This document shows positions 1 to 43,536 of a stretch of DNA of 43,536 nucleotides, piece by piece; position 1 is the first letter of the stretch; each line of letters begins with the position of its first letter. The stretch is taken from positions 1-43,536 of the IMG/VR virus record IMGVR_UViG_3300020180_000037; one strand, given 5' to 3'. The translations under genes were made by a program, and so were the position numbers. This DNA comes from a virus. The notes below the pieces were generated by a model. That model was given only the letters and a program-made list of their open reading frames with translations. It was not told the DNA's origin and did not search any database.

Positions 1-1
1 A

Positions 2-133
2 GGAGATGGAAATGGAAATGGATATGGATATAGATATGGAGATGGAGATGGGAATGGATATGGATATGGATATGGATATGGAGATGGAGATGGACGTGGA
101 AGCTACCCATATAATTTAATAATTAAAAATTAA
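2..133 (+). CDS. Gly-X repeat protein, C-terminal fragment
   Basis: This is the last 43 codons of a glycine-rich repeat gene cut by the window edge. The frame reads alternating Gly and Tyr/Asp/Asn, then the family tail in its GSYPYN variant, and stops at TAA. The 3' block is almost identical to those of the copies at 3548-3805 and 4132-4428. Bases 16-65 repeat the last 50 bases of the window in the same codon phase, so this is probably the other half of the gene starting at 43353. The 15 bases before position 16 do not match perfectly, so the junction is uncertain. The next gene starts one base after the stop. Confidence 0.8.
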   Translation, partial: GDGNGNGYGYRYGDGDGNGYGYGYGYGDGDGRGSYPYNLIIKN

Positions 134-134
134 T

Positions 135-881
135 ATGAAAACACCAATATTGTATTTCGGAGCACCTGGGATCGGAAAGACTGCCAAAGTAAGATCGAGT
201 TATGACGTTGTTGAAGTAGTTCTTTTATCAGCTATGACAGAAGAAGATGTAGCAGGATTGCCCTACAGAGAAGGAAGATATGAATTCCGAACCATACCAC
301 CATTTATTAGAAGACTACAAGAACAGCCACAAGACAAAACTATATGCTTGTTTTTAGATGAAATTGACAAAGCTAGGCGAGAAGTTGCCGACACATTGTT
401 AACATTAATTACGCACCCATCTGATTTTGGATTACCTGAGAGAATAAACATAATTGCAGCAGCAAACCCTCCAGAATGGGGAGGTGGAGATGGATTATCG
501 CAAGCAATGATGTCCAGATTCTCAGTTATCGAATCTACCCCCCAATTTGTCGAATTTGAAGCCTTTATTTTAAACAAATACAAAAGTGTAGATTGGGTAG
601 TCAATTTATGTAGGATGATAGAGGTTGGAGAGTTACCCTTACTAGAACAAGTTGGTGAGGGATTTAATTGGCGACTAAGCTGTCCGCGAACCTATGATCT
701 AGCTATACAAGCCATTATTGATGAGCAAAGTGATGAAGTTATTTATGGGCTATTAACACCCAATTCAGCATCTGGTATCTTATCCTTAATTAAAATAAAT
801 GGAATGGATGATATAGTTCAAAAATTGTCAAGAACTGTTGCTAGCAAGGGAAGAGGATATCCAATTAGGATATCCAATTAG
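135..881 (+). CDS. MoxR-type AAA ATPase
   Basis: A 248-aa P-loop ATPase of the MoxR / AAA_5 type. Visible motifs are Walker A GAPGIGKT (residues 9-16), Walker B CLFLDEID (71-78), a sensor-1 asparagine in AAANPP (N111) and a probable arginine finger in MMSRF (R128). It is shorter than usual MoxR proteins (about 300-330 aa), mainly in the C-terminal lid. MoxR ATPases are chaperone-like remodelers that are typically encoded beside VWA-domain partners, and the next gene is such a partner. The start lies one base after the stop of the preceding Gly-X gene, without a Shine-Dalgarno. It ends in a short direct repeat (ggatatccaattag twice). The pair sits inside the Gly-X array, so those proteins or their assembly are the obvious candidate substrate; this is inference. 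Confidence 0.85.
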   Translation: MKTPILYFGAPGIGKTAKVRSSYDVVEVVLLSAMTEEDVAGLPYREGRYEFRTIPPFIRRLQEQPQDKTICLFLDEIDKARREVADTLLTLITHPSDFGLPERINIIAAANPPEWGGGDGLSQAMMSRFSVIESTPQFVEFEAFILNKYKSVDWVVNLCRMIEVGELPLLEQVGEGFNWRLSCPRTYDLAIQAIIDEQSDEVIYGLLTPNSASGILSLIKINGMDDIVQKLSRTVASKGRGYPIRISN

Positions 882-902
882 AATATAAATAATCCATCAA
901 AT

Positions 903-1949
903 ATGATTAAAGAAATAATAATAACAAAAAGAAACCCGATTGCGTATACAGATTTCACTGCTATTTATCTTAGTAGCTATTTAATTGGCAAGGACTTAGA
1001 AATTGCGAGGAGGCATGAACTAAGCCATATATGGTTACAACATAACACCAGGGGCGGAGCAATTAAAAAGAGTTATGGGAAGGTAAATATTAAGATTCTT
1101 AATATTGCAATGGATATGGAGATTGCAAAGCATATATACACAGTAGAAGACGAAGAAGCTTTTAGCCTGCCAAGAAGCTTACTAAGAGATGGTATCACAA
1201 AAAAGCATTGTATGGAATTCCCAAAATGTATATATATGGAAGATTTCTATGCAGAACTAATTAAGAACCAAAAGAAGATATTAGAAAACATTATATTGGA
1301 TGTGGGGATTAACGAATTAGTGCAGGCAGAAAACAAGATAAATAGCAGTGAAATTATAGATCATGCTAAAAATGAATTAAAGAAAGATAAAAGGAAGTTC
1401 GAGAGAGATAAAAATCTACAAAGCCTACAATCCCGAATTAAGCAATTTAAAGTCAAGCCGTCACTAGGTTCCGAGATAGACAGATATTTAGGCAGATACG
1501 CTAGAACTGTAACTCACTCATACAGCCGACCTAACAGGAGAGATTCTGAATTTATTCAGAAAGGTTACGCAGTAAAGTTGAGATCACCGAGATTGGTTGT
1601 CTACCTAGACAGAAGTGGTAGTTTCGACAATTCCAAGACTTTGAGTGCAAATAGAGAATTAACTAGGCTACTAGTCAAGTATAGAGGAAGGATAAAAAGA
1701 GATATACTATATTTTAACGATTATCTATTAGAGGTTGATCCGATTAACGGCTCTGGTGGTACTAATTACCAAGTTGTTGTAGATGATCTCGTTAAGCAAA
1801 GAGCAAGTTTAGCGGTAATTATAACTGATAATGATTCCGCAGACGGATTAATTATGAATACAAAGATTCCAAAAACATTAGTAGTGTGCATAGGATGTGA
1901 CAGTTCGGATATTGCAAGAAAACTTAATTGTCAAGAATTAATATTATGA
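903..1949 (+). CDS. Metallopeptidase with VWA-like domain (DUF2201-type)
   Basis: A 348-aa protein. The N-terminal half carries a zinc-protease signature HExxHxxxxH (H38, E39, H42, H47). The C-terminal third is VWA-like, with a MIDAS-type DRSGS (236-240), a candidate metal-binding T287 in GGTNY and D309 in IITD. This order, a putative metallopeptidase domain followed by a VWA-like domain, matches the DUF2201 / COG3864 family, which is commonly encoded next to MoxR ATPases as here. The middle (about 120-200) is charged and probably helical. The stop overlaps the start of the first Gly-X gene as ATGA, implying translational coupling. The last codons run through the same AAGAATTAATATT box that separates Gly-X genes, but in another frame, so the gene appears spliced into the array. 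Activity and substrate are unknown. Confidence 0.8.
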   Translation: MIKEIIITKRNPIAYTDFTAIYLSSYLIGKDLEIARRHELSHIWLQHNTRGGAIKKSYGKVNIKILNIAMDMEIAKHIYTVEDEEAFSLPRSLLRDGITKKHCMEFPKCIYMEDFYAELIKNQKKILENIILDVGINELVQAENKINSSEIIDHAKNELKKDKRKFERDKNLQSLQSRIKQFKVKPSLGSEIDRYLGRYARTVTHSYSRPNRRDSEFIQKGYAVKLRSPRLVVYLDRSGSFDNSKTLSANRELTRLLVKYRGRIKRDILYFNDYLLEVDPINGSGGTNYQVVVDDLVKQRASLAVIITDNDSADGLIMNTKIPKTLVVCIGCDSSDIARKLNCQELIL

Positions 1950-2209
1950 GTAGTCCATTAAGTAGAGGTGGATATGGAGATGGATATGGAGATGGAGATG
2001 GATATGGAAATGGACATGGAGATGGATATGGAAATGGATATGGAAATGGATATGGAAATGGATATGGATATGGATATGGATATGGATATGGAGATGGATT
2101 TGGAGATGGATATGGAGATGGATATGGAGATGGATATAGAGATGGAGATGGAAGTGAATATGGATATGGAAATGGAAGATACCCATATAATTTAATAATT
2201 AAGAATTAA
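1946..2209 (+). CDS. Gly-X repeat protein A1
   Basis: 87 aa. The N-terminus is MSSPLSRGG, then alternating Gly with Tyr, Asp, Asn, one His and one Phe, a short break RDGDGSEYG near the C-terminus, and the tail GRYPYNLIIKN. The ATG overlaps the TGA of the metallopeptidase gene; a TTG 18 bases upstream is in frame but lacks the family N-terminus. No signal peptide or membrane segment is visible. The break RDGDGSEYG recurs in copy A4, which indicates shared modules. Function unknown. Confidence 0.85.
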   Translation: MSSPLSRGGYGDGYGDGDGYGNGHGDGYGNGYGNGYGNGYGYGYGYGYGDGFGDGYGDGYGDGYRDGDGSEYGYGNGRYPYNLIIKN

Positions 2210-2213
2210 TATT

Positions 2214-2429
2214 ATGAGTAGCCCATTAAGTAGAGGTGGACGTGGATATGGATATGGATATGAATATGGAAATGGATATGGATTTGGATATGAATATGGA
2301 GATGGATATGGAGATGGATATGGATATGGATATGGATATGGATATGGAGGTGGAGATGGATATGGATATGGATATGGAAATGGATTTGGATATGGAAGAT
2401 ACCCATATAATTTAATAATTAAGAATTAA
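2214..2429 (+). CDS. Gly-X repeat protein A2
   Basis: 71 aa, the shortest complete copy. MSSPLSRGGRG is followed by a Gly-Tyr-dominated core interrupted twice by Tyr-Glu (YEYG), and it ends GNGFGYGRYPYNLIIKN. The same GNGFGYG end is seen in copies A5, A8 and B4. It begins four bases after the stop of A1. Function unknown. Confidence 0.85.
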   Translation: MSSPLSRGGRGYGYGYEYGNGYGFGYEYGDGYGDGYGYGYGYGYGGGDGYGYGYGNGFGYGRYPYNLIIKN

Positions 2430-2433
2430 TATT

Positions 2434-2739
2434 ATGAGTAGCCCATTAAGTAGATATGGAGGTGGATATGGAAATGGATATGGAGATGGATATGGATATG
2501 GAGATGGAGATGGATATGGATATGGATATGGACTTGGAGATGGATATGGAGATGGATATGGAGATGGATATGGATATGGACTTGGATATGGATATGGATA
2601 TGGAAATGGGGATGGATATGGAGATGGATATGGATATGGAGATGGAGATGGAGATGGATATGGATATGGATATGGAAATGGATATAGATATGGAGATGGA
2701 CGTGGAAGATACCCATATAATTTAATAATTAAGAATTAA
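2434..2739 (+). CDS. Gly-X repeat protein A3
   Basis: 101 aa. It starts MSSPLSRYGGGYG, has two Gly-Leu units (codon CTT for TAT or GAT) and ends YRYGDGRGRYPYNLIIKN. Apart from those units the core is Gly with Tyr, Asp or Asn. It is the third unit of array A, four bases from its neighbours. Function unknown. Confidence 0.85.
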   Translation: MSSPLSRYGGGYGNGYGDGYGYGDGDGYGYGYGLGDGYGDGYGDGYGYGLGYGYGYGNGDGYGDGYGYGDGDGDGYGYGYGNGYRYGDGRGRYPYNLIIKN

Positions 2740-2743
2740 TATT

Positions 2744-3007
2744 ATGAGTAGTTCATTAAGTAGAGATGGATATGGATATGGGGATGGGCATGGATATGGA
2801 GATGGAAATGGATATGGAGGTGGAAATGGATATGGATATGGGAATGGGAATGGGAATGGAGATGGATATGGATATGGATATGGATATGGAGGTGGAAATG
2901 GAGATGGATATGGAAATGGATATAGAGATGGAGATGGAAGTGAATATGGATATGGAAATGGATATGGACGTGGAAGATACCCATATAATTTAATAATTAA
3001 GAATTAA
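2744..3007 (+). CDS. Gly-X repeat protein A4
   Basis: 87 aa. The N-terminus is the variant MSSSLSRDG. The core is relatively rich in Gly-Asn and Gly-Gly. It carries the break YRDGDGSEYG near the C-terminus, as in A1, followed by YGRGRYPYNLIIKN. Function unknown. Confidence 0.85.
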   Translation: MSSSLSRDGYGYGDGHGYGDGNGYGGGNGYGYGNGNGNGDGYGYGYGYGGGNGDGYGNGYRDGDGSEYGYGNGYGRGRYPYNLIIKN

Positions 3008-3011
3008 TATT

Positions 3012-3305
3012 ATGAGTAGCCCATTAAGTAGAGATGGATATGGAGATGGATATGGATATGGATTTGGAGATGGAGATGGAGATGGATATGGATATGGAGA
3101 TGGAGATGGAGATGGAGATGGAGATGGATATGGATATGGATATGGAGATGGATATGGGGATGGATTTGGAGATGGACATGGAGATGGACGTGGATATGGA
3201 CGTGGATATGGAAATGGATATGGAAATGGATATGGATATGGAGATGGAGATGGAAATGGATTTGGATATGGAAGATACCCATATAATGTAATAATTAAGA
3301 ATTAA
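3012..3305 (+). CDS. Gly-X repeat protein A5
   Basis: 97 aa. It starts MSSPLSRDG; the core is rich in Gly-Asp (a run of five), then has two Gly-Arg units, and ends GNGFGYGRYPYNVIIKN. The tail has Val for Leu (gta for tta), a substitution shared only with B4. Function unknown. Confidence 0.85.
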   Translation: MSSPLSRDGYGDGYGYGFGDGDGDGYGYGDGDGDGDGDGYGYGYGDGYGDGFGDGHGDGRGYGRGYGNGYGNGYGYGDGDGNGFGYGRYPYNVIIKN

Positions 3306-3309
3306 TATT

Positions 3310-3543
3310 ATGAGTAGCCCATTAAGTAGAGATGGATATGAAAATGGATATGGAGATGGATATGGATATGGATATGGAGATGGGAATGGGAATGGAGATG
3401 GATATGGATATGGATATGGATATGGAGGTGGAAATGGAAATGGAAATGGATGTGGATATGGAGATGGAAATGGAAGTGAATATGGATATGGAAATGGAAA
3501 TGGATGTGGAAGATACCCATATAATTTAATAATTAAGAATTAA
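3310..3543 (+). CDS. Gly-X repeat protein A6 (two cysteines)
   Basis: 77 aa. It starts MSSPLSRDGYENG. It has two Gly-Cys units (TGT in place of TAT), one in the core and one next to the tail, giving NGCGRYPYN; cysteine is otherwise rare in the family (B5 has one). It also has GSEYG as in A1 and A4. Function unknown; a disulfide or metal role for the cysteines is possible but unsupported. Confidence 0.85.
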   Translation: MSSPLSRDGYENGYGDGYGYGYGDGNGNGDGYGYGYGYGGGNGNGNGCGYGDGNGSEYGYGNGNGCGRYPYNLIIKN

Positions 3544-3547
3544 TATT

Positions 3548-3805
3548 ATGAGTAGCCCATTAAGTAGAGATGGAGATGGAGATGGATATGGATATGGATA
3601 TGGATATGGACTTGGAGATGGATATGGAGATGGATATGGAGGTGGATATGGAAATGGATATGGATATGGATATGAAGATGGAGATGGAAATGGATATGGA
3701 TATAGATATGGAGATGGAGATGGGAATGGATATGGATATGGATATGGATATGGAGATGGAGATGGACGTGGAAGCTACCCATATAATTTAATAATTAAGA
3801 ATTAA
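3548..3805 (+). CDS. Gly-X repeat protein A7 (GSYPYN variant)
   Basis: 85 aa. It starts MSSPLSRDGDGDG and ends with the GRGSYPYNLIIKN variant (AGC for AGA). Its 3' part, from the YGYEDGDG unit onward, is identical in nucleotides to copy A9 for about 140 bases. It also matches the partial copies at both window edges, a sign of recent gene conversion or duplication. Function unknown. Confidence 0.85.
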   Translation: MSSPLSRDGDGDGYGYGYGYGLGDGYGDGYGGGYGNGYGYGYEDGDGNGYGYRYGDGDGNGYGYGYGYGDGDGRGSYPYNLIIKN

Positions 3806-3809
3806 TATT

Positions 3810-4127
3810 ATGAGTAGCCCATTAAGTAGAGATGGATATGGAGATGGATATGGAGATGGATTTGGATATGGATATAGATATGGATATAGATATGGAGATA
3901 GGAATGGGGATGGATATGGATATGGAGATGGAGATGGAGATGGAGATGGATATGGATATGGATATGGGGATGGATATGGGGATGGGGATGGAGATGGATA
4001 TGGATATGGATATGGATATGGAGATAGGAATGGGGATGGATATGGGGATGGATATGGATATGGATATGGAGATGGAAATGGATTTGGATATGGAAGATAC
4101 CCATATAATTTAATAATTAAGAATTAA
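3810..4127 (+). CDS. Gly-X repeat protein A8
   Basis: 105 aa, the longest of array A. It starts MSSPLSRDG. A YGDRNGDGYG segment occurs twice, so part of the core was duplicated internally. It ends GNGFGYGRYPYNLIIKN. Function unknown. Confidence 0.85.
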   Translation: MSSPLSRDGYGDGYGDGFGYGYRYGYRYGDRNGDGYGYGDGDGDGDGYGYGYGDGYGDGDGDGYGYGYGYGDRNGDGYGDGYGYGYGDGNGFGYGRYPYNLIIKN

Positions 4128-4131
4128 TATT

Positions 4132-4428
4132 ATGAGGAGCCCATTAAGTAGAGATGGATATGGAGATGGAGATGGAGATGGATATGGATATGGATATGGA
4201 GATGGATATGGAGATGGATTTGGATATGGATATGGATATGGATATGGAAATGGAAATGGATTTGGATATGGAAATGGATATGGATATGGATATGAAGATG
4301 GAGATGGAAATGGATATGGATATAGATATGGAGATGGAGATGGGAATGGATATGGATATGGATATGGATATGGAGATGGAGATGGACGTGGAAGCTACCC
4401 ATATAATTTAATAATTAAGAATATATAG
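4132..4428 (+). CDS. Gly-X repeat protein A9 (last of array A)
   Basis: 98 aa. The N-terminus is MRSPLSRDG. The 3' part is identical to A7, including GSYPYN. The C-terminus is extended by one Ile and ends in TAG because the usual box is changed to aagaatatatag at the array edge. The nuclease gene starts one base later, so the two are probably co-translated. Function unknown. Confidence 0.85.
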   Translation: MRSPLSRDGYGDGDGDGYGYGYGDGYGDGFGYGYGYGYGNGNGFGYGNGYGYGYEDGDGNGYGYRYGDGDGNGYGYGYGYGDGDGRGSYPYNLIIKNI

Positions 4429-4429
4429 C

Positions 4430-4915
4430 ATGAGCATCCTAGAGCTTATTAACAAGAATCAGAGACGTAAAAATACTAAATTTGACGCATTGATGTTTAC
4501 AAAAGCCTTGGTATTAGATACGGAAGTTGTAAAAAAGAAGCCTCCATACGAACCAGCGACAAAGGGTCTATTGTTTTCTGAAGACAGTGCACAATCTTCA
4601 ATTATTGATTACCTGCTGCTACAAATGGTATTAGGCAAATTATTTATTCAAAGGACAAACAATACGCCCGTATGGGATAAAGATCATTATAGATCAATTT
4701 CTAAAGGTCAACACAAGGGGTTTCCTGATATAATAGTGATCAAAGGTGGTCGTATAATATTCTTTGAAGTAAAGTCCTCTATTGGGAAACAAAAAGACGA
4801 TCAAGCACAGATGCAATTATGGGTGGAAGCTCAGGGAGCTGAATATTATATTGTCAGAACGATAGATGCTGTAGAGAGAGCATTAAATCAAGGAGCTCTT
4901 TTAAGTAGTTCTTGA
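4430..4915 (+). CDS. VRR-NUC domain nuclease
   Basis: A 161-aa protein whose C-terminal half is a VRR-NUC (PD-(D/E)xK) nuclease. It shows GFPD (D100), FFEVK (E113, K115) and the following QMQLW and YYIVRTIDA segments typical of the family. N-terminal SEDSAQSSIIDYL fits the acidic helix that precedes the fold. Such stand-alone nucleases are frequent in phage replication modules and act on branched or structured DNA in the family; here the substrate is unknown. It starts one base after the last Gly-X gene. Its 3' end overlaps the convergent holin-like gene by 28 bases. Two CTG codons (residues 62-63) fall where the family usually has leucine. Confidence 0.85.
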   Translation: MSILELINKNQRRKNTKFDALMFTKALVLDTEVVKKKPPYEPATKGLLFSEDSAQSSIIDYLLLQMVLGKLFIQRTNNTPVWDKDHYRSISKGQHKGFPDIIVIKGGRIIFFEVKSSIGKQKDDQAQMQLWVEAQGAEYYIVRTIDAVERALNQGALLSSS

Positions 4916-5205
4916 GTATTCTCAACTTTTGTCTCCAATTTTGCGATTGTAGTCTTACTTCCTTGCTCCACTAAAGCCTTAGTACCTGCTTCAACAACTT
5001 CTTTCTGAATCTGATTAATAAGCCCAGTAACAAATAAAACGAAAGCGACCATATATTCATTGGAAAATTCTAGCGATAAAATATCTCTTGTAAGCAAACC
5101 TAAAAAAGTAGAAAAAAGTACAGAAGAACCAGTATATATATATACTTTAACTCGATCAGGTAACCAGTTGTAAAATCTAGCAATAGGAATTGTAATTAAA
5201 TTCAT
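4888..5205 (-). CDS. Holin-like membrane protein
   Basis: 105 aa with two probable membrane segments (about residues 22-44 and 51-67) and a charged C-terminal helix. Size, topology and position after a peptidoglycan hydrolase gene fit a phage holin, which would permeabilise the inner membrane for lysis; no specific holin family is recognised. Its ATG overlaps the TGA of the M23 gene (ATGA), so the two are likely coupled. The 3' end overlaps the nuclease gene on the other strand. Confidence 0.6.
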   Translation of the reverse strand: MNLITIPIARFYNWLPDRVKVYIYTGSSVLFSTFLGLLTRDILSLEFSNEYMVAFVLFVTGLINQIQKEVVEAGTKALVEQGSKTTIAKLETKVENTQELLKRAP

Positions 5206-5966
5206 TTTCTTTTAAATAACAGATAAAGAGAAAAAAATAGCGATTTCTTAAAAATTTCTACACCTTCTATGTCTTTCTTTAATTTCCCATTCTCAACTTT
5301 GAGTCCCATATTCGATGTACTAGCATTGTCAAGACTTCCTTGAAGGGTCTTCACTGTCCCATTTAAGATATCTAATTGCGTTTGTAATTTCTGAATCTCC
5401 CCCTCTAGCTTATTTGCCATGTTATCAAATTGTTGAGTAATATTTTGATTATTATACATGATTCTAGTAGCCCTGTAATCAAGATAATACGCAAAAGCTT
5501 GAGACTCTTCTTGGTATGATGCTACCTTACCACCTTCCGTATTGAATAACTTATAAGAATTGGAGTCGGTATCTGGTGGATTAGGATAAGCTCTTGCTAG
5601 TTTATTACCAAAATCTATATAATTACCATTGACCTTATTGCCAACGTGACAATGTGGTCCACTTGCGTTTCCTGTTCTGCCCATAAATCCAACAATGTCC
5701 GAATGGCAATCTAGCCACTGACCCAAAGAAGCAGTATTTTGTTTGTTGTGTACATAGTAGAAATGACCTTCTTCACCCGAATCTACAACTACATAATTAG
5801 CCCCGGCATTGTCTTTTCCCACAAAAATACACCGCCCGGAAAAAAGTGGTGATATTGCGAAGCCTTCGCGCCCACTATCGCCAAAATCTATACCAGGATA
5901 TGGACTTCCCCAGTTCAGATGATCCTGATAAGAAGCTGTAATTTGTAGATCTGTTAGTCTAGCCAT
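5202..5966 (-). CDS. M23-type peptidase (endolysin candidate)
   Basis: A 254-aa protein with a LytM/M23 fold in residues 15-125: GIDFGDSG (D27), FYYVH (H73) and GPHCH (H105, H107). M23 enzymes bind zinc through a first-motif His, an Asp and the second His of HxH. Here the first-motif His position is Tyr (YPGIDF, Y23), so metal binding may be altered. Residues 175-235 look like a coiled coil, and the last 20 residues contain a short hydrophobic stretch with a basic end. The predicted role is host wall cleavage at lysis or a virion-associated hydrolase. It lies between an XhlA-like gene and a holin-like gene. Confidence 0.75.
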   Translation of the reverse strand: MARLTDLQITASYQDHLNWGSPYPGIDFGDSGREGFAISPLFSGRCIFVGKDNAGANYVVVDSGEEGHFYYVHNKQNTASLGQWLDCHSDIVGFMGRTGNASGPHCHVGNKVNGNYIDFGNKLARAYPNPPDTDSNSYKLFNTEGGKVASYQEESQAFAYYLDYRATRIMYNNQNITQQFDNMANKLEGEIQKLQTQLDILNGTVKTLQGSLDNASTSNMGLKVENGKLKKDIEGVEIFKKSLFFSLYLLFKRK

Positions 5967-5972
5967 GTATAA

Positions 5973-6404
5973 TTAACTAATATTAAATTTCCCAATTAAG
6001 GATAATAAACCAAGAATTGCAGCAACAGCTACACCAACAAATCCGATAATAGATAAAAGCGTGGAGTACACCGATTTTGCTCCTCTCACATTATTCTCGT
6101 ACTTGACTATCTTATCCGTTAATTCTTTTAAAACTAATTCCTCTGCGGTAATTTTAACTGAGTGGGCGTCCACCTCTTTGTGTAGCTCCCTTCGGTCTGC
6201 CTTAGATTGTTCCAATGTGCCATGGAGTAGATCTATGCGTAAATTAGTGGATCTGATTTGAAGACTAAGATCCGATTGAAACTCTTTAATTAATCCCTTT
6301 AGATCCTCAAAGGACCTTCCAGTATTTTCTTTAAAATCTTTAATATTTACATTTATATTTTCTATCTTTTCATTTAAGACTTCAGGTTGCATGTTTTTAT
6401 TCAT
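5973..6404 (-). CDS. XhlA-like coiled-coil membrane protein
   Basis: 143 aa. A long coiled coil (about residues 5-105) is followed by one hydrophobic segment near the C-terminus (about 115-137) and a short polar end. This is the architecture of the phage hemolysin/XhlA lysis accessory family, though longer than most members. It lies 6 bases upstream of the peptidase gene, inside the lysis cassette. Starts at M1 or M5 are both possible. A tail-associated role cannot be excluded. Confidence 0.55.
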   Translation of the reverse strand: MNKNMQPEVLNEKIENINVNIKDFKENTGRSFEDLKGLIKEFQSDLSLQIRSTNLRIDLLHGTLEQSKADRRELHKEVDAHSVKITAEELVLKELTDKIVKYENNVRGAKSVYSTLLSIIGFVGVAVAAILGLLSLIGKFNIS

Positions 6405-6409
6405 TTTTG

Positions 6410-8872
6410 TTATTTAAGACCAATGAATTTAGCCAATGTTAATATTTTAGTTAAGTATTTCCCTGTTGTGCCAGATGTTGTAAGCGTTGCCGTTGGCACC
6501 TGCCAAACCGCCTGACTATCTCCTAACTGCTCAAACTGTATTGTAGCAGGTTTTCCTCTATACCAAGTTTTTAAATTAATAATATCGTTGGTTCCATTAT
6601 ATATATTAGAGATTCTAGTTTTTGCACCGACGGCAACACTTTTTGCTACTATTTCTATACTGGCAAGAAGTGGCACGATACCTGTATAACTTTGTGACAA
6701 AACCAGAGTATTTTCTACAGTATCGTTTGGTGCATTAACAGTTTTATCTGCAACAGTTGAGCCCGGTAAATATAAATCTAGCGTTAGCACATCTGTGCCA
6801 TAAGTAACATTCTTCTGGTTCTTCAATAATATGAATGCCGAGCTGTTGGGTCGCACTAAAGACTGAAAATTCCAAATAAATCCAGGTGATGTACTTTCTG
6901 GCGTGATAGTTAAAGTTGGATTGCCGTTTGCCGATGTTGTTGCATCGGGGCATCCTGTAAGTCCAGTTAATTCTGCCTTGCCAAACGGCGTAAACCAAAA
7001 ATGATAATTATCCGTGGCATTGTGTTTTTGGAAATTAATCTCAGAACCATTAAGCATTAGAGTATAACTAGCTATTAGAGTTCCAGAGCCAACTGTCATA
7101 TTTTCGAAATATACCTTGTTATGTGTGGTTCCGCATAGCATGTTACCTGACTGATTAATTCCATTATTGCCATTACCACCGTTAGTGAAAAAGATATCCT
7201 CTGCATTATTGAAGAATAATCCATAACCTCTCGTCGCATTTATTTTTGCATTTATAATTTTGTTATTTGATCCCCCTGTGTTTATCGCAACAGAACCAGA
7301 TATGCCGATTGCATTCGCATTGAGTGTCGGATTATTAAGTACAACACCAGATGCACCGCTTAGACTTATCCCAACACCTTGTGAGGCACCCACATACAAA
7401 TTATCTATTATTACATTGGATTGCGTGATTGAGAATCCATTCCCAGATGTGTGCGAGATAGCACTTGTGCAGTACAGCGAGGTTAGATTCGGATAGCTCG
7501 CAATACTTGCATCTAAATTGCCCCCGATTACTGGATCTCCTCTCCCTGTTCTATAGAAAACACCATTTCCGAGTGTAATTCTTGTAATAGCCCCTCCAAA
7601 TGGTGTTGCCCTAAGCACGATCCCATTTGATAAACTGTTACCACCTGTCAGATCTGTCTTGAATGAATCCCAAACCGTATATCCTGCCACTATCGCACCA
7701 TTGGAGTACTTCCACGTCTTAGTGTCTACGCTATCTCTTATTACATTAGCGTGTGCGTAGACAATATCACATGCTGTCGTGTGCGTAAATGATAAAGCCG
7801 ATTCAGCACCGCCAGATGTAGCACTAACTATCATTGTTGTTGTTGAAGGAAAGGATAATATAAATCTCTTCTCTCCTTCATTATAGTTTGTTGCGGAATT
7901 AGAAGTGGCACTAATGTATATCTCTTTTCCTGTCTTCCATCCAGTTACAGCGGCTGATAGTACAATAGGACTTGCAGCAGTCCCTAGCCCCGATACATAA
8001 CCAATTTCTTGGGTAAATGGATCACCTTTGAATTTATCTTTTCCGTTCGGACATATAAAAATCCCTTGTGTTTGGGTCGATACTGCCTGAATTCTGAATG
8101 TAGATTCGAACGAGCCAGCACTCGACATATCTTGTTCAATTTCGCCGTCCCCATCCACGATAATTGGACCATTATAGGTCAATATCGCAGAAGCAGACGT
8201 GGATGCTTTTAATTTTCCTCCGATCCCTATGTATAAACCACAATTGTCTACCCTCGAATTTGAAGGAGTGGCAAGGGCAACATTTGAACCCAAGAACGTA
8301 CTGACATTAGAATCCACCGTCACTACAACTGGTGTTGTATTACCGTTAATCCCCGAAAGAAAACAAGTATCCGCCGCACCTGCTGTTGCTGTCCTGCTAT
8401 CCACCGCCTGATACCATATCGTACCACCGCTTCCTGCTTGAGCAGTTGCAATAGCCGCACCTGCCGCTCGGAACTTAATTCTGTACCTGTTCGCCCCAGT
8501 CGTGGCGTATACATATGGTGTTACGAATTGCCCATATGCACGTCCTGTATTGGTCGATCCCACTACGGCTAAAGGTAAGTCGCTAGAATTTATTGCTGCT
8601 ACCGCTGCGGTGTCTAACCATGTAGCGGTACCTAGAATATCTTCTTGTAATGTAATTGTAATAGATGTGGATGTAGATTTGTCAGCCAGGTAAAAAAATA
8701 CACCTTTACTTGTATCTGTTGTGTTCGGGGCAGTAAAAGTAGCTCCGAAGACGTCCGTACCAGTCGGGACACTAGTATTTGTACTCGCATGTATGGTTGC
8801 AGATCCACCGCTTATCTGATTTGCGATTGTTCCAGATAGATTTCCTGTTGTAACAAGTGCATATGTTGCCAT
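6410..8872 (-). CDS. Large beta-helix tail spike/fibre-like protein
   Basis: 820 aa, rich in Thr, Ser, Gly and Asn. The central region (about 380-620) shows the repeated short hydrophobic strands and Asn/Gly turns typical of right-handed parallel beta-helix proteins (for example SNVIIDNLYVG, SGVVLNNPTL, NKIINAKI). The N-terminal 250 residues look like beta-sandwich modules. Such proteins form phage tail spikes or fibres that bind or cut surface polysaccharide. No catalytic residues could be assigned. It lies at the end of the structural genes, next to the lysis cassette. Confidence 0.6.
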   Translation of the reverse strand: MATYALVTTGNLSGTIANQISGGSATIHASTNTSVPTGTDVFGATFTAPNTTDTSKGVFFYLADKSTSTSITITLQEDILGTATWLDTAAVAAINSSDLPLAVVGSTNTGRAYGQFVTPYVYATTGANRYRIKFRAAGAAIATAQAGSGGTIWYQAVDSRTATAGAADTCFLSGINGNTTPVVVTVDSNVSTFLGSNVALATPSNSRVDNCGLYIGIGGKLKASTSASAILTYNGPIIVDGDGEIEQDMSSAGSFESTFRIQAVSTQTQGIFICPNGKDKFKGDPFTQEIGYVSGLGTAASPIVLSAAVTGWKTGKEIYISATSNSATNYNEGEKRFILSFPSTTTMIVSATSGGAESALSFTHTTACDIVYAHANVIRDSVDTKTWKYSNGAIVAGYTVWDSFKTDLTGGNSLSNGIVLRATPFGGAITRITLGNGVFYRTGRGDPVIGGNLDASIASYPNLTSLYCTSAISHTSGNGFSITQSNVIIDNLYVGASQGVGISLSGASGVVLNNPTLNANAIGISGSVAINTGGSNNKIINAKINATRGYGLFFNNAEDIFFTNGGNGNNGINQSGNMLCGTTHNKVYFENMTVGSGTLIASYTLMLNGSEINFQKHNATDNYHFWFTPFGKAELTGLTGCPDATTSANGNPTLTITPESTSPGFIWNFQSLVRPNSSAFILLKNQKNVTYGTDVLTLDLYLPGSTVADKTVNAPNDTVENTLVLSQSYTGIVPLLASIEIVAKSVAVGAKTRISNIYNGTNDIINLKTWYRGKPATIQFEQLGDSQAVWQVPTATLTTSGTTGKYLTKILTLAKFIGLK

Positions 8873-8955
8873 ATTATATTATGTCCCCTACATTTAATTT
8901 ACGATCATTAACCAACAATTTATCCATTTCAATTATTTTTGCTTGCCACATATGT

Positions 8956-9228
8956 TTATGAATAAGAAATAGACGTCCTGTTATTCCAAATATTATCAAA
9001 ATCTGCATTGCCATCTGCCCAAGTTATCACTAAACCTGAGACCTCATCAAGTTTTTTAATTCTCCATACAGCAGCAGACCCTAGTGAGGCTATCGCTGCT
9101 TCCGCAACATAGGTAACGTTACTAGTACTAGTGTCGTCTAGTTTAATTGCGTATGGAACACTGCTTGTAACCGTTGGGTTACTAGCAGTCCCAGTACTTG
9201 ATGTTGGTATTGGATCGAAGTAGCTCAT
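8956..9228 (-). CDS. Small conserved phage structural protein
   Basis: 90 aa. A Ser/Thr-rich start is followed by AAVWRIKKLDEVSG and WADGNADFDNIWNNR, a pattern I recognise from small proteins in tail-fibre regions of many uncultured phages. No named family is recalled with confidence. It is encoded 2 bases from the next appendage gene and in the same unit. A structural role is inferred from position and composition. Confidence 0.55.
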   Translation of the reverse strand: MSYFDPIPTSSTGTASNPTVTSSVPYAIKLDDTSTSNVTYVAEAAIASLGSAAVWRIKKLDEVSGLVITWADGNADFDNIWNNRTSISYS

Positions 9229-9229
9229 C

Positions 9230-9610
9230 TTAATTCGCTTGCTCCCTTAATATAAAATATTTAAAAGTAACTGTTCTCGTGGGTACGGTTACCATTCCCG
9301 AGATTGATGCCATGTTAATTATAATAGTAAGTCTCATCTCCGTCATATCCACCAATAAATTCAAATCAAACTCTGTAGCAATTATGGTGTTATAGGGTAC
9401 TCTACTATAATAATCATTACCGTTTGTAAAATAAACGTGGTGGGCAGGAATATATCCTAGGTTGTGGTCAATATAATAATTCGCAGTGGTTGCTCCAACA
9501 TCTTTGATTAGTGTAACTGTATCCGTTTTAAAAATCAAGGGATTGCGACTTTGGATAATACTTAATTGTGCATCTACACCTAAGTTATATCTGTTTAATT
9601 GAGTGTTCAT
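9230..9610 (-). CDS. Tail appendage paralogue 1 (HNLGxxPA motif)
   Basis: 126 aa. It contains NYYIDHNLGYIPAHHVYF, and the core HNLGxxPA recurs in the next two upstream genes, so the three are tandem paralogues. The rest is beta-rich. The motif is frequent in phage tail appendage proteins of unknown structure. It overlaps its upstream neighbour by 4 bases. Exact role unknown. Confidence 0.55.
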   Translation of the reverse strand: MNTQLNRYNLGVDAQLSIIQSRNPLIFKTDTVTLIKDVGATTANYYIDHNLGYIPAHHVYFTNGNDYYSRVPYNTIIATEFDLNLLVDMTEMRLTIIINMASISGMVTVPTRTVTFKYFILREQAN

Positions 9611-9984
9611 ATTGCAATCAAAGGGTTATATAGAATAAACGAGATCTCTATATCAAAAGTCGTAAAATTTCTAACAAACTCTATATTCTTATCACTAATA
9701 GCCATTTCTACTCTAAAATTATTAATTCCGTCATTCACAAAATAGGGTACATTATTATTCCCTGTTGGTAATCCACTACCTTTAACAAAAATTAAATGCG
9801 CCGGTACGCTACCTAAGTTGTGGGGAATATTCAAAAGTGTAGTGCTACCTCTCATATAAGCCTTGTCTTTCCTATATATCTTGAAATTACGAATATCACT
9901 CAGTTGAAAAACAGTTGAATCCCCAGAATAGATCTCTTCTCTTGTAACGCTAGTAGAATTTTTATCAACTAAGGAATTGTTCAT
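9607..9984 (-). CDS. Tail appendage paralogue 2 (HNLGxxPA motif)
   Basis: 125 aa with LLNIPHNLGSVPAHLIFVKG, the same core motif as both neighbours, followed by a beta-rich C-terminal half ending in a hydrophobic strand. It overlaps both neighbours (4 and 20 bases), so the three are translated as a tight group. Tail appendage role inferred; no catalytic signature. Confidence 0.55.
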   Translation of the reverse strand: MNNSLVDKNSTSVTREEIYSGDSTVFQLSDIRNFKIYRKDKAYMRGSTTLLNIPHNLGSVPAHLIFVKGSGLPTGNNNVPYFVNDGINNFRVEMAISDKNIEFVRNFTTFDIEISFILYNPLIAI

Positions 9985-10453
9985 TGAGGTCTTCTTTTAA
10001 AATATGGTATTTTATATGAATTGGATATGTAATCACTAAAGTTACATTCGCATACACATCAACTATGAATTGATTCGCCGTTACCCTGGCATTTATCCCA
10101 TAAAATCCATCAAATCCCCCCAAGGAAAAGTAGTTCCTGTTATAAGGAATCGGATGGTAAACTTTATCATCTGTACTCCACTCAGCAAAGAAAGCAGGTT
10201 CATAACCTAGATCGTGATTAAATACTTTTTGAGCTGTAGATACCTGGGTCGGAATGTCATAAGTACCACTCAATATTATAATTTTATCAGTCTTGACAAT
10301 TTGACTAGTCTTCTTATCTAATATTGTTAAATCAATCTTATCACTGGCTAACAGCTTATCTCCATCATTTATCTCGATATTGGAAGTCTTCTCCAGTAAG
10401 CTATTAAATCCTGCATCATATAAACTATTAATGTTTGAATTATCATTGTTCAT
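9965..10453 (-). CDS. Tail appendage paralogue 3 (HDLGYEPA motif)
   Basis: 162 aa. Its N-terminal 70 residues are unique (Asn/Asp rich). The C-terminal part carries VFNHDLGYEPAFFAEW, matching the motif of the two downstream paralogues. The start overlaps the end of the beta-propeller-like gene by 4 bases. It is the longest of the trio, so the extra N-terminus could anchor it to the tail; this is inference. Confidence 0.55.
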   Translation of the reverse strand: MNNDNSNINSLYDAGFNSLLEKTSNIEINDGDKLLASDKIDLTILDKKTSQIVKTDKIIILSGTYDIPTQVSTAQKVFNHDLGYEPAFFAEWSTDDKVYHPIPYNRNYFSLGGFDGFYGINARVTANQFIVDVYANVTLVITYPIHIKYHILKEDLNEQFLS

Positions 10454-12117
10454 AGTCCTTTAATGCCTTCACCTTTGTTAAAATCAATATCTAATCCATA
10501 AGCATAGATAACGTAATCTCCTGCACACTCGAACTGTAAACTAATTGAGAAACATTCAATTCCAAAATTAAAAAAGTTTGTAGTCCATAAATTCGTGGAG
10601 TAGGCAGGAAAAGTCTCAGCTAATGTGGTGTAAGTTGAACTTCCATTAATTGAGTATTTAACAGTTATTGGACTGGCAGAGGTGTATTCTAGGTATATTT
10701 TATGTATTTTCTTCAATAACGGCTCAGCAGTTCTCCTATTCTGCATTTTTAGAAATGACCCCCTAATCATTCCAGTAACCGCTACAGGAGTACCTGACCT
10801 ATTGTCATCGCTATATAATCCAGGTGTATCTAATTTGTAAACCGTACCATTACTTAGACTTCCAGCGTATAAATCTGTTACACCACTACTATTAGTAAAT
10901 TCAGCCATAATAGAAGCCAATTCACCAGTCGCATAAGTGTCAACCCTCCAACTATTCTGAGAGGTGTCAATTATAAATATTGCATTATTTATTGTCTGAC
11001 CTTTTACAGTAGCAGATAAATTCTGAACAGCACACCAATACAAATCTCCTTTCCTACCAGAGGCAAAAGTTGATGCAACCGACCAATCAATCTTATTAAA
11101 CAACGCATCCGCAGTTTTATCATTCTTGATCTTCTTTGCAATATCAGTAGGATAAGAAGCATTCAAAGGAAGCGCATTGAATGTATCAACTCCTAAGTAA
11201 ATTAAATTATTTTTGACAATCTTAATACTTCTATGCGATATACAACCATAACCATCAACTGGAGTATTATAAAAGCTTTGAGGATCAGCTACTATATACC
11301 CGTCTCTCGAAAAGATAATAAAATTCCTACCATTACCAAAAGACTCAATACCTGTAATTGGTAGATTACTCACAAAGTATTTAGAACCAAGTTTAATGGT
11401 GTCACTCTCTGGCTCAGTAATATAAGCCCTCCTAGGAAATGTCGTACCACCATCCATCATCATATACGCACCACTTGCCGCTAAATATTTTGGATCAAGA
11501 TAGATAGCTAAAGTGTCACTGTCCCAAGTATCATTAATTGCTGTGCCTGTAGTTACAGTTGTAGGACTTGTATATCCTATAATTGTGGTGTTAGTACTAT
11601 CCGTAACATTGTAAATAGTAAATCCAATCATATTAACAGTAAAAACATCGGTAGTCGTAATTAGGGTGGATGCTGTAGAACTCGACGAGGCTATTGCAGT
11701 CCACGGAGTAACAGTTGTCACAGCACCCGTCTCCGTTGCATATTTCAATCTCTCTCCACTCGTAGAACTCGCCATATAGTGCCTATTAATATGATTTGTC
11801 ATATTAATAGTACTGGCAGTATCCCAATCGTTTAAATCCTGTGAAGCCCACGTGGTTACTCCATTAATGTATAAATTACCATTGTGAACCATATGTAGGT
11901 AATTCACCCCAGTATCCTTCTGGTACATGTGTAAACCTTTCACTGACCCTGACGCTGATATACTATCCAAGAATAAATCAGCTCCATTCCTATGGCTCCA
12001 ATTAGCTAATTGAGCCTGGGAATTATTAACGGATATCTCTAACTCATTGGGAGCTGATAACCCAGGTGAGGATTGGTTAATCGAAGCAGATAGGTTGTTG
12101 ATCCATTGAATAGCCAT
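10450..12117 (-). CDS. Beta-propeller tail nozzle-like protein
   Basis: 555 aa. Repeated blades are visible, such as NFIIFSRDGYIV, NNLIYLGVDTFNALPL, NNAIFIIDTSQNSW and DLYAGSLSNGTVYKL, the pattern of phage proteins resembling T7 gp12 / P22 gp10 tail components. In podoviruses this protein forms the tail nozzle or stabilises the portal-tail junction. The central region 130-220 is Thr/Ser rich. It lies directly downstream of the large virion protein gene, as expected for a podovirus tail module. The family call is from pattern recognition. Confidence 0.55.
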   Translation of the reverse strand: MAIQWINNLSASINQSSPGLSAPNELEISVNNSQAQLANWSHRNGADLFLDSISASGSVKGLHMYQKDTGVNYLHMVHNGNLYINGVTTWASQDLNDWDTASTINMTNHINRHYMASSTSGERLKYATETGAVTTVTPWTAIASSSSTASTLITTTDVFTVNMIGFTIYNVTDSTNTTIIGYTSPTTVTTGTAINDTWDSDTLAIYLDPKYLAASGAYMMMDGGTTFPRRAYITEPESDTIKLGSKYFVSNLPITGIESFGNGRNFIIFSRDGYIVADPQSFYNTPVDGYGCISHRSIKIVKNNLIYLGVDTFNALPLNASYPTDIAKKIKNDKTADALFNKIDWSVASTFASGRKGDLYWCAVQNLSATVKGQTINNAIFIIDTSQNSWRVDTYATGELASIMAEFTNSSGVTDLYAGSLSNGTVYKLDTPGLYSDDNRSGTPVAVTGMIRGSFLKMQNRRTAEPLLKKIHKIYLEYTSASPITVKYSINGSSTYTTLAETFPAYSTNLWTTNFFNFGIECFSISLQFECAGDYVIYAYGLDIDFNKGEGIKGL

Positions 12118-12128
12118 ACTATTAATCT

Positions 12129-14933
12129 TTATAAGTTATTATAAAAGTCTGATTCTCTCTGGGCATACTCTTGCAGCGCTCTCAATTTCTCCAATGAGAC
12201 TTCTACAGTATCGTTAGTATTAGGTTGCTGTTCAGCCAAGAACTTCCTTTCACTATCGCTTGCAGCAGTACCACTCAAGGCTCTAATAGTTTGCGCTAAT
12301 TGAATATTTAAATTATTCTTAACATATGCCCTATTAGGGTCAGCAACAATTCCACCGAGCTGATCTTGAATCCTGCCTTTTATATTAAGCGGATTGAATA
12401 CTTCAGAATTATTTTTAATAATCTCCTCCATATTATTAAGATTTTGAAGCGCAATATTAGCTGAATTTCGCGCTTTCTTTTCAGTAACACTCAAGATATC
12501 ACTAGTAGTGTCTTGTTTGTACAGTGCATTGTAAGTGGCAGGATCTATAAATCCATTCAACAATCCATATTGCAGAACTTGATTCAATGCTTGAGTGTTA
12601 CCACCTTCATTCATAGGCATCCCCCTTTTTGAGTTTGTATTCATAGACATCCCCATTTGTGAGTTTGTATCCATAGGCATCCCCTCAAATGAACTGATAG
12701 GAGATTGATCCCCATTATTAGTCAGAGTACTAATTAATTGTGGTACGATGTTTATATTTTTAGTAAAGTTTTGCAAACCACTAGGAATCTTAGGAAGCCC
12801 AGGGAGCCCAGGAAGCCCTGGTAATCTTCCAGCGAAACCTTGTAGACTTCTACCCACATTCTGTTCAATCTTATTAACTAGGTTCCCCGTAGGAATCTTT
12901 AAACTACCCAATAATAAAGGTGAAGTGAACGACCCACCTTTGTTATATTGACTTATAACATCAGGAGCGGCTTGATGTAACAAACTCATTTTCTTATATA
13001 AATCACCCAAAACGCTTGAATCATTTTTGACTATAGCACTCAATGATTCCCTGAAGGACATTCTAGCTTGTTCACTTGTTGATAATTGTCTTGATCCAGT
13101 GTTTACTGCTTTATAGGCATTACCTAGAGTATTATCTAACGATTTAATTGTTCCTGTAATATTCCCCATCGACGGATCTTTTGTTAAATTTACGATTCTG
13201 TCAAATACAGATCCTATAGACTTATCATTAATATCCACTCCATTCTCTTCTAATTTTCCTATCCAATTATCAAATAATCCATCCACTTTTCCTACTTTAC
13301 CTTTTATTTCTTCTTCAAAACGTTCAGATAGTTTTTTGTATGCGTTACCCATACCTTCGCCACCAACACCTCCTACTTTCTCGGATCTTACGATTTCAAC
13401 CACCTTCTGTTTCAAAGAAGCTGCATCTTGTATGCCTGTTGGATTTTTATCTGGGATAATTTTTATACCCCTTTCTTCAATTGTTTTTCCGAGCTTATCA
13501 AGATTCCCTTTGAACCCACCTTTAGGTAATGTAGTTTCGACTGCTTTCAATTGCCTAGTTATTGTGCTGTAAAAAGGATCAGTCTTCTCAGTAACTTTCG
13601 AGAGAGCACTTAATGCTCTTTGTTGATCTAACCCCGTTAAGTTCTCTGTAATATAGTTGAGTCTTGCATTTGTTAAATTATTGAACCTATCCGCAACCAA
13701 CCCAGGATCTGTTCCTTTCGTAAGATACTTTTGAGCCAATCCTTGATTCTGACTATCAATAGAACTCAAGATTTTGTTATTAGGAATATTTTTAATCGCT
13801 TTTACCGCTTGACCAAATAAATTTGTTCCTGCTCCGAACGCAAATCCTGTTCCAGCAGCTTCAAGAGTTTTATCAACTTCCTCTCCAGGTCTTGAAGTCC
13901 CAAACCCAAACATACCTGCTGGTATTGCAGTTTTTGCACCAGCACTAAGAGCCTTCCCTAAAACATTAGTACCTCCAGGCACTATCTTTCCTACTGGGGC
14001 TGCATATGATAGTATTCCAACGGCTGATTTTAAGCCGCCTAAACCTGGATTAGACGTATAATCTTGGTTCTCCTCGTCGCTCACTAATAACTTCTGTTGC
14101 TTGAGTACGTTATTCTCGGAGTTGGCAAATGCAGCTTCGAGTGCATTCCCATTTATAATCTCTTTAATATTCCCATCCTCTCCTCTTATATAGATAGTCC
14201 CATCGGGCTGTATTTCAGCTCCCTTAATCTTACCTGCCCTAGCCGCAGCATTAAAAGATGCTTTTTTTATTACGTCTGCGATAGTTTTACCTCCAGACTG
14301 TATCAGAGCAGCAGCAGGATTAATGAGCCCTTGTCTAAATGGTTGGCTCATTGATCCTACTAATCCACCCTCTCCGAATAGATTCCCTTTATCTGTACCG
14401 AATCCAAATGATCCTTCGGTTTCATCAGGAGTTGGTGTTCCTGATGTGACTACTCTGTTTTGTCCAGTTGCAGTATCATATCTACCCATAGTTCCTGGTG
14501 GAGCGACAACTCCATAACCATTATCTATTGGTGTTCCTGGTGCGATTACTCTGTTTTGTCCAGTTGCAGTATCATATCTACCCATAGTTCCTGGTGGAGC
14601 AACAACTCCATAACCATTATCTATTGGTGTTCCTGGTGGTAATCCACCACCTTGATCTTGCATCCCGTAATCATCGTATTGAGGCTGAGGTGCATTTTGC
14701 TGAGACATAGCTTCATTCAACATATTCTTAAAACTTCTTTTCTGCTTTTCCTCGGGACTATTATACGAATAAAACTCGCTCAAGATCTGTTTTTGGACAG
14801 TTGGGCTACCAGCAAAGGACTGAAACATGTTCTTGTAATAATTATAATTGTCTTGATCACTACCCCCAGAAGACGTAGGAGCACTAGGCTTTGGAGATAA
14901 CATTTGATTAAGTCCGTTTAAATCCGATATCAT
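12129..14933 (-). CDS. Large internal virion/ejection-like protein
   Basis: 934 aa. The N-terminal 180 residues are Gln/Asn/Pro/Gly rich and contain two tandem copies of a 32-residue unit (period 96 bases, about 14452-14640; GTPIDNGYGVVAPPG... ATGQNRV). Residues about 290-420 are hydrophobic and Gly/Ala rich, with possible membrane-active helices (LSYAAPVGKIVPGG, GFAFGAGTNLFG). The middle and the end are long helices. Large helical proteins with hydrophobic patches in this position are typical ejected proteins of podoviruses that form the DNA delivery channel. Homology to a named family is not evident. Confidence 0.45.
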   Translation of the reverse strand: MISDLNGLNQMLSPKPSAPTSSGGSDQDNYNYYKNMFQSFAGSPTVQKQILSEFYSYNSPEEKQKRSFKNMLNEAMSQQNAPQPQYDDYGMQDQGGGLPPGTPIDNGYGVVAPPGTMGRYDTATGQNRVIAPGTPIDNGYGVVAPPGTMGRYDTATGQNRVVTSGTPTPDETEGSFGFGTDKGNLFGEGGLVGSMSQPFRQGLINPAAALIQSGGKTIADVIKKASFNAAARAGKIKGAEIQPDGTIYIRGEDGNIKEIINGNALEAAFANSENNVLKQQKLLVSDEENQDYTSNPGLGGLKSAVGILSYAAPVGKIVPGGTNVLGKALSAGAKTAIPAGMFGFGTSRPGEEVDKTLEAAGTGFAFGAGTNLFGQAVKAIKNIPNNKILSSIDSQNQGLAQKYLTKGTDPGLVADRFNNLTNARLNYITENLTGLDQQRALSALSKVTEKTDPFYSTITRQLKAVETTLPKGGFKGNLDKLGKTIEERGIKIIPDKNPTGIQDAASLKQKVVEIVRSEKVGGVGGEGMGNAYKKLSERFEEEIKGKVGKVDGLFDNWIGKLEENGVDINDKSIGSVFDRIVNLTKDPSMGNITGTIKSLDNTLGNAYKAVNTGSRQLSTSEQARMSFRESLSAIVKNDSSVLGDLYKKMSLLHQAAPDVISQYNKGGSFTSPLLLGSLKIPTGNLVNKIEQNVGRSLQGFAGRLPGLPGLPGLPKIPSGLQNFTKNINIVPQLISTLTNNGDQSPISSFEGMPMDTNSQMGMSMNTNSKRGMPMNEGGNTQALNQVLQYGLLNGFIDPATYNALYKQDTTSDILSVTEKKARNSANIALQNLNNMEEIIKNNSEVFNPLNIKGRIQDQLGGIVADPNRAYVKNNLNIQLAQTIRALSGTAASDSERKFLAEQQPNTNDTVEVSLEKLRALQEYAQRESDFYNNL

Positions 14934-14942
14934 CTGTATTAT

Positions 14943-15599
14943 TTAAAATTTAAAGTTTCTAAAATCTATCTGAGTACCATCAACGCCAAGCATCTTCAAT
15001 CCATTATAAATCTTATTCCAATGACTAGGGTTAGTTACTCTTACCCTCGTGAGATCCCGTCCCATTCTAATTAATGCTATCAATCTTGGGTCATTGGCTT
15101 GTGTTGTTCCTTGACTTGGACCAGGAAAATTCATCTCAGGAAATGATGGATTAGCTGCTGCCTGTGATGCTCTTAGTGATTGTCGTGACATATTATTCTG
15201 TATATCTGCCTGCTCTCGTTGAAATGCTAAATTATATAAATCTTGCATACCAGTTCTTTTCATTTGCCAATTCTGACCTGCTTTATTCGCTAATTCATTG
15301 ATCTGTGTTCCGTAAAAATTCTGTGTATTAGCGTTTGCACCAATCCTGCTTTGTAATCTTCCTATACTGCCACCCACAGCTGCTAATTTAGCGGCTGCAC
15401 TCATATCACCTGCACCTGTTCCCATCCGAGTAAATGGTTCAAATAACGAAGGTAAGTATTGCGCTTGTAGATTAGCACCTTCCTGTATTATTGGCTTTAA
15501 GATTGGATTATCATATTGTTGAGTAATTTGAGTCTTAAAGTCAGGCATCTGATTACCAAAAGTTTGTAATTCATTGTATAAATCTTGTGATGTAGCCAT
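14943..15599 (-). CDS. Probable internal virion protein
   Basis: 218 aa, Gln/Asn/Ala rich and mostly helical (GNQMPDFKTQITQQYDNPIL, MSAAAKLAAVGGSIGRLQSR). It lies between the large virion protein gene and a similar-sized Gln/Asn-rich gene, 9 and 5 bases away. Composition and place resemble small ejection proteins of podoviruses (T7 gp14-like position). No domain recognised; structural role inferred. Confidence 0.4.
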   Translation of the reverse strand: MATSQDLYNELQTFGNQMPDFKTQITQQYDNPILKPIIQEGANLQAQYLPSLFEPFTRMGTGAGDMSAAAKLAAVGGSIGRLQSRIGANANTQNFYGTQINELANKAGQNWQMKRTGMQDLYNLAFQREQADIQNNMSRQSLRASQAAANPSFPEMNFPGPSQGTTQANDPRLIALIRMGRDLTRVRVTNPSHWNKIYNGLKMLGVDGTQIDFRNFKF

Positions 15600-15604
15600 T
15601 TTGT

Positions 15605-16276
15605 TTAGAATTTAAAATAATTTTGATAACTGTTAGGTATATTAGTTTGGTTTCCATACTGTCCTGATAACCCAGGATTGTTACTTGCAAAACTATCGAA
15701 TGTTGGCAAAGTATCCTGCGTATACGTTGATGGATTCTTATAATATTGTTCTGATTGGTTATTGTAATAATCTGTTAGATAGTTATTAAATTGTCCAACA
15801 CCAGCAGCGGTTTGTTCTTGTAATTGCCTACTAAATTGATTACCAAAATTCTCTCGATCAACGTTTGCCATTCCCGTTCTAAATCTTCCAGTTGCTGCAA
15901 GGTTGCTATTTAAATCCTGGAATCCTGATTCTCTATTTCTATTAATGTCGGGAGCCACAAAGCCCTCAACTAAACCCGTAACTAGATTGGGGTTGAACAA
16001 TTTATCATAAGGTAATACTTGTGAAAAAGGTGTTATGGTACTAGGAGTTGGTACTACCTGCGAATTCTGTGCTTGTGGAGTTGTATTTGAAGGTTGTTGT
16101 GACTGACTTAAATTACCCGATCTAATTTGATTTAACAACCAAATATTCTGGTCGTATGATCCCCGATAACTTCCCATAGGAGATCCTAGCCTTTCATATA
16201 ATTGTCTTTGCCTATCTCCTGCTGTTCCATTCAGTCCTGGAACATTCATAACTTCTTGATACAAATATTGTGCCAT
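15605..16276 (-). CDS. Probable internal virion protein
   Basis: 223 aa. The N-terminus YQEVMNVPGLNGTAGDRQRQ is followed by GSYDQNIWLLNQIRSG, a pattern I have seen in many phage virion proteins without a named function. The rest is Gln/Asn rich with helical segments (DLNSNLAATGRFRTGMANVD). It pairs with the next gene of similar length and composition and is likely assembled with it. Role inferred from context. Confidence 0.4.
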   Translation of the reverse strand: MAQYLYQEVMNVPGLNGTAGDRQRQLYERLGSPMGSYRGSYDQNIWLLNQIRSGNLSQSQQPSNTTPQAQNSQVVPTPSTITPFSQVLPYDKLFNPNLVTGLVEGFVAPDINRNRESGFQDLNSNLAATGRFRTGMANVDRENFGNQFSRQLQEQTAAGVGQFNNYLTDYYNNQSEQYYKNPSTYTQDTLPTFDSFASNNPGLSGQYGNQTNIPNSYQNYFKF

Positions 16277-16287
16277 AATTTATTTAA

Positions 16288-17223
16288 TTAAATATATCTA
16301 TTAGTTATTGCCGCAAATCTCCTAGGTAATCTCATTTTATTCCCCCTACTAACGCTCAAAGGTCTATATTGACTTACTGCTCTAGGCTTGCTTAACTCAA
16401 ATTTGGATGACCAATAAGCTGCTTTATCATATTCTTTTTTATACTCGAAAGCTCGTGCAGTTGCACCATAAATTAACGGAGTATCTACAGGCAACCTAAC
16501 TGTATCAGAATCAGCTGATAATACCGTGGGCTTTTTAACATAAGTAATTCTAATCGCATCTGTAATCTTTGTCTGGTATGCAGGTAAAATCCCTATCCCT
16601 CCTACCAATACACCACCAACTGTAAGTGTTGTTAGATATACCCTTGGAAACGCCTCGCTACCAACCTCATTCCCATACCGAAATAGATCAGTCTCGCTTC
16701 TGATCTCACTGGTTGTATAAAAATCATTTGTAGTGTTATATTTGAAGCCTACTGATTTAACTGTATATAAATCACCCAAATCTCCTCCAAAACTGAATTT
16801 TTGTCCTAGAACATAGACACTATCACCACTCCAATCGGAAATGTCAGTATCGTTAACATCAACTGAGGTTGCGCTGTTATATATCGTTATCTGAGCAGTA
16901 GAAGCATCTGTACTATTATATAGCCACAACCCAACCATTGAATTTGTGAATACACTACCTGTCGTTGTAATTGTGTCTCCAGTTAATCCAGCATTTGCAG
17001 TCCCATTTGCTATCCAACTATTTGCCGTTCCTGTTTGAGTGAAGTCTTGGGGGTATTGAGTTGCGAATAAAGGGAACAATTCATTCCTATAAATATCATT
17101 AACCAACTCCCCAACATCAGCCTCAGTAACATCAGTACTTGTCCCCGACCAACCGTTTGCGTCAGTATAGTATCCTATATTCTTTCCAACTCTTCTTTTA
17201 AATTCTAAAAAGCTTAAACTCAT
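16288..17223 (-). CDS. Head-tail adaptor / tail tubular A-like protein
   Basis: 311 aa from the chosen start MSLSFLEFKRRVG; upstream in-frame codons overlap the previous gene and were excluded. The N-terminal helix-rich part (VTEADVGELVNDIYRNEL) is interrupted by a beta-rich insertion of about 100 residues (Thr/Ser/Asp rich). The C-terminus returns to VRLPVDTPLIYGATARAFEYKKEYDKA, characteristic of phage adaptor proteins that sit below the portal. The role as a podovirus head-tail adaptor (T7 gp11 / P22 gp4 position) is inferred. It starts one base after the preceding gene's stop. Confidence 0.45.
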   Translation of the reverse strand: MSLSFLEFKRRVGKNIGYYTDANGWSGTSTDVTEADVGELVNDIYRNELFPLFATQYPQDFTQTGTANSWIANGTANAGLTGDTITTTGSVFTNSMVGLWLYNSTDASTAQITIYNSATSVDVNDTDISDWSGDSVYVLGQKFSFGGDLGDLYTVKSVGFKYNTTNDFYTTSEIRSETDLFRYGNEVGSEAFPRVYLTTLTVGGVLVGGIGILPAYQTKITDAIRITYVKKPTVLSADSDTVRLPVDTPLIYGATARAFEYKKEYDKAAYWSSKFELSKPRAVSQYRPLSVSRGNKMRLPRRFAAITNRYI

Positions 17224-17224
17224 T

Positions 17225-18469
17225 TTAAATATCAAATATTGAATTAAATGCAAAACCTTGTGAACCTGTAGCAAAATTACCAGCGTCAAATTTGACTACT
17301 TGGAAAATACCACTATTAGTCCTCGATACCGCAGCAACACCGGCTGTGTATGATATACCAGGCTGCCCCCCCAAATCACTTGTGAAAGGTAGGGTTGGTC
17401 TAAATTCATTAATGGTCGCCCCGAAAGTGCCGGTTGATAAATACGTTACTATAATTCTATTATTTGCTGTTACTTGATATTTTGATTTTTGAACAGTGAC
17501 TACCGTATAAGTACCCCCTTGTGGTTGTGGTGCTGATGTCCAGTCCAACAGCCTAGTTTCGTATACTGGTCTATTAATTAAGTTAGTCGGGCTAAAGGTT
17601 GGGACACTCCAATTAGTTCCTGTTAGTGTTGCTGCGAATCTTCCTACAACTTCGTAATAGTCTGTACTTGCAGCATTAGTTATCGTAGAAATAGCCGCGT
17701 ATTTTTCGCTAGTGGTAGTGGTAGAAAAGTCGCTATATTTATTACCTAGTATTCTTGCGAAACCAATTACAACACCATCCGTTGCGTTATATCCAAGATA
17801 AGTGAAATAATCAATCTCCTTCCCAGTTAGTTCTGTACCTCCAGCGTTGAACCAATTAGTTCCTGCGTTCTTTGTTACAGATAGTGCGGATGTCCTAGTA
17901 CGTATTGTATCTCCTATTCGACAATACACTGGATCCGTTGTGCTTGGATCCCCCCCAGCTAATGTCTTTAGAGCAACTGTGATGTGACTTGAGGCAACCG
18001 TGACTGAAAGTTTCCCATTAATTAAATAACCTTGTGGGAGTGGGGCAGAAAGACTAGTAAAGGTGCCAATTGTAGCTGTTATATCACCAGTCCCAAGTGA
18101 TATATCCCTACTAGGGTTAGTTATTAAAGCCTTAGATGCTTCTGCGGTCCCAGGGGTTACAATATCGACATAGTTTAATTCCGTCGTCGAGGCGGTGACA
18201 CCACTTAATTTATTCACCTCTGCAACTGTAGCTGTCACATCCGTGGCTCCTTTACTTAGAGTATGTACATGTCCAGGATTGGAGCTAGATAGACTCTTAA
18301 CTAGATAATCCAAACTTATGATCACTAAACTTGAATTTATACCAACTTTCGCTTCTAGTGCTTCGATTGCAGTATTTACTGATTGATGTATCACTGAATG
18401 ACTTGCATTATTCAATCTGTCTGTTGATTGTGGATCTGTTAAACTATCTAATGTTGTTGGATAAGCCAT
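17225..18469 (-). CDS. Tail fibre-like protein with N-terminal helical hub
   Basis: 414 aa. The N-terminus MAYPTTLDSLTDPQSTDRLN followed by HSVIHQSVNTAIEALEAKVG is a widespread phage appendage start with a short coiled coil. Then comes VTATVAEVNKLSGVTASTTE, a motif common in tail fibres, and a beta-rich C-terminal domain. It probably belongs to a receptor-binding or decoration fibre. Its ATG overlaps the preceding stop as TAATG. It lies among small structural genes rather than near the other fibre genes. Confidence 0.55.
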   Translation of the reverse strand: MAYPTTLDSLTDPQSTDRLNNASHSVIHQSVNTAIEALEAKVGINSSLVIISLDYLVKSLSSSNPGHVHTLSKGATDVTATVAEVNKLSGVTASTTELNYVDIVTPGTAEASKALITNPSRDISLGTGDITATIGTFTSLSAPLPQGYLINGKLSVTVASSHITVALKTLAGGDPSTTDPVYCRIGDTIRTRTSALSVTKNAGTNWFNAGGTELTGKEIDYFTYLGYNATDGVVIGFARILGNKYSDFSTTTTSEKYAAISTITNAASTDYYEVVGRFAATLTGTNWSVPTFSPTNLINRPVYETRLLDWTSAPQPQGGTYTVVTVQKSKYQVTANNRIIVTYLSTGTFGATINEFRPTLPFTSDLGGQPGISYTAGVAAVSRTNSGIFQVVKFDAGNFATGSQGFAFNSIFDI

Positions 18470-18660
18470 TATATATCATTATAATCAGTAAAAATTGTTG
18501 TTACATCATTCTCGCTATTCCAATTAGTTTCTACTGCGCCATCATAAGTTACTCTTATATCGTCATATGTATAGTTCGCATCATCGTAAGTAATAATTAC
18601 GACGTCGTAATTTTCTGTAAAACTTGTGTCTATATCACCTATATCTGTAAATGTTGACAT
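18469..18660 (-). CDS. Small Asp/Tyr-rich structural protein
   Basis: 63 aa, very acidic, with repeated YDD elements (VIITYDDANYTYDDIRVTYDGA). It is coupled to the downstream fibre gene through a TAATG overlap. Similar tiny Tyr/Asp repeat proteins are seen beside tail genes in uncultured phages, but no family is recognised. Confidence 0.5.
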   Translation of the reverse strand: MSTFTDIGDIDTSFTENYDVVIITYDDANYTYDDIRVTYDGAVETNWNSENDVTTIFTDYNDI

Positions 18661-18662
18661 TT

Positions 18663-19040
18663 TTAAGCCTCATTTTCTAAATATAACCACGCTGAATGCG
18701 TGCCGTCTGCCGTTTCTGTTACTGTGACTTTGATCCATGCAAATGTATCTTCTGGACTCATCGTTAAAAATATAAATCCATTTGCTGCTGCAATTGCCTT
18801 AGATGTTACTCTAGTTAGAGTTTGTACATTACTATTAGTAACATTATCAATCCATTTATTATAGGCAACGTAATTCACTCCATCAACCGAGACGGTAGCG
18901 CTGAATGCTGTCGTTCCACCTGCATCCGCCGATCTTTGACCAACCAACATTACCTTGGTTGCTCCTCTAATCGAAACTGCACTTGATGTAGTAGTTACTG
19001 TTACTGCATCTATTATTTTCTGTCCTGTGTAAGTCTTCAT
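18663..19040 (-). CDS. Small beta-rich structural protein
   Basis: 125 aa, predicted all-beta (SVDGVNYVAYNKWID, FAWIKVTVTETADG). The C-terminal half resembles the short receptor/decoration-type domains found next to phage head-tail genes. It lies 2 bases from the YDD-repeat gene. No catalytic motif; role inferred from place and fold character. Confidence 0.5.
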   Translation of the reverse strand: MKTYTGQKIIDAVTVTTTSSAVSIRGATKVMLVGQRSADAGGTTAFSATVSVDGVNYVAYNKWIDNVTNSNVQTLTRVTSKAIAAANGFIFLTMSPEDTFAWIKVTVTETADGTHSAWLYLENEA

Positions 19041-19056
19041 TTAATATTTCTAAAAA

Positions 19057-19488
19057 TTAAACACCTGATAATGTATAACGCACACTTATTGTCCCAAAAT
19101 TAGATGATCCACTCTCTCTTAAACTAATCCTTAAACTTCTAAAAGATATCGGTCGATTAAAAGTTTCTTTGTATGTCACACCTGGTGCACTATTTCGCCA
19201 CTCCCTCACATCGTCATAACCCACCACAACTTTATTTGTTGAATCATATTCAAAATTTTGCAATAAGTACAAATCAGAAGCATCTGGTCCACCCTCAATC
19301 TGTAAATATAGAGTTCGGTTTGAGCCTGAACTCCCATTAACAGTATATTTTATAAATAAAGTAATCTCTGCCATCCCTCCTGTGGTAATAGTTTTGGTGT
19401 TACCTCCGTAAAGTGCTGTTAATGTACTTGATTGAGTTTCCGATCCTATCACATATAAATCTTTCTGTATTAAGTAGTTGCTTGCCAT
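19057..19488 (-). CDS. Small beta-rich structural protein
   Basis: 143 aa, all-beta (LFIKYTVNGSSGSNRTLYLQIEG, GTISVRYTLSG). It resembles its neighbour at 18663-19040 in size and fold character and may be a distant paralogue. The start MASNYLIQK lies inside the 3' end of the next upstream gene, an 89-base overlap in another frame. Structural role inferred. Confidence 0.5.
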   Translation of the reverse strand: MASNYLIQKDLYVIGSETQSSTLTALYGGNTKTITTGGMAEITLFIKYTVNGSSGSNRTLYLQIEGGPDASDLYLLQNFEYDSTNKVVVGYDDVREWRNSAPGVTYKETFNRPISFRSLRISLRESGSSNFGTISVRYTLSGV

Positions 19489-19729
19489 AAAATGATATTC
19501 TCTGTCCTATCCTGCGAATAAATAATCTAATCGGTCCTGGTCTATTCTGTAAAACTCTCCAAAGGTAATCCGGACTTGTTCCTCTATCAATATTCACAAT
19601 CTCTAAAAACTCATACTTATTTAATAACCTATACGCAACAACAGTAGAGACCTCAATTTCAGCACCACCCTCAAGTTTCAAATCAGTGTTATTAATATTG
19701 ACTCCTGCTACTGGATTACGTATCTTCAT
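19400..19729 (-). CDS. Small conserved head/tail protein
   Basis: 109 aa. The first 50 residues (MKIRNPVAGVNINNTDLKLE, then EIEVSTVVAYRLLNKYEFLEIV) look like a compact domain common in phage head-tail regions. The last 30 residues are basic (RLFIRRIGQRISFYGKQ) and overlap the start of the downstream gene by 89 bases. The long overlap could mean this gene once ended earlier, or that the downstream start lies further in. Function unknown. Confidence 0.45.
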   Translation of the reverse strand: MKIRNPVAGVNINNTDLKLEGGAEIEVSTVVAYRLLNKYEFLEIVNIDRGTSPDYLWRVLQNRPGPIRLFIRRIGQRISFYGKQLLNTERFICDRIGNSIKYINSTLRR

Positions 19730-19731
19730 AT

Positions 19732-20037
19732 TTATTTCCTAGTATTAGAAATATCAGTCTTTTTCTTTCCCATTTTAGGATTTAAATCTTCTGATTCAGC
19801 TTCTATTGCCAAAGTAGTTTCTTCTACCTCTACCACTTCTTTGTTATTTGTTTTAGTTGGTTTTGCCTTTTCCTTGCGAACTTCTTTTTGGACTTCCCTG
19901 ATTTCTAACCAAGGATAAACAACTTGCACAGCTCGGGCAGTATCTTCATCTGTTTCGACAAAACCATTAGGTTCGATAACTATTCTTCCCGACCAATTAA
20001 TCCTCGCATTTGCATCATTATTTGTTACTCTGAACAT
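19732..20037 (-). CDS. Small structural protein with charged C-terminus
   Basis: 101 aa. The N-terminal 50 residues (MFRVTNNDANARINWSGRIV ... VYPWLEIREV) form a small beta domain. The C-terminal half is highly charged (Lys/Glu) and probably disordered. It starts a cluster of small genes downstream of the capsid genes. Head completion or decoration is a guess from position only. Confidence 0.45.
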   Translation of the reverse strand: MFRVTNNDANARINWSGRIVIEPNGFVETDEDTARAVQVVYPWLEIREVQKEVRKEKAKPTKTNNKEVVEVEETTLAIEAESEDLNPKMGKKKTDISNTRK

Positions 20038-20054
20038 AATATCTATATTAAAAA

Positions 20055-20831
20055 CTAAACTACATTTCTAAATTCTTGTGAACCACACTCCCAACTAATT
20101 ATTTCTAAAGTATCCACAAGATCTGTGGCGTTTAAAAAGAAAAAGAATGGCACTACTACATCGGTAGAATCAAATGTGAATGCTGCTACAACTTTCGGTG
20201 CTACTCCATCAATCTCGTAGGTTACAACACCAGCCTTAGTCACTTTTACAGTAATTGTTTTAGTTGCTGCATCTGCCCAAGTATTAGTTGTGTCTGTTGT
20301 GACAGTTGCTGCATTATTAAGTACAGTCTCAATGTTAATTGCACCAGATATAACATTCAGTGAAGCCAAATCAGTGTAATCATCGAAATTAGCCTGCGCT
20401 GCTTGTGTTTTCCTGAAACCTATTGCACAATCATCTGTTCCTGATACATCACCAATCTTAAATCTTACACTCAAGAAAAATGCGTCTGATGTTCCAATAG
20501 TGAAAATACTTCTAGCTCTATCAATTGCAGAATTACCTATCTCAACTCCATCATTATCAGTTTGGTCCATCGCAATGTTTAAACCTGTATCAGTTAAAAC
20601 TGGTGCTAAAATCGTTTGTGTTCCCTTTGGCGTATAATTAAATATATTCCTCTCAAACCCCATTATATTTAAATCTCCTGCTGTACCTGTAGCAGCTCCA
20701 CCAGCTATTTTAGATGTAATGGGGCTCACTTTAAAATCTTCATAAACATGAACGTAATTACTAACTGGAACACCATTCACTCTAAATCCACTTTTTGAAT
20801 CAGTTGGTCCTGAATAATGTGCAATACCCAT
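20055..20831 (-). CDS. Putative head decoration / minor capsid protein
   Basis: 258 aa. A predicted beta jelly-roll-like protein (FFLSVRFKIGDVSG, TKTITVKVTKAGVVTYEIDG), of a type often found after the major capsid gene in uncultured phages. Its length and position, first gene downstream of the major capsid protein, suggest an abundant virion protein. No named family recalled. Confidence 0.45.
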   Translation of the reverse strand: MGIAHYSGPTDSKSGFRVNGVPVSNYVHVYEDFKVSPITSKIAGGAATGTAGDLNIMGFERNIFNYTPKGTQTILAPVLTDTGLNIAMDQTDNDGVEIGNSAIDRARSIFTIGTSDAFFLSVRFKIGDVSGTDDCAIGFRKTQAAQANFDDYTDLASLNVISGAINIETVLNNAATVTTDTTNTWADAATKTITVKVTKAGVVTYEIDGVAPKVVAAFTFDSTDVVVPFFFFLNATDLVDTLEIISWECGSQEFRNVV

Positions 20832-20945
20832 AAATTTATTTTAAAAAGTAATCTTAATATTCTACCCTTCATTTATCCTTGAAGGTCTAATAGATTGTTT
20901 AGGAAGGGATTTGACCTAAAGTAATCCCCAAAGGTTTAACCTCAA
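20832..20945 (-). other. Spacer after capsid gene
   Basis: 114 bases without a gene. A short inverted repeat (ccttca ... tgaagg, loop of 8) and a near-palindrome aggtttaacct are present, but no T-run follows on the minus strand. I see no convincing terminator or promoter. The hairpins might protect the 3' end of the capsid message. Confidence 0.3.
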
Positions 20946-21911
20946 TTAAGACGCATAAGCAGCACCAGTTCCTGGTGAACCGAAAGCACCGAGTGGATCA
21001 CCCCATCCTGTTGCAGCCATAAAATGACCTTTGAAATAAATAACATCTTCCTGTTTACCAGTAGTATCATCTAATTCTCCAACCTGTGGTTTATCACCCC
21101 ATTTGTAGGTAATCATGTTTGTATTAGGATCAATCAAGAACCAAGCTGTAGTTGATGTTAGATATTCCCATACAACCACTTTTAGCTCTCCACCTGTATA
21201 CTCTCTCATACTGTTAACATTAATATCATTATCAGTAGTACCAGATCTATTAGCAGACTTAGTAATCACCAACGCATCATGTTCCAAAGCTGGTGGTACA
21301 AGTAAAATCCTAGGATTGATACTTGCAATCTTACCCCTACTATCTCTTTGAGTTCTCATCTGTGTAATTGCAGCTCTCAAATTGTCGTGAGTAAGTGGAA
21401 TAGAAGTAGAACTTGCATTAGATCTTGAAGTCCCACCATCAACTCGGGTATGGTCTGTAGAGAATAATGGTTTTAAGTCGGTAAGACTGGTGAAACTTGT
21501 GTTAAAACCATTATTATACACACTTGCAATCAATTCTTCTGATTTATTAATAGCAGATTTTGCCATCGCAGAACCAATGCTCTTAGCAGACATTGAACCC
21601 GATAGATCCCATTTCATCATCTCCATAGTAACAGCAACACTCAAACCATACTTTTGTTGAACAAAAGATGTTTTATAGGTCTCCAAAAAAGTATCTAAAG
21701 GATACTTTGTTCCTTCAGGAATTAGTTGGAATGATCCTAGTCCTGAAATTCCAGCTTGTACATCTGAACTTCTATCTTGAGTCATTACCTTAGCAACCGT
21801 TGATAACTTAGACTTGTAAAGATCGTAACTCTCGATAAAATAATTTCTAACTGCTGGGTCAATCTCATTGGCATATGAGCCTAATGACATTGGGGGTTGT
21901 GGTAAAGGCAT
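20946..21911 (-). CDS. Major capsid protein (HK97 fold, Mu gpT-like)
   Basis: 321 aa. Recognisable features are the early helix with VRNYFIESYDLYKSK, the SGLGSFQLIPEGTKYP segment, LKPLFSTDHTRVDGG and ILLVPPALEHDALVI, as in Mu gpT-like / HK97-fold capsid proteins. It forms the icosahedral shell. The upstream genes encode a decoration-like protein and a scaffold, the usual order. I saw no CTG codon in this gene. The start MPLPQPPMSLG is chosen; M8 is also possible. Confidence 0.8.
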   Translation of the reverse strand: MPLPQPPMSLGSYANEIDPAVRNYFIESYDLYKSKLSTVAKVMTQDRSSDVQAGISGLGSFQLIPEGTKYPLDTFLETYKTSFVQQKYGLSVAVTMEMMKWDLSGSMSAKSIGSAMAKSAINKSEELIASVYNNGFNTSFTSLTDLKPLFSTDHTRVDGGTSRSNASSTSIPLTHDNLRAAITQMRTQRDSRGKIASINPRILLVPPALEHDALVITKSANRSGTTDNDINVNSMREYTGGELKVVVWEYLTSTTAWFLIDPNTNMITYKWGDKPQVGELDDTTGKQEDVIYFKGHFMAATGWGDPLGAFGSPGTGAAYAS

Positions 21912-21939
21912 GTTCTATATTATAAAAAAATTAAATAAA

Positions 21940-22398
21940 TTATTTTGTCCAAACACTTTCAAAAATCATAAACAATCCAATTGAAACATCCGCGTCATAG
22001 TCTCCTCCTAGTTGTGGGTTATACCCTAAACATAAGAGTTGTGCTGATTGCGTAGTAACTTCTGAACCAATTGTAGTTGACGTATCGACAACTTGTGCAC
22101 CAGTCGCACCGATAGTATCGAAATAAGTTCCTACATGTGTTGCTCCAAAAGTTGTAACAAGATTGTCGTTGTCCATGACTATCTGTAATCCTGGAGTAAC
22201 GATAACTTGACAATTGTCTGTTGCACTTGTTGCAGATTGCTTAATAACTCCTAAAATTCTTTCTCCTGCATCAACAACTTCTAATTGTCCAGCTTGGATG
22301 TTAACTAAATCCCCAGAAGCTAAAGTAACATTGGAGTTGACTGGCATTAAAGTTTCAGGCAATCCATATCTTGAACCTCGTGATAATGCTCCGACCAT
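21940..22398 (-). CDS. Capsid decoration / head fibre-like protein
   Basis: 152 aa, Val/Thr/Gly rich and beta-structured (SNVTLASGDLVNIQAGQLEVVD, LGVIKQSATSATDNCQVIV). It resembles DUF2190-like capsid stabilisation proteins, which are usually encoded immediately before the major capsid gene as here. Structural head role inferred. Confidence 0.5.
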   Translation of the reverse strand: MVGALSRGSRYGLPETLMPVNSNVTLASGDLVNIQAGQLEVVDAGERILGVIKQSATSATDNCQVIVTPGLQIVMDNDNLVTTFGATHVGTYFDTIGATGAQVVDTSTTIGSEVTTQSAQLLCLGYNPQLGGDYDADVSIGLFMIFESVWTK

Positions 22399-22432
22399 AT
22401 TCGTAAATTTAATAGATAAAAATCATTAACCC

Positions 22433-23344
22433 TTAATCTACTATTGTAATCTTCTGCCCTTTATATTTCGCATACAGAGCAGGATCAATACCTTGCCGAT
22501 CTGCTGCTGCTCTATCAGATGCACTAATGTTAACTATCGAAGATTTAACTTGTTGACCAGTCGAGCCTGGGACTGATGAACTATTTGATACATTTGTTTG
22601 CACCAAACCTTCTAGTCGTCCTGCTTCCCTAGCTGCTTTAATTTGTTCGTCATTCTGTCCTGTTAGTTTCTTATGTGCAGTTACTAATGCTTCTCCAAAA
22701 TCCAATTCAGGATTCTTGTTGACCATCTGTAATGCCCTATATTCAACTGCATTGGCTAGTACTTTAGCGTCGTCAATATCTTCAGTTTTTACGTTTTGAG
22801 GGTTCATCGTTGGTACTGTGTCAAAATATTTCTTATAACCAGTATTCCTCTGATCTTCTAACCTCAACTCGTTTTTTACTTCCTCTTTGATCTTATTAGA
22901 ATCAAAATTAGGAGCAATGGCTTGTTGTTGTGTGTTCTGAGTAGAACCACCCCAATAACCTGCTGTTCTTAATTGACTAACATAACTATCAGCCTCGGCC
23001 TCGGACATATTGTCAATCTCTATCAAAGCTTGTTTTGTTCGAGATGGATCTTTTGCGATCCAATTAGTGTAGTTTGTTAGCTGCTCTTCTTTAGCCCTCT
23101 TATCGACTCGTTCTTTTTCGAGGGTGCCTGCATAACGCGCATCTCTAATCTTCTCTTCTTCTTCGTTAACATCTGGTGTCCCAATAATGGGGGCAGTAGT
23201 CGATACTTCTTGCGTTTCTCCAACGTGTCCAGTGGTATCATCACTGGGAGTTGATACTTGTGTTGCGTGCGTGTCTGTCGTAAAGGGTAGTTCTTCAACT
23301 ACAGCTTTAAGTTCAGGGGCTGCAACAGTTGTGTTATCCGCCAT
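22433..23344 (-). CDS. Scaffold / capsid assembly protein
   Basis: 303 aa from MADNTTVAAPELK; codons further upstream (to 23434) are open but look non-coding. The protein is acidic and helical, with a disordered N-terminus, long charged helices (about 75-215) and a basic C-terminus (SASDRAAADRQGIDPALYAK ... KITIVD), typical of phage scaffolding proteins that bind the capsid protein. It lies between the terminator at 23392-23439 and the head genes. Confidence 0.6.
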   Translation of the reverse strand: MADNTTVAAPELKAVVEELPFTTDTHATQVSTPSDDTTGHVGETQEVSTTAPIIGTPDVNEEEEKIRDARYAGTLEKERVDKRAKEEQLTNYTNWIAKDPSRTKQALIEIDNMSEAEADSYVSQLRTAGYWGGSTQNTQQQAIAPNFDSNKIKEEVKNELRLEDQRNTGYKKYFDTVPTMNPQNVKTEDIDDAKVLANAVEYRALQMVNKNPELDFGEALVTAHKKLTGQNDEQIKAAREAGRLEGLVQTNVSNSSSVPGSTGQQVKSSIVNISASDRAAADRQGIDPALYAKYKGQKITIVD

Positions 23345-23388
23345 ATATAGTAGATAAAAATTTAATGTACACTCAATTTTTCGTATAG

Positions 23389-23439
23389 AAAAACCGATGT
23401 TAATTAACGTCCATTTCTTGACATTAACTAACATCGGTT
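23389..23439 (-). terminator. Intrinsic terminator, leftward
   Basis: Two 20-base arms (23392-23411 and 23420-23439) enclose an 8-base loop. Read on the minus strand, all 20 positions pair, two of them as G-U wobbles; on the plus strand the same two positions are A-C mismatches. The stem is followed on the minus strand by a U-run (UU inside the stem plus UUU). The asymmetry shows the structure is selected for leftward transcription. It lies between the small gene at 23489-23785 and the scaffold gene. Confidence 0.8.
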
Positions 23440-23488
23440 GTTCCGTATGCTTATATTTTCACTAATCTAGCGCATTTAGACTACGTTG

Positions 23489-23785
23489 TCAACTCCTTTT
23501 CGTTTCTCGTCTATCCAATATCGCCTGTGCACACTTGGGAATAATCGCGTACTCTAAACCTCTATCATACTCACCCTTAGCATATCCATCAAGATAATAA
23601 TCCTCAGAACTGTACTTGCGTATTCGCTTAATTACATCTATCTTAATATCATCTATATCTGACTGTATGAATTCCCCTAGGATGGCAAAACCTTTTATAT
23701 TTCCCAATTCAACTAAATTCATTAATTGCCCATCTGTAAGCTTTGATAATCTAACCTCTAACGAATAGGGCATCGTATATTTCAT
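23489..23785 (-). CDS. Hypothetical protein after portal
   Basis: 98 aa. Helical, with MPYSLEVRLSKLTDGQLMNL, then IDDIKIDVIKRIRKYSSEDYYLDGYAKGEYDRGLEYAI and a basic end. No family recognised. It is the last gene before the leftward terminator, 18 bases after the portal gene. A role in head assembly or packaging is possible from position. Confidence 0.5.
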   Translation of the reverse strand: MKYTMPYSLEVRLSKLTDGQLMNLVELGNIKGFAILGEFIQSDIDDIKIDVIKRIRKYSSEDYYLDGYAKGEYDRGLEYAIIPKCAQAILDRRETKRS

Positions 23786-23803
23786 AATTACATCTTAAAA
23801 ATA

Positions 23804-26284
23804 TTATCCTGGCATTGGTACTCCAGCTGCCATACCACCCATATCTTGCATTGATGGTTGTTGTGGCATCGGCACATCAACGCTTGCTTGATCTACTGGT
23901 TGTGGTGCTGCTCCACCCCCTTGAGCCCCTTGGATTGGTGCCATTGCCGCCTGATTTATCATAAACTTAGGCAAACTATCAGTAGCCTGATGCTGTTCCA
24001 TCCTTGTGATTATCTCCTCGAGCTTTTCTTTCTCCCTTGTAAGTTTTTGATTCTCCTGTGGCTCTGGCATTGTTGACTGCATCGGCATTGTTGACTGCAT
24101 CGGCATTCCTGTCATTGGATCAACCCCACCCATTTGTTCATCTATACCACCCATTTGTTCTGCAATTTTATTCTGTTGATCATTCAAGTCCTCATTGACC
24201 TCTCTATCAATCTCGCTCCATCTAGTCTTCAACGAAATTAATACCTTAGCCTGATACTCTCTATGCTCATCACTCTCACCTGGTCTGCCTGGTACTGATT
24301 TCTCTAACATGTCCATACACTGTTCTTCGGCAATCTTCACGTCTTGCTCAGTTCTATGATCATTACGTATAGCATAGCGCTCTGGTTTCTTCATCGTTCT
24401 CAAATAATCTTTAATAACCTCAGGTCCGTTAATCCACGGCATCTGATGCTGCTGCATCATAGCTTCGTTACTCGGGTCAACCATAAATCCACTTAGTTGA
24501 GCTAATATCTCTTTCATATTTTGGATCTCGAACGCATCACCTAACGATCTTTTGGATTCTGGAGTGATAAACACTTCCATAACCTCATCTGTTTTAGTAT
24601 ATTTTGATTTAGCTTCAAAGAAACTGTATTTTTCATCAATTTCTTCTTTCTCAAGTCTCCCTGTATCTTTATTCTCATAAATCTTAATGCCCTCAAGCCT
24701 AATCTTTTTAAAGATTTCTTCTGTTGTCACCTTCCCATCCTCCCCTGTAATCCTCTTAACCTTGGAGACTGACCAACTTTTCTGTATCCTTGCCCATAAT
24801 TGCTGCCCCACAGTGTTGAAACCCTCTAGGGTGAAATTATCAATAACCCCACCAATCATATCCTGTAGCTGCTCCTTATTTTGTAGTGTAGCTGTAGCTG
24901 TCTCCCCACTCTTCAATAATGATAGTTGCGAAGGATCTATATTACTTGCAATTGTTGCATCTCTCTCTGTTAATTCAAATAATTTGAACGCATCAAAACC
25001 AATGGGTGCGTTAACTACTTGCTGAATTTTACTGCCTAGAGCTTCACCCTTCTCAACATTTAAAGGGATAAACATAGAATCTGATCTTAACATTCCTTCT
25101 TCAACCTCACCGAGTACATCTCCGGCAATTAAATATTTTAGATTGTAAGTTCTATACATGTAATCTCTAAACATGTTACCCAAGATCTCCTGTGCCGCTT
25201 GCGGATTCATCAATATATCAGCCCCACCCATTCCATAATATTGACCCTCCACTTTAATATAGTCAATCTTATGATAAGTTAACTTGCAATCAGGTGAAAT
25301 AATAGATAACGGTAATTCGAGAATAACTATATCATTCGCCACTACTACATATTTATCATTTATCATATCTTCCATCTCTAAGATTTCTACAGCCTCTACA
25401 TCAACTACATCTTGTGGTTTCCTGAAAAATTCATAATCACCATCATTAACATAAGATGATGTAGGTTTGATCTTTGATACATTTTTAGCATTTGGATCTT
25501 TCTCGTATTGAAGTTTGCAAGTATCAAGACTGACTACACGTCGTCTTATCCCCCATCTGGCAAAATAATGATCACCATGCTGACACCTAGCCTCTGGATC
25601 GGGATAATACTCCCTGATTGGAGTGAATTCAACGGTAATCTTCCTCTCTGTGTAATCTTCATCATCCTCCCAAAATAACTTCCCCTTCTCAACCAATGCC
25701 TTTTCTTTCTCATCCTTAGGCTCTCTAATCTTCTTTCTTTTATAGGTATTTCTAGTCTCTACTGTACGCAAGAATGCCGAACCATGTGTATAAGCATCTC
25801 CTGCCCACAACACAGTCTGCATTTTGATGTCGGCAGTATTCCATAAATAATCCAAACATGCCGAGACAATTATATCCTTGTCAATGTCTTTGTCAGATGT
25901 GGGCTTAGCATCCCACCCTAAATTGATCTTTCTGAATTGACTTACAAAGGCGTTCTTTCTTCCCAACGTCATCGGAGATTTAATATTACTATAAAAATCG
26001 TCACCTGATGATTTGGCATAAGCAGGCATTATTGTCTTTTCTTGTAAATCCCACCTTCTTGTCCAATCCCCCCCCGTAGAACCTGAAATGCCCGTCGCAA
26101 TATCAGCATAAAAATCCCAATAACAATTATTCTGCCTAGCAACCTTGGAAGCATCATATCTATCTCTAACTAACTTTACAGCGTCGAACTCCTCCTGCGT
26201 GTCTCCACTCACCTTCAAGTTGTGTTTCTTAACCCACTGTTTATAAAAGTCTGCTGGCAATGCTTTTGTCTCAACTAATGGCAT
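23804..26284 (-). CDS. Portal protein (P22/T7-type, large)
   Basis: 826 aa. Portal features are the N-terminal wing (WDFYADIATG, KSPMTLGRKNAFVSQFRKI), the region WAGDAYTHGSAFLRTVE, and the stem/clip-like AAQEILGNMFRDYMYRTYNL with KYLIAGDVLGEVEEGML. The C-terminus (from about 700) is Met/Gln/Pro/Gly rich with a twice-repeated short unit (MPMQSTMPMQSTMP) and probably forms a flexible barrel. Portal proteins form the dodecameric packaging and ejection channel at one capsid vertex; the length fits podoviruses. It lies downstream of TerL with three small genes between. No CTG codon seen. Confidence 0.75.
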   Translation of the reverse strand: MPLVETKALPADFYKQWVKKHNLKVSGDTQEEFDAVKLVRDRYDASKVARQNNCYWDFYADIATGISGSTGGDWTRRWDLQEKTIMPAYAKSSGDDFYSNIKSPMTLGRKNAFVSQFRKINLGWDAKPTSDKDIDKDIIVSACLDYLWNTADIKMQTVLWAGDAYTHGSAFLRTVETRNTYKRKKIREPKDEKEKALVEKGKLFWEDDEDYTERKITVEFTPIREYYPDPEARCQHGDHYFARWGIRRRVVSLDTCKLQYEKDPNAKNVSKIKPTSSYVNDGDYEFFRKPQDVVDVEAVEILEMEDMINDKYVVVANDIVILELPLSIISPDCKLTYHKIDYIKVEGQYYGMGGADILMNPQAAQEILGNMFRDYMYRTYNLKYLIAGDVLGEVEEGMLRSDSMFIPLNVEKGEALGSKIQQVVNAPIGFDAFKLFELTERDATIASNIDPSQLSLLKSGETATATLQNKEQLQDMIGGVIDNFTLEGFNTVGQQLWARIQKSWSVSKVKRITGEDGKVTTEEIFKKIRLEGIKIYENKDTGRLEKEEIDEKYSFFEAKSKYTKTDEVMEVFITPESKRSLGDAFEIQNMKEILAQLSGFMVDPSNEAMMQQHQMPWINGPEVIKDYLRTMKKPERYAIRNDHRTEQDVKIAEEQCMDMLEKSVPGRPGESDEHREYQAKVLISLKTRWSEIDREVNEDLNDQQNKIAEQMGGIDEQMGGVDPMTGMPMQSTMPMQSTMPEPQENQKLTREKEKLEEIITRMEQHQATDSLPKFMINQAAMAPIQGAQGGGAAPQPVDQASVDVPMPQQPSMQDMGGMAAGVPMPG

Positions 26285-26289
26285 ATAGT

Positions 26290-26508
26290 TTAAGTTTTAA
26301 TTATATATTGTTTACTATCCGTCATCTTTATGATAATACTCTTAGACTTAACTTCCTTGGTGTATTTATTAATGGAAGATGCTATATTTATATTCATCTC
26401 GCCAAATTCCCAAGCACGCAAAAAACGCAATACTTTCATTAGTATTTCCATCTCATTACCTTCTAATTCTATAGTTTCTATAACCGCCCTAGTAGTTCCG
26501 GTAGCCAT
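26290..26508 (-). CDS. Small hypothetical protein
   Basis: 72 aa, alpha/beta, starting MATGTTRAVIETIELEGNEM and ending SKSIIIKMTDSKQYIIKT. No family recognised. Its start overlaps the end of the zinc-finger-like gene by 31 bases and it ends 5 bases before the portal start, so it is likely co-translated with the packaging genes. Confidence 0.5.
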   Translation of the reverse strand: MATGTTRAVIETIELEGNEMEILMKVLRFLRAWEFGEMNINIASSINKYTKEVKSKSIIIKMTDSKQYIIKT

Positions 26509-26711
26509 CTTTTTTTTAATAAATTTTTAATATCCTTTGCATCGTCAACACCTGCAATCACTGCGTCTTTTTTTGATATATTCGCCTTGTCAATTTCTAT
26601 CTTATATATCCATTCAAAATCTTTTGGGCATACCCTCATTCTCTTTTCATTCCATATAATCGTAAAAACTAGACTGTCTTGGAAATTGTTCTTACAATAA
26701 TCACATCTCAT
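26478..26711 (-). CDS. Small Cys-containing protein
   Basis: 77 aa. It starts MRCDYCKNNF with CxxC (C3, C6) and has a third cysteine in RVCPKDF (about residue 28), suggesting a small metal-binding N-terminus similar to treble-clef-like phage proteins; a fourth ligand is not obvious. The C-terminal half is helical and ends basic (LLKKRWLPELLGRL). ATGA overlap with the upstream gene stop indicates coupling. Function unknown. Confidence 0.5.
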   Translation of the reverse strand: MRCDYCKNNFQDSLVFTIIWNEKRMRVCPKDFEWIYKIEIDKANISKKDAVIAGVDDAKDIKNLLKKRWLPELLGRL

Positions 26712-27496
26712 TCATTAAACATTAAAGCTAAATTTACAATCAGTGTTTCTCTTTTCCCATCCCCCATATCAATTTTAGATCTTTCAGCGAAATCCTTTAA
26801 CTCCTCATCAGTCATGCTCTCTAATGCTTCAAGCTCTGCCGAGACTGTCTCACTTTTGTTCACTATAAGCTTTTTTGCGCTTACTGGTGCAATCACTTGC
26901 TTGACCTCATCTACTTTATTTGTTTCATCTACTGGATCAATTTCAATAATGTCTAGTAATCCTGTAGTTAATATTGTGACCTGCATAATACCTAACTCAG
27001 GCGCTGCCTTTTGGATAATCTCCTTCTTCTCTAATGCTCGCAATCCTGTAGCTTCCAACTGCTTGTCTGTCATGATTACTGTGTTAGAACCAAAAGTACT
27101 TGTAATTAAATTGATTAACTCGTCCCTAGTTGCCTTTCTGTTATGAACTATGTTGTATTTCTCAACAACCTCATTTAATGCATAAATTGATGCCACCTTC
27201 AAAGCATCTAAACTAGGACCCAATGACCATCTTCTATCTACCATCCAATCCTGAGTTTCGGGATTGATTACGGAAACATCAACACTTTTCTTCATTCGAC
27301 TGAAAAAAGGTTTTGCTTTTAATGATTCAGGTACCTTCCTTCTGATCTCCATACTCTTTTCATCATGCCCCAAATATTGTGGTGTTTTTTTGAATTCTTC
27401 ATAATCTTGCATCTCGTCTTCTGCTAAAAACCCTTTAATCCAAGACCTCAAAACTGGTATATGTGAAGTGTTGCTCACTTTATAATATATTTCCAT
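26708..27496 (-). CDS. Hypothetical protein with SAP/HeH-like C-terminus
   Basis: 262 aa from MEIYYKVSNTSHIPVL; upstream in-frame codons are hydrophobic and would overlap TerL, so were excluded. The C-terminal segment MTDEELKDFAERSKIDMGDG followed by KRETLIVNLALMFNE resembles HeH/SAP/Rho-N-like helix-extension-helix domains that bind nucleic acids or other proteins. A middle Val/Ile-rich part (about 190-215) is flexible. It lies between TerL and portal, which suggests a head or packaging role. Confidence 0.5.
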   Translation of the reverse strand: MEIYYKVSNTSHIPVLRSWIKGFLAEDEMQDYEEFKKTPQYLGHDEKSMEIRRKVPESLKAKPFFSRMKKSVDVSVINPETQDWMVDRRWSLGPSLDALKVASIYALNEVVEKYNIVHNRKATRDELINLITSTFGSNTVIMTDKQLEATGLRALEKKEIIQKAAPELGIMQVTILTTGLLDIIEIDPVDETNKVDEVKQVIAPVSAKKLIVNKSETVSAELEALESMTDEELKDFAERSKIDMGDGKRETLIVNLALMFNE

Positions 27497-27539
27497 ATCG
27501 AATAATAAAAAATATAACAAAGAGTAGCACAAATATAAA

Positions 27540-29045
27540 TTAACTTCCACCTGCTGGTCTATATTTGTTTCGTATAATGGCGAACTTCTTCTTAGTAGAT
27601 GACTCCTTACTTATATCTTTATACCACATCGCTAGATATCTGATAGTGTCTGCGCCGTGTGAATGATGATCGTGCTTTGGTCCTGTATACCTGCCTAATT
27701 GCTCACTCCACTTCTTAGCGTATTGCTCTAAATGCTCAACAATATCCCCCGTCTTTGATTCTATAAACCACATGTTCGGCAAAATGTTGCGAACTAAATT
27801 GATTCCTATCTCAATGTCAGTTCTTTGAACTACTACACATTTGAAGCCATAGCTAGTCACTATTTCATAAGTTGTCGTTCCTGTTTGTAATGACCTATTG
27901 TTGGCATCGTGCGGTAACACCATGACACCATAACGATACCCTTTTTCTTTGAGAAGCGAAATATAAAACTCTATCTTCTCTCCCGATTCTTCTATATAAT
28001 CAATAACCCTTATCTCCTTACCTGATATCTGCACAAAAGTTAGCGCTGCACTATCATCTATCCCAAGATCCCAAATAACATTAACATCTAACGCAGGCTC
28101 ATAAGCGAATTCGGTTATACGTTTTGCGTATTTAAGTTCGAGCATCTGTTTCTTGTAATATTTGTCTTCAGTGCTCGCCTCGAACGCTTCCTCACTCGAA
28201 GATGGATACTCTTTCTTAATATCTTCACCTAATAATTCATACTTTTTGGTGTACCAATACTTCTGATCTCTTGTTAATAATACCTTTTTCAAAACCAATT
28301 GATTGAAATAGTCAATACTCTTACTACTAGAGACAAAATCTACAGGAGCTGCTAGCGAATAACTTTGATTCTTCCACCATGGAAAAAAAAAGAACTTGAA
28401 ATCTAAGGCGCTGAGCTTTATCGACATTTTAGACATGTCTTCGGCGCGTTTGCATATTTCATAAAAATTACCTTCCCCATCTTCCGCGGTGGACTCGATA
28501 AATACCATTTGTCCAACTGCAACGGCATTCAAAGCCCCTGTTTTGATCTCTTTTGCCTTTATTGGCTCTAATTTGCAGATCTTCGCGTACTCGGATATAT
28601 GTAAATATTGTAGTGTACCCCCTCTAAATGTAGTATCCGCAGTTAATTTTGAACCGTTGCTAAAACTTAGTTCTTGCGTGTTGTCTTTGTCTAATTTAAT
28701 TCCTTGTCTAATATAGTCAGGCAAGTTGTTGTACGCAAACCGAGCTTTATCTAATTTCGACGTTGCATCGTCGAGAGTTATATCAATAATGCCGCCTGTC
28801 TTGTTCGCATAGAATAGACAAGCATCGGTGATGAAGATGACAATAAAGGTTGACATGCCTAGCTGTCGGGCTTTTAGAATTACGTTGAAATACCAAAGAT
28901 TTTCAAGCAACCACTTTTGGAAATAATTAAGCCGGAATTTAATCTTTTGACCTCTTTCGTCCACGATCCAATACAGGTTATTAAGTCGCCATGCACGGTT
29001 GCTTAGTTTTGACTTAATTTCGTTATATGTTTCTTGTTCTGTCAT
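27540..29045 (-). CDS. terL: Terminase large subunit
   Basis: 501 aa with both terminase domains. The ATPase part shows a degenerate Walker A (KARQLGMST) and a Walker B-like segment ending in Ser-Glu (YLHISEYAK). The nuclease part shows WDLGIDDSAALTF (first acidic cluster), VMVLPHDANNRS and a final HHSHGADTIRYLAMW (last Asp). It translocates and cuts concatemeric DNA with TerS and portal. The start MTEQETYNEIKSKL is supported by the family-like RLNNLYWIVDERGQK soon after. The only CTG codon seen here encodes the leucine of NNLYWI. Confidence 0.85.
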   Translation of the reverse strand: MTEQETYNEIKSKLSNRAWRLNNLYWIVDERGQKIKFRLNYFQKWLLENLWYFNVILKARQLGMSTFIVIFITDACLFYANKTGGIIDITLDDATSKLDKARFAYNNLPDYIRQGIKLDKDNTQELSFSNGSKLTADTTFRGGTLQYLHISEYAKICKLEPIKAKEIKTGALNAVAVGQMVFIESTAEDGEGNFYEICKRAEDMSKMSIKLSALDFKFFFFPWWKNQSYSLAAPVDFVSSSKSIDYFNQLVLKKVLLTRDQKYWYTKKYELLGEDIKKEYPSSSEEAFEASTEDKYYKKQMLELKYAKRITEFAYEPALDVNVIWDLGIDDSAALTFVQISGKEIRVIDYIEESGEKIEFYISLLKEKGYRYGVMVLPHDANNRSLQTGTTTYEIVTSYGFKCVVVQRTDIEIGINLVRNILPNMWFIESKTGDIVEHLEQYAKKWSEQLGRYTGPKHDHHSHGADTIRYLAMWYKDISKESSTKKKFAIIRNKYRPAGGS

Positions 29046-29065
29046 CTTTTAATTATAACAGGGCA

Positions 29066-29317
29066 CTAATCTCTATACGGTTTCGTATCACCACCATTCA
29101 CTATTTTCCCACTAATTCTAATAATTAAATCAGGAAATTGAGTTGCAATAGCTCTTGCGCATTCACCCTCTCCCGATTCTACGGCTAAGCATGCTAAGTA
29201 GCATTCTTGGGCTACAATTCGCATTTTGTTTTCTATTAACGTCTTGACGTAAGTCATAATTTGTTCGGATGCCTGCTTATTCGCAGCGTCTGTTATACGA
29301 TCTTGGTATTTGCTCAT
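29066..29317 (-). CDS. Small helical protein upstream of TerL
   Basis: 83 aa, helical in the first two thirds (DRITDAANKQASEQIMTYVKTLIENKMRIVAQECYL) with C-terminal LIIRISGKIVNGGDTKPYRD. Three cysteines (about 38, 43 and 53), none in a clear metal motif. It lies 20 bases before TerL. No family recognised; packaging role possible from position. Confidence 0.45.
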   Translation of the reverse strand: MSKYQDRITDAANKQASEQIMTYVKTLIENKMRIVAQECYLACLAVESGEGECARAIATQFPDLIIRISGKIVNGGDTKPYRD

Positions 29318-29386
29318 ATTAATTTAATGATAAATAAAATTTATTATAAATTGAACACTATAGAGCACGTAAGCATTCACTGTTAA
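29318..29386. other. AT-rich gap before tRNA
   Basis: Short AT-rich spacer. It holds the left arms of two inverted repeats that frame the tRNA and a TATAAA at 29345-29350 that could be a rightward -10 box. No matching -35 is visible. Confidence 0.3.
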
Positions 29387-29487
29387 GGGGTCATAGTACA
29401 GCAGGTAGTACGCCTAATTCAGAATTAGGTGACACGGGATCGTACCCCGTTGACTCCACAAATGCTTGCGTGTTTAGAATGTTCAAT
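29350..29487 (+). repeat. Inverted repeats framing the tRNA
   Basis: Two nested inverted repeats flank the tRNA. An outer 8-bp pair ATTGAACA (29350-29357) / TGTTCAAT (29480-29487) and an inner 12-bp pair CACGTAAGCATT (29366-29377) / AATGCTTGCGTG (29461-29472, one U-G wobble) would place the tRNA at the tip of a long helix. They could form a precursor stem for processing, or a DNA site. Confidence 0.7.
29387..29458 (+). tRNA. tRNA-like gene, anticodon CAG, alanine-type G3:U70
   Basis: A full cloverleaf folds from 72 bases. The acceptor stem GGGGTCA/TGACTCC has a G3:U70 wobble. The D-arm is GTAC/GTAC with loop AGCAGGTA, including G18 G19. The anticodon arm CCTAA-TTCAGAA-TTAGG gives U33 and anticodon CAG. 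The variable loop is 4 bases. The T-arm ACGGG/CCCGT has loop ATCGTAC, in which the usual T54 and A58 are swapped to A and T. The discriminator is A73 and no CCA is encoded. CAG would read the leucine codon CUG, but the short variable loop is not leucine-type, and G3:U70 with A73 is the classic alanyl-tRNA synthetase identity set. It lies on the strand opposite to its flanking genes. Confidence 0.8.
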
Positions 29488-29568
29488 CACATGACCATCA
29501 CATAAAGATAATGTGTACAGATAAGCTTATTAATACATTTCCACGTCCTACTGCTAGCTTATATCACA

Positions 29569-29799
29569 TTAGCTTTCTTGGCTTAGTTTCCTAGCAATAT
29601 CTTTAAAATACGGTACTATCTCCTTATCCAGATACTCATCTGCTAAACTTCCTAGATCATGCCTTAGTGCCATTGCAACATATTCATAGGCAAACATCAA
29701 ATGCTGTTGGCTTGCTATCTCTATTCCGTCCTTGTCTGCTCCATTTTTGAAATATTGAATTCTTTGCAATGCTGTAGCCTGTAATTTTTGCGTTTCCAT
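29569..29799 (-). CDS. Small hypothetical protein
   Basis: 76 aa, helical (METQKLQATALQRIQYFKNG, then QQHLMFAYEYVAMALRHDLG and a final amphipathic helix). No family recognised. Upstream of the ATG is the recurrent leader box TTATCAAAAACAAA also found before the genes at 29830-29997, 30033-30284 and 31266-31520, which supports this start. Confidence 0.6.
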   Translation of the reverse strand: METQKLQATALQRIQYFKNGADKDGIEIASQQHLMFAYEYVAMALRHDLGSLADEYLDKEIVPYFKDIARKLSQES

Positions 29800-29829
29800 A
29801 TTTGTTTTTGATAATAATTAATTATTTGA

Positions 29830-29997
29830 TTAGTCTCTTTTAATCTCGTCTTTATGGTCTGAGTATATTTTATCTAACTCCGACATATAGTAAATTCCGA
29901 AATCATATCCATGATGTTTCAATGTGTAGTTCATTATTTTGCTCATTTGATGCCAATACCATAATATTATTTTGTCTTTTAATGTTTCTTTTCCCAT
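29830..29997 (-). CDS. Small hypothetical protein (55 aa)
   Basis: A 55-codon gene, MGKETLKDKIILWYWHQMSK followed by a Tyr/Asp-rich helix ending DEIKRD. It begins right after the box TTATCAAAAACAAA and shares its 3' spacer style (agattaaaagagac then TAA) with the next upstream gene, whose end is also ...KRD, so the two may be distant duplicates. Function unknown. Confidence 0.6.
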   Translation of the reverse strand: MGKETLKDKIILWYWHQMSKIMNYTLKHHGYDFGIYYMSELDKIYSDHKDEIKRD

Positions 29998-30032
29998 TTG
30001 TTTTTGATAATAATTAATTAAATGGTTTAAGA

Positions 30033-30284
30033 TTAGTCTCTTTTAGTTATATTTAAATAATTTAGTACTGGATGATTCACCCATTTATTGCAGATAAAGT
30101 TGCAGAATTTAATTCTGTTAATAACTGCTCTTGACCACTCGGTATCTTCTTTCAGCATTTCAATAGTTTTCTGATTAGTAAATGGCTGTTTTTCAAATCT
30201 CTTTTCTACACCAAGCATATTTTGATAGGGTCTAAAGACTTGCTCTAGCACAAATTTATCTGCATCAATTATTTCTAGTGGCAT
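30033..30284 (-). CDS. Small hypothetical protein (83 aa)
   Basis: 83 aa from MPLEIIDADKFVLEQ; this start follows the leader box TATCAAAAACAAAC, so the longer in-frame reading to 30335 is rejected. Helical, with RAVINRIKFCNFICNKWVNH and a C-terminal NYLNITKRD. No family recognised. Confidence 0.6.
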   Translation of the reverse strand: MPLEIIDADKFVLEQVFRPYQNMLGVEKRFEKQPFTNQKTIEMLKEDTEWSRAVINRIKFCNFICNKWVNHPVLNYLNITKRD

Positions 30285-30304
30285 AGTTTGTTTTTGATAA
30301 ATAA

Positions 30305-30436
30305 TTAAACTAAGATTACAATCAACATCACCCACACAAATACAACAAATAAAACAACTTGGATGTAATCTATCGTGCTTAGTTTCCCCATTTCCTGCCT
30401 CAATTTTTTTCTTCTCTCAATCTGGATTAAGTCCAT
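30305..30436 (-). CDS. Small membrane protein (43 aa)
   Basis: The first gene after the leftward promoter and leader. It has a basic N-terminus MDLIQIERRKKLRQEMGKLS and one membrane segment of about 20 residues (YIQVVLFVVFVWVMLIVILV) reaching the C-terminus. It ends 20 bases before the next start. Function unknown; an early membrane-acting protein is plausible. Confidence 0.55.
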   Translation of the reverse strand: MDLIQIERRKKLRQEMGKLSTIDYIQVVLFVVFVWVMLIVILV

Positions 30437-30463
30437 CTTTTAAATAATAACAATATAAAAAGA

Positions 30464-30553
30464 AAGTAAAGTAGGAATTACTTGCCTCGTACACTCATTT
30501 AATTTAATAACTTATTGCGTAGTCTTTGGTTTTCTTTCTTTATATCCTTACTT
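30464..30553 (-). ncRNA. Conserved 5' leader element, leftward copy
   Basis: This leader of the leftward transcript starts about 12 bases after the -10 box. It aligns with the rightward leader at 31140-31228 with strong identity in blocks: AGTAAGGAT, CAAAGACT, ATTAAATTA, ATGAGTGTACGAG, TTCCTAC and TTACTT. Its ends pair (AAGTAAGG with CTTTACTT; a G-U here where the other copy has G-C). A six-codon reading frame MSVRGK lies inside. The best analogy is a paired cis-acting RNA such as put/nut antitermination sites; the function is not known. Confidence 0.65.
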
Positions 30554-30562
30554 TCTAGTCCT

Positions 30563-30591
30563 ATTATATCCCGACAACGGGACAATGTCAA
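30563..30591 (-). promoter_or_regulatory. Leftward sigma70 promoter with palindromic operator
   Basis: Read on the minus strand: TTGACA (30591-30586), a 17-base spacer containing TCCCGTTGTCGGGA (30582-30569) and TATAAT (30568-30563), a perfect consensus. The inverted arms TCCCG/CGGGA fill the spacer, so a repressor bound there would block RNA polymerase. The -35 box contains the TGA stop of the TerS gene. It shares flanking sequence with the rightward promoter. Confidence 0.85.
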
Positions 30592-31046
30592 GTGTTTTCC
30601 TCCGAATCCGCAGGGATTGCCTGCATTCCTTCTATCGTTTTGGGTTCATTTTTTTGTATTGCAACTAGAATATTAAAAATGTTTAGTTCTAATGTGTCGC
30701 CATTTTTCCCCGTCAGTTCTTGTCTGTCGGAGTATATTTCTTTCTGTCGTCGTTTTAGATATTCCCAGGAATCGGGAACGGATCCGTCCCTTTTAATGGC
30801 TCTGTATAGATTTGCTTTCGCTGTCATGCCCATAAAGGACTTAGCATTAGTCATTCTGTCGCGGAATTCCGAACTTTGCCTATTCCACCGGCAAAATGTA
30901 TTAGTACTAATACAGACGTAAGCGCACGCTTCGTCTATTGTGTAATCGAAAGAGAAAGCCTCCAACAACTTCGCCAGCACGGCGTCAGTCAATCCCCAAT
31001 TTTTTTTGCGCAGCTCTAATATTGTTAAATCACCTGTGTCTTTCAT
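30588..31046 (-). CDS. terS: Terminase small subunit-like HTH protein
   Basis: 152 aa from MKDTGDLTILELRKK; the upstream in-frame extension is hydrophobic and crosses the rightward promoter. A helix-turn-helix (TIDEACAYVCISTNTFCRWNRQS) is followed by SEFRDRMTNAKSFMGMTAKA, then LYRAIKRDGSVPDSWEYLKRRQKEIYSDRQEL, the layout of phage terminase small subunits of the phBC6A51 type. It recognises packaging sites in that family, and could also regulate the flanking promoters. It lies between the two divergent promoters; a weak TTGCTT-17-TACTAT lies just upstream. Confidence 0.65.
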   Translation of the reverse strand: MKDTGDLTILELRKKNWGLTDAVLAKLLEAFSFDYTIDEACAYVCISTNTFCRWNRQSSEFRDRMTNAKSFMGMTAKANLYRAIKRDGSVPDSWEYLKRRQKEIYSDRQELTGKNGDTLELNIFNILVAIQKNEPKTIEGMQAIPADSEENT

Positions 31047-31093
31047 ATATATATATATAGTAATACAAATAAAAAAGAAAAGCAATAAAACAC

Positions 31094-31122
31094 TTGACAT
31101 TGTCCCGATATCGGGATATAAT
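31094..31122 (+). promoter_or_regulatory. Rightward sigma70 promoter with palindromic operator
   Basis: TTGACA (31094-31099), 17-base spacer, TATAAT (31117-31122). The spacer contains the perfect 14-bp palindrome TCCCGATATCGGGA (31103-31116). The bases around it (ACACTTGACATTGTCCCG ... CGGGATATAATAG) are identical to the leftward promoter except for the four central operator bases. It should drive the small early genes and, beyond, the replication genes. Confidence 0.85.
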
Positions 31123-31139
31123 AGCATTAGAACATTAAC

Positions 31140-31228
31140 AAGTAAGGATCAAAGAGCGAAACACAAAGACTGCACAACAAACTATTAAATTAGATGAGTG
31201 TACGAGTTAAGTAGTTCCTACCTTACTT
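31140..31228 (+). ncRNA. Conserved 5' leader element, rightward copy
   Basis: Paralogue of the leader at 30464-30553, again starting shortly after the promoter. The outer ends AAGTAAGG and CCTTACTT form an 8-bp stem. A tiny frame ATG...TAG at 31194-31214 encodes MSVRVK, matching MSVRGK in the other copy (the two third bases after the arginine codon differ). No clear ribosome site precedes it, so the conserved block may act as RNA rather than peptide. Confidence 0.65.
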
Positions 31229-31265
31229 GAGTTCTGAAATTTATTATTTATTATCAAAAACAAAT

Positions 31266-31520
31266 ATGAAATACTACAAAACAAGCGAAGTATTACAGGA
31301 TGGAGAAGATACTTTCTTTAGTATCTTAGTATCCACAAAAGACTTGGATGGAATTGTTTCGGAAGGTTCACAAGGTTATGTAACTACAGAGAATGGGCAA
31401 ATAGGATTAGTAGATTTAATAGAGGAAGTAACTAAAGAAGAATACAAAGAGTTTAGAAAAAAATACAAAACACTAAGAGATATAGGAGAAGTTGAAGGTT
31501 CTTACTTTATTAGAGATTAA
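31266..31520 (+). CDS. Small acidic early protein
   Basis: 84 aa from MKYYKTSEVLQDG; an in-frame TTG upstream is rejected because the leader box TTATCAAAAACAAAT sits directly before this ATG. It is acidic, with a beta-rich middle (TFFSILVSTKDLDGIV, QGYVTTENGQIGLVDLI) and ends YFIRD. It is the first gene of the rightward unit. No family recognised; host takeover functions are common at this place in phages. Confidence 0.6.
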   Translation: MKYYKTSEVLQDGEDTFFSILVSTKDLDGIVSEGSQGYVTTENGQIGLVDLIEEVTKEEYKEFRKKYKTLRDIGEVEGSYFIRD

Positions 31521-31550
31521 TTTTATTATTTATTTATTACTTATACAGAT

Positions 31551-32027
31551 ATGAAATACGGATTAAGTTTAGATGGCGATGTTTTCGAAGAGTACGATAC
31601 ATACGAAGAAGCGGATGAAGCGATGGAAAGCAACCTTGAAGAGGATAGAGGGAACTGGGAAATTAAAAAAGAAAAGGGAGACAGATATACTAAGGAGGGA
31701 TTGGAAGAAGTGGAGGTATATAACATATACGATACGGTGGGAGATGGCGCATTAGAAAAAACCTTTGATACGCTTGAAGAATGCGAGGAGTGGATAGAAA
31801 ATGAGGTTAGCCATTATGAGGTTGTGGGCGTAAAAGATCAAGCTGACGGAAGCAATCCTGAAATTGTACATTTAGACGAGTTCAGCACACAGGACTCAAA
31901 ATCTAATGTGATTGATTATTTCAATCAGCGATATGAAGCGGAATGGGCTATCGCAGAATACGAAGAACGAGATAAAAAAAATGGAAGTTTTACAGAGAAT
32001 GCTTATAAAATTAGTTATAACTGCTAA
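31551..32027 (+). CDS. Acidic early protein
   Basis: 158 aa and highly acidic (long Asp/Glu runs such as FEEYDTYEEADEAMESNLEED), possibly a DNA-mimic-like or regulatory protein, though there is no specific match. Two similar segments (VFEEYDTYEEADEAME and EKTFDTLEECEEWIE) suggest a duplicated small domain. It follows the first early gene by 30 bases. Confidence 0.55.
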   Translation: MKYGLSLDGDVFEEYDTYEEADEAMESNLEEDRGNWEIKKEKGDRYTKEGLEEVEVYNIYDTVGDGALEKTFDTLEECEEWIENEVSHYEVVGVKDQADGSNPEIVHLDEFSTQDSKSNVIDYFNQRYEAEWAIAEYEERDKKNGSFTENAYKISYNC

Positions 32028-32119
32028 ACAAAAATGGAAAAGAATTAGAAACCGAAGATAGCGAGTTGTACGATTTTTGCGTACAACTCATTAAAAAAAG
32101 TGAATATTTTATCAATTAA
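32021..32119 (+). pseudogene. Possible coding remnant without ATG
   Basis: The frame from CTG at 32021 to TAA at 32117-32119 reads LLNKNGKELETEDSELYDFC and continues VQLIKKSEYFIN. It looks protein-like but has no ATG; an ATG eight codons in is out of frame. It may be a frameshifted gene, or a frameshift extension of the preceding gene, whose stop lies inside it. Evidence is composition only. Confidence 0.25.
32063..32089 (+). other. 10-bp hairpin
   Basis: GAGTTGTACG / CGTACAACTC with loop ATTTTTG, a perfect 10-bp stem between two early genes. No T-run follows on either strand, so it is not a standard terminator. It lies within the possible remnant frame. It may affect message stability or processing. 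Confidence 0.4.
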
Positions 32120-32128
32120 ATTAAAACT

Positions 32129-32533
32129 ATGAGAAACAAACAACAAGAATTAGAGATAAACAAATTACTTAAAGAAAATGGGGTATTTTTTGCTTTCAAT
32201 AATGAGCAATTAAAAAAAGGAATCAAAAAAATAAAACACTTAATCAATGAGGGGGACAAAGTGAGGAATTGCGGGGCGGGTATGTTTTGTTTAGTTAAGA
32301 ATTATGATGCAATGCGTGATGGAATGCGAAGAATAACAAGCCAACAAATAAAAAGAGACAAGGCTAACAACAACGCAAAAAAAATAATACTTAGAGAATT
32401 GAACAATTACGAAGTGCAATATTCTTTTGACGGCTTGCAAGATATCGGCTTTCAAGCAGCGATTAAGGGTTATAATTTCGATAAAAAACAAGTATTAAAA
32501 GTATACAACAAATTCATGCAGACCGCGGATTAA
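32129..32533 (+). CDS. Hypothetical early protein
   Basis: 134 aa. NGVFFAFNNEQLKKGIKKI, then EGDKVRNCGAGMFCLVKNYD and a C-terminal YNFDKKQVLKVYNKF. The FFAFNNEQL segment and the GxGxFC segment recall a small phage family common in Bacteroidetes phages (DUF7659-like), from memory only. Function unknown. Confidence 0.5.
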   Translation: MRNKQQELEINKLLKENGVFFAFNNEQLKKGIKKIKHLINEGDKVRNCGAGMFCLVKNYDAMRDGMRRITSQQIKRDKANNNAKKIILRELNNYEVQYSFDGLQDIGFQAAIKGYNFDKKQVLKVYNKFMQTAD

Positions 32534-32554
32534 TTTAATTATTACCTTAAGACT

Positions 32555-32704
32555 ATGAAAAAAGAATTAGGTGTTTTACTTTGCTTCTTGGGACTTCATA
32601 AACCAAACAAGAAAGCGATAAAAATTATTAGCTATGACAAATATGAAACGCAACAAGAAACCAAATGCATTAGATGCAAAATTAAATTATACAGCTCAAA
32701 ATAA
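32555..32704 (+). CDS. Small CxxC protein (DUF1660-like)
   Basis: 49 aa, MKKELGVLLCFLGLHKPNKK to a C-terminal ETKCIRCKIKLYSSK with a CxxC knuckle. The layout (LCFLGLHK at the start, CxxC at the end) resembles small prophage proteins of the DUF1660 type. It overlaps the next reading frame by up to 71 bases; TAA-T-ATG at its end offers a second start for that gene. Confidence 0.5.
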   Translation: MKKELGVLLCFLGLHKPNKKAIKIISYDKYETQQETKCIRCKIKLYSSK

Positions 32705-32927
32705 TATGGATAGATCAAACAGGCTAAAAAGATTCAGCAAATACGAGTTGGAACAAATACTAGAAAGCATGGTTGTTATAGAAATGGCATTAAAAAGAAT
32801 GAATTTAAAGCGTTTTGAGGAATTAACTAAGAATATGAAGGGTTTAAAAACAGAAGTGTTTGAATTTTATATAAATAACGATACTGAAGAAAAAAAAGTA
32901 ATAGATCCAGATGATTTACCATTTTAA
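32634..32927 (+). CDS. Small protein with SSB-like acidic tail
   Basis: 97 aa from 32634, or 73 aa from ATG 32706, which comes one base after the stop of the 49-aa gene and is the more economical start. The protein is helical (KYELEQILESMVVIEMALKR) and ends DPDDLPF, closely resembling the C-terminal peptide of single-stranded DNA-binding proteins that recruits replication partners. No OB-fold is apparent in so short a protein. Function unknown. Confidence 0.5.
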   Translation: MTNMKRNKKPNALDAKLNYTAQNNMDRSNRLKRFSKYELEQILESMVVIEMALKRMNLKRFEELTKNMKGLKTEVFEFYINNDTEEKKVIDPDDLPF

Positions 32928-32944
32928 TTTATTAAAAAAAAACC

Positions 32945-33100
32945 ATGAAAATTACAGTAACTAAATTAATTATAATTATAACCATGATTATAATTATAAT
33001 TATAATTATGAAATCCACTTTATCTATACTGGGATTAGATTTTAGCTATGTTGAAGTTATTTGCATTTTAATATTAATTTATTTATTTAAAAAATTATAA
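32945..33100 (+). CDS. Small membrane protein (51 aa)
   Basis: 51 codons. A poly-isoleucine stretch (LIIIITMIIIIIIIM) encoded by an ATAATT microsatellite forms the first membrane segment; a second follows (VEVICILILIYLF). The stop overlaps the next start as TAATG. The microsatellite could change length by slippage in 6-base, frame-keeping steps. Function unknown. Confidence 0.45.
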   Translation: MKITVTKLIIIITMIIIIIIIMKSTLSILGLDFSYVEVICILILIYLFKKL

Positions 33101-33225
33101 TGTTTGAGAATAAAAATATTGATGATAAGTATGATGTAATAAGGGATAGAGTCGGTGCGACTTGGGCGATTGTGATAACGGCAGTTGTAATTATTTTCAT
33201 TATTATTACAATAATTACCTTGTAA
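33100..33225 (+). CDS. Small membrane protein (41 aa)
   Basis: 41 codons. A polar N-terminus MFENKNIDDKYDVIRDRVG is followed by one long membrane segment (TWAIVITAVVIIFIIITIITL) that reaches the C-terminus. It is coupled to the preceding gene by TAATG. It looks like a tail-anchored mini-protein of the kind often found among early phage genes; function unknown. Confidence 0.45.
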   Translation: MFENKNIDDKYDVIRDRVGATWAIVITAVVIIFIIITIITL

Positions 33226-33392
33226 TAATGGTGGTAGTGGTTAAGTATAGCTAAAAATAATGCCTTGATACACCTTGTGACCACTCTAACCCAGCAAGTG
33301 CATATCATCGCTAGAAAAGAATTGAAAGCCATTTAGGGGCATTACAGAGCGATATTGACTAACCGTATTTAGACTACAAGTGGATTCTAATC
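33226..33392. other. Gap upstream of the direct repeats
   Basis: 167 bases without a convincing gene. One + frame reads protein-like for about 31 codons up to a TAG at 33332 (SIAKNNALIHLVTTLTQQVH...), but it has only TTG or GTG starts. No promoter recognised. Confidence 0.3.
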
Positions 33393-33495
33393 AATTTGAT
33401 TTATCAGATAGACACAACCGATCTGATATTTCAATCAATTTTATTTAATTTGATTTATCAGATAGACACAACCGATCTGATATTTCAATCAATTT
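33393..33495 (+). repeat. Two 49-bp direct repeats with internal dyads
   Basis: Two identical 49-base copies (33393-33441 and 33447-33495, period 54). Each contains ATCAGAT-(11 bases)-ATCTGAT and outer TTGAT/ATCAA, so each copy is itself an inverted repeat. They end 9 bases before the HTH gene. The form fits operator or iteron sites bound by a dimer, possibly that HTH protein; an origin or recombination role is also possible. Confidence 0.75.
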
Positions 33496-33504
33496 ACAAA
33501 TTCT

Positions 33505-33669
33505 ATGACAATACAAAAGCTTTTTAAAATATTCGGGATCATGACATTGACAGAGGCAGAAAAACAAACAAATATCAAAGCAGAGAGTCTGAAAAAAAGA
33601 CTACAAAGGGGCAGTTTAAAGGGTTTGAAAGTGGGAAAAGTATGGCTGGTATTCAAGAAAGACATATAA
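33505..33669 (+). CDS. Excisionase/MerR-like small HTH protein
   Basis: 54 aa (or 42 aa from ATG 33541). LTEAEKQTNIKAESLKKRLQ followed by RGSLKGLKVGKVWLVFKKDI has the layout of excisionase-family winged helix-turn-helix proteins: HTH, then the wing with basic and Trp residues. It probably binds the two direct repeats directly upstream, as autoregulator or as a DNA-bending factor. No integrase is present in the window, so an excision role is unsupported. Confidence 0.65.
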   Translation: MTIQKLFKIFGIMTLTEAEKQTNIKAESLKKRLQRGSLKGLKVGKVWLVFKKDI

Positions 33670-33685
33670 TCAGTAATTTTACAAT

Positions 33686-33703
33686 ATTTGGGGAAAAAAG
33701 AGG
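33686..33703 (+). repeat. 18-bp direct repeat, left of AlaRS
   Basis: ATTTGGGGAAAAAAGAGG, identical to 35788-35805. The pair brackets the alanyl-tRNA synthetase gene and little else (2.1 kb), as expected for a cassette gained or lost by short-homology recombination. Confidence 0.65.
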
Positions 33704-33731
33704 ACGGCTTTTTATTTATTAAATAACTCAT

Positions 33732-35753
33732 ATGAAAACATCCCTCGAAATTCGGAAAGCATTTTTAGAATTCTGGCAAGAAAGTCCAAGAAACTCAAAA
33801 GTCATTCCTAATGCATCACTAGTTCCACTAAATGACCCTACATTACTATTCGTAAACTCAGGAATGTTTCCGATAGTTCCTTACCTATCTGGTCAACCAC
33901 ATCCTTTAGGAAAAAGAGTCCATAACGTCCAAAGATGCATACGCACAAAAGACATTGAAGATGTGGGAGATAATAGGCATTTAGTCTTATTTGAAATGAT
34001 TGGCAATTGGTCTTTAGGTGATTTCACAAAAGCTGAACAAATCCCCTGGTGCCTAGATTTATATATAAATAAATTCGGGCTTGATCCAAGAAAATTATAT
34101 ATTACAGTATGGGCAGGCGATGAAGTTGTGCCAAGAGATGACGAAGCTATAGACTTATGGAAAAAAGCTTTTAAAGATATTTGCAATATGGAGGTAGAAT
34201 TTTGTGATGATATAACAAAAATCCCGAATAATCTAGATGAAGGAAATGAATGGAAGTACAGAATTTATCCTTACGGTCGTGAGGCAAATTGGTGGGAAAG
34301 AGCTCATAGCAAAAATGAATTGGGTGGACCTAGTTCAGAACTTTTCTATGATATTGGAGTAAAAGAACGAGATCAAGATAAATATCATATAAATGATGAC
34401 TCCGGAAGATTTGTAGAGATAGGAAATAATGTTTTTATGCAATATAAATTAGATGATGATTTAAATTACATTCCACTTGAAAAGAAAAATATAGACTTTG
34501 GGGGAGGATTTGACAGGATAATAATGGCTACACAAAACACTATTGACGTCTACGCTACAGATTTATTTCAATCAATAATCAAAGGTATTGAATCGTTATC
34601 AGGAAAAAACTATAAAGGTGGTATAGAAATTAATGAAGATACTAAGGCATTTAGAGTTATTGCTGAACATGTGCGATCTGCTACATTCATTTTAGCCGAT
34701 GGGGTGGTGCCTTCATCAAAAGACCAAGGATATATTCTAAGAAGATTGATTCGAAGAATGGTGCGCTATGCTCATAAACTTGGAATTGAAAATAACTTTG
34801 CAAAAGATTTAGCAATTAATGTCATTGACTACATGAAAAAGGCATATCCTCATTTAGAAGATAAGCAAACTTTCATTTTGAATGAAATAGAAAAAGAAGA
34901 AATTAAATTTAGAAAAACCTTGGTTGCTGGTGAAAAAGAATTCTATAAGTTGATTGAAAGTATTAAAAAATCTGACACTCCAAATAGAAATTTTCTTGAC
35001 GGAGAAAAATCTTTTAAGCTTTATGAAACTTATGGGTTTCCATTTGAACTTATCAAAGAACTCGCTTCTGAAAATGACTTTACTTCTCCTGAATCAGATT
35101 TTGAAGTAGAAATGAAAAAACACCAAGAGAAGTCTCGATCTGGCGCTGAACAGAAATTTAAAGGCGGATTGGCAGATACTAATGTTGAAACAACAAGGCT
35201 ACACACAGCTCACCATTTACTTTTAGCTGCTTTGCAAAAGATTATTGATCCCAACATTAAACAACGTGGAAGTAATATTACTTCAGAAAGATTAAGAATC
35301 GACTTCAATCTCAATCGCAAATTGACACCTGAAGAAATTCAACAAGTTGAAAATCTTGTGAATGAAAAAATCCAAGAAGAATTGCCCGTGGTTCGATTAC
35401 ATATGGACAAGAATAATGCAGAACAGTTAGGTGCTCAAATGGAATCCGGACAAAAATATCCACCAATGGTTTCTATTTATTTTGTTTTGAAACCTTTTAC
35501 AAGAGAACAAGAATTAGAATCACAATTCACAATCGATATTTTGCAAAATTATATGCAACAAGAAAATGGAGGAACTGTTGTACAAAAACAAATGATTCCA
35601 GTACTCAAAGCAAATGCGTTTTCAATGGAATTCTGCGGTGGACCGCACGTTATGAATACAAAAGAAATTGGAGAAGGTGATAAGAAATTCAAAATTTTCA
35701 AGGAAGAAAGCAGCAGTTCTGGCATTAGAAGGATTAAAGCTGGGTTAGTTTGA
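33732..35753 (+). CDS. alaS: Alanyl-tRNA synthetase, C-terminally short form
   Basis: 673 aa against about 875 in E. coli. The catalytic core is complete: NDPTLLFVNSGM, TKDIEDVG, FEMIGNWSLGD (motif 2 region), WNIVFMQ-like NNVFMQYKLD and GGGFDRI (motif 3). The editing domain has its zinc ligands HTAHH (H491, H495) and CGGPH (C635, H639). The C-Ala/DHHA1 domain and the beta-barrel before the editing domain are absent; the protein ends IRRIKAGLV. This short form resembles Patescibacteria enzymes from memory. The residues E. coli uses to read G3:U70 (PSNEN segment; Asp of YGFPVDL) are here PSSKD (327-331) and YGFPFEL. I saw no CTG codon. Flanked by 18-bp direct repeats. It attaches alanine to tRNA. 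Confidence 0.9.
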   Translation: MKTSLEIRKAFLEFWQESPRNSKVIPNASLVPLNDPTLLFVNSGMFPIVPYLSGQPHPLGKRVHNVQRCIRTKDIEDVGDNRHLVLFEMIGNWSLGDFTKAEQIPWCLDLYINKFGLDPRKLYITVWAGDEVVPRDDEAIDLWKKAFKDICNMEVEFCDDITKIPNNLDEGNEWKYRIYPYGREANWWERAHSKNELGGPSSELFYDIGVKERDQDKYHINDDSGRFVEIGNNVFMQYKLDDDLNYIPLEKKNIDFGGGFDRIIMATQNTIDVYATDLFQSIIKGIESLSGKNYKGGIEINEDTKAFRVIAEHVRSATFILADGVVPSSKDQGYILRRLIRRMVRYAHKLGIENNFAKDLAINVIDYMKKAYPHLEDKQTFILNEIEKEEIKFRKTLVAGEKEFYKLIESIKKSDTPNRNFLDGEKSFKLYETYGFPFELIKELASENDFTSPESDFEVEMKKHQEKSRSGAEQKFKGGLADTNVETTRLHTAHHLLLAALQKIIDPNIKQRGSNITSERLRIDFNLNRKLTPEEIQQVENLVNEKIQEELPVVRLHMDKNNAEQLGAQMESGQKYPPMVSIYFVLKPFTREQELESQFTIDILQNYMQQENGGTVVQKQMIPVLKANAFSMEFCGGPHVMNTKEIGEGDKKFKIFKEESSSSGIRRIKAGLV

Positions 35754-35787
35754 CACAATAAATATGCCTAGTTATCAAAGAAACCAA

Positions 35788-35805
35788 ATTTGGGGAAAAA
35801 AGAGG
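35788..35805 (+). repeat. 18-bp direct repeat, right of AlaRS
   Basis: Second copy of ATTTGGGGAAAAAAGAGG, 34 bases after the synthetase stop. See 33686-33703. Confidence 0.65.
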
Positions 35806-36087
35806 CAATGTAGTAATTACTACGCTTATAATACACCAATAATACACGGATTCGCCCTACCAATCAGCATACTACAAATAATACACCTTTTTGGAAACAT
35901 ATACCCCCCTATACATATTAGTGTATATGTATATATATATATATATAGTATTTGTATTAATTGTAGTATGTGTATATAGATAAGGAGATCCTTAATTCTG
36001 AACATATATTATCTACTACAATTACTACAATCTAAAAGCTATTTGACTTTATTAGAAAATTGTAATAGAGTGATTAAGGAAATAAAT
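35806..36087. other. Repeat-rich intergenic region, origin candidate
   Basis: No convincing gene. It contains a 14-bp palindrome GTAGTAATTACTAC (35810-35823), three ATAATACAC repeats, and an 18-bp inverted repeat with one mismatch (35868-35885 / 35953-35970) that encloses further hairpin-forming TATA-rich arms. It also has repeated TACTACAAT units near 36013-36030 and the palindrome TAAGGAGATCCTTA (35991 region). A weak promoter TTGACT-17-TAGAGT (about 36046-36074) precedes the structured leader. Position before the primase-like gene and the repeat content suggest a replication origin; this is inference. Confidence 0.45.
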
Positions 36088-36192
36088 AAAGCGGTTAAAA
36101 ATATGCAATTTCATTCAAATACAAGATATTGAAAGTAGTCATCAATCAACAAACTTCAAGTTTAACCGCTTTAAGAGATTGTTGGCTACTTT
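36088..36192 (+). ncRNA. Interleaved double inverted repeat (pseudoknot-like leader)
   Basis: Arm A AAAGCGGTTAAA (36088-36099) pairs perfectly with A' TTTAACCGCTTT (36161-36172). Arm B AAAGTAGTCATCAATC (36132-36147) pairs with B' GATTGTTGGCTACTTT (36177-36192) over 16 positions with one wobble and one mismatch. The order A-B-A'-B' means both stems can coexist only as an H-type pseudoknot, or else exclude each other. It ends 29 bases before the primase-like start codon. A translational regulator or an origin structure are the main options. Confidence 0.65.
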
Positions 36193-36221
36193 TAGTACCT
36201 TACTGATTTAGCAAAAACAAA

Positions 36222-37811
36222 ATGGCAACTAAAAAGAATTTCGAGGCTGTTTATAAATACATAATACGCAAAGAAGATGCCATAATTCGAGGCTTAGAGC
36301 TATCAAATGGCGTCGAAACCAAAATAGTTGAGCTAACTAACAAAGAATCCGTAGATCTTCGTTTATTCAAGGAAAAAATAGCATCGCGAGGGGAGTTCTT
36401 TTTTTATGGTAATAATGAGGATTTCCAAAAATTCATTAAATTAGTATTTGCAACTAAGCCAACTAAAATTAAAATGATCGAAAAATTAGGTAAATCGAGT
36501 CCAGTGAATTTTGTAACCAATAATTTCATGTATGTAGGCGCTTCTGTTATCGGGTTAAGTGAAGACGGGTTTAAGTTTGCAGGTAGTTATTATAAATTAG
36601 ATAATAAGCTTAATTCAATACCTATACTTACAACCAACGATGTTTCAAATTACGAGAACATCTTGCAAAAATTCATTTCGGCATCCTATAAAAGTTTAAA
36701 CGATAGTTATGAGGGTCTGATATCTTTAACCTTTTTACGTGCTAGTTTGCATGCAACAGAAATTATCAGATATTTTGATTTTTTCCCATTTCTATTAGTA
36801 GTAGGTGAAAAGAGCAGCGGTAAAAATTTCTTTTGCAAAACTCTTCTAAAAGTGATGGGAATAGATACGAACGGTGACGGAATACCTTCAAGTACTTCGG
36901 TGGGAATCTTGAGAAAATCCACTATGATGGTCGATTTACCGTATTGGTTAGATGAGTATTCGGACAATAAAGAATCCGGAAAGAAAATTGAAGGATTTTT
37001 AAGATCTGCATTTAATAGATCTCCGTTTATAAAAGCAGATCTTGATAGTGCTAAGGATGTAGTAACAACAATTTGTACATCAACTTTTATTCTTTCTGGA
37101 GAATCAATGAGCTCTGATATTGCTACTAGAGAAAGATTTATTAATATTACATTAAGTAAAGCAAAGCAAAATTTCGAGGGCAAAAACGAGCTTGTCAATC
37201 TTGAAAAAGACCTGCATGTAATTGGTAGTAAGTGGATTATGGGTACTACAATAACTAAGCAACAAGAACTCAGAGAAGGCATTTCAAAAGAGATGAAAGC
37301 ACTTCTTTTGATATTTCCATCTAAAGACAGTAGGATTGTAACAATTTATGCAATATTGTTATATTTTTTAAAGTTGATATTAATTGATGCAAAGAGCGAT
37401 CTTAATGCTGAACAGTTAATTTGGACATTCCTTGACGAAGATTCGGAAAGCAAGGAAGGGGCATCGCATGTTATTAAATTTTGGGAAGATTTTATAACAC
37501 TAGTTAAAACAGATCAAATCATAAACGGTCAACATTTCTATTACGGAACAAACAAGAAATTATATGTGCATTGGTCTACAGTTAAATCAGCCATGCTACA
37601 GCTTCGTAAGAAACAGGGTTTAGAAATGCGTATTGAAGAAGACACTCTTAAAAACTATTTAAATCAGGCGTATGGGTATAGAATAGTAGTAACAAGCCCA
37701 ATGATTGAAGGTATAAGGAAGCCAACTTTCAGGTCGTTAATGTTTGAATTGTATACTTTACCTGATTTTGTAATTGATCAGTTCGAACAAACCCAGAGTG
37801 ATAATTATTAA
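36222..37811 (+). CDS. Primase/helicase-like P-loop ATPase
   Basis: 529 aa. The central ATPase shows Walker A GEKSSGKN in FLLVVGEKSSGKNFFCKTLL and Walker B-like YWLDEYSD, then STFILSGES (sensor-like) and TRERFINITLS (arginine-finger-like). This order resembles DUF927 / SF3-type phage and plasmid replication ATPases. The N-terminal 190 residues lack recognisable primase motifs, and the C-terminus (about 410-529) may be a winged helix. Likely replicative helicase of the phage. The start MATKKN follows a GCAAAAACAAA leader; a structured region precedes it. Confidence 0.65.
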   Translation: MATKKNFEAVYKYIIRKEDAIIRGLELSNGVETKIVELTNKESVDLRLFKEKIASRGEFFFYGNNEDFQKFIKLVFATKPTKIKMIEKLGKSSPVNFVTNNFMYVGASVIGLSEDGFKFAGSYYKLDNKLNSIPILTTNDVSNYENILQKFISASYKSLNDSYEGLISLTFLRASLHATEIIRYFDFFPFLLVVGEKSSGKNFFCKTLLKVMGIDTNGDGIPSSTSVGILRKSTMMVDLPYWLDEYSDNKESGKKIEGFLRSAFNRSPFIKADLDSAKDVVTTICTSTFILSGESMSSDIATRERFINITLSKAKQNFEGKNELVNLEKDLHVIGSKWIMGTTITKQQELREGISKEMKALLLIFPSKDSRIVTIYAILLYFLKLILIDAKSDLNAEQLIWTFLDEDSESKEGASHVIKFWEDFITLVKTDQIINGQHFYYGTNKKLYVHWSTVKSAMLQLRKKQGLEMRIEEDTLKNYLNQAYGYRIVVTSPMIEGIRKPTFRSLMFELYTLPDFVIDQFEQTQSDNY

Positions 37812-37832
37812 TATTTTAATTAATTAAAACAT

Positions 37833-38063
37833 ATGAACCAAGCAACAGGCAGTGCGTACAATCCACAAATACTAGATCTACAACAACAAATGAAAGATGC
37901 TAATCTAATCGAAAGTAGATTCATCAAAAAACGAATTAAATCTAAACTTCTAGCTAAATTAATGAACGCTCTACAAGTAAAGATGGGCAGGGGCACACCA
38001 AACGATATATTAGCGATAATTGTTAGGATTGAGCGAAGACGTAAAGCAATGAGTATTAAATAA
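37833..38063 (+). CDS. Small basic helical protein
   Basis: 76 aa, MNQATGSAYNPQILDLQQQM then a Lys/Arg-rich helix (SRFIKKRIKSKLLAKLMNAL) ending RRRKAMSIK. Nucleic-acid binding is plausible from charge. It follows the helicase-like gene by 21 bases. No family recognised. Confidence 0.5.
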   Translation: MNQATGSAYNPQILDLQQQMKDANLIESRFIKKRIKSKLLAKLMNALQVKMGRGTPNDILAIIVRIERRRKAMSIK

Positions 38064-38101
38064 CCCATTCGTGCCCATGACATGAAGTCACTCGAATGGG
38101 T
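38063..38101 (+). other. Hairpin after small basic gene
   Basis: ACCCATTCG (38063-38071) pairs with CGAATGGGT (38093-38101), with an inner TGAC/GTCA. The stem starts at the last base of the stop codon of the preceding gene. No T-run follows, so it is not a standard terminator, but it may attenuate or protect the 3' end. A promoter lies 40 bases further on. Confidence 0.45.
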
Positions 38102-38141
38102 GTGAACAGTTTAACATATCCAAGGAAAGGCATACAAAGAC

Positions 38142-38170
38142 TTGACAAAGAAAGGTATTAATGATAAGAT
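38142..38170 (+). promoter_or_regulatory. Sigma70-type promoter for recombination genes
   Basis: TTGACA (38142-38147), 17-base spacer, TAAGAT (38165-38170). It lies in the gap before the gene at 38192 and can serve the operon that includes the Sak4-like and SSB-like genes. Unlike the divergent pair it has no operator palindrome. Confidence 0.7.
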
Positions 38171-38191
38171 ATAGTATATTAATTTTCAGTT

Positions 38192-38440
38192 ATGCCCATG
38201 ACAAAGATAATAAAAATCGCAGAAAGATTGTTGAAGACCTACCCGATCGAATGTACAAATTATATTCCAAAGCATTACCTAGAAACTGATATAACTGGGA
38301 TAGTGACTTATAAAAGACCAGAAATTATACAATTAATTACAGCTCACCTAGAATCAGCAGGAATCCAGAACGATAATGAATTATATGAGCTTGCGCAATA
38401 CATAGAAACTGATATGTATAATACTTATTACTCAAACTAA
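38192..38440 (+). CDS. Small hypothetical protein
   Basis: 82 aa, MPMTKIIKIAERLLKTYPIE then helical EIIQLITAHLESAG and an acidic Tyr-rich end (YIETDMYNTYYSN). First gene after the promoter at 38142. No family recognised. Confidence 0.55.
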   Translation: MPMTKIIKIAERLLKTYPIECTNYIPKHYLETDITGIVTYKRPEIIQLITAHLESAGIQNDNELYELAQYIETDMYNTYYSN

Positions 38441-38441
38441 A

Positions 38442-38666
38442 ATGACAACTCTACAGGATCTAAATGATATTGTTGAAGAATTAGTATTGTTGGCTAACAA
38501 GTTAACTGACACGTTCCCAATAAGCCAAGAAGATTTAGCAGAGATGCTAGAAGAGTCAAGAAGGGATTACTACACATTAGAAGCCAAGAAAAAAAATCCA
38601 AATAATCACACAGGGTTAAAAGGAACGATATTTGATGATAATGGGAAGGATGGTAGATATTTATGA
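38442..38666 (+). CDS. Small acidic helical protein
   Basis: 74 aa, MTTLQDLNDIVEELVLLANK with a helix-turn-helix-like ISQEDLAEMLEESRRDY segment and a polar C-terminus. One base separates it from the preceding stop, and its TGA overlaps the next ATG (ATGA). Function unknown. Confidence 0.55.
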   Translation: MTTLQDLNDIVEELVLLANKLTDTFPISQEDLAEMLEESRRDYYTLEAKKKNPNNHTGLKGTIFDDNGKDGRYL

Positions 38667-38794
38667 CCCTAATGCTTGACATGTTGTTATATTTATTTAT
38701 TACACCTATTGTGGGGATACTTATAGGAGACCAAATAATAGAAATTATATGCAACATTATAAAGAATATCATCCGAAACCGTTCAATGTCTTAG
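38663..38794 (+). CDS. Small membrane protein (43 aa)
   Basis: 43 codons with one membrane segment (MLLYLFITPIVGILIG) near the N-terminus and a basic end (KNIIRNRSMS). The ATGA overlap with the preceding gene supports translation. It overlaps the following frame by 46 bases. Function unknown. Confidence 0.5.
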   Translation: MTLMLDMLLYLFITPIVGILIGDQIIEIICNIIKNIIRNRSMS

Positions 38795-38976
38795 ACTTTA
38801 TTGATTCATTTTGGATAGTGGGGGAACGAAAACTGGAATCATGGAAGCATCTAATACAAGGTAGGCGCAACAAGCAAGGTCAATATCTATTATTTAACAG
38901 GAATGAAACAATTAACAATAGCAGATTTTACAGAAAAATTGGACACAACTACAGGGATCGACATATATTATTATAA
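38749..38976 (+). CDS. Small basic protein
   Basis: 75 aa, MQHYKEYHPKPFNVLDFIDS then WIVGERKLESWKHLIQGRR. The first 55 residues look coding. The last 25 overlap the next gene in another frame and are less convincing, so the 3' end may be an overlap or the gene may be partly decayed. No family recognised. Confidence 0.4.
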   Translation: MQHYKEYHPKPFNVLDFIDSFWIVGERKLESWKHLIQGRRNKQGQYLLFNRNETINNSRFYRKIGHNYRDRHILL

Positions 38977-39181
38977 GAATATGAGATTAAGTATAGACAT
39001 TATTGTGAATAAATCATTTTATACAATATCTTTATATAGATTAGGGTTTATTAATAGAAAGAATAAGAAATCCAATTTTGTTTCGGAAAGTAGTATGTAT
39101 TTTAGAGATACAACACCACTTGGATTATCGAATGCAATTAAGATAGCTAATGAGTTTTATTCTAATTTTTATCGCAAATGA
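38903..39181 (+). CDS. Small hypothetical protein
   Basis: 92 aa, MKQLTIADFTEKLDTTTGID then beta-rich KNMRLSIDIIVNKSFYTISL and a C-terminal helix (LGLSNAIKIANEFYSNFYRK). Its TGA overlaps the ATG of the Sak4-like gene (ATGA), implying coupling. No family recognised. Confidence 0.5.
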   Translation: MKQLTIADFTEKLDTTTGIDIYYYKNMRLSIDIIVNKSFYTISLYRLGFINRKNKKSNFVSESSMYFRDTTPLGLSNAIKIANEFYSNFYRK

Positions 39182-39894
39182 ATATGAACAGTCCCTTTCA
39201 AAAAGCAGCATTACAACAAAAGAAATGGCGTTTACTATTAAGAGGAGTGTCGGGTTCAGGAAAAACACGTAGTTCTTTAATTATAGCTAAAGAACTAGCA
39301 GAAGGAGGCAAGATCTGTCTTGTAGACACTGAAAAAATGAGTTCTACCCACAATGCAAAAGACTTTGATTTTGATGTTGTTGACTATAACCTAATAACGA
39401 GTAACGATCATAATCCAGAACGATACATTAAATTAATAGAACTTGTTGAGCAGGAAGATTATAAGGTTCTAATCATAGATTCATTTAGTCACAGTTGGAT
39501 GGGGGTTGGTGGAATACTAGATATAGTCAACAATCTAACTCAAACTAAATATAAAGGTAATAGTTATAGATCATGGACTGAAGGAAATCAGTTATATCAG
39601 TCTCTAATTAATAAAATCTTTTTTGGGAATGATATGCACGTAATATTAACAGGTAGAACTAAGCAAGCTTACGAGATGTCAACAAAAGACGATGGGAAAA
39701 AGGAAGTAATAAAGAAAGGTATGGAATTACAACAAAGAGATGGGTTAGATTATGAATTTGACACAGTGTTGGACTTTGATAATTCTAAGCCGGGCTATGG
39801 GATACCGGAAAAAGATAGAACTAACCTTTTCAGTAAAACCGGGGAAATGATTACGCAGGAAACAGGAAAAAAATTGCTTAACTATATTAAATAG
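39178..39894 (+). CDS. RecA-like AAA ATPase, Sak4-type recombinase candidate
   Basis: 238 aa, single P-loop domain: Walker A GVSGSGKT near residues 24-31, CLVDTEK, and Walker B KVLIIDSFSHSW. The size, the nucleotide-binding AAA_24-like pattern and the neighbours match phage Sak4-type single-strand annealing proteins, which act with SSB in recombination. Non-recombinase members of the same ATPase family exist, so the role is probable rather than certain. Coupled by ATGA to the preceding gene. Confidence 0.65.
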   Translation: MNMNSPFQKAALQQKKWRLLLRGVSGSGKTRSSLIIAKELAEGGKICLVDTEKMSSTHNAKDFDFDVVDYNLITSNDHNPERYIKLIELVEQEDYKVLIIDSFSHSWMGVGGILDIVNNLTQTKYKGNSYRSWTEGNQLYQSLINKIFFGNDMHVILTGRTKQAYEMSTKDDGKKEVIKKGMELQQRDGLDYEFDTVLDFDNSKPGYGIPEKDRTNLFSKTGEMITQETGKKLLNYIK

Positions 39895-39919
39895 TTTTTT
39901 ATATATTATCAATAAATCT

Positions 39920-40309
39920 ATGGATACACAGCATTACGTAAAATTAAAAGATATAGTTAGTCCCTTGACTGGCACAATATTAACTAAAGAAACTACTCCG
40001 CAAGAGTTATCCACAGAGAAATCAATACTCAATGTAAAAAGACGGGAGATAGAAGCAGTTGAGGGGCAAATTGATAAATGGTTAGTGGATCACATCGAGG
40101 CAGCGATTGAAAGAGGAGATGCCAAGTTTATGAATTTTTGGAACATTCAAAAAGGTACTCCAAGATTTAACGAGGAATTATTTACCAATAATGCAACTAT
40201 GAAAGAACAAATGGAATACCAAGAAGCTAAGGATAAGATTAGATCTCTGACTGAAAAAGATGAGTATATGAAGGTTAGTAAATCTAGCATTCGATATCCT
40301 AAATTTTAA
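39920..40309 (+). CDS. Hypothetical protein in recombination module
   Basis: 129 aa, mostly helical (KSILNVKRREIEAVEGQIDKW, HIEAAIERGDAKFMNFWNIQ) with a charged C-terminus ending SIRYPKF. It lies between the Sak4-like and SSB-like genes and follows an ATTATCAATAAATCT leader. Its location suggests a replication or recombination accessory. No family recognised. Confidence 0.5.
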   Translation: MDTQHYVKLKDIVSPLTGTILTKETTPQELSTEKSILNVKRREIEAVEGQIDKWLVDHIEAAIERGDAKFMNFWNIQKGTPRFNEELFTNNATMKEQMEYQEAKDKIRSLTEKDEYMKVSKSSIRYPKF

Positions 40310-40325
40310 TTTTTAATAACTATAT

Positions 40326-40574
40326 ATGTACGCATATAGCTATTTCATGAATAAAAGTCGTTGGTATATGAATACTGACAATTTAGACCAAGCTTTTAGA
40401 TTAGCTTTATGGCATCTACAAACAGGAGTAGTTAGAGTAAGTCCATTAGTTCACGATAGAGATAGGATTTACGACAGATATTTAATTGATTTATATGCAA
40501 AAGAACAAGGTATAGATTTTAGCGAAAAGACACAGATAAAGTTCAAGTTCATGAAAAATACCAACGCTATTTAA
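40326..40574 (+). CDS. Small hypothetical protein
   Basis: 82 aa, MYAYSYFMNKSRWYMNTDNL then AFRLALWHLQTG and VSPLVHDRDRIYDRYLIDLY. A compact helical protein; no family recognised. It lies 16 bases after the preceding gene, in the recombination module. Confidence 0.5.
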   Translation: MYAYSYFMNKSRWYMNTDNLDQAFRLALWHLQTGVVRVSPLVHDRDRIYDRYLIDLYAKEQGIDFSEKTQIKFKFMKNTNAI

Positions 40575-40591
40575 TTTTTTAAAGTTTAATT

Positions 40592-41149
40592 ATGTACGAT
40601 TTGAGTCAAGATATGGAAAAAAAGGGAAATATAGAGAGTAAAGTTTACACTTTACAAATAACCGGTTACGACATTGTGGAAGATAAGGAAAAGGGTTACG
40701 AGTACATTGATATCAAGTTTAAAGAGGTATCCAACGAGTTCTTTAGCTATGTACGACAGAGTTTAGCAAAGACTAGTACAGGGGAATATAAGAATCCATT
40801 GTATAGTGGATTTAAGGGTGCGGATGGAATTGAAATACCAGCGTCTACTTTGTGGGATCTAAAGGAGGCAATCAAGACGAAATTGGGTGAAGAGGGGTAT
40901 GAGATTAGAAAAATTGCTAAAGGTGGTGTTAACAAGGAATTCTTTATGGATAGCGAATTTGACATGGAAATAAAAAAGAGTAAATCAGGCGATAAAACTT
41001 ACTTTATCCCCATGACATCGAAGCAAAAGGTAAAAGATGAGGAATATTTAAGAAGTAATACAGGAAATTTTGTAGATTCATCACAAAATAAACCAGACAA
41101 TAGCAAAAGAGTGGCAAAAGCGTTAGATCAAAGTGGTCTACCATTTTAA
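40592..41149 (+). CDS. SSB-like / ssDNA-binding candidate
   Basis: 185 aa. A beta-rich N-terminal region (SKVYTLQITGYDIVEDKEKG, IDIKFKEVSNEFFSYV) could be an OB-fold. A disordered Asn/Ser/Lys stretch follows, ending in ALDQSGLPF, similar to the C-terminal partner-binding tip of SSB proteins. Place after a Sak4-like ATPase supports an ssDNA-binding role. Direct OB-fold homology is not demonstrable by eye. Confidence 0.5.
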   Translation: MYDLSQDMEKKGNIESKVYTLQITGYDIVEDKEKGYEYIDIKFKEVSNEFFSYVRQSLAKTSTGEYKNPLYSGFKGADGIEIPASTLWDLKEAIKTKLGEEGYEIRKIAKGGVNKEFFMDSEFDMEIKKSKSGDKTYFIPMTSKQKVKDEEYLRSNTGNFVDSSQNKPDNSKRVAKALDQSGLPF

Positions 41150-41167
41150 CTTAGTTTTAATCTAATA

Positions 41168-41347
41168 ATGAATCGAATACGAAGAATCGCGATAAAACTA
41201 AATGATGATATGTTCCGACAATTTAGTGAGGCATTGAATAGTCATAATAGTAGAGAGCTAATTAAGACTGACAAAACTAAGGTAATCAGAAAAGGTATTG
41301 TAGACTTTATTTCAAGAGAGAATGTTATCAAAGGCAAGATAAATTAA
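41168..41347 (+). CDS. Ribbon-helix-helix regulator candidate (59 aa)
   Basis: 59 codons: MNRIRRIAIKLNDDMFRQFS, then KTDKTKVIRKGIVDFISREN. The order beta-strand (RRIAIKL), helix (DDMFRQFSEAL), turn, helix (KVIRKGIVDFISRE) is that of Arc/CopG-type repressors, which bind DNA as dimers through the strand. It is a candidate binder of the paired operators at 30569-30582 and 31103-31116. It lies 18 bases after the SSB-like gene. Confidence 0.6.
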   Translation: MNRIRRIAIKLNDDMFRQFSEALNSHNSRELIKTDKTKVIRKGIVDFISRENVIKGKIN

Positions 41348-41376
41348 TTATATAATCTATTTTTTATTAATTTCGT

Positions 41377-41652
41377 ATGAACTGGAAGATTTTAACGGTT
41401 GCAGGAGGATTTTATTATTTCGGTAATGAGGTTCAGGCACAAGAAGGTTTTATAGGACTCGATAAATCAGCATTATTTGGGGGTTTTGCCGGAGCTAAAG
41501 GGATGCCAGGGGTTGCAAGAGGTGCCAAAGACGCAACGGTTATATTAGATCAATTTGAGCAAGATACAGTAACCCTTTTCCCTATTACTGCCGTCTACTC
41601 CATTGCATCAAGTGTTAACTTATATACCTTCAAGGGAACAACACTAAGATGA
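41377..41652 (+). CDS. Unknown protein upstream of Gly-X array B
   Basis: 91 aa, MNWKILTVAGGFYYFGNEVQ then a Gly-rich patch FGGFAGAKGMPGVARGAKDA and a beta-rich C-terminus (VTLFPITAVYSIASSVNLYT). No signal peptide is convincing. I have seen similar small proteins in phages without knowing a role. Its TGA overlaps the ATG of the first gene of array B (ATGA), just as the metallopeptidase gene overlaps array A. Confidence 0.5.
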   Translation: MNWKILTVAGGFYYFGNEVQAQEGFIGLDKSALFGGFAGAKGMPGVARGAKDATVILDQFEQDTVTLFPITAVYSIASSVNLYTFKGTTLR

Positions 41653-41936
41653 GTAGCCCATTAAGTAGAGGTGGACGTGGAGATGGACATGGAGATGGAT
41701 ATGGAAATGGAGGTGGAAATGGGAATGGATTTGGAGATGGATATGGATATGGACATGGACATGGATATGGAGATGGATATGGAGATGGATATGGATATGG
41801 ATATGGACGTGGAGATGGAGATGGAGATGGATATGGATATGGATATAGAGATGGAGATGGGAATGGAAATGGATATGGATTTGGAGATGGAAATGGAGAT
41901 GGAAGATACCCATATAATTTAATAATTAAAAATTAA
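41649..41936 (+). CDS. Gly-X repeat protein B1
   Basis: 95 aa. MSSPLSRGGRGDGHG, three Gly-His units and Gly-Asp-rich cores, ending GFGDGNGDGRYPYNLIIKN, an end shared with B2. ATG overlaps the stop of the preceding gene. Function unknown. Confidence 0.85.
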   Translation: MSSPLSRGGRGDGHGDGYGNGGGNGNGFGDGYGYGHGHGYGDGYGDGYGYGYGRGDGDGDGYGYGYRDGDGNGNGYGFGDGNGDGRYPYNLIIKN

Positions 41937-41940
41937 TATT

Positions 41941-42198
41941 ATGAGTAGTCCATTAAGTAGAGGTGGATATGGAAATGGATATGGATTTGGATATGGATTT
42001 GGATTTGGATTTGGAGATGGATATGGAGATGGATATGGAAATGGACGTGGATATGGATATGGATATGGATATGGAGGTGGAAATGGATATGGAGGTGGAT
42101 ATGGATTTGGAGATGGAGATGGAGATGGAGATGGAGATGGATTTGGAGATGGAAATGGAGATGGAAGATACCCATATAATTTAATAATTAAAAATTAA
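41941..42198 (+). CDS. Gly-X repeat protein B2
   Basis: 85 aa. MSSPLSRGGYGNG; the core is unusually rich in Gly-Phe (FGYGFGFGFG), ending FGDGNGDGRYPYNLIIKN. Function unknown. Confidence 0.85.
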   Translation: MSSPLSRGGYGNGYGFGYGFGFGFGDGYGDGYGNGRGYGYGYGYGGGNGYGGGYGFGDGDGDGDGDGFGDGNGDGRYPYNLIIKN

Positions 42199-42202
42199 TA
42201 TT

Positions 42203-42442
42203 ATGAATAGTTTATTAAGTAAATATGGATATGGATATAGACATGGAGATGGAAATGGATATGGATATGGAGATGGACATGGGAATGGGAATGGATATGG
42301 ATATGGATATGGATATGGGAATGGAAATGGGAATGGAGATGGATATGGATATGGATATAGATATGGAGATGGGAATGGGAATGGATATGGATATGGACGT
42401 GGACGTGGAAGATACCCATATAATTTAATAATTAAGAATTAA
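42203..42442 (+). CDS. Gly-X repeat protein B3 (divergent N-terminus)
   Basis: 79 aa. The N-terminus is MNSLLSKYG, the most divergent of the family (tagtttattaagtaaa for tagcccattaagtaga), which may make it the oldest or most drifted copy. The core is rich in Gly-Asn; tail GRGRGRYPYNLIIKN. Function unknown. Confidence 0.85.
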   Translation: MNSLLSKYGYGYRHGDGNGYGYGDGHGNGNGYGYGYGYGNGNGNGDGYGYGYRYGDGNGNGYGYGRGRGRYPYNLIIKN

Positions 42443-42446
42443 TATT

Positions 42447-42782
42447 ATGAGGAGCCCATTAAGTAGAGGTGGACGTGGATATAGATATGGATATAGAGAT
42501 GGACGTGGGATTAGATATGGAGATGGACATGGATATGGAGATAGAGATGGGGATGGATATGGAGATGGATACGGATATGGAGATGGAGATGGAGATGGAG
42601 ATGGAGATGGATATAGATATGGATATGGAGATGGAGATGGAAATGGATATGGATATGGAGATGGATATGAAGATGGAGATGGAGATGGATATGGTGATAG
42701 AGATGGATTTGGAGGTGGAGGTGGAAATGGAAATGGATTTGGATATGGAAGATACCCATATAATGTAATAATTAAAAATTAA
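42447..42782 (+). CDS. Gly-X repeat protein B4 (longest, Arg-rich)
   Basis: 111 aa, the longest complete copy. MRSPLSRGGRGYRYGYRDGR is followed by a GIRYG break, several Asp-Arg units and a Gly-Gly run near the end. The tail is NVIIKN, shared with A5. Its arginines make it the most basic member. Function unknown. Confidence 0.85.
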   Translation: MRSPLSRGGRGYRYGYRDGRGIRYGDGHGYGDRDGDGYGDGYGYGDGDGDGDGDGYRYGYGDGDGNGYGYGDGYEDGDGDGYGDRDGFGGGGGNGNGFGYGRYPYNVIIKN

Positions 42783-42786
42783 TATT

Positions 42787-43068
42787 ATGAGTAGCCCATT
42801 AAGTAGATATGGACGTGGATATGGATATGAAAATGGATATGGAAATGGATATGGAGATGGAAATGGAGATGGATATGGATACGGATATGGAGATGGATAT
42901 GGAGATGGATATGGATATGGAGATGGATATGGAGGTGGATATGGATATGGATATGGATATGGATATGGATATAAAGATGGATATGGAACTGGAGGTGGAT
43001 ATGGATGTGGATATGGAGGTGGAAATGGAGATGGAAGATACCCATATAATTTAATAATTAAAAATTAA
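42787..43068 (+). CDS. Gly-X repeat protein B5
   Basis: 93 aa. MSSPLSRYGRGYGYENG; contains YKDGYGTG near the C-terminus, a module shared with B6 only, then one Gly-Cys unit. Tail GRYPYNLIIKN. Function unknown. Confidence 0.85.
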   Translation: MSSPLSRYGRGYGYENGYGNGYGDGNGDGYGYGYGDGYGDGYGYGDGYGGGYGYGYGYGYGYKDGYGTGGGYGCGYGGGNGDGRYPYNLIIKN

Positions 43069-43072
43069 TATT

Positions 43073-43348
43073 ATGAGTAGTCCATTAAGTAGAGGTGGAT
43101 ATGGAGATGGAAATAGATATGGATATGGAAATGGAGGTGGAAATGGGAATGGATTTGGAGATAGATATGGATATGGATATGGACATGGATATGGAGATGG
43201 ATATGGATATGGATATGGATATGGAGGTGGAAATGGATTTGGATTTGGATATGGATATAAAGATGGATATGGAACTGGAAATGGATATGGATATGGAAAT
43301 GGAGATGGACGTGGAAGATACCCATATAATTTAATAATTAAAAATTAA
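43073..43348 (+). CDS. Gly-X repeat protein B6
   Basis: 91 aa. MSSPLSRGGYGDGNRYG; contains GGGNGNGFGD as in B1 and YKDGYGTG as in B5, so it reads as a mosaic of its neighbours. Tail GRGRYPYNLIIKN. Function unknown. Confidence 0.85.
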   Translation: MSSPLSRGGYGDGNRYGYGNGGGNGNGFGDRYGYGYGHGYGDGYGYGYGYGGGNGFGFGYGYKDGYGTGNGYGYGNGDGRGRYPYNLIIKN

Positions 43349-43352
43349 TATT

Positions 43353-43536
43353 ATGAGTAGCCCATTAAGTAGAGATGGAGATGGAGATGGATATGGATAT
43401 GGGAATGGATATGGGAATGGATATGGATATGGAAATGGAGGTGGATATGGAAATGGATATGGATATGGATATGAAGATGGAGATGGAAATGGATATGGAT
43501 ATAGATATGGAGATGGAGATGGGAATGGATATGGAT
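43353..43536 (+). CDS. Gly-X repeat protein B7, cut by window end
   Basis: 61 codons visible, MSSPLSRDGDGDG then core with YEDGDGNG, matching A7 from a GGAGGTGG unit onward. The final 50 bases equal 16-65 of the window in phase, so the gene most likely continues in the fragment at 2-133 and ends GSYPYNLIIKN. Confidence 0.8.
   Translation, partial: MSSPLSRDGDGDGYGYGNGYGNGYGYGNGGGYGNGYGYGYEDGDGNGYGYRYGDGDGNGYG

Follow-up and report, generated by a model that had tools for sequence, protein, structure and literature searches.

The arrays of small glycine-rich genes in the virus record IMGVR_UViG_3300020180_000037 are the amplified form of a gene pair that is widespread in phages, in which a gene of the DUF6948 family (Pfam entry: PF22253) is followed by a gene for a low-complexity protein with glycine at every second residue (henceforth Gly-X). 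The cores of the Gly-X genes gain, lose and exchange hexanucleotides in frame, and do so much faster than the neighboring genes change, while their composition and reading frame are kept. The window analyzed here spans the entire linear IMG/VR record (43,536 bases); it is an extreme expansion of this pair, with the two arrays making up 10% of the record.

Array 1 (41649-43348) comprises six complete genes on the forward strand, at 41649-41936 (95 aa), 41941-42198 (85 aa), 42203-42442 (79 aa, with the most divergent ends, starting MNSLLSK), 42447-42782 (111 aa), 42787-43068 (93 aa) and 43073-43348 (91 aa). A seventh gene (43353-43536, forward strand) is truncated at the right end of the record and its final 54 bases are repeated at 11-64; together with a forward-strand fragment at the left end (2-133), which is the 3' part either of this same gene or of another one, it is counted as a sixteenth gene split by the contig ends. 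Array 2 (1946-4428), likewise on the forward strand, holds nine complete genes, at 1946-2209 (87 aa), 2214-2429 (71 aa), 2434-2739 (101 aa), 2744-3007 (87 aa), 3012-3305 (97 aa), 3310-3543 (77 aa), 3548-3805 (85 aa), 3810-4127 (105 aa) and 4132-4428 (98 aa, with the C-terminus KNI). The arrays are separated by a pair of forward-strand genes coding for a MoxR-type AAA+ ATPase (135-881; Pfam AAA_5, E 1.7e-9) and a VWA/DUF2201-like protein (903-1949; phrog_1314, E 2.8e-17), the latter scoring 20.9 bits against DUF2201, below the cut-off of 26.4. Directly after array 2, on the same strand, lies a nuclease-like gene of the VRR-NUC/Holliday-resolvase type (4430-4915), which matches the phrog_93 endonuclease (E 4.4e-11) and the phrog_5702 Holliday junction resolvase (E 1.6e-9). 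The total of Gly-X genes is best read as about 16 and not as an exact number, as both this record and a sister contig (see below) stop inside an array.

The Gly-X proteins of the window share the layout MSSPLSR-(X-Gly)n-GRYPYNLIIKN. The 21-mer coding for the N-terminal end occurs at 15 sites (0.01 expected from shuffles) and the 27-mer coding for the C-terminal end at 16 sites (0.00 expected). In the core, with its period of two residues or six bases, glycine occupies 531 of the 566 Gly slots (94%), 499 of them (88% of all slots) being the codon GGA. About 87% of the partner codons are NAT (TAT 259, GAT 156, AAT 79, CAT 10), so that X is chiefly Y, D or N; the first position of these codons takes all bases and the third is fixed. 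The core length is 3 modulo 6 bases in all 15 complete genes, and all length differences are therefore multiples of six. An earlier, sequence-only reading of this DNA had described at least 15 complete genes with invariant ends, glycine at every other residue (nearly always GGA), partner codons that are mostly NAT and length changes in frame-keeping six-base steps. The count can now be given as 15 complete genes and one split gene, and the remaining points hold, except that the ends are not strictly invariant but nearly constant: N-terminal variants include MRSPLSR, MSSSLSR and MNSLLSK, and C-terminal ones GSYPYN, PYNVIIKN and, in the last gene, a final KNI. The gap between genes within the arrays is always TAATATTATG, giving a spacing of four bases, and 13 of the 15 complete proteins are acidic. 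The Lys-Asn codons of the tails provide a silent marker, being mostly AAA AAT in array 1 and mostly AAG AAT in array 2, a sign of homogenization within each array. Matches of these proteins to Pfam TrAA12 were under the cut-off and were rejected as low-complexity noise.

To place these genes we scanned viral contigs for the pattern (GGNNNY)13, which recovered at least 120 stretches, 95 of those listed passing a first filter for Gly-X open reading frames of mixed composition. Clustering of the neighbors of 104 Gly-X loci among the matches listed revealed a single predominant family, which occurs in 75 loci and lies on the same strand and upstream of Gly-X in 70 of 76 cases. It was recognized as DUF6948 from two array-bearing loci, and subfamily profiles detected it in seven further Gly-X loci. 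The converse search gave the same association: among 80 DUF6948 loci fetched from viral contigs blind to Gly-X, these being the nearest relatives of a single query and not a random draw from the family, a Gly-X reading frame lies immediately downstream in 75, and a stricter filter retained 73 of the 80 as against none of 80 terminase control loci (1.17 Mb). The two genes overlap in most loci: the start codon of Gly-X precedes the end of the DUF6948 gene by 13 bases in 53 of 71 and by 4 bases in 8. In one locus (L275) the two are fused in a single reading frame, and phrog_18306 likewise matches both the DUF6948 part and the Gly-X part. DUF6948 is present in at least 588 viral contigs and was absent from the three bacterial genomes that were searched. 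The pair is carried by tailed phages, cultured ones among them; examples are Iodobacter phage PhiPLPE, the Pectobacterium phages Koroua, Ymer and Amona, Vibrio phage IKEMa6-1, Chlorobiaceae phage CV-1-33 and the Rheinheimera Barba phages.

In the window, the place predicted from these phages is occupied by a forward-strand gene for a protein of 91 aa (41377-41652), whose TGA stop and the ATG start of the leading gene of array 1 overlap as ATGA. A subfamily profile built from six divergent DUF6948 relatives scores it at 17.2 bits (E 1.2e-4, to be read as about 6e-4 since five profiles were tried), the next reading frame of the window reaching 3.9 bits, and none of 2000 shuffles equaled its score. 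The predicted position adds weight to its kinship with DUF6948. Its structural model (pLDDT 68) has the same EEE-H-EE order of strands and helix as the DUF6948 model, and in a structure search with it the E-values of DUF6948 entries were no better than 0.08. As it gives no match in a search with the Pfam DUF6948 model (cut-off 27 bits), we call it DUF6948-like and not a member; its nearest subfamily members, at no more than 19.2 bits, are also under this cut-off. A search of viral contigs recovered no relatives of this gene. The window contains no further DUF6948-like reading frame, array 2 being preceded, with the same ATGA overlap, by the VWA/DUF2201-like gene. The sequence-only reading had overlooked the gene upstream of array 1.

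The single-copy phages resemble the window in having Gly-X directly after a DUF6948-family gene and in varying its length by six-base steps. The phages named above as carriers of the pair have one Gly-X gene, against about 16 in two arrays with constant ends at both termini, and they differ from the window further in its GGA/NAT codons and its very divergent DUF6948 relative. Most phages have one copy and others two to eight; separate multi-gene arrays occur in L300 (five genes), L234, L239 and L291 (four each), G005/L017 (four) and G004/L032 (eight). Several of these tandem arrays combine constant ends with variable cores as in the window (e.g. L300, with MGLKAFLKF...GEPNLTSAGATVVEE), but their ends are unrelated to those of the window, their copies are fewer and in many the X slot is rich in Ser. 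Since such independent arrays with other constant ends exist and Gly-X is widespread in phages, the earlier remark that no phage family of such a design was known was wrong. Across phages X is confined to Y, D, S, N, F and H while the order of residues drifts, and the glycine codon differs (GGC or GGT in most, GGA in the window) while the peptide pattern remains constant, which indicates that the peptide is what is conserved. A GGANAT scan of bacterial genomes returned 94 stretches, mostly simple homogeneous repeats such as the GYGYGY tails of Wzc-type proteins and GDGDGD linkers, with no multi-gene array among them. Gly-Tyr proteins might serve as decoys for host tyrosine kinases that have GYGYGY tails, but this idea was abandoned, most phage Gly-X proteins being rich in Ser and Asp.

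The cultured phages allow the six-base changes to be observed directly. In Rheinheimera Barba, 115 records match over a stretch that comprises the DUF6948-like gene (gp018 in Barba 9A), Gly-X (gp017) and the downstream genes; in the seven phages examined Gly-X measures 210 (three phages), 216 (two), 240 and 252 bases, with the lengths of its neighbors unchanged. Between Barba 9A and 10-9I the DUF6948-like and downstream genes are identical and the sole difference is one six-base indel in Gly-X, while the Gly-X genes of Barba 19A and 31A differ by 12 bases only. Among eight Pectobacterium/Dickeya phages the differences in Gly-X length are multiples of six in 28 of 28 pairs. Ymer and Amona are identical over 1 kb upstream, DUF6948 and 740 bases downstream, yet 13 substitutions and 18 bases separate their Gly-X genes. 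Evolution of Gly-X is thus far more rapid than that of the genes around it and always in hexamer phase, at a rate that is itself moderate, most of the 115 Barba records being at least 99% identical over the whole stretch named above.

For the arrays themselves, evidence comes from a sister contig (G001, IMGVR_UViG_3300020057_000117), which outside the arrays shares 98.8% identity with the window over 28 kb and likewise terminates in a Gly-X array bearing window-type ends. As this contig is independent, the array is not a one-off artefact of assembly, which had been named earlier as a possible objection. Its three complete genes and one partial gene are mosaics of exact window blocks of up to 252 bases, traceable to the window genes starting at 2744, 2214, 2434, 3810, 3548 and 43353, and the array includes a duplication of three hexamers. 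Most of the mosaic breakpoints have 8-46 bases common to both sources, which is consistent with homologous exchange and slippage, while chimaeras of this kind, in a metagenomic contig, could also arise in short-read assembly, so that the junctions alone are no proof of exchange. A search for the constant ends, as the sequence-only reading had proposed, with a degenerate DNA pattern for YPYNLIIKN matched this sister contig and nothing else, indicating that the constant ends of the window are lineage-specific. The terminase relatives at 57% identity (L037 and L038) have only the terminase region in common with the window and contain no array.

A hint to the function of the pair comes from structure prediction. 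The best 50 matches of a DUF6948 model (pLDDT 95.4) in the PDB are all Sm/LSm proteins or complexes containing them, with a match probability of about 1.0 and TM scores (by target) of up to 0.69. As the E-values are no better than 0.006 and no sequence match to solved Sm proteins was found, this is a strong structural hint, not proof, of an Sm/LSm-like barrel, and DUF6948 may form an RNA-binding ring. Several Sm/LSm proteins carry low-complexity tails, such as the Gly-Arg tails of SmD1 and SmB, and Lsm4. The phage pair is comparable in that a predicted Sm-like barrel is linked to a Gly-X dipeptide repeat; however, X is Arg in the eukaryotic tails and Tyr, Asp, Ser or Asn in the phages, where the two parts are as a rule encoded by separate genes, and no sequence homology was found.

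These features can be accommodated in a model in which DUF6948 takes the Sm/LSm-like barrel, perhaps as an RNA-binding ring, and Gly-X is a disordered, Tyr-rich and mostly acidic chain that would work with it inside the infected cell. Gly-X may act by its bulk, multivalent, condensate-like properties and not by its exact sequence, somewhat as the low-complexity tails of Sm/LSm proteins do in eukaryotes. The pair adjoins recombination or exonuclease genes in PhiPLPE, Koroua, ctRVW222 and Barba, which suggests that it probably acts early in infection; a published RNA-seq time course of Barba (PMC9305737) assigns replication genes to the first cluster of expression. In the window phage, tandem duplication probably raised the Gly-X dose to about 16 genes, and homogenization within each array would keep their ends alike. 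We regard this account as a whole, with an amplified pair, an Sm-like DUF6948 ring and a disordered Gly-X acting in the cell, as reasonably probable. The more specific proposal, that hundreds of tailed phages possess a two-gene system in which an Sm-like ring and a translationally coupled, hypervariable Gly-X of constrained composition form a phage-made ribonucleoprotein condensate early in infection, of which the window array is an amplified and recombining version, is put forward as a tentative and rather doubtful extension.

The arrays might alternatively have been selected only for more Gly-X protein, with the core variation as a neutral by-product. The 16 coupled copies with their four-base spacing and array-specific silent markers, and the two to eight copies of other phages, speak for such an amplification of dosage, while the single copy of most phages speaks against it; we give it somewhat less than an even chance, and it is compatible with the model of an Sm-like ring with a disordered partner. 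It appears unlikely that the arrays are a diversity generator, in which hexamer slippage and exchange are selected for variant binding or surface proteins. Gly-X does differ between phages with identical flanks (Ymer and Amona, Barba 9A and 10-9I), and the genes of the sister contig are chimaeric. The X slot nevertheless stays within Y/D/S/N/F/H with drifting order, as in composition-constrained disordered proteins, and the change is not extreme, as the near-identity of most Barba records shows. A steady composition with drifting order and length is more in keeping with a disordered protein acting by bulk properties than with a repertoire of binding faces. In the Pectobacterium and Barba phages, moreover, the pair adjoins recombination or exonuclease genes. 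The variant generator seen by the sequence-only reading is thus real in so far as in-frame six-base change is observed in cultured phages and in the sister contig, but the suggested roles in surface decoration, matrix formation or binding diversity find no support.

Two further readings are very improbable, and about equally so. The first, that the repeats are untranslated or neutral simple-sequence DNA, such as a microsatellite or a hot spot of recombination, and have no function as protein, draws on the ease with which pure hexamer repeats slip and on contig ends within 400 bases of DUF6948, which lie downstream in 18 of the 80 loci and upstream in 2, as expected if the Gly-X repeat breaks assemblies. 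Against it stand constant peptide ends with silent changes, starts coupled to the upstream stop, a peptide pattern conserved independently of its codons, and the fusion to DUF6948. The second is an extracellular or calcium-binding repeat protein of RTX-like or matrix-like type, suggested by the Gly/Asp-rich repeats and the acidity of most of the proteins. RTX repeats are, however, GGxGxDxUx nonapeptides, whereas the repeats of the window have a period of two; no type I secretion context was seen, the short N-termini show no obvious secretion signal by eye, and the coupled partner has a predicted Sm-like fold. The target of a diversity-generating retroelement, with which the window shares in-frame variation that falls mainly on the first two positions of NNT codons (almost all partner codons are NNT, as if derived from AAT), can be rejected with near certainty, as an RVT_1 search that detected its controls found no reverse transcriptase in the record, and the genes change by six-base steps, through repeat slippage and block exchange, the first codon position taking all bases and the third being fixed.

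The DUF6948/Gly-X pair is present in databases but seems undescribed: we found no mention of the name DUF6948 in a collection of 5.4 million open-access papers, and term searches of the papers on the Barba and Ymer genera brought up no passage that discusses this gene. The tight linkage and wide distribution of the pair give it general relevance, and the predicted Sm-like fold of DUF6948 provides a first testable hypothesis, for which a laboratory system is at hand in the Barba phages and Rheinheimera sp. BAL341, the aquatic bacterium that they infect. The window, in turn, offers an extreme case for studying how phages amplify and homogenize low-complexity proteins. The Gly-X gene has been overlooked or misread in some deposited records (in PhiPLPE it is left unannotated); as it also breaks assemblies, its abundance is probably underestimated.

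The Gly-X sequence has a second association besides DUF6948, namely with larger phage proteins (matched loci L006, L015, L002, L250, L308 and L349) that contain Gly-X segments and share a conserved C-terminal region of the form ...YNWHxxLTGSC...LTxNxYG.... The L006 protein, the one tested of these six, showed no Pfam family above the cut-off. The DNA pattern that finds Gly-X also picked up Bacteroidota proteins with GYGYGYGY C-terminal tails (loci L150, L165, L179, L181, L191, L197 and L203), which we take to be Wzc-type. The Gly-X family is under-annotated in deposited phage records, because its gene is unannotated in Iodobacter phage PhiPLPE (L350, 1161-1409) and apparently placed in the wrong reading frame in ctRVW222 (MW202478.1, 1505-2077).

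In the window, the two Gly-X arrays are separated by a plus-strand gene pair (135-1949) coding for a MoxR-type AAA+ ATPase and a VWA/DUF2201-like protein. PHROG 1314, the match of the VWA-like protein, bears the name 'HNH endonuclease'.

Alanyl-tRNA synthetase genes are unusual in 43 kb phages. The window encodes a version of 673 aa (33732-35753, plus strand; tRNA-synt_2c, E = 1.6e-118, and tRNA_SAD), with 41% identity to its best match among phage records, and the sole tRNA of the record is a tRNA-Leu (CAG; 29387-29459, plus strand). Close to the synthetase gene, a unit of 54 bases is perfectly duplicated in tandem (33393-33495), and G001, the sister contig of about 30 kb, ceases to match in this neighborhood, near window position 32,950. 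Further tandem repeats, of 96 bases (14432-14638) and 30 bases (12609-12684), lie inside a large late-region ORF (12129-14933).
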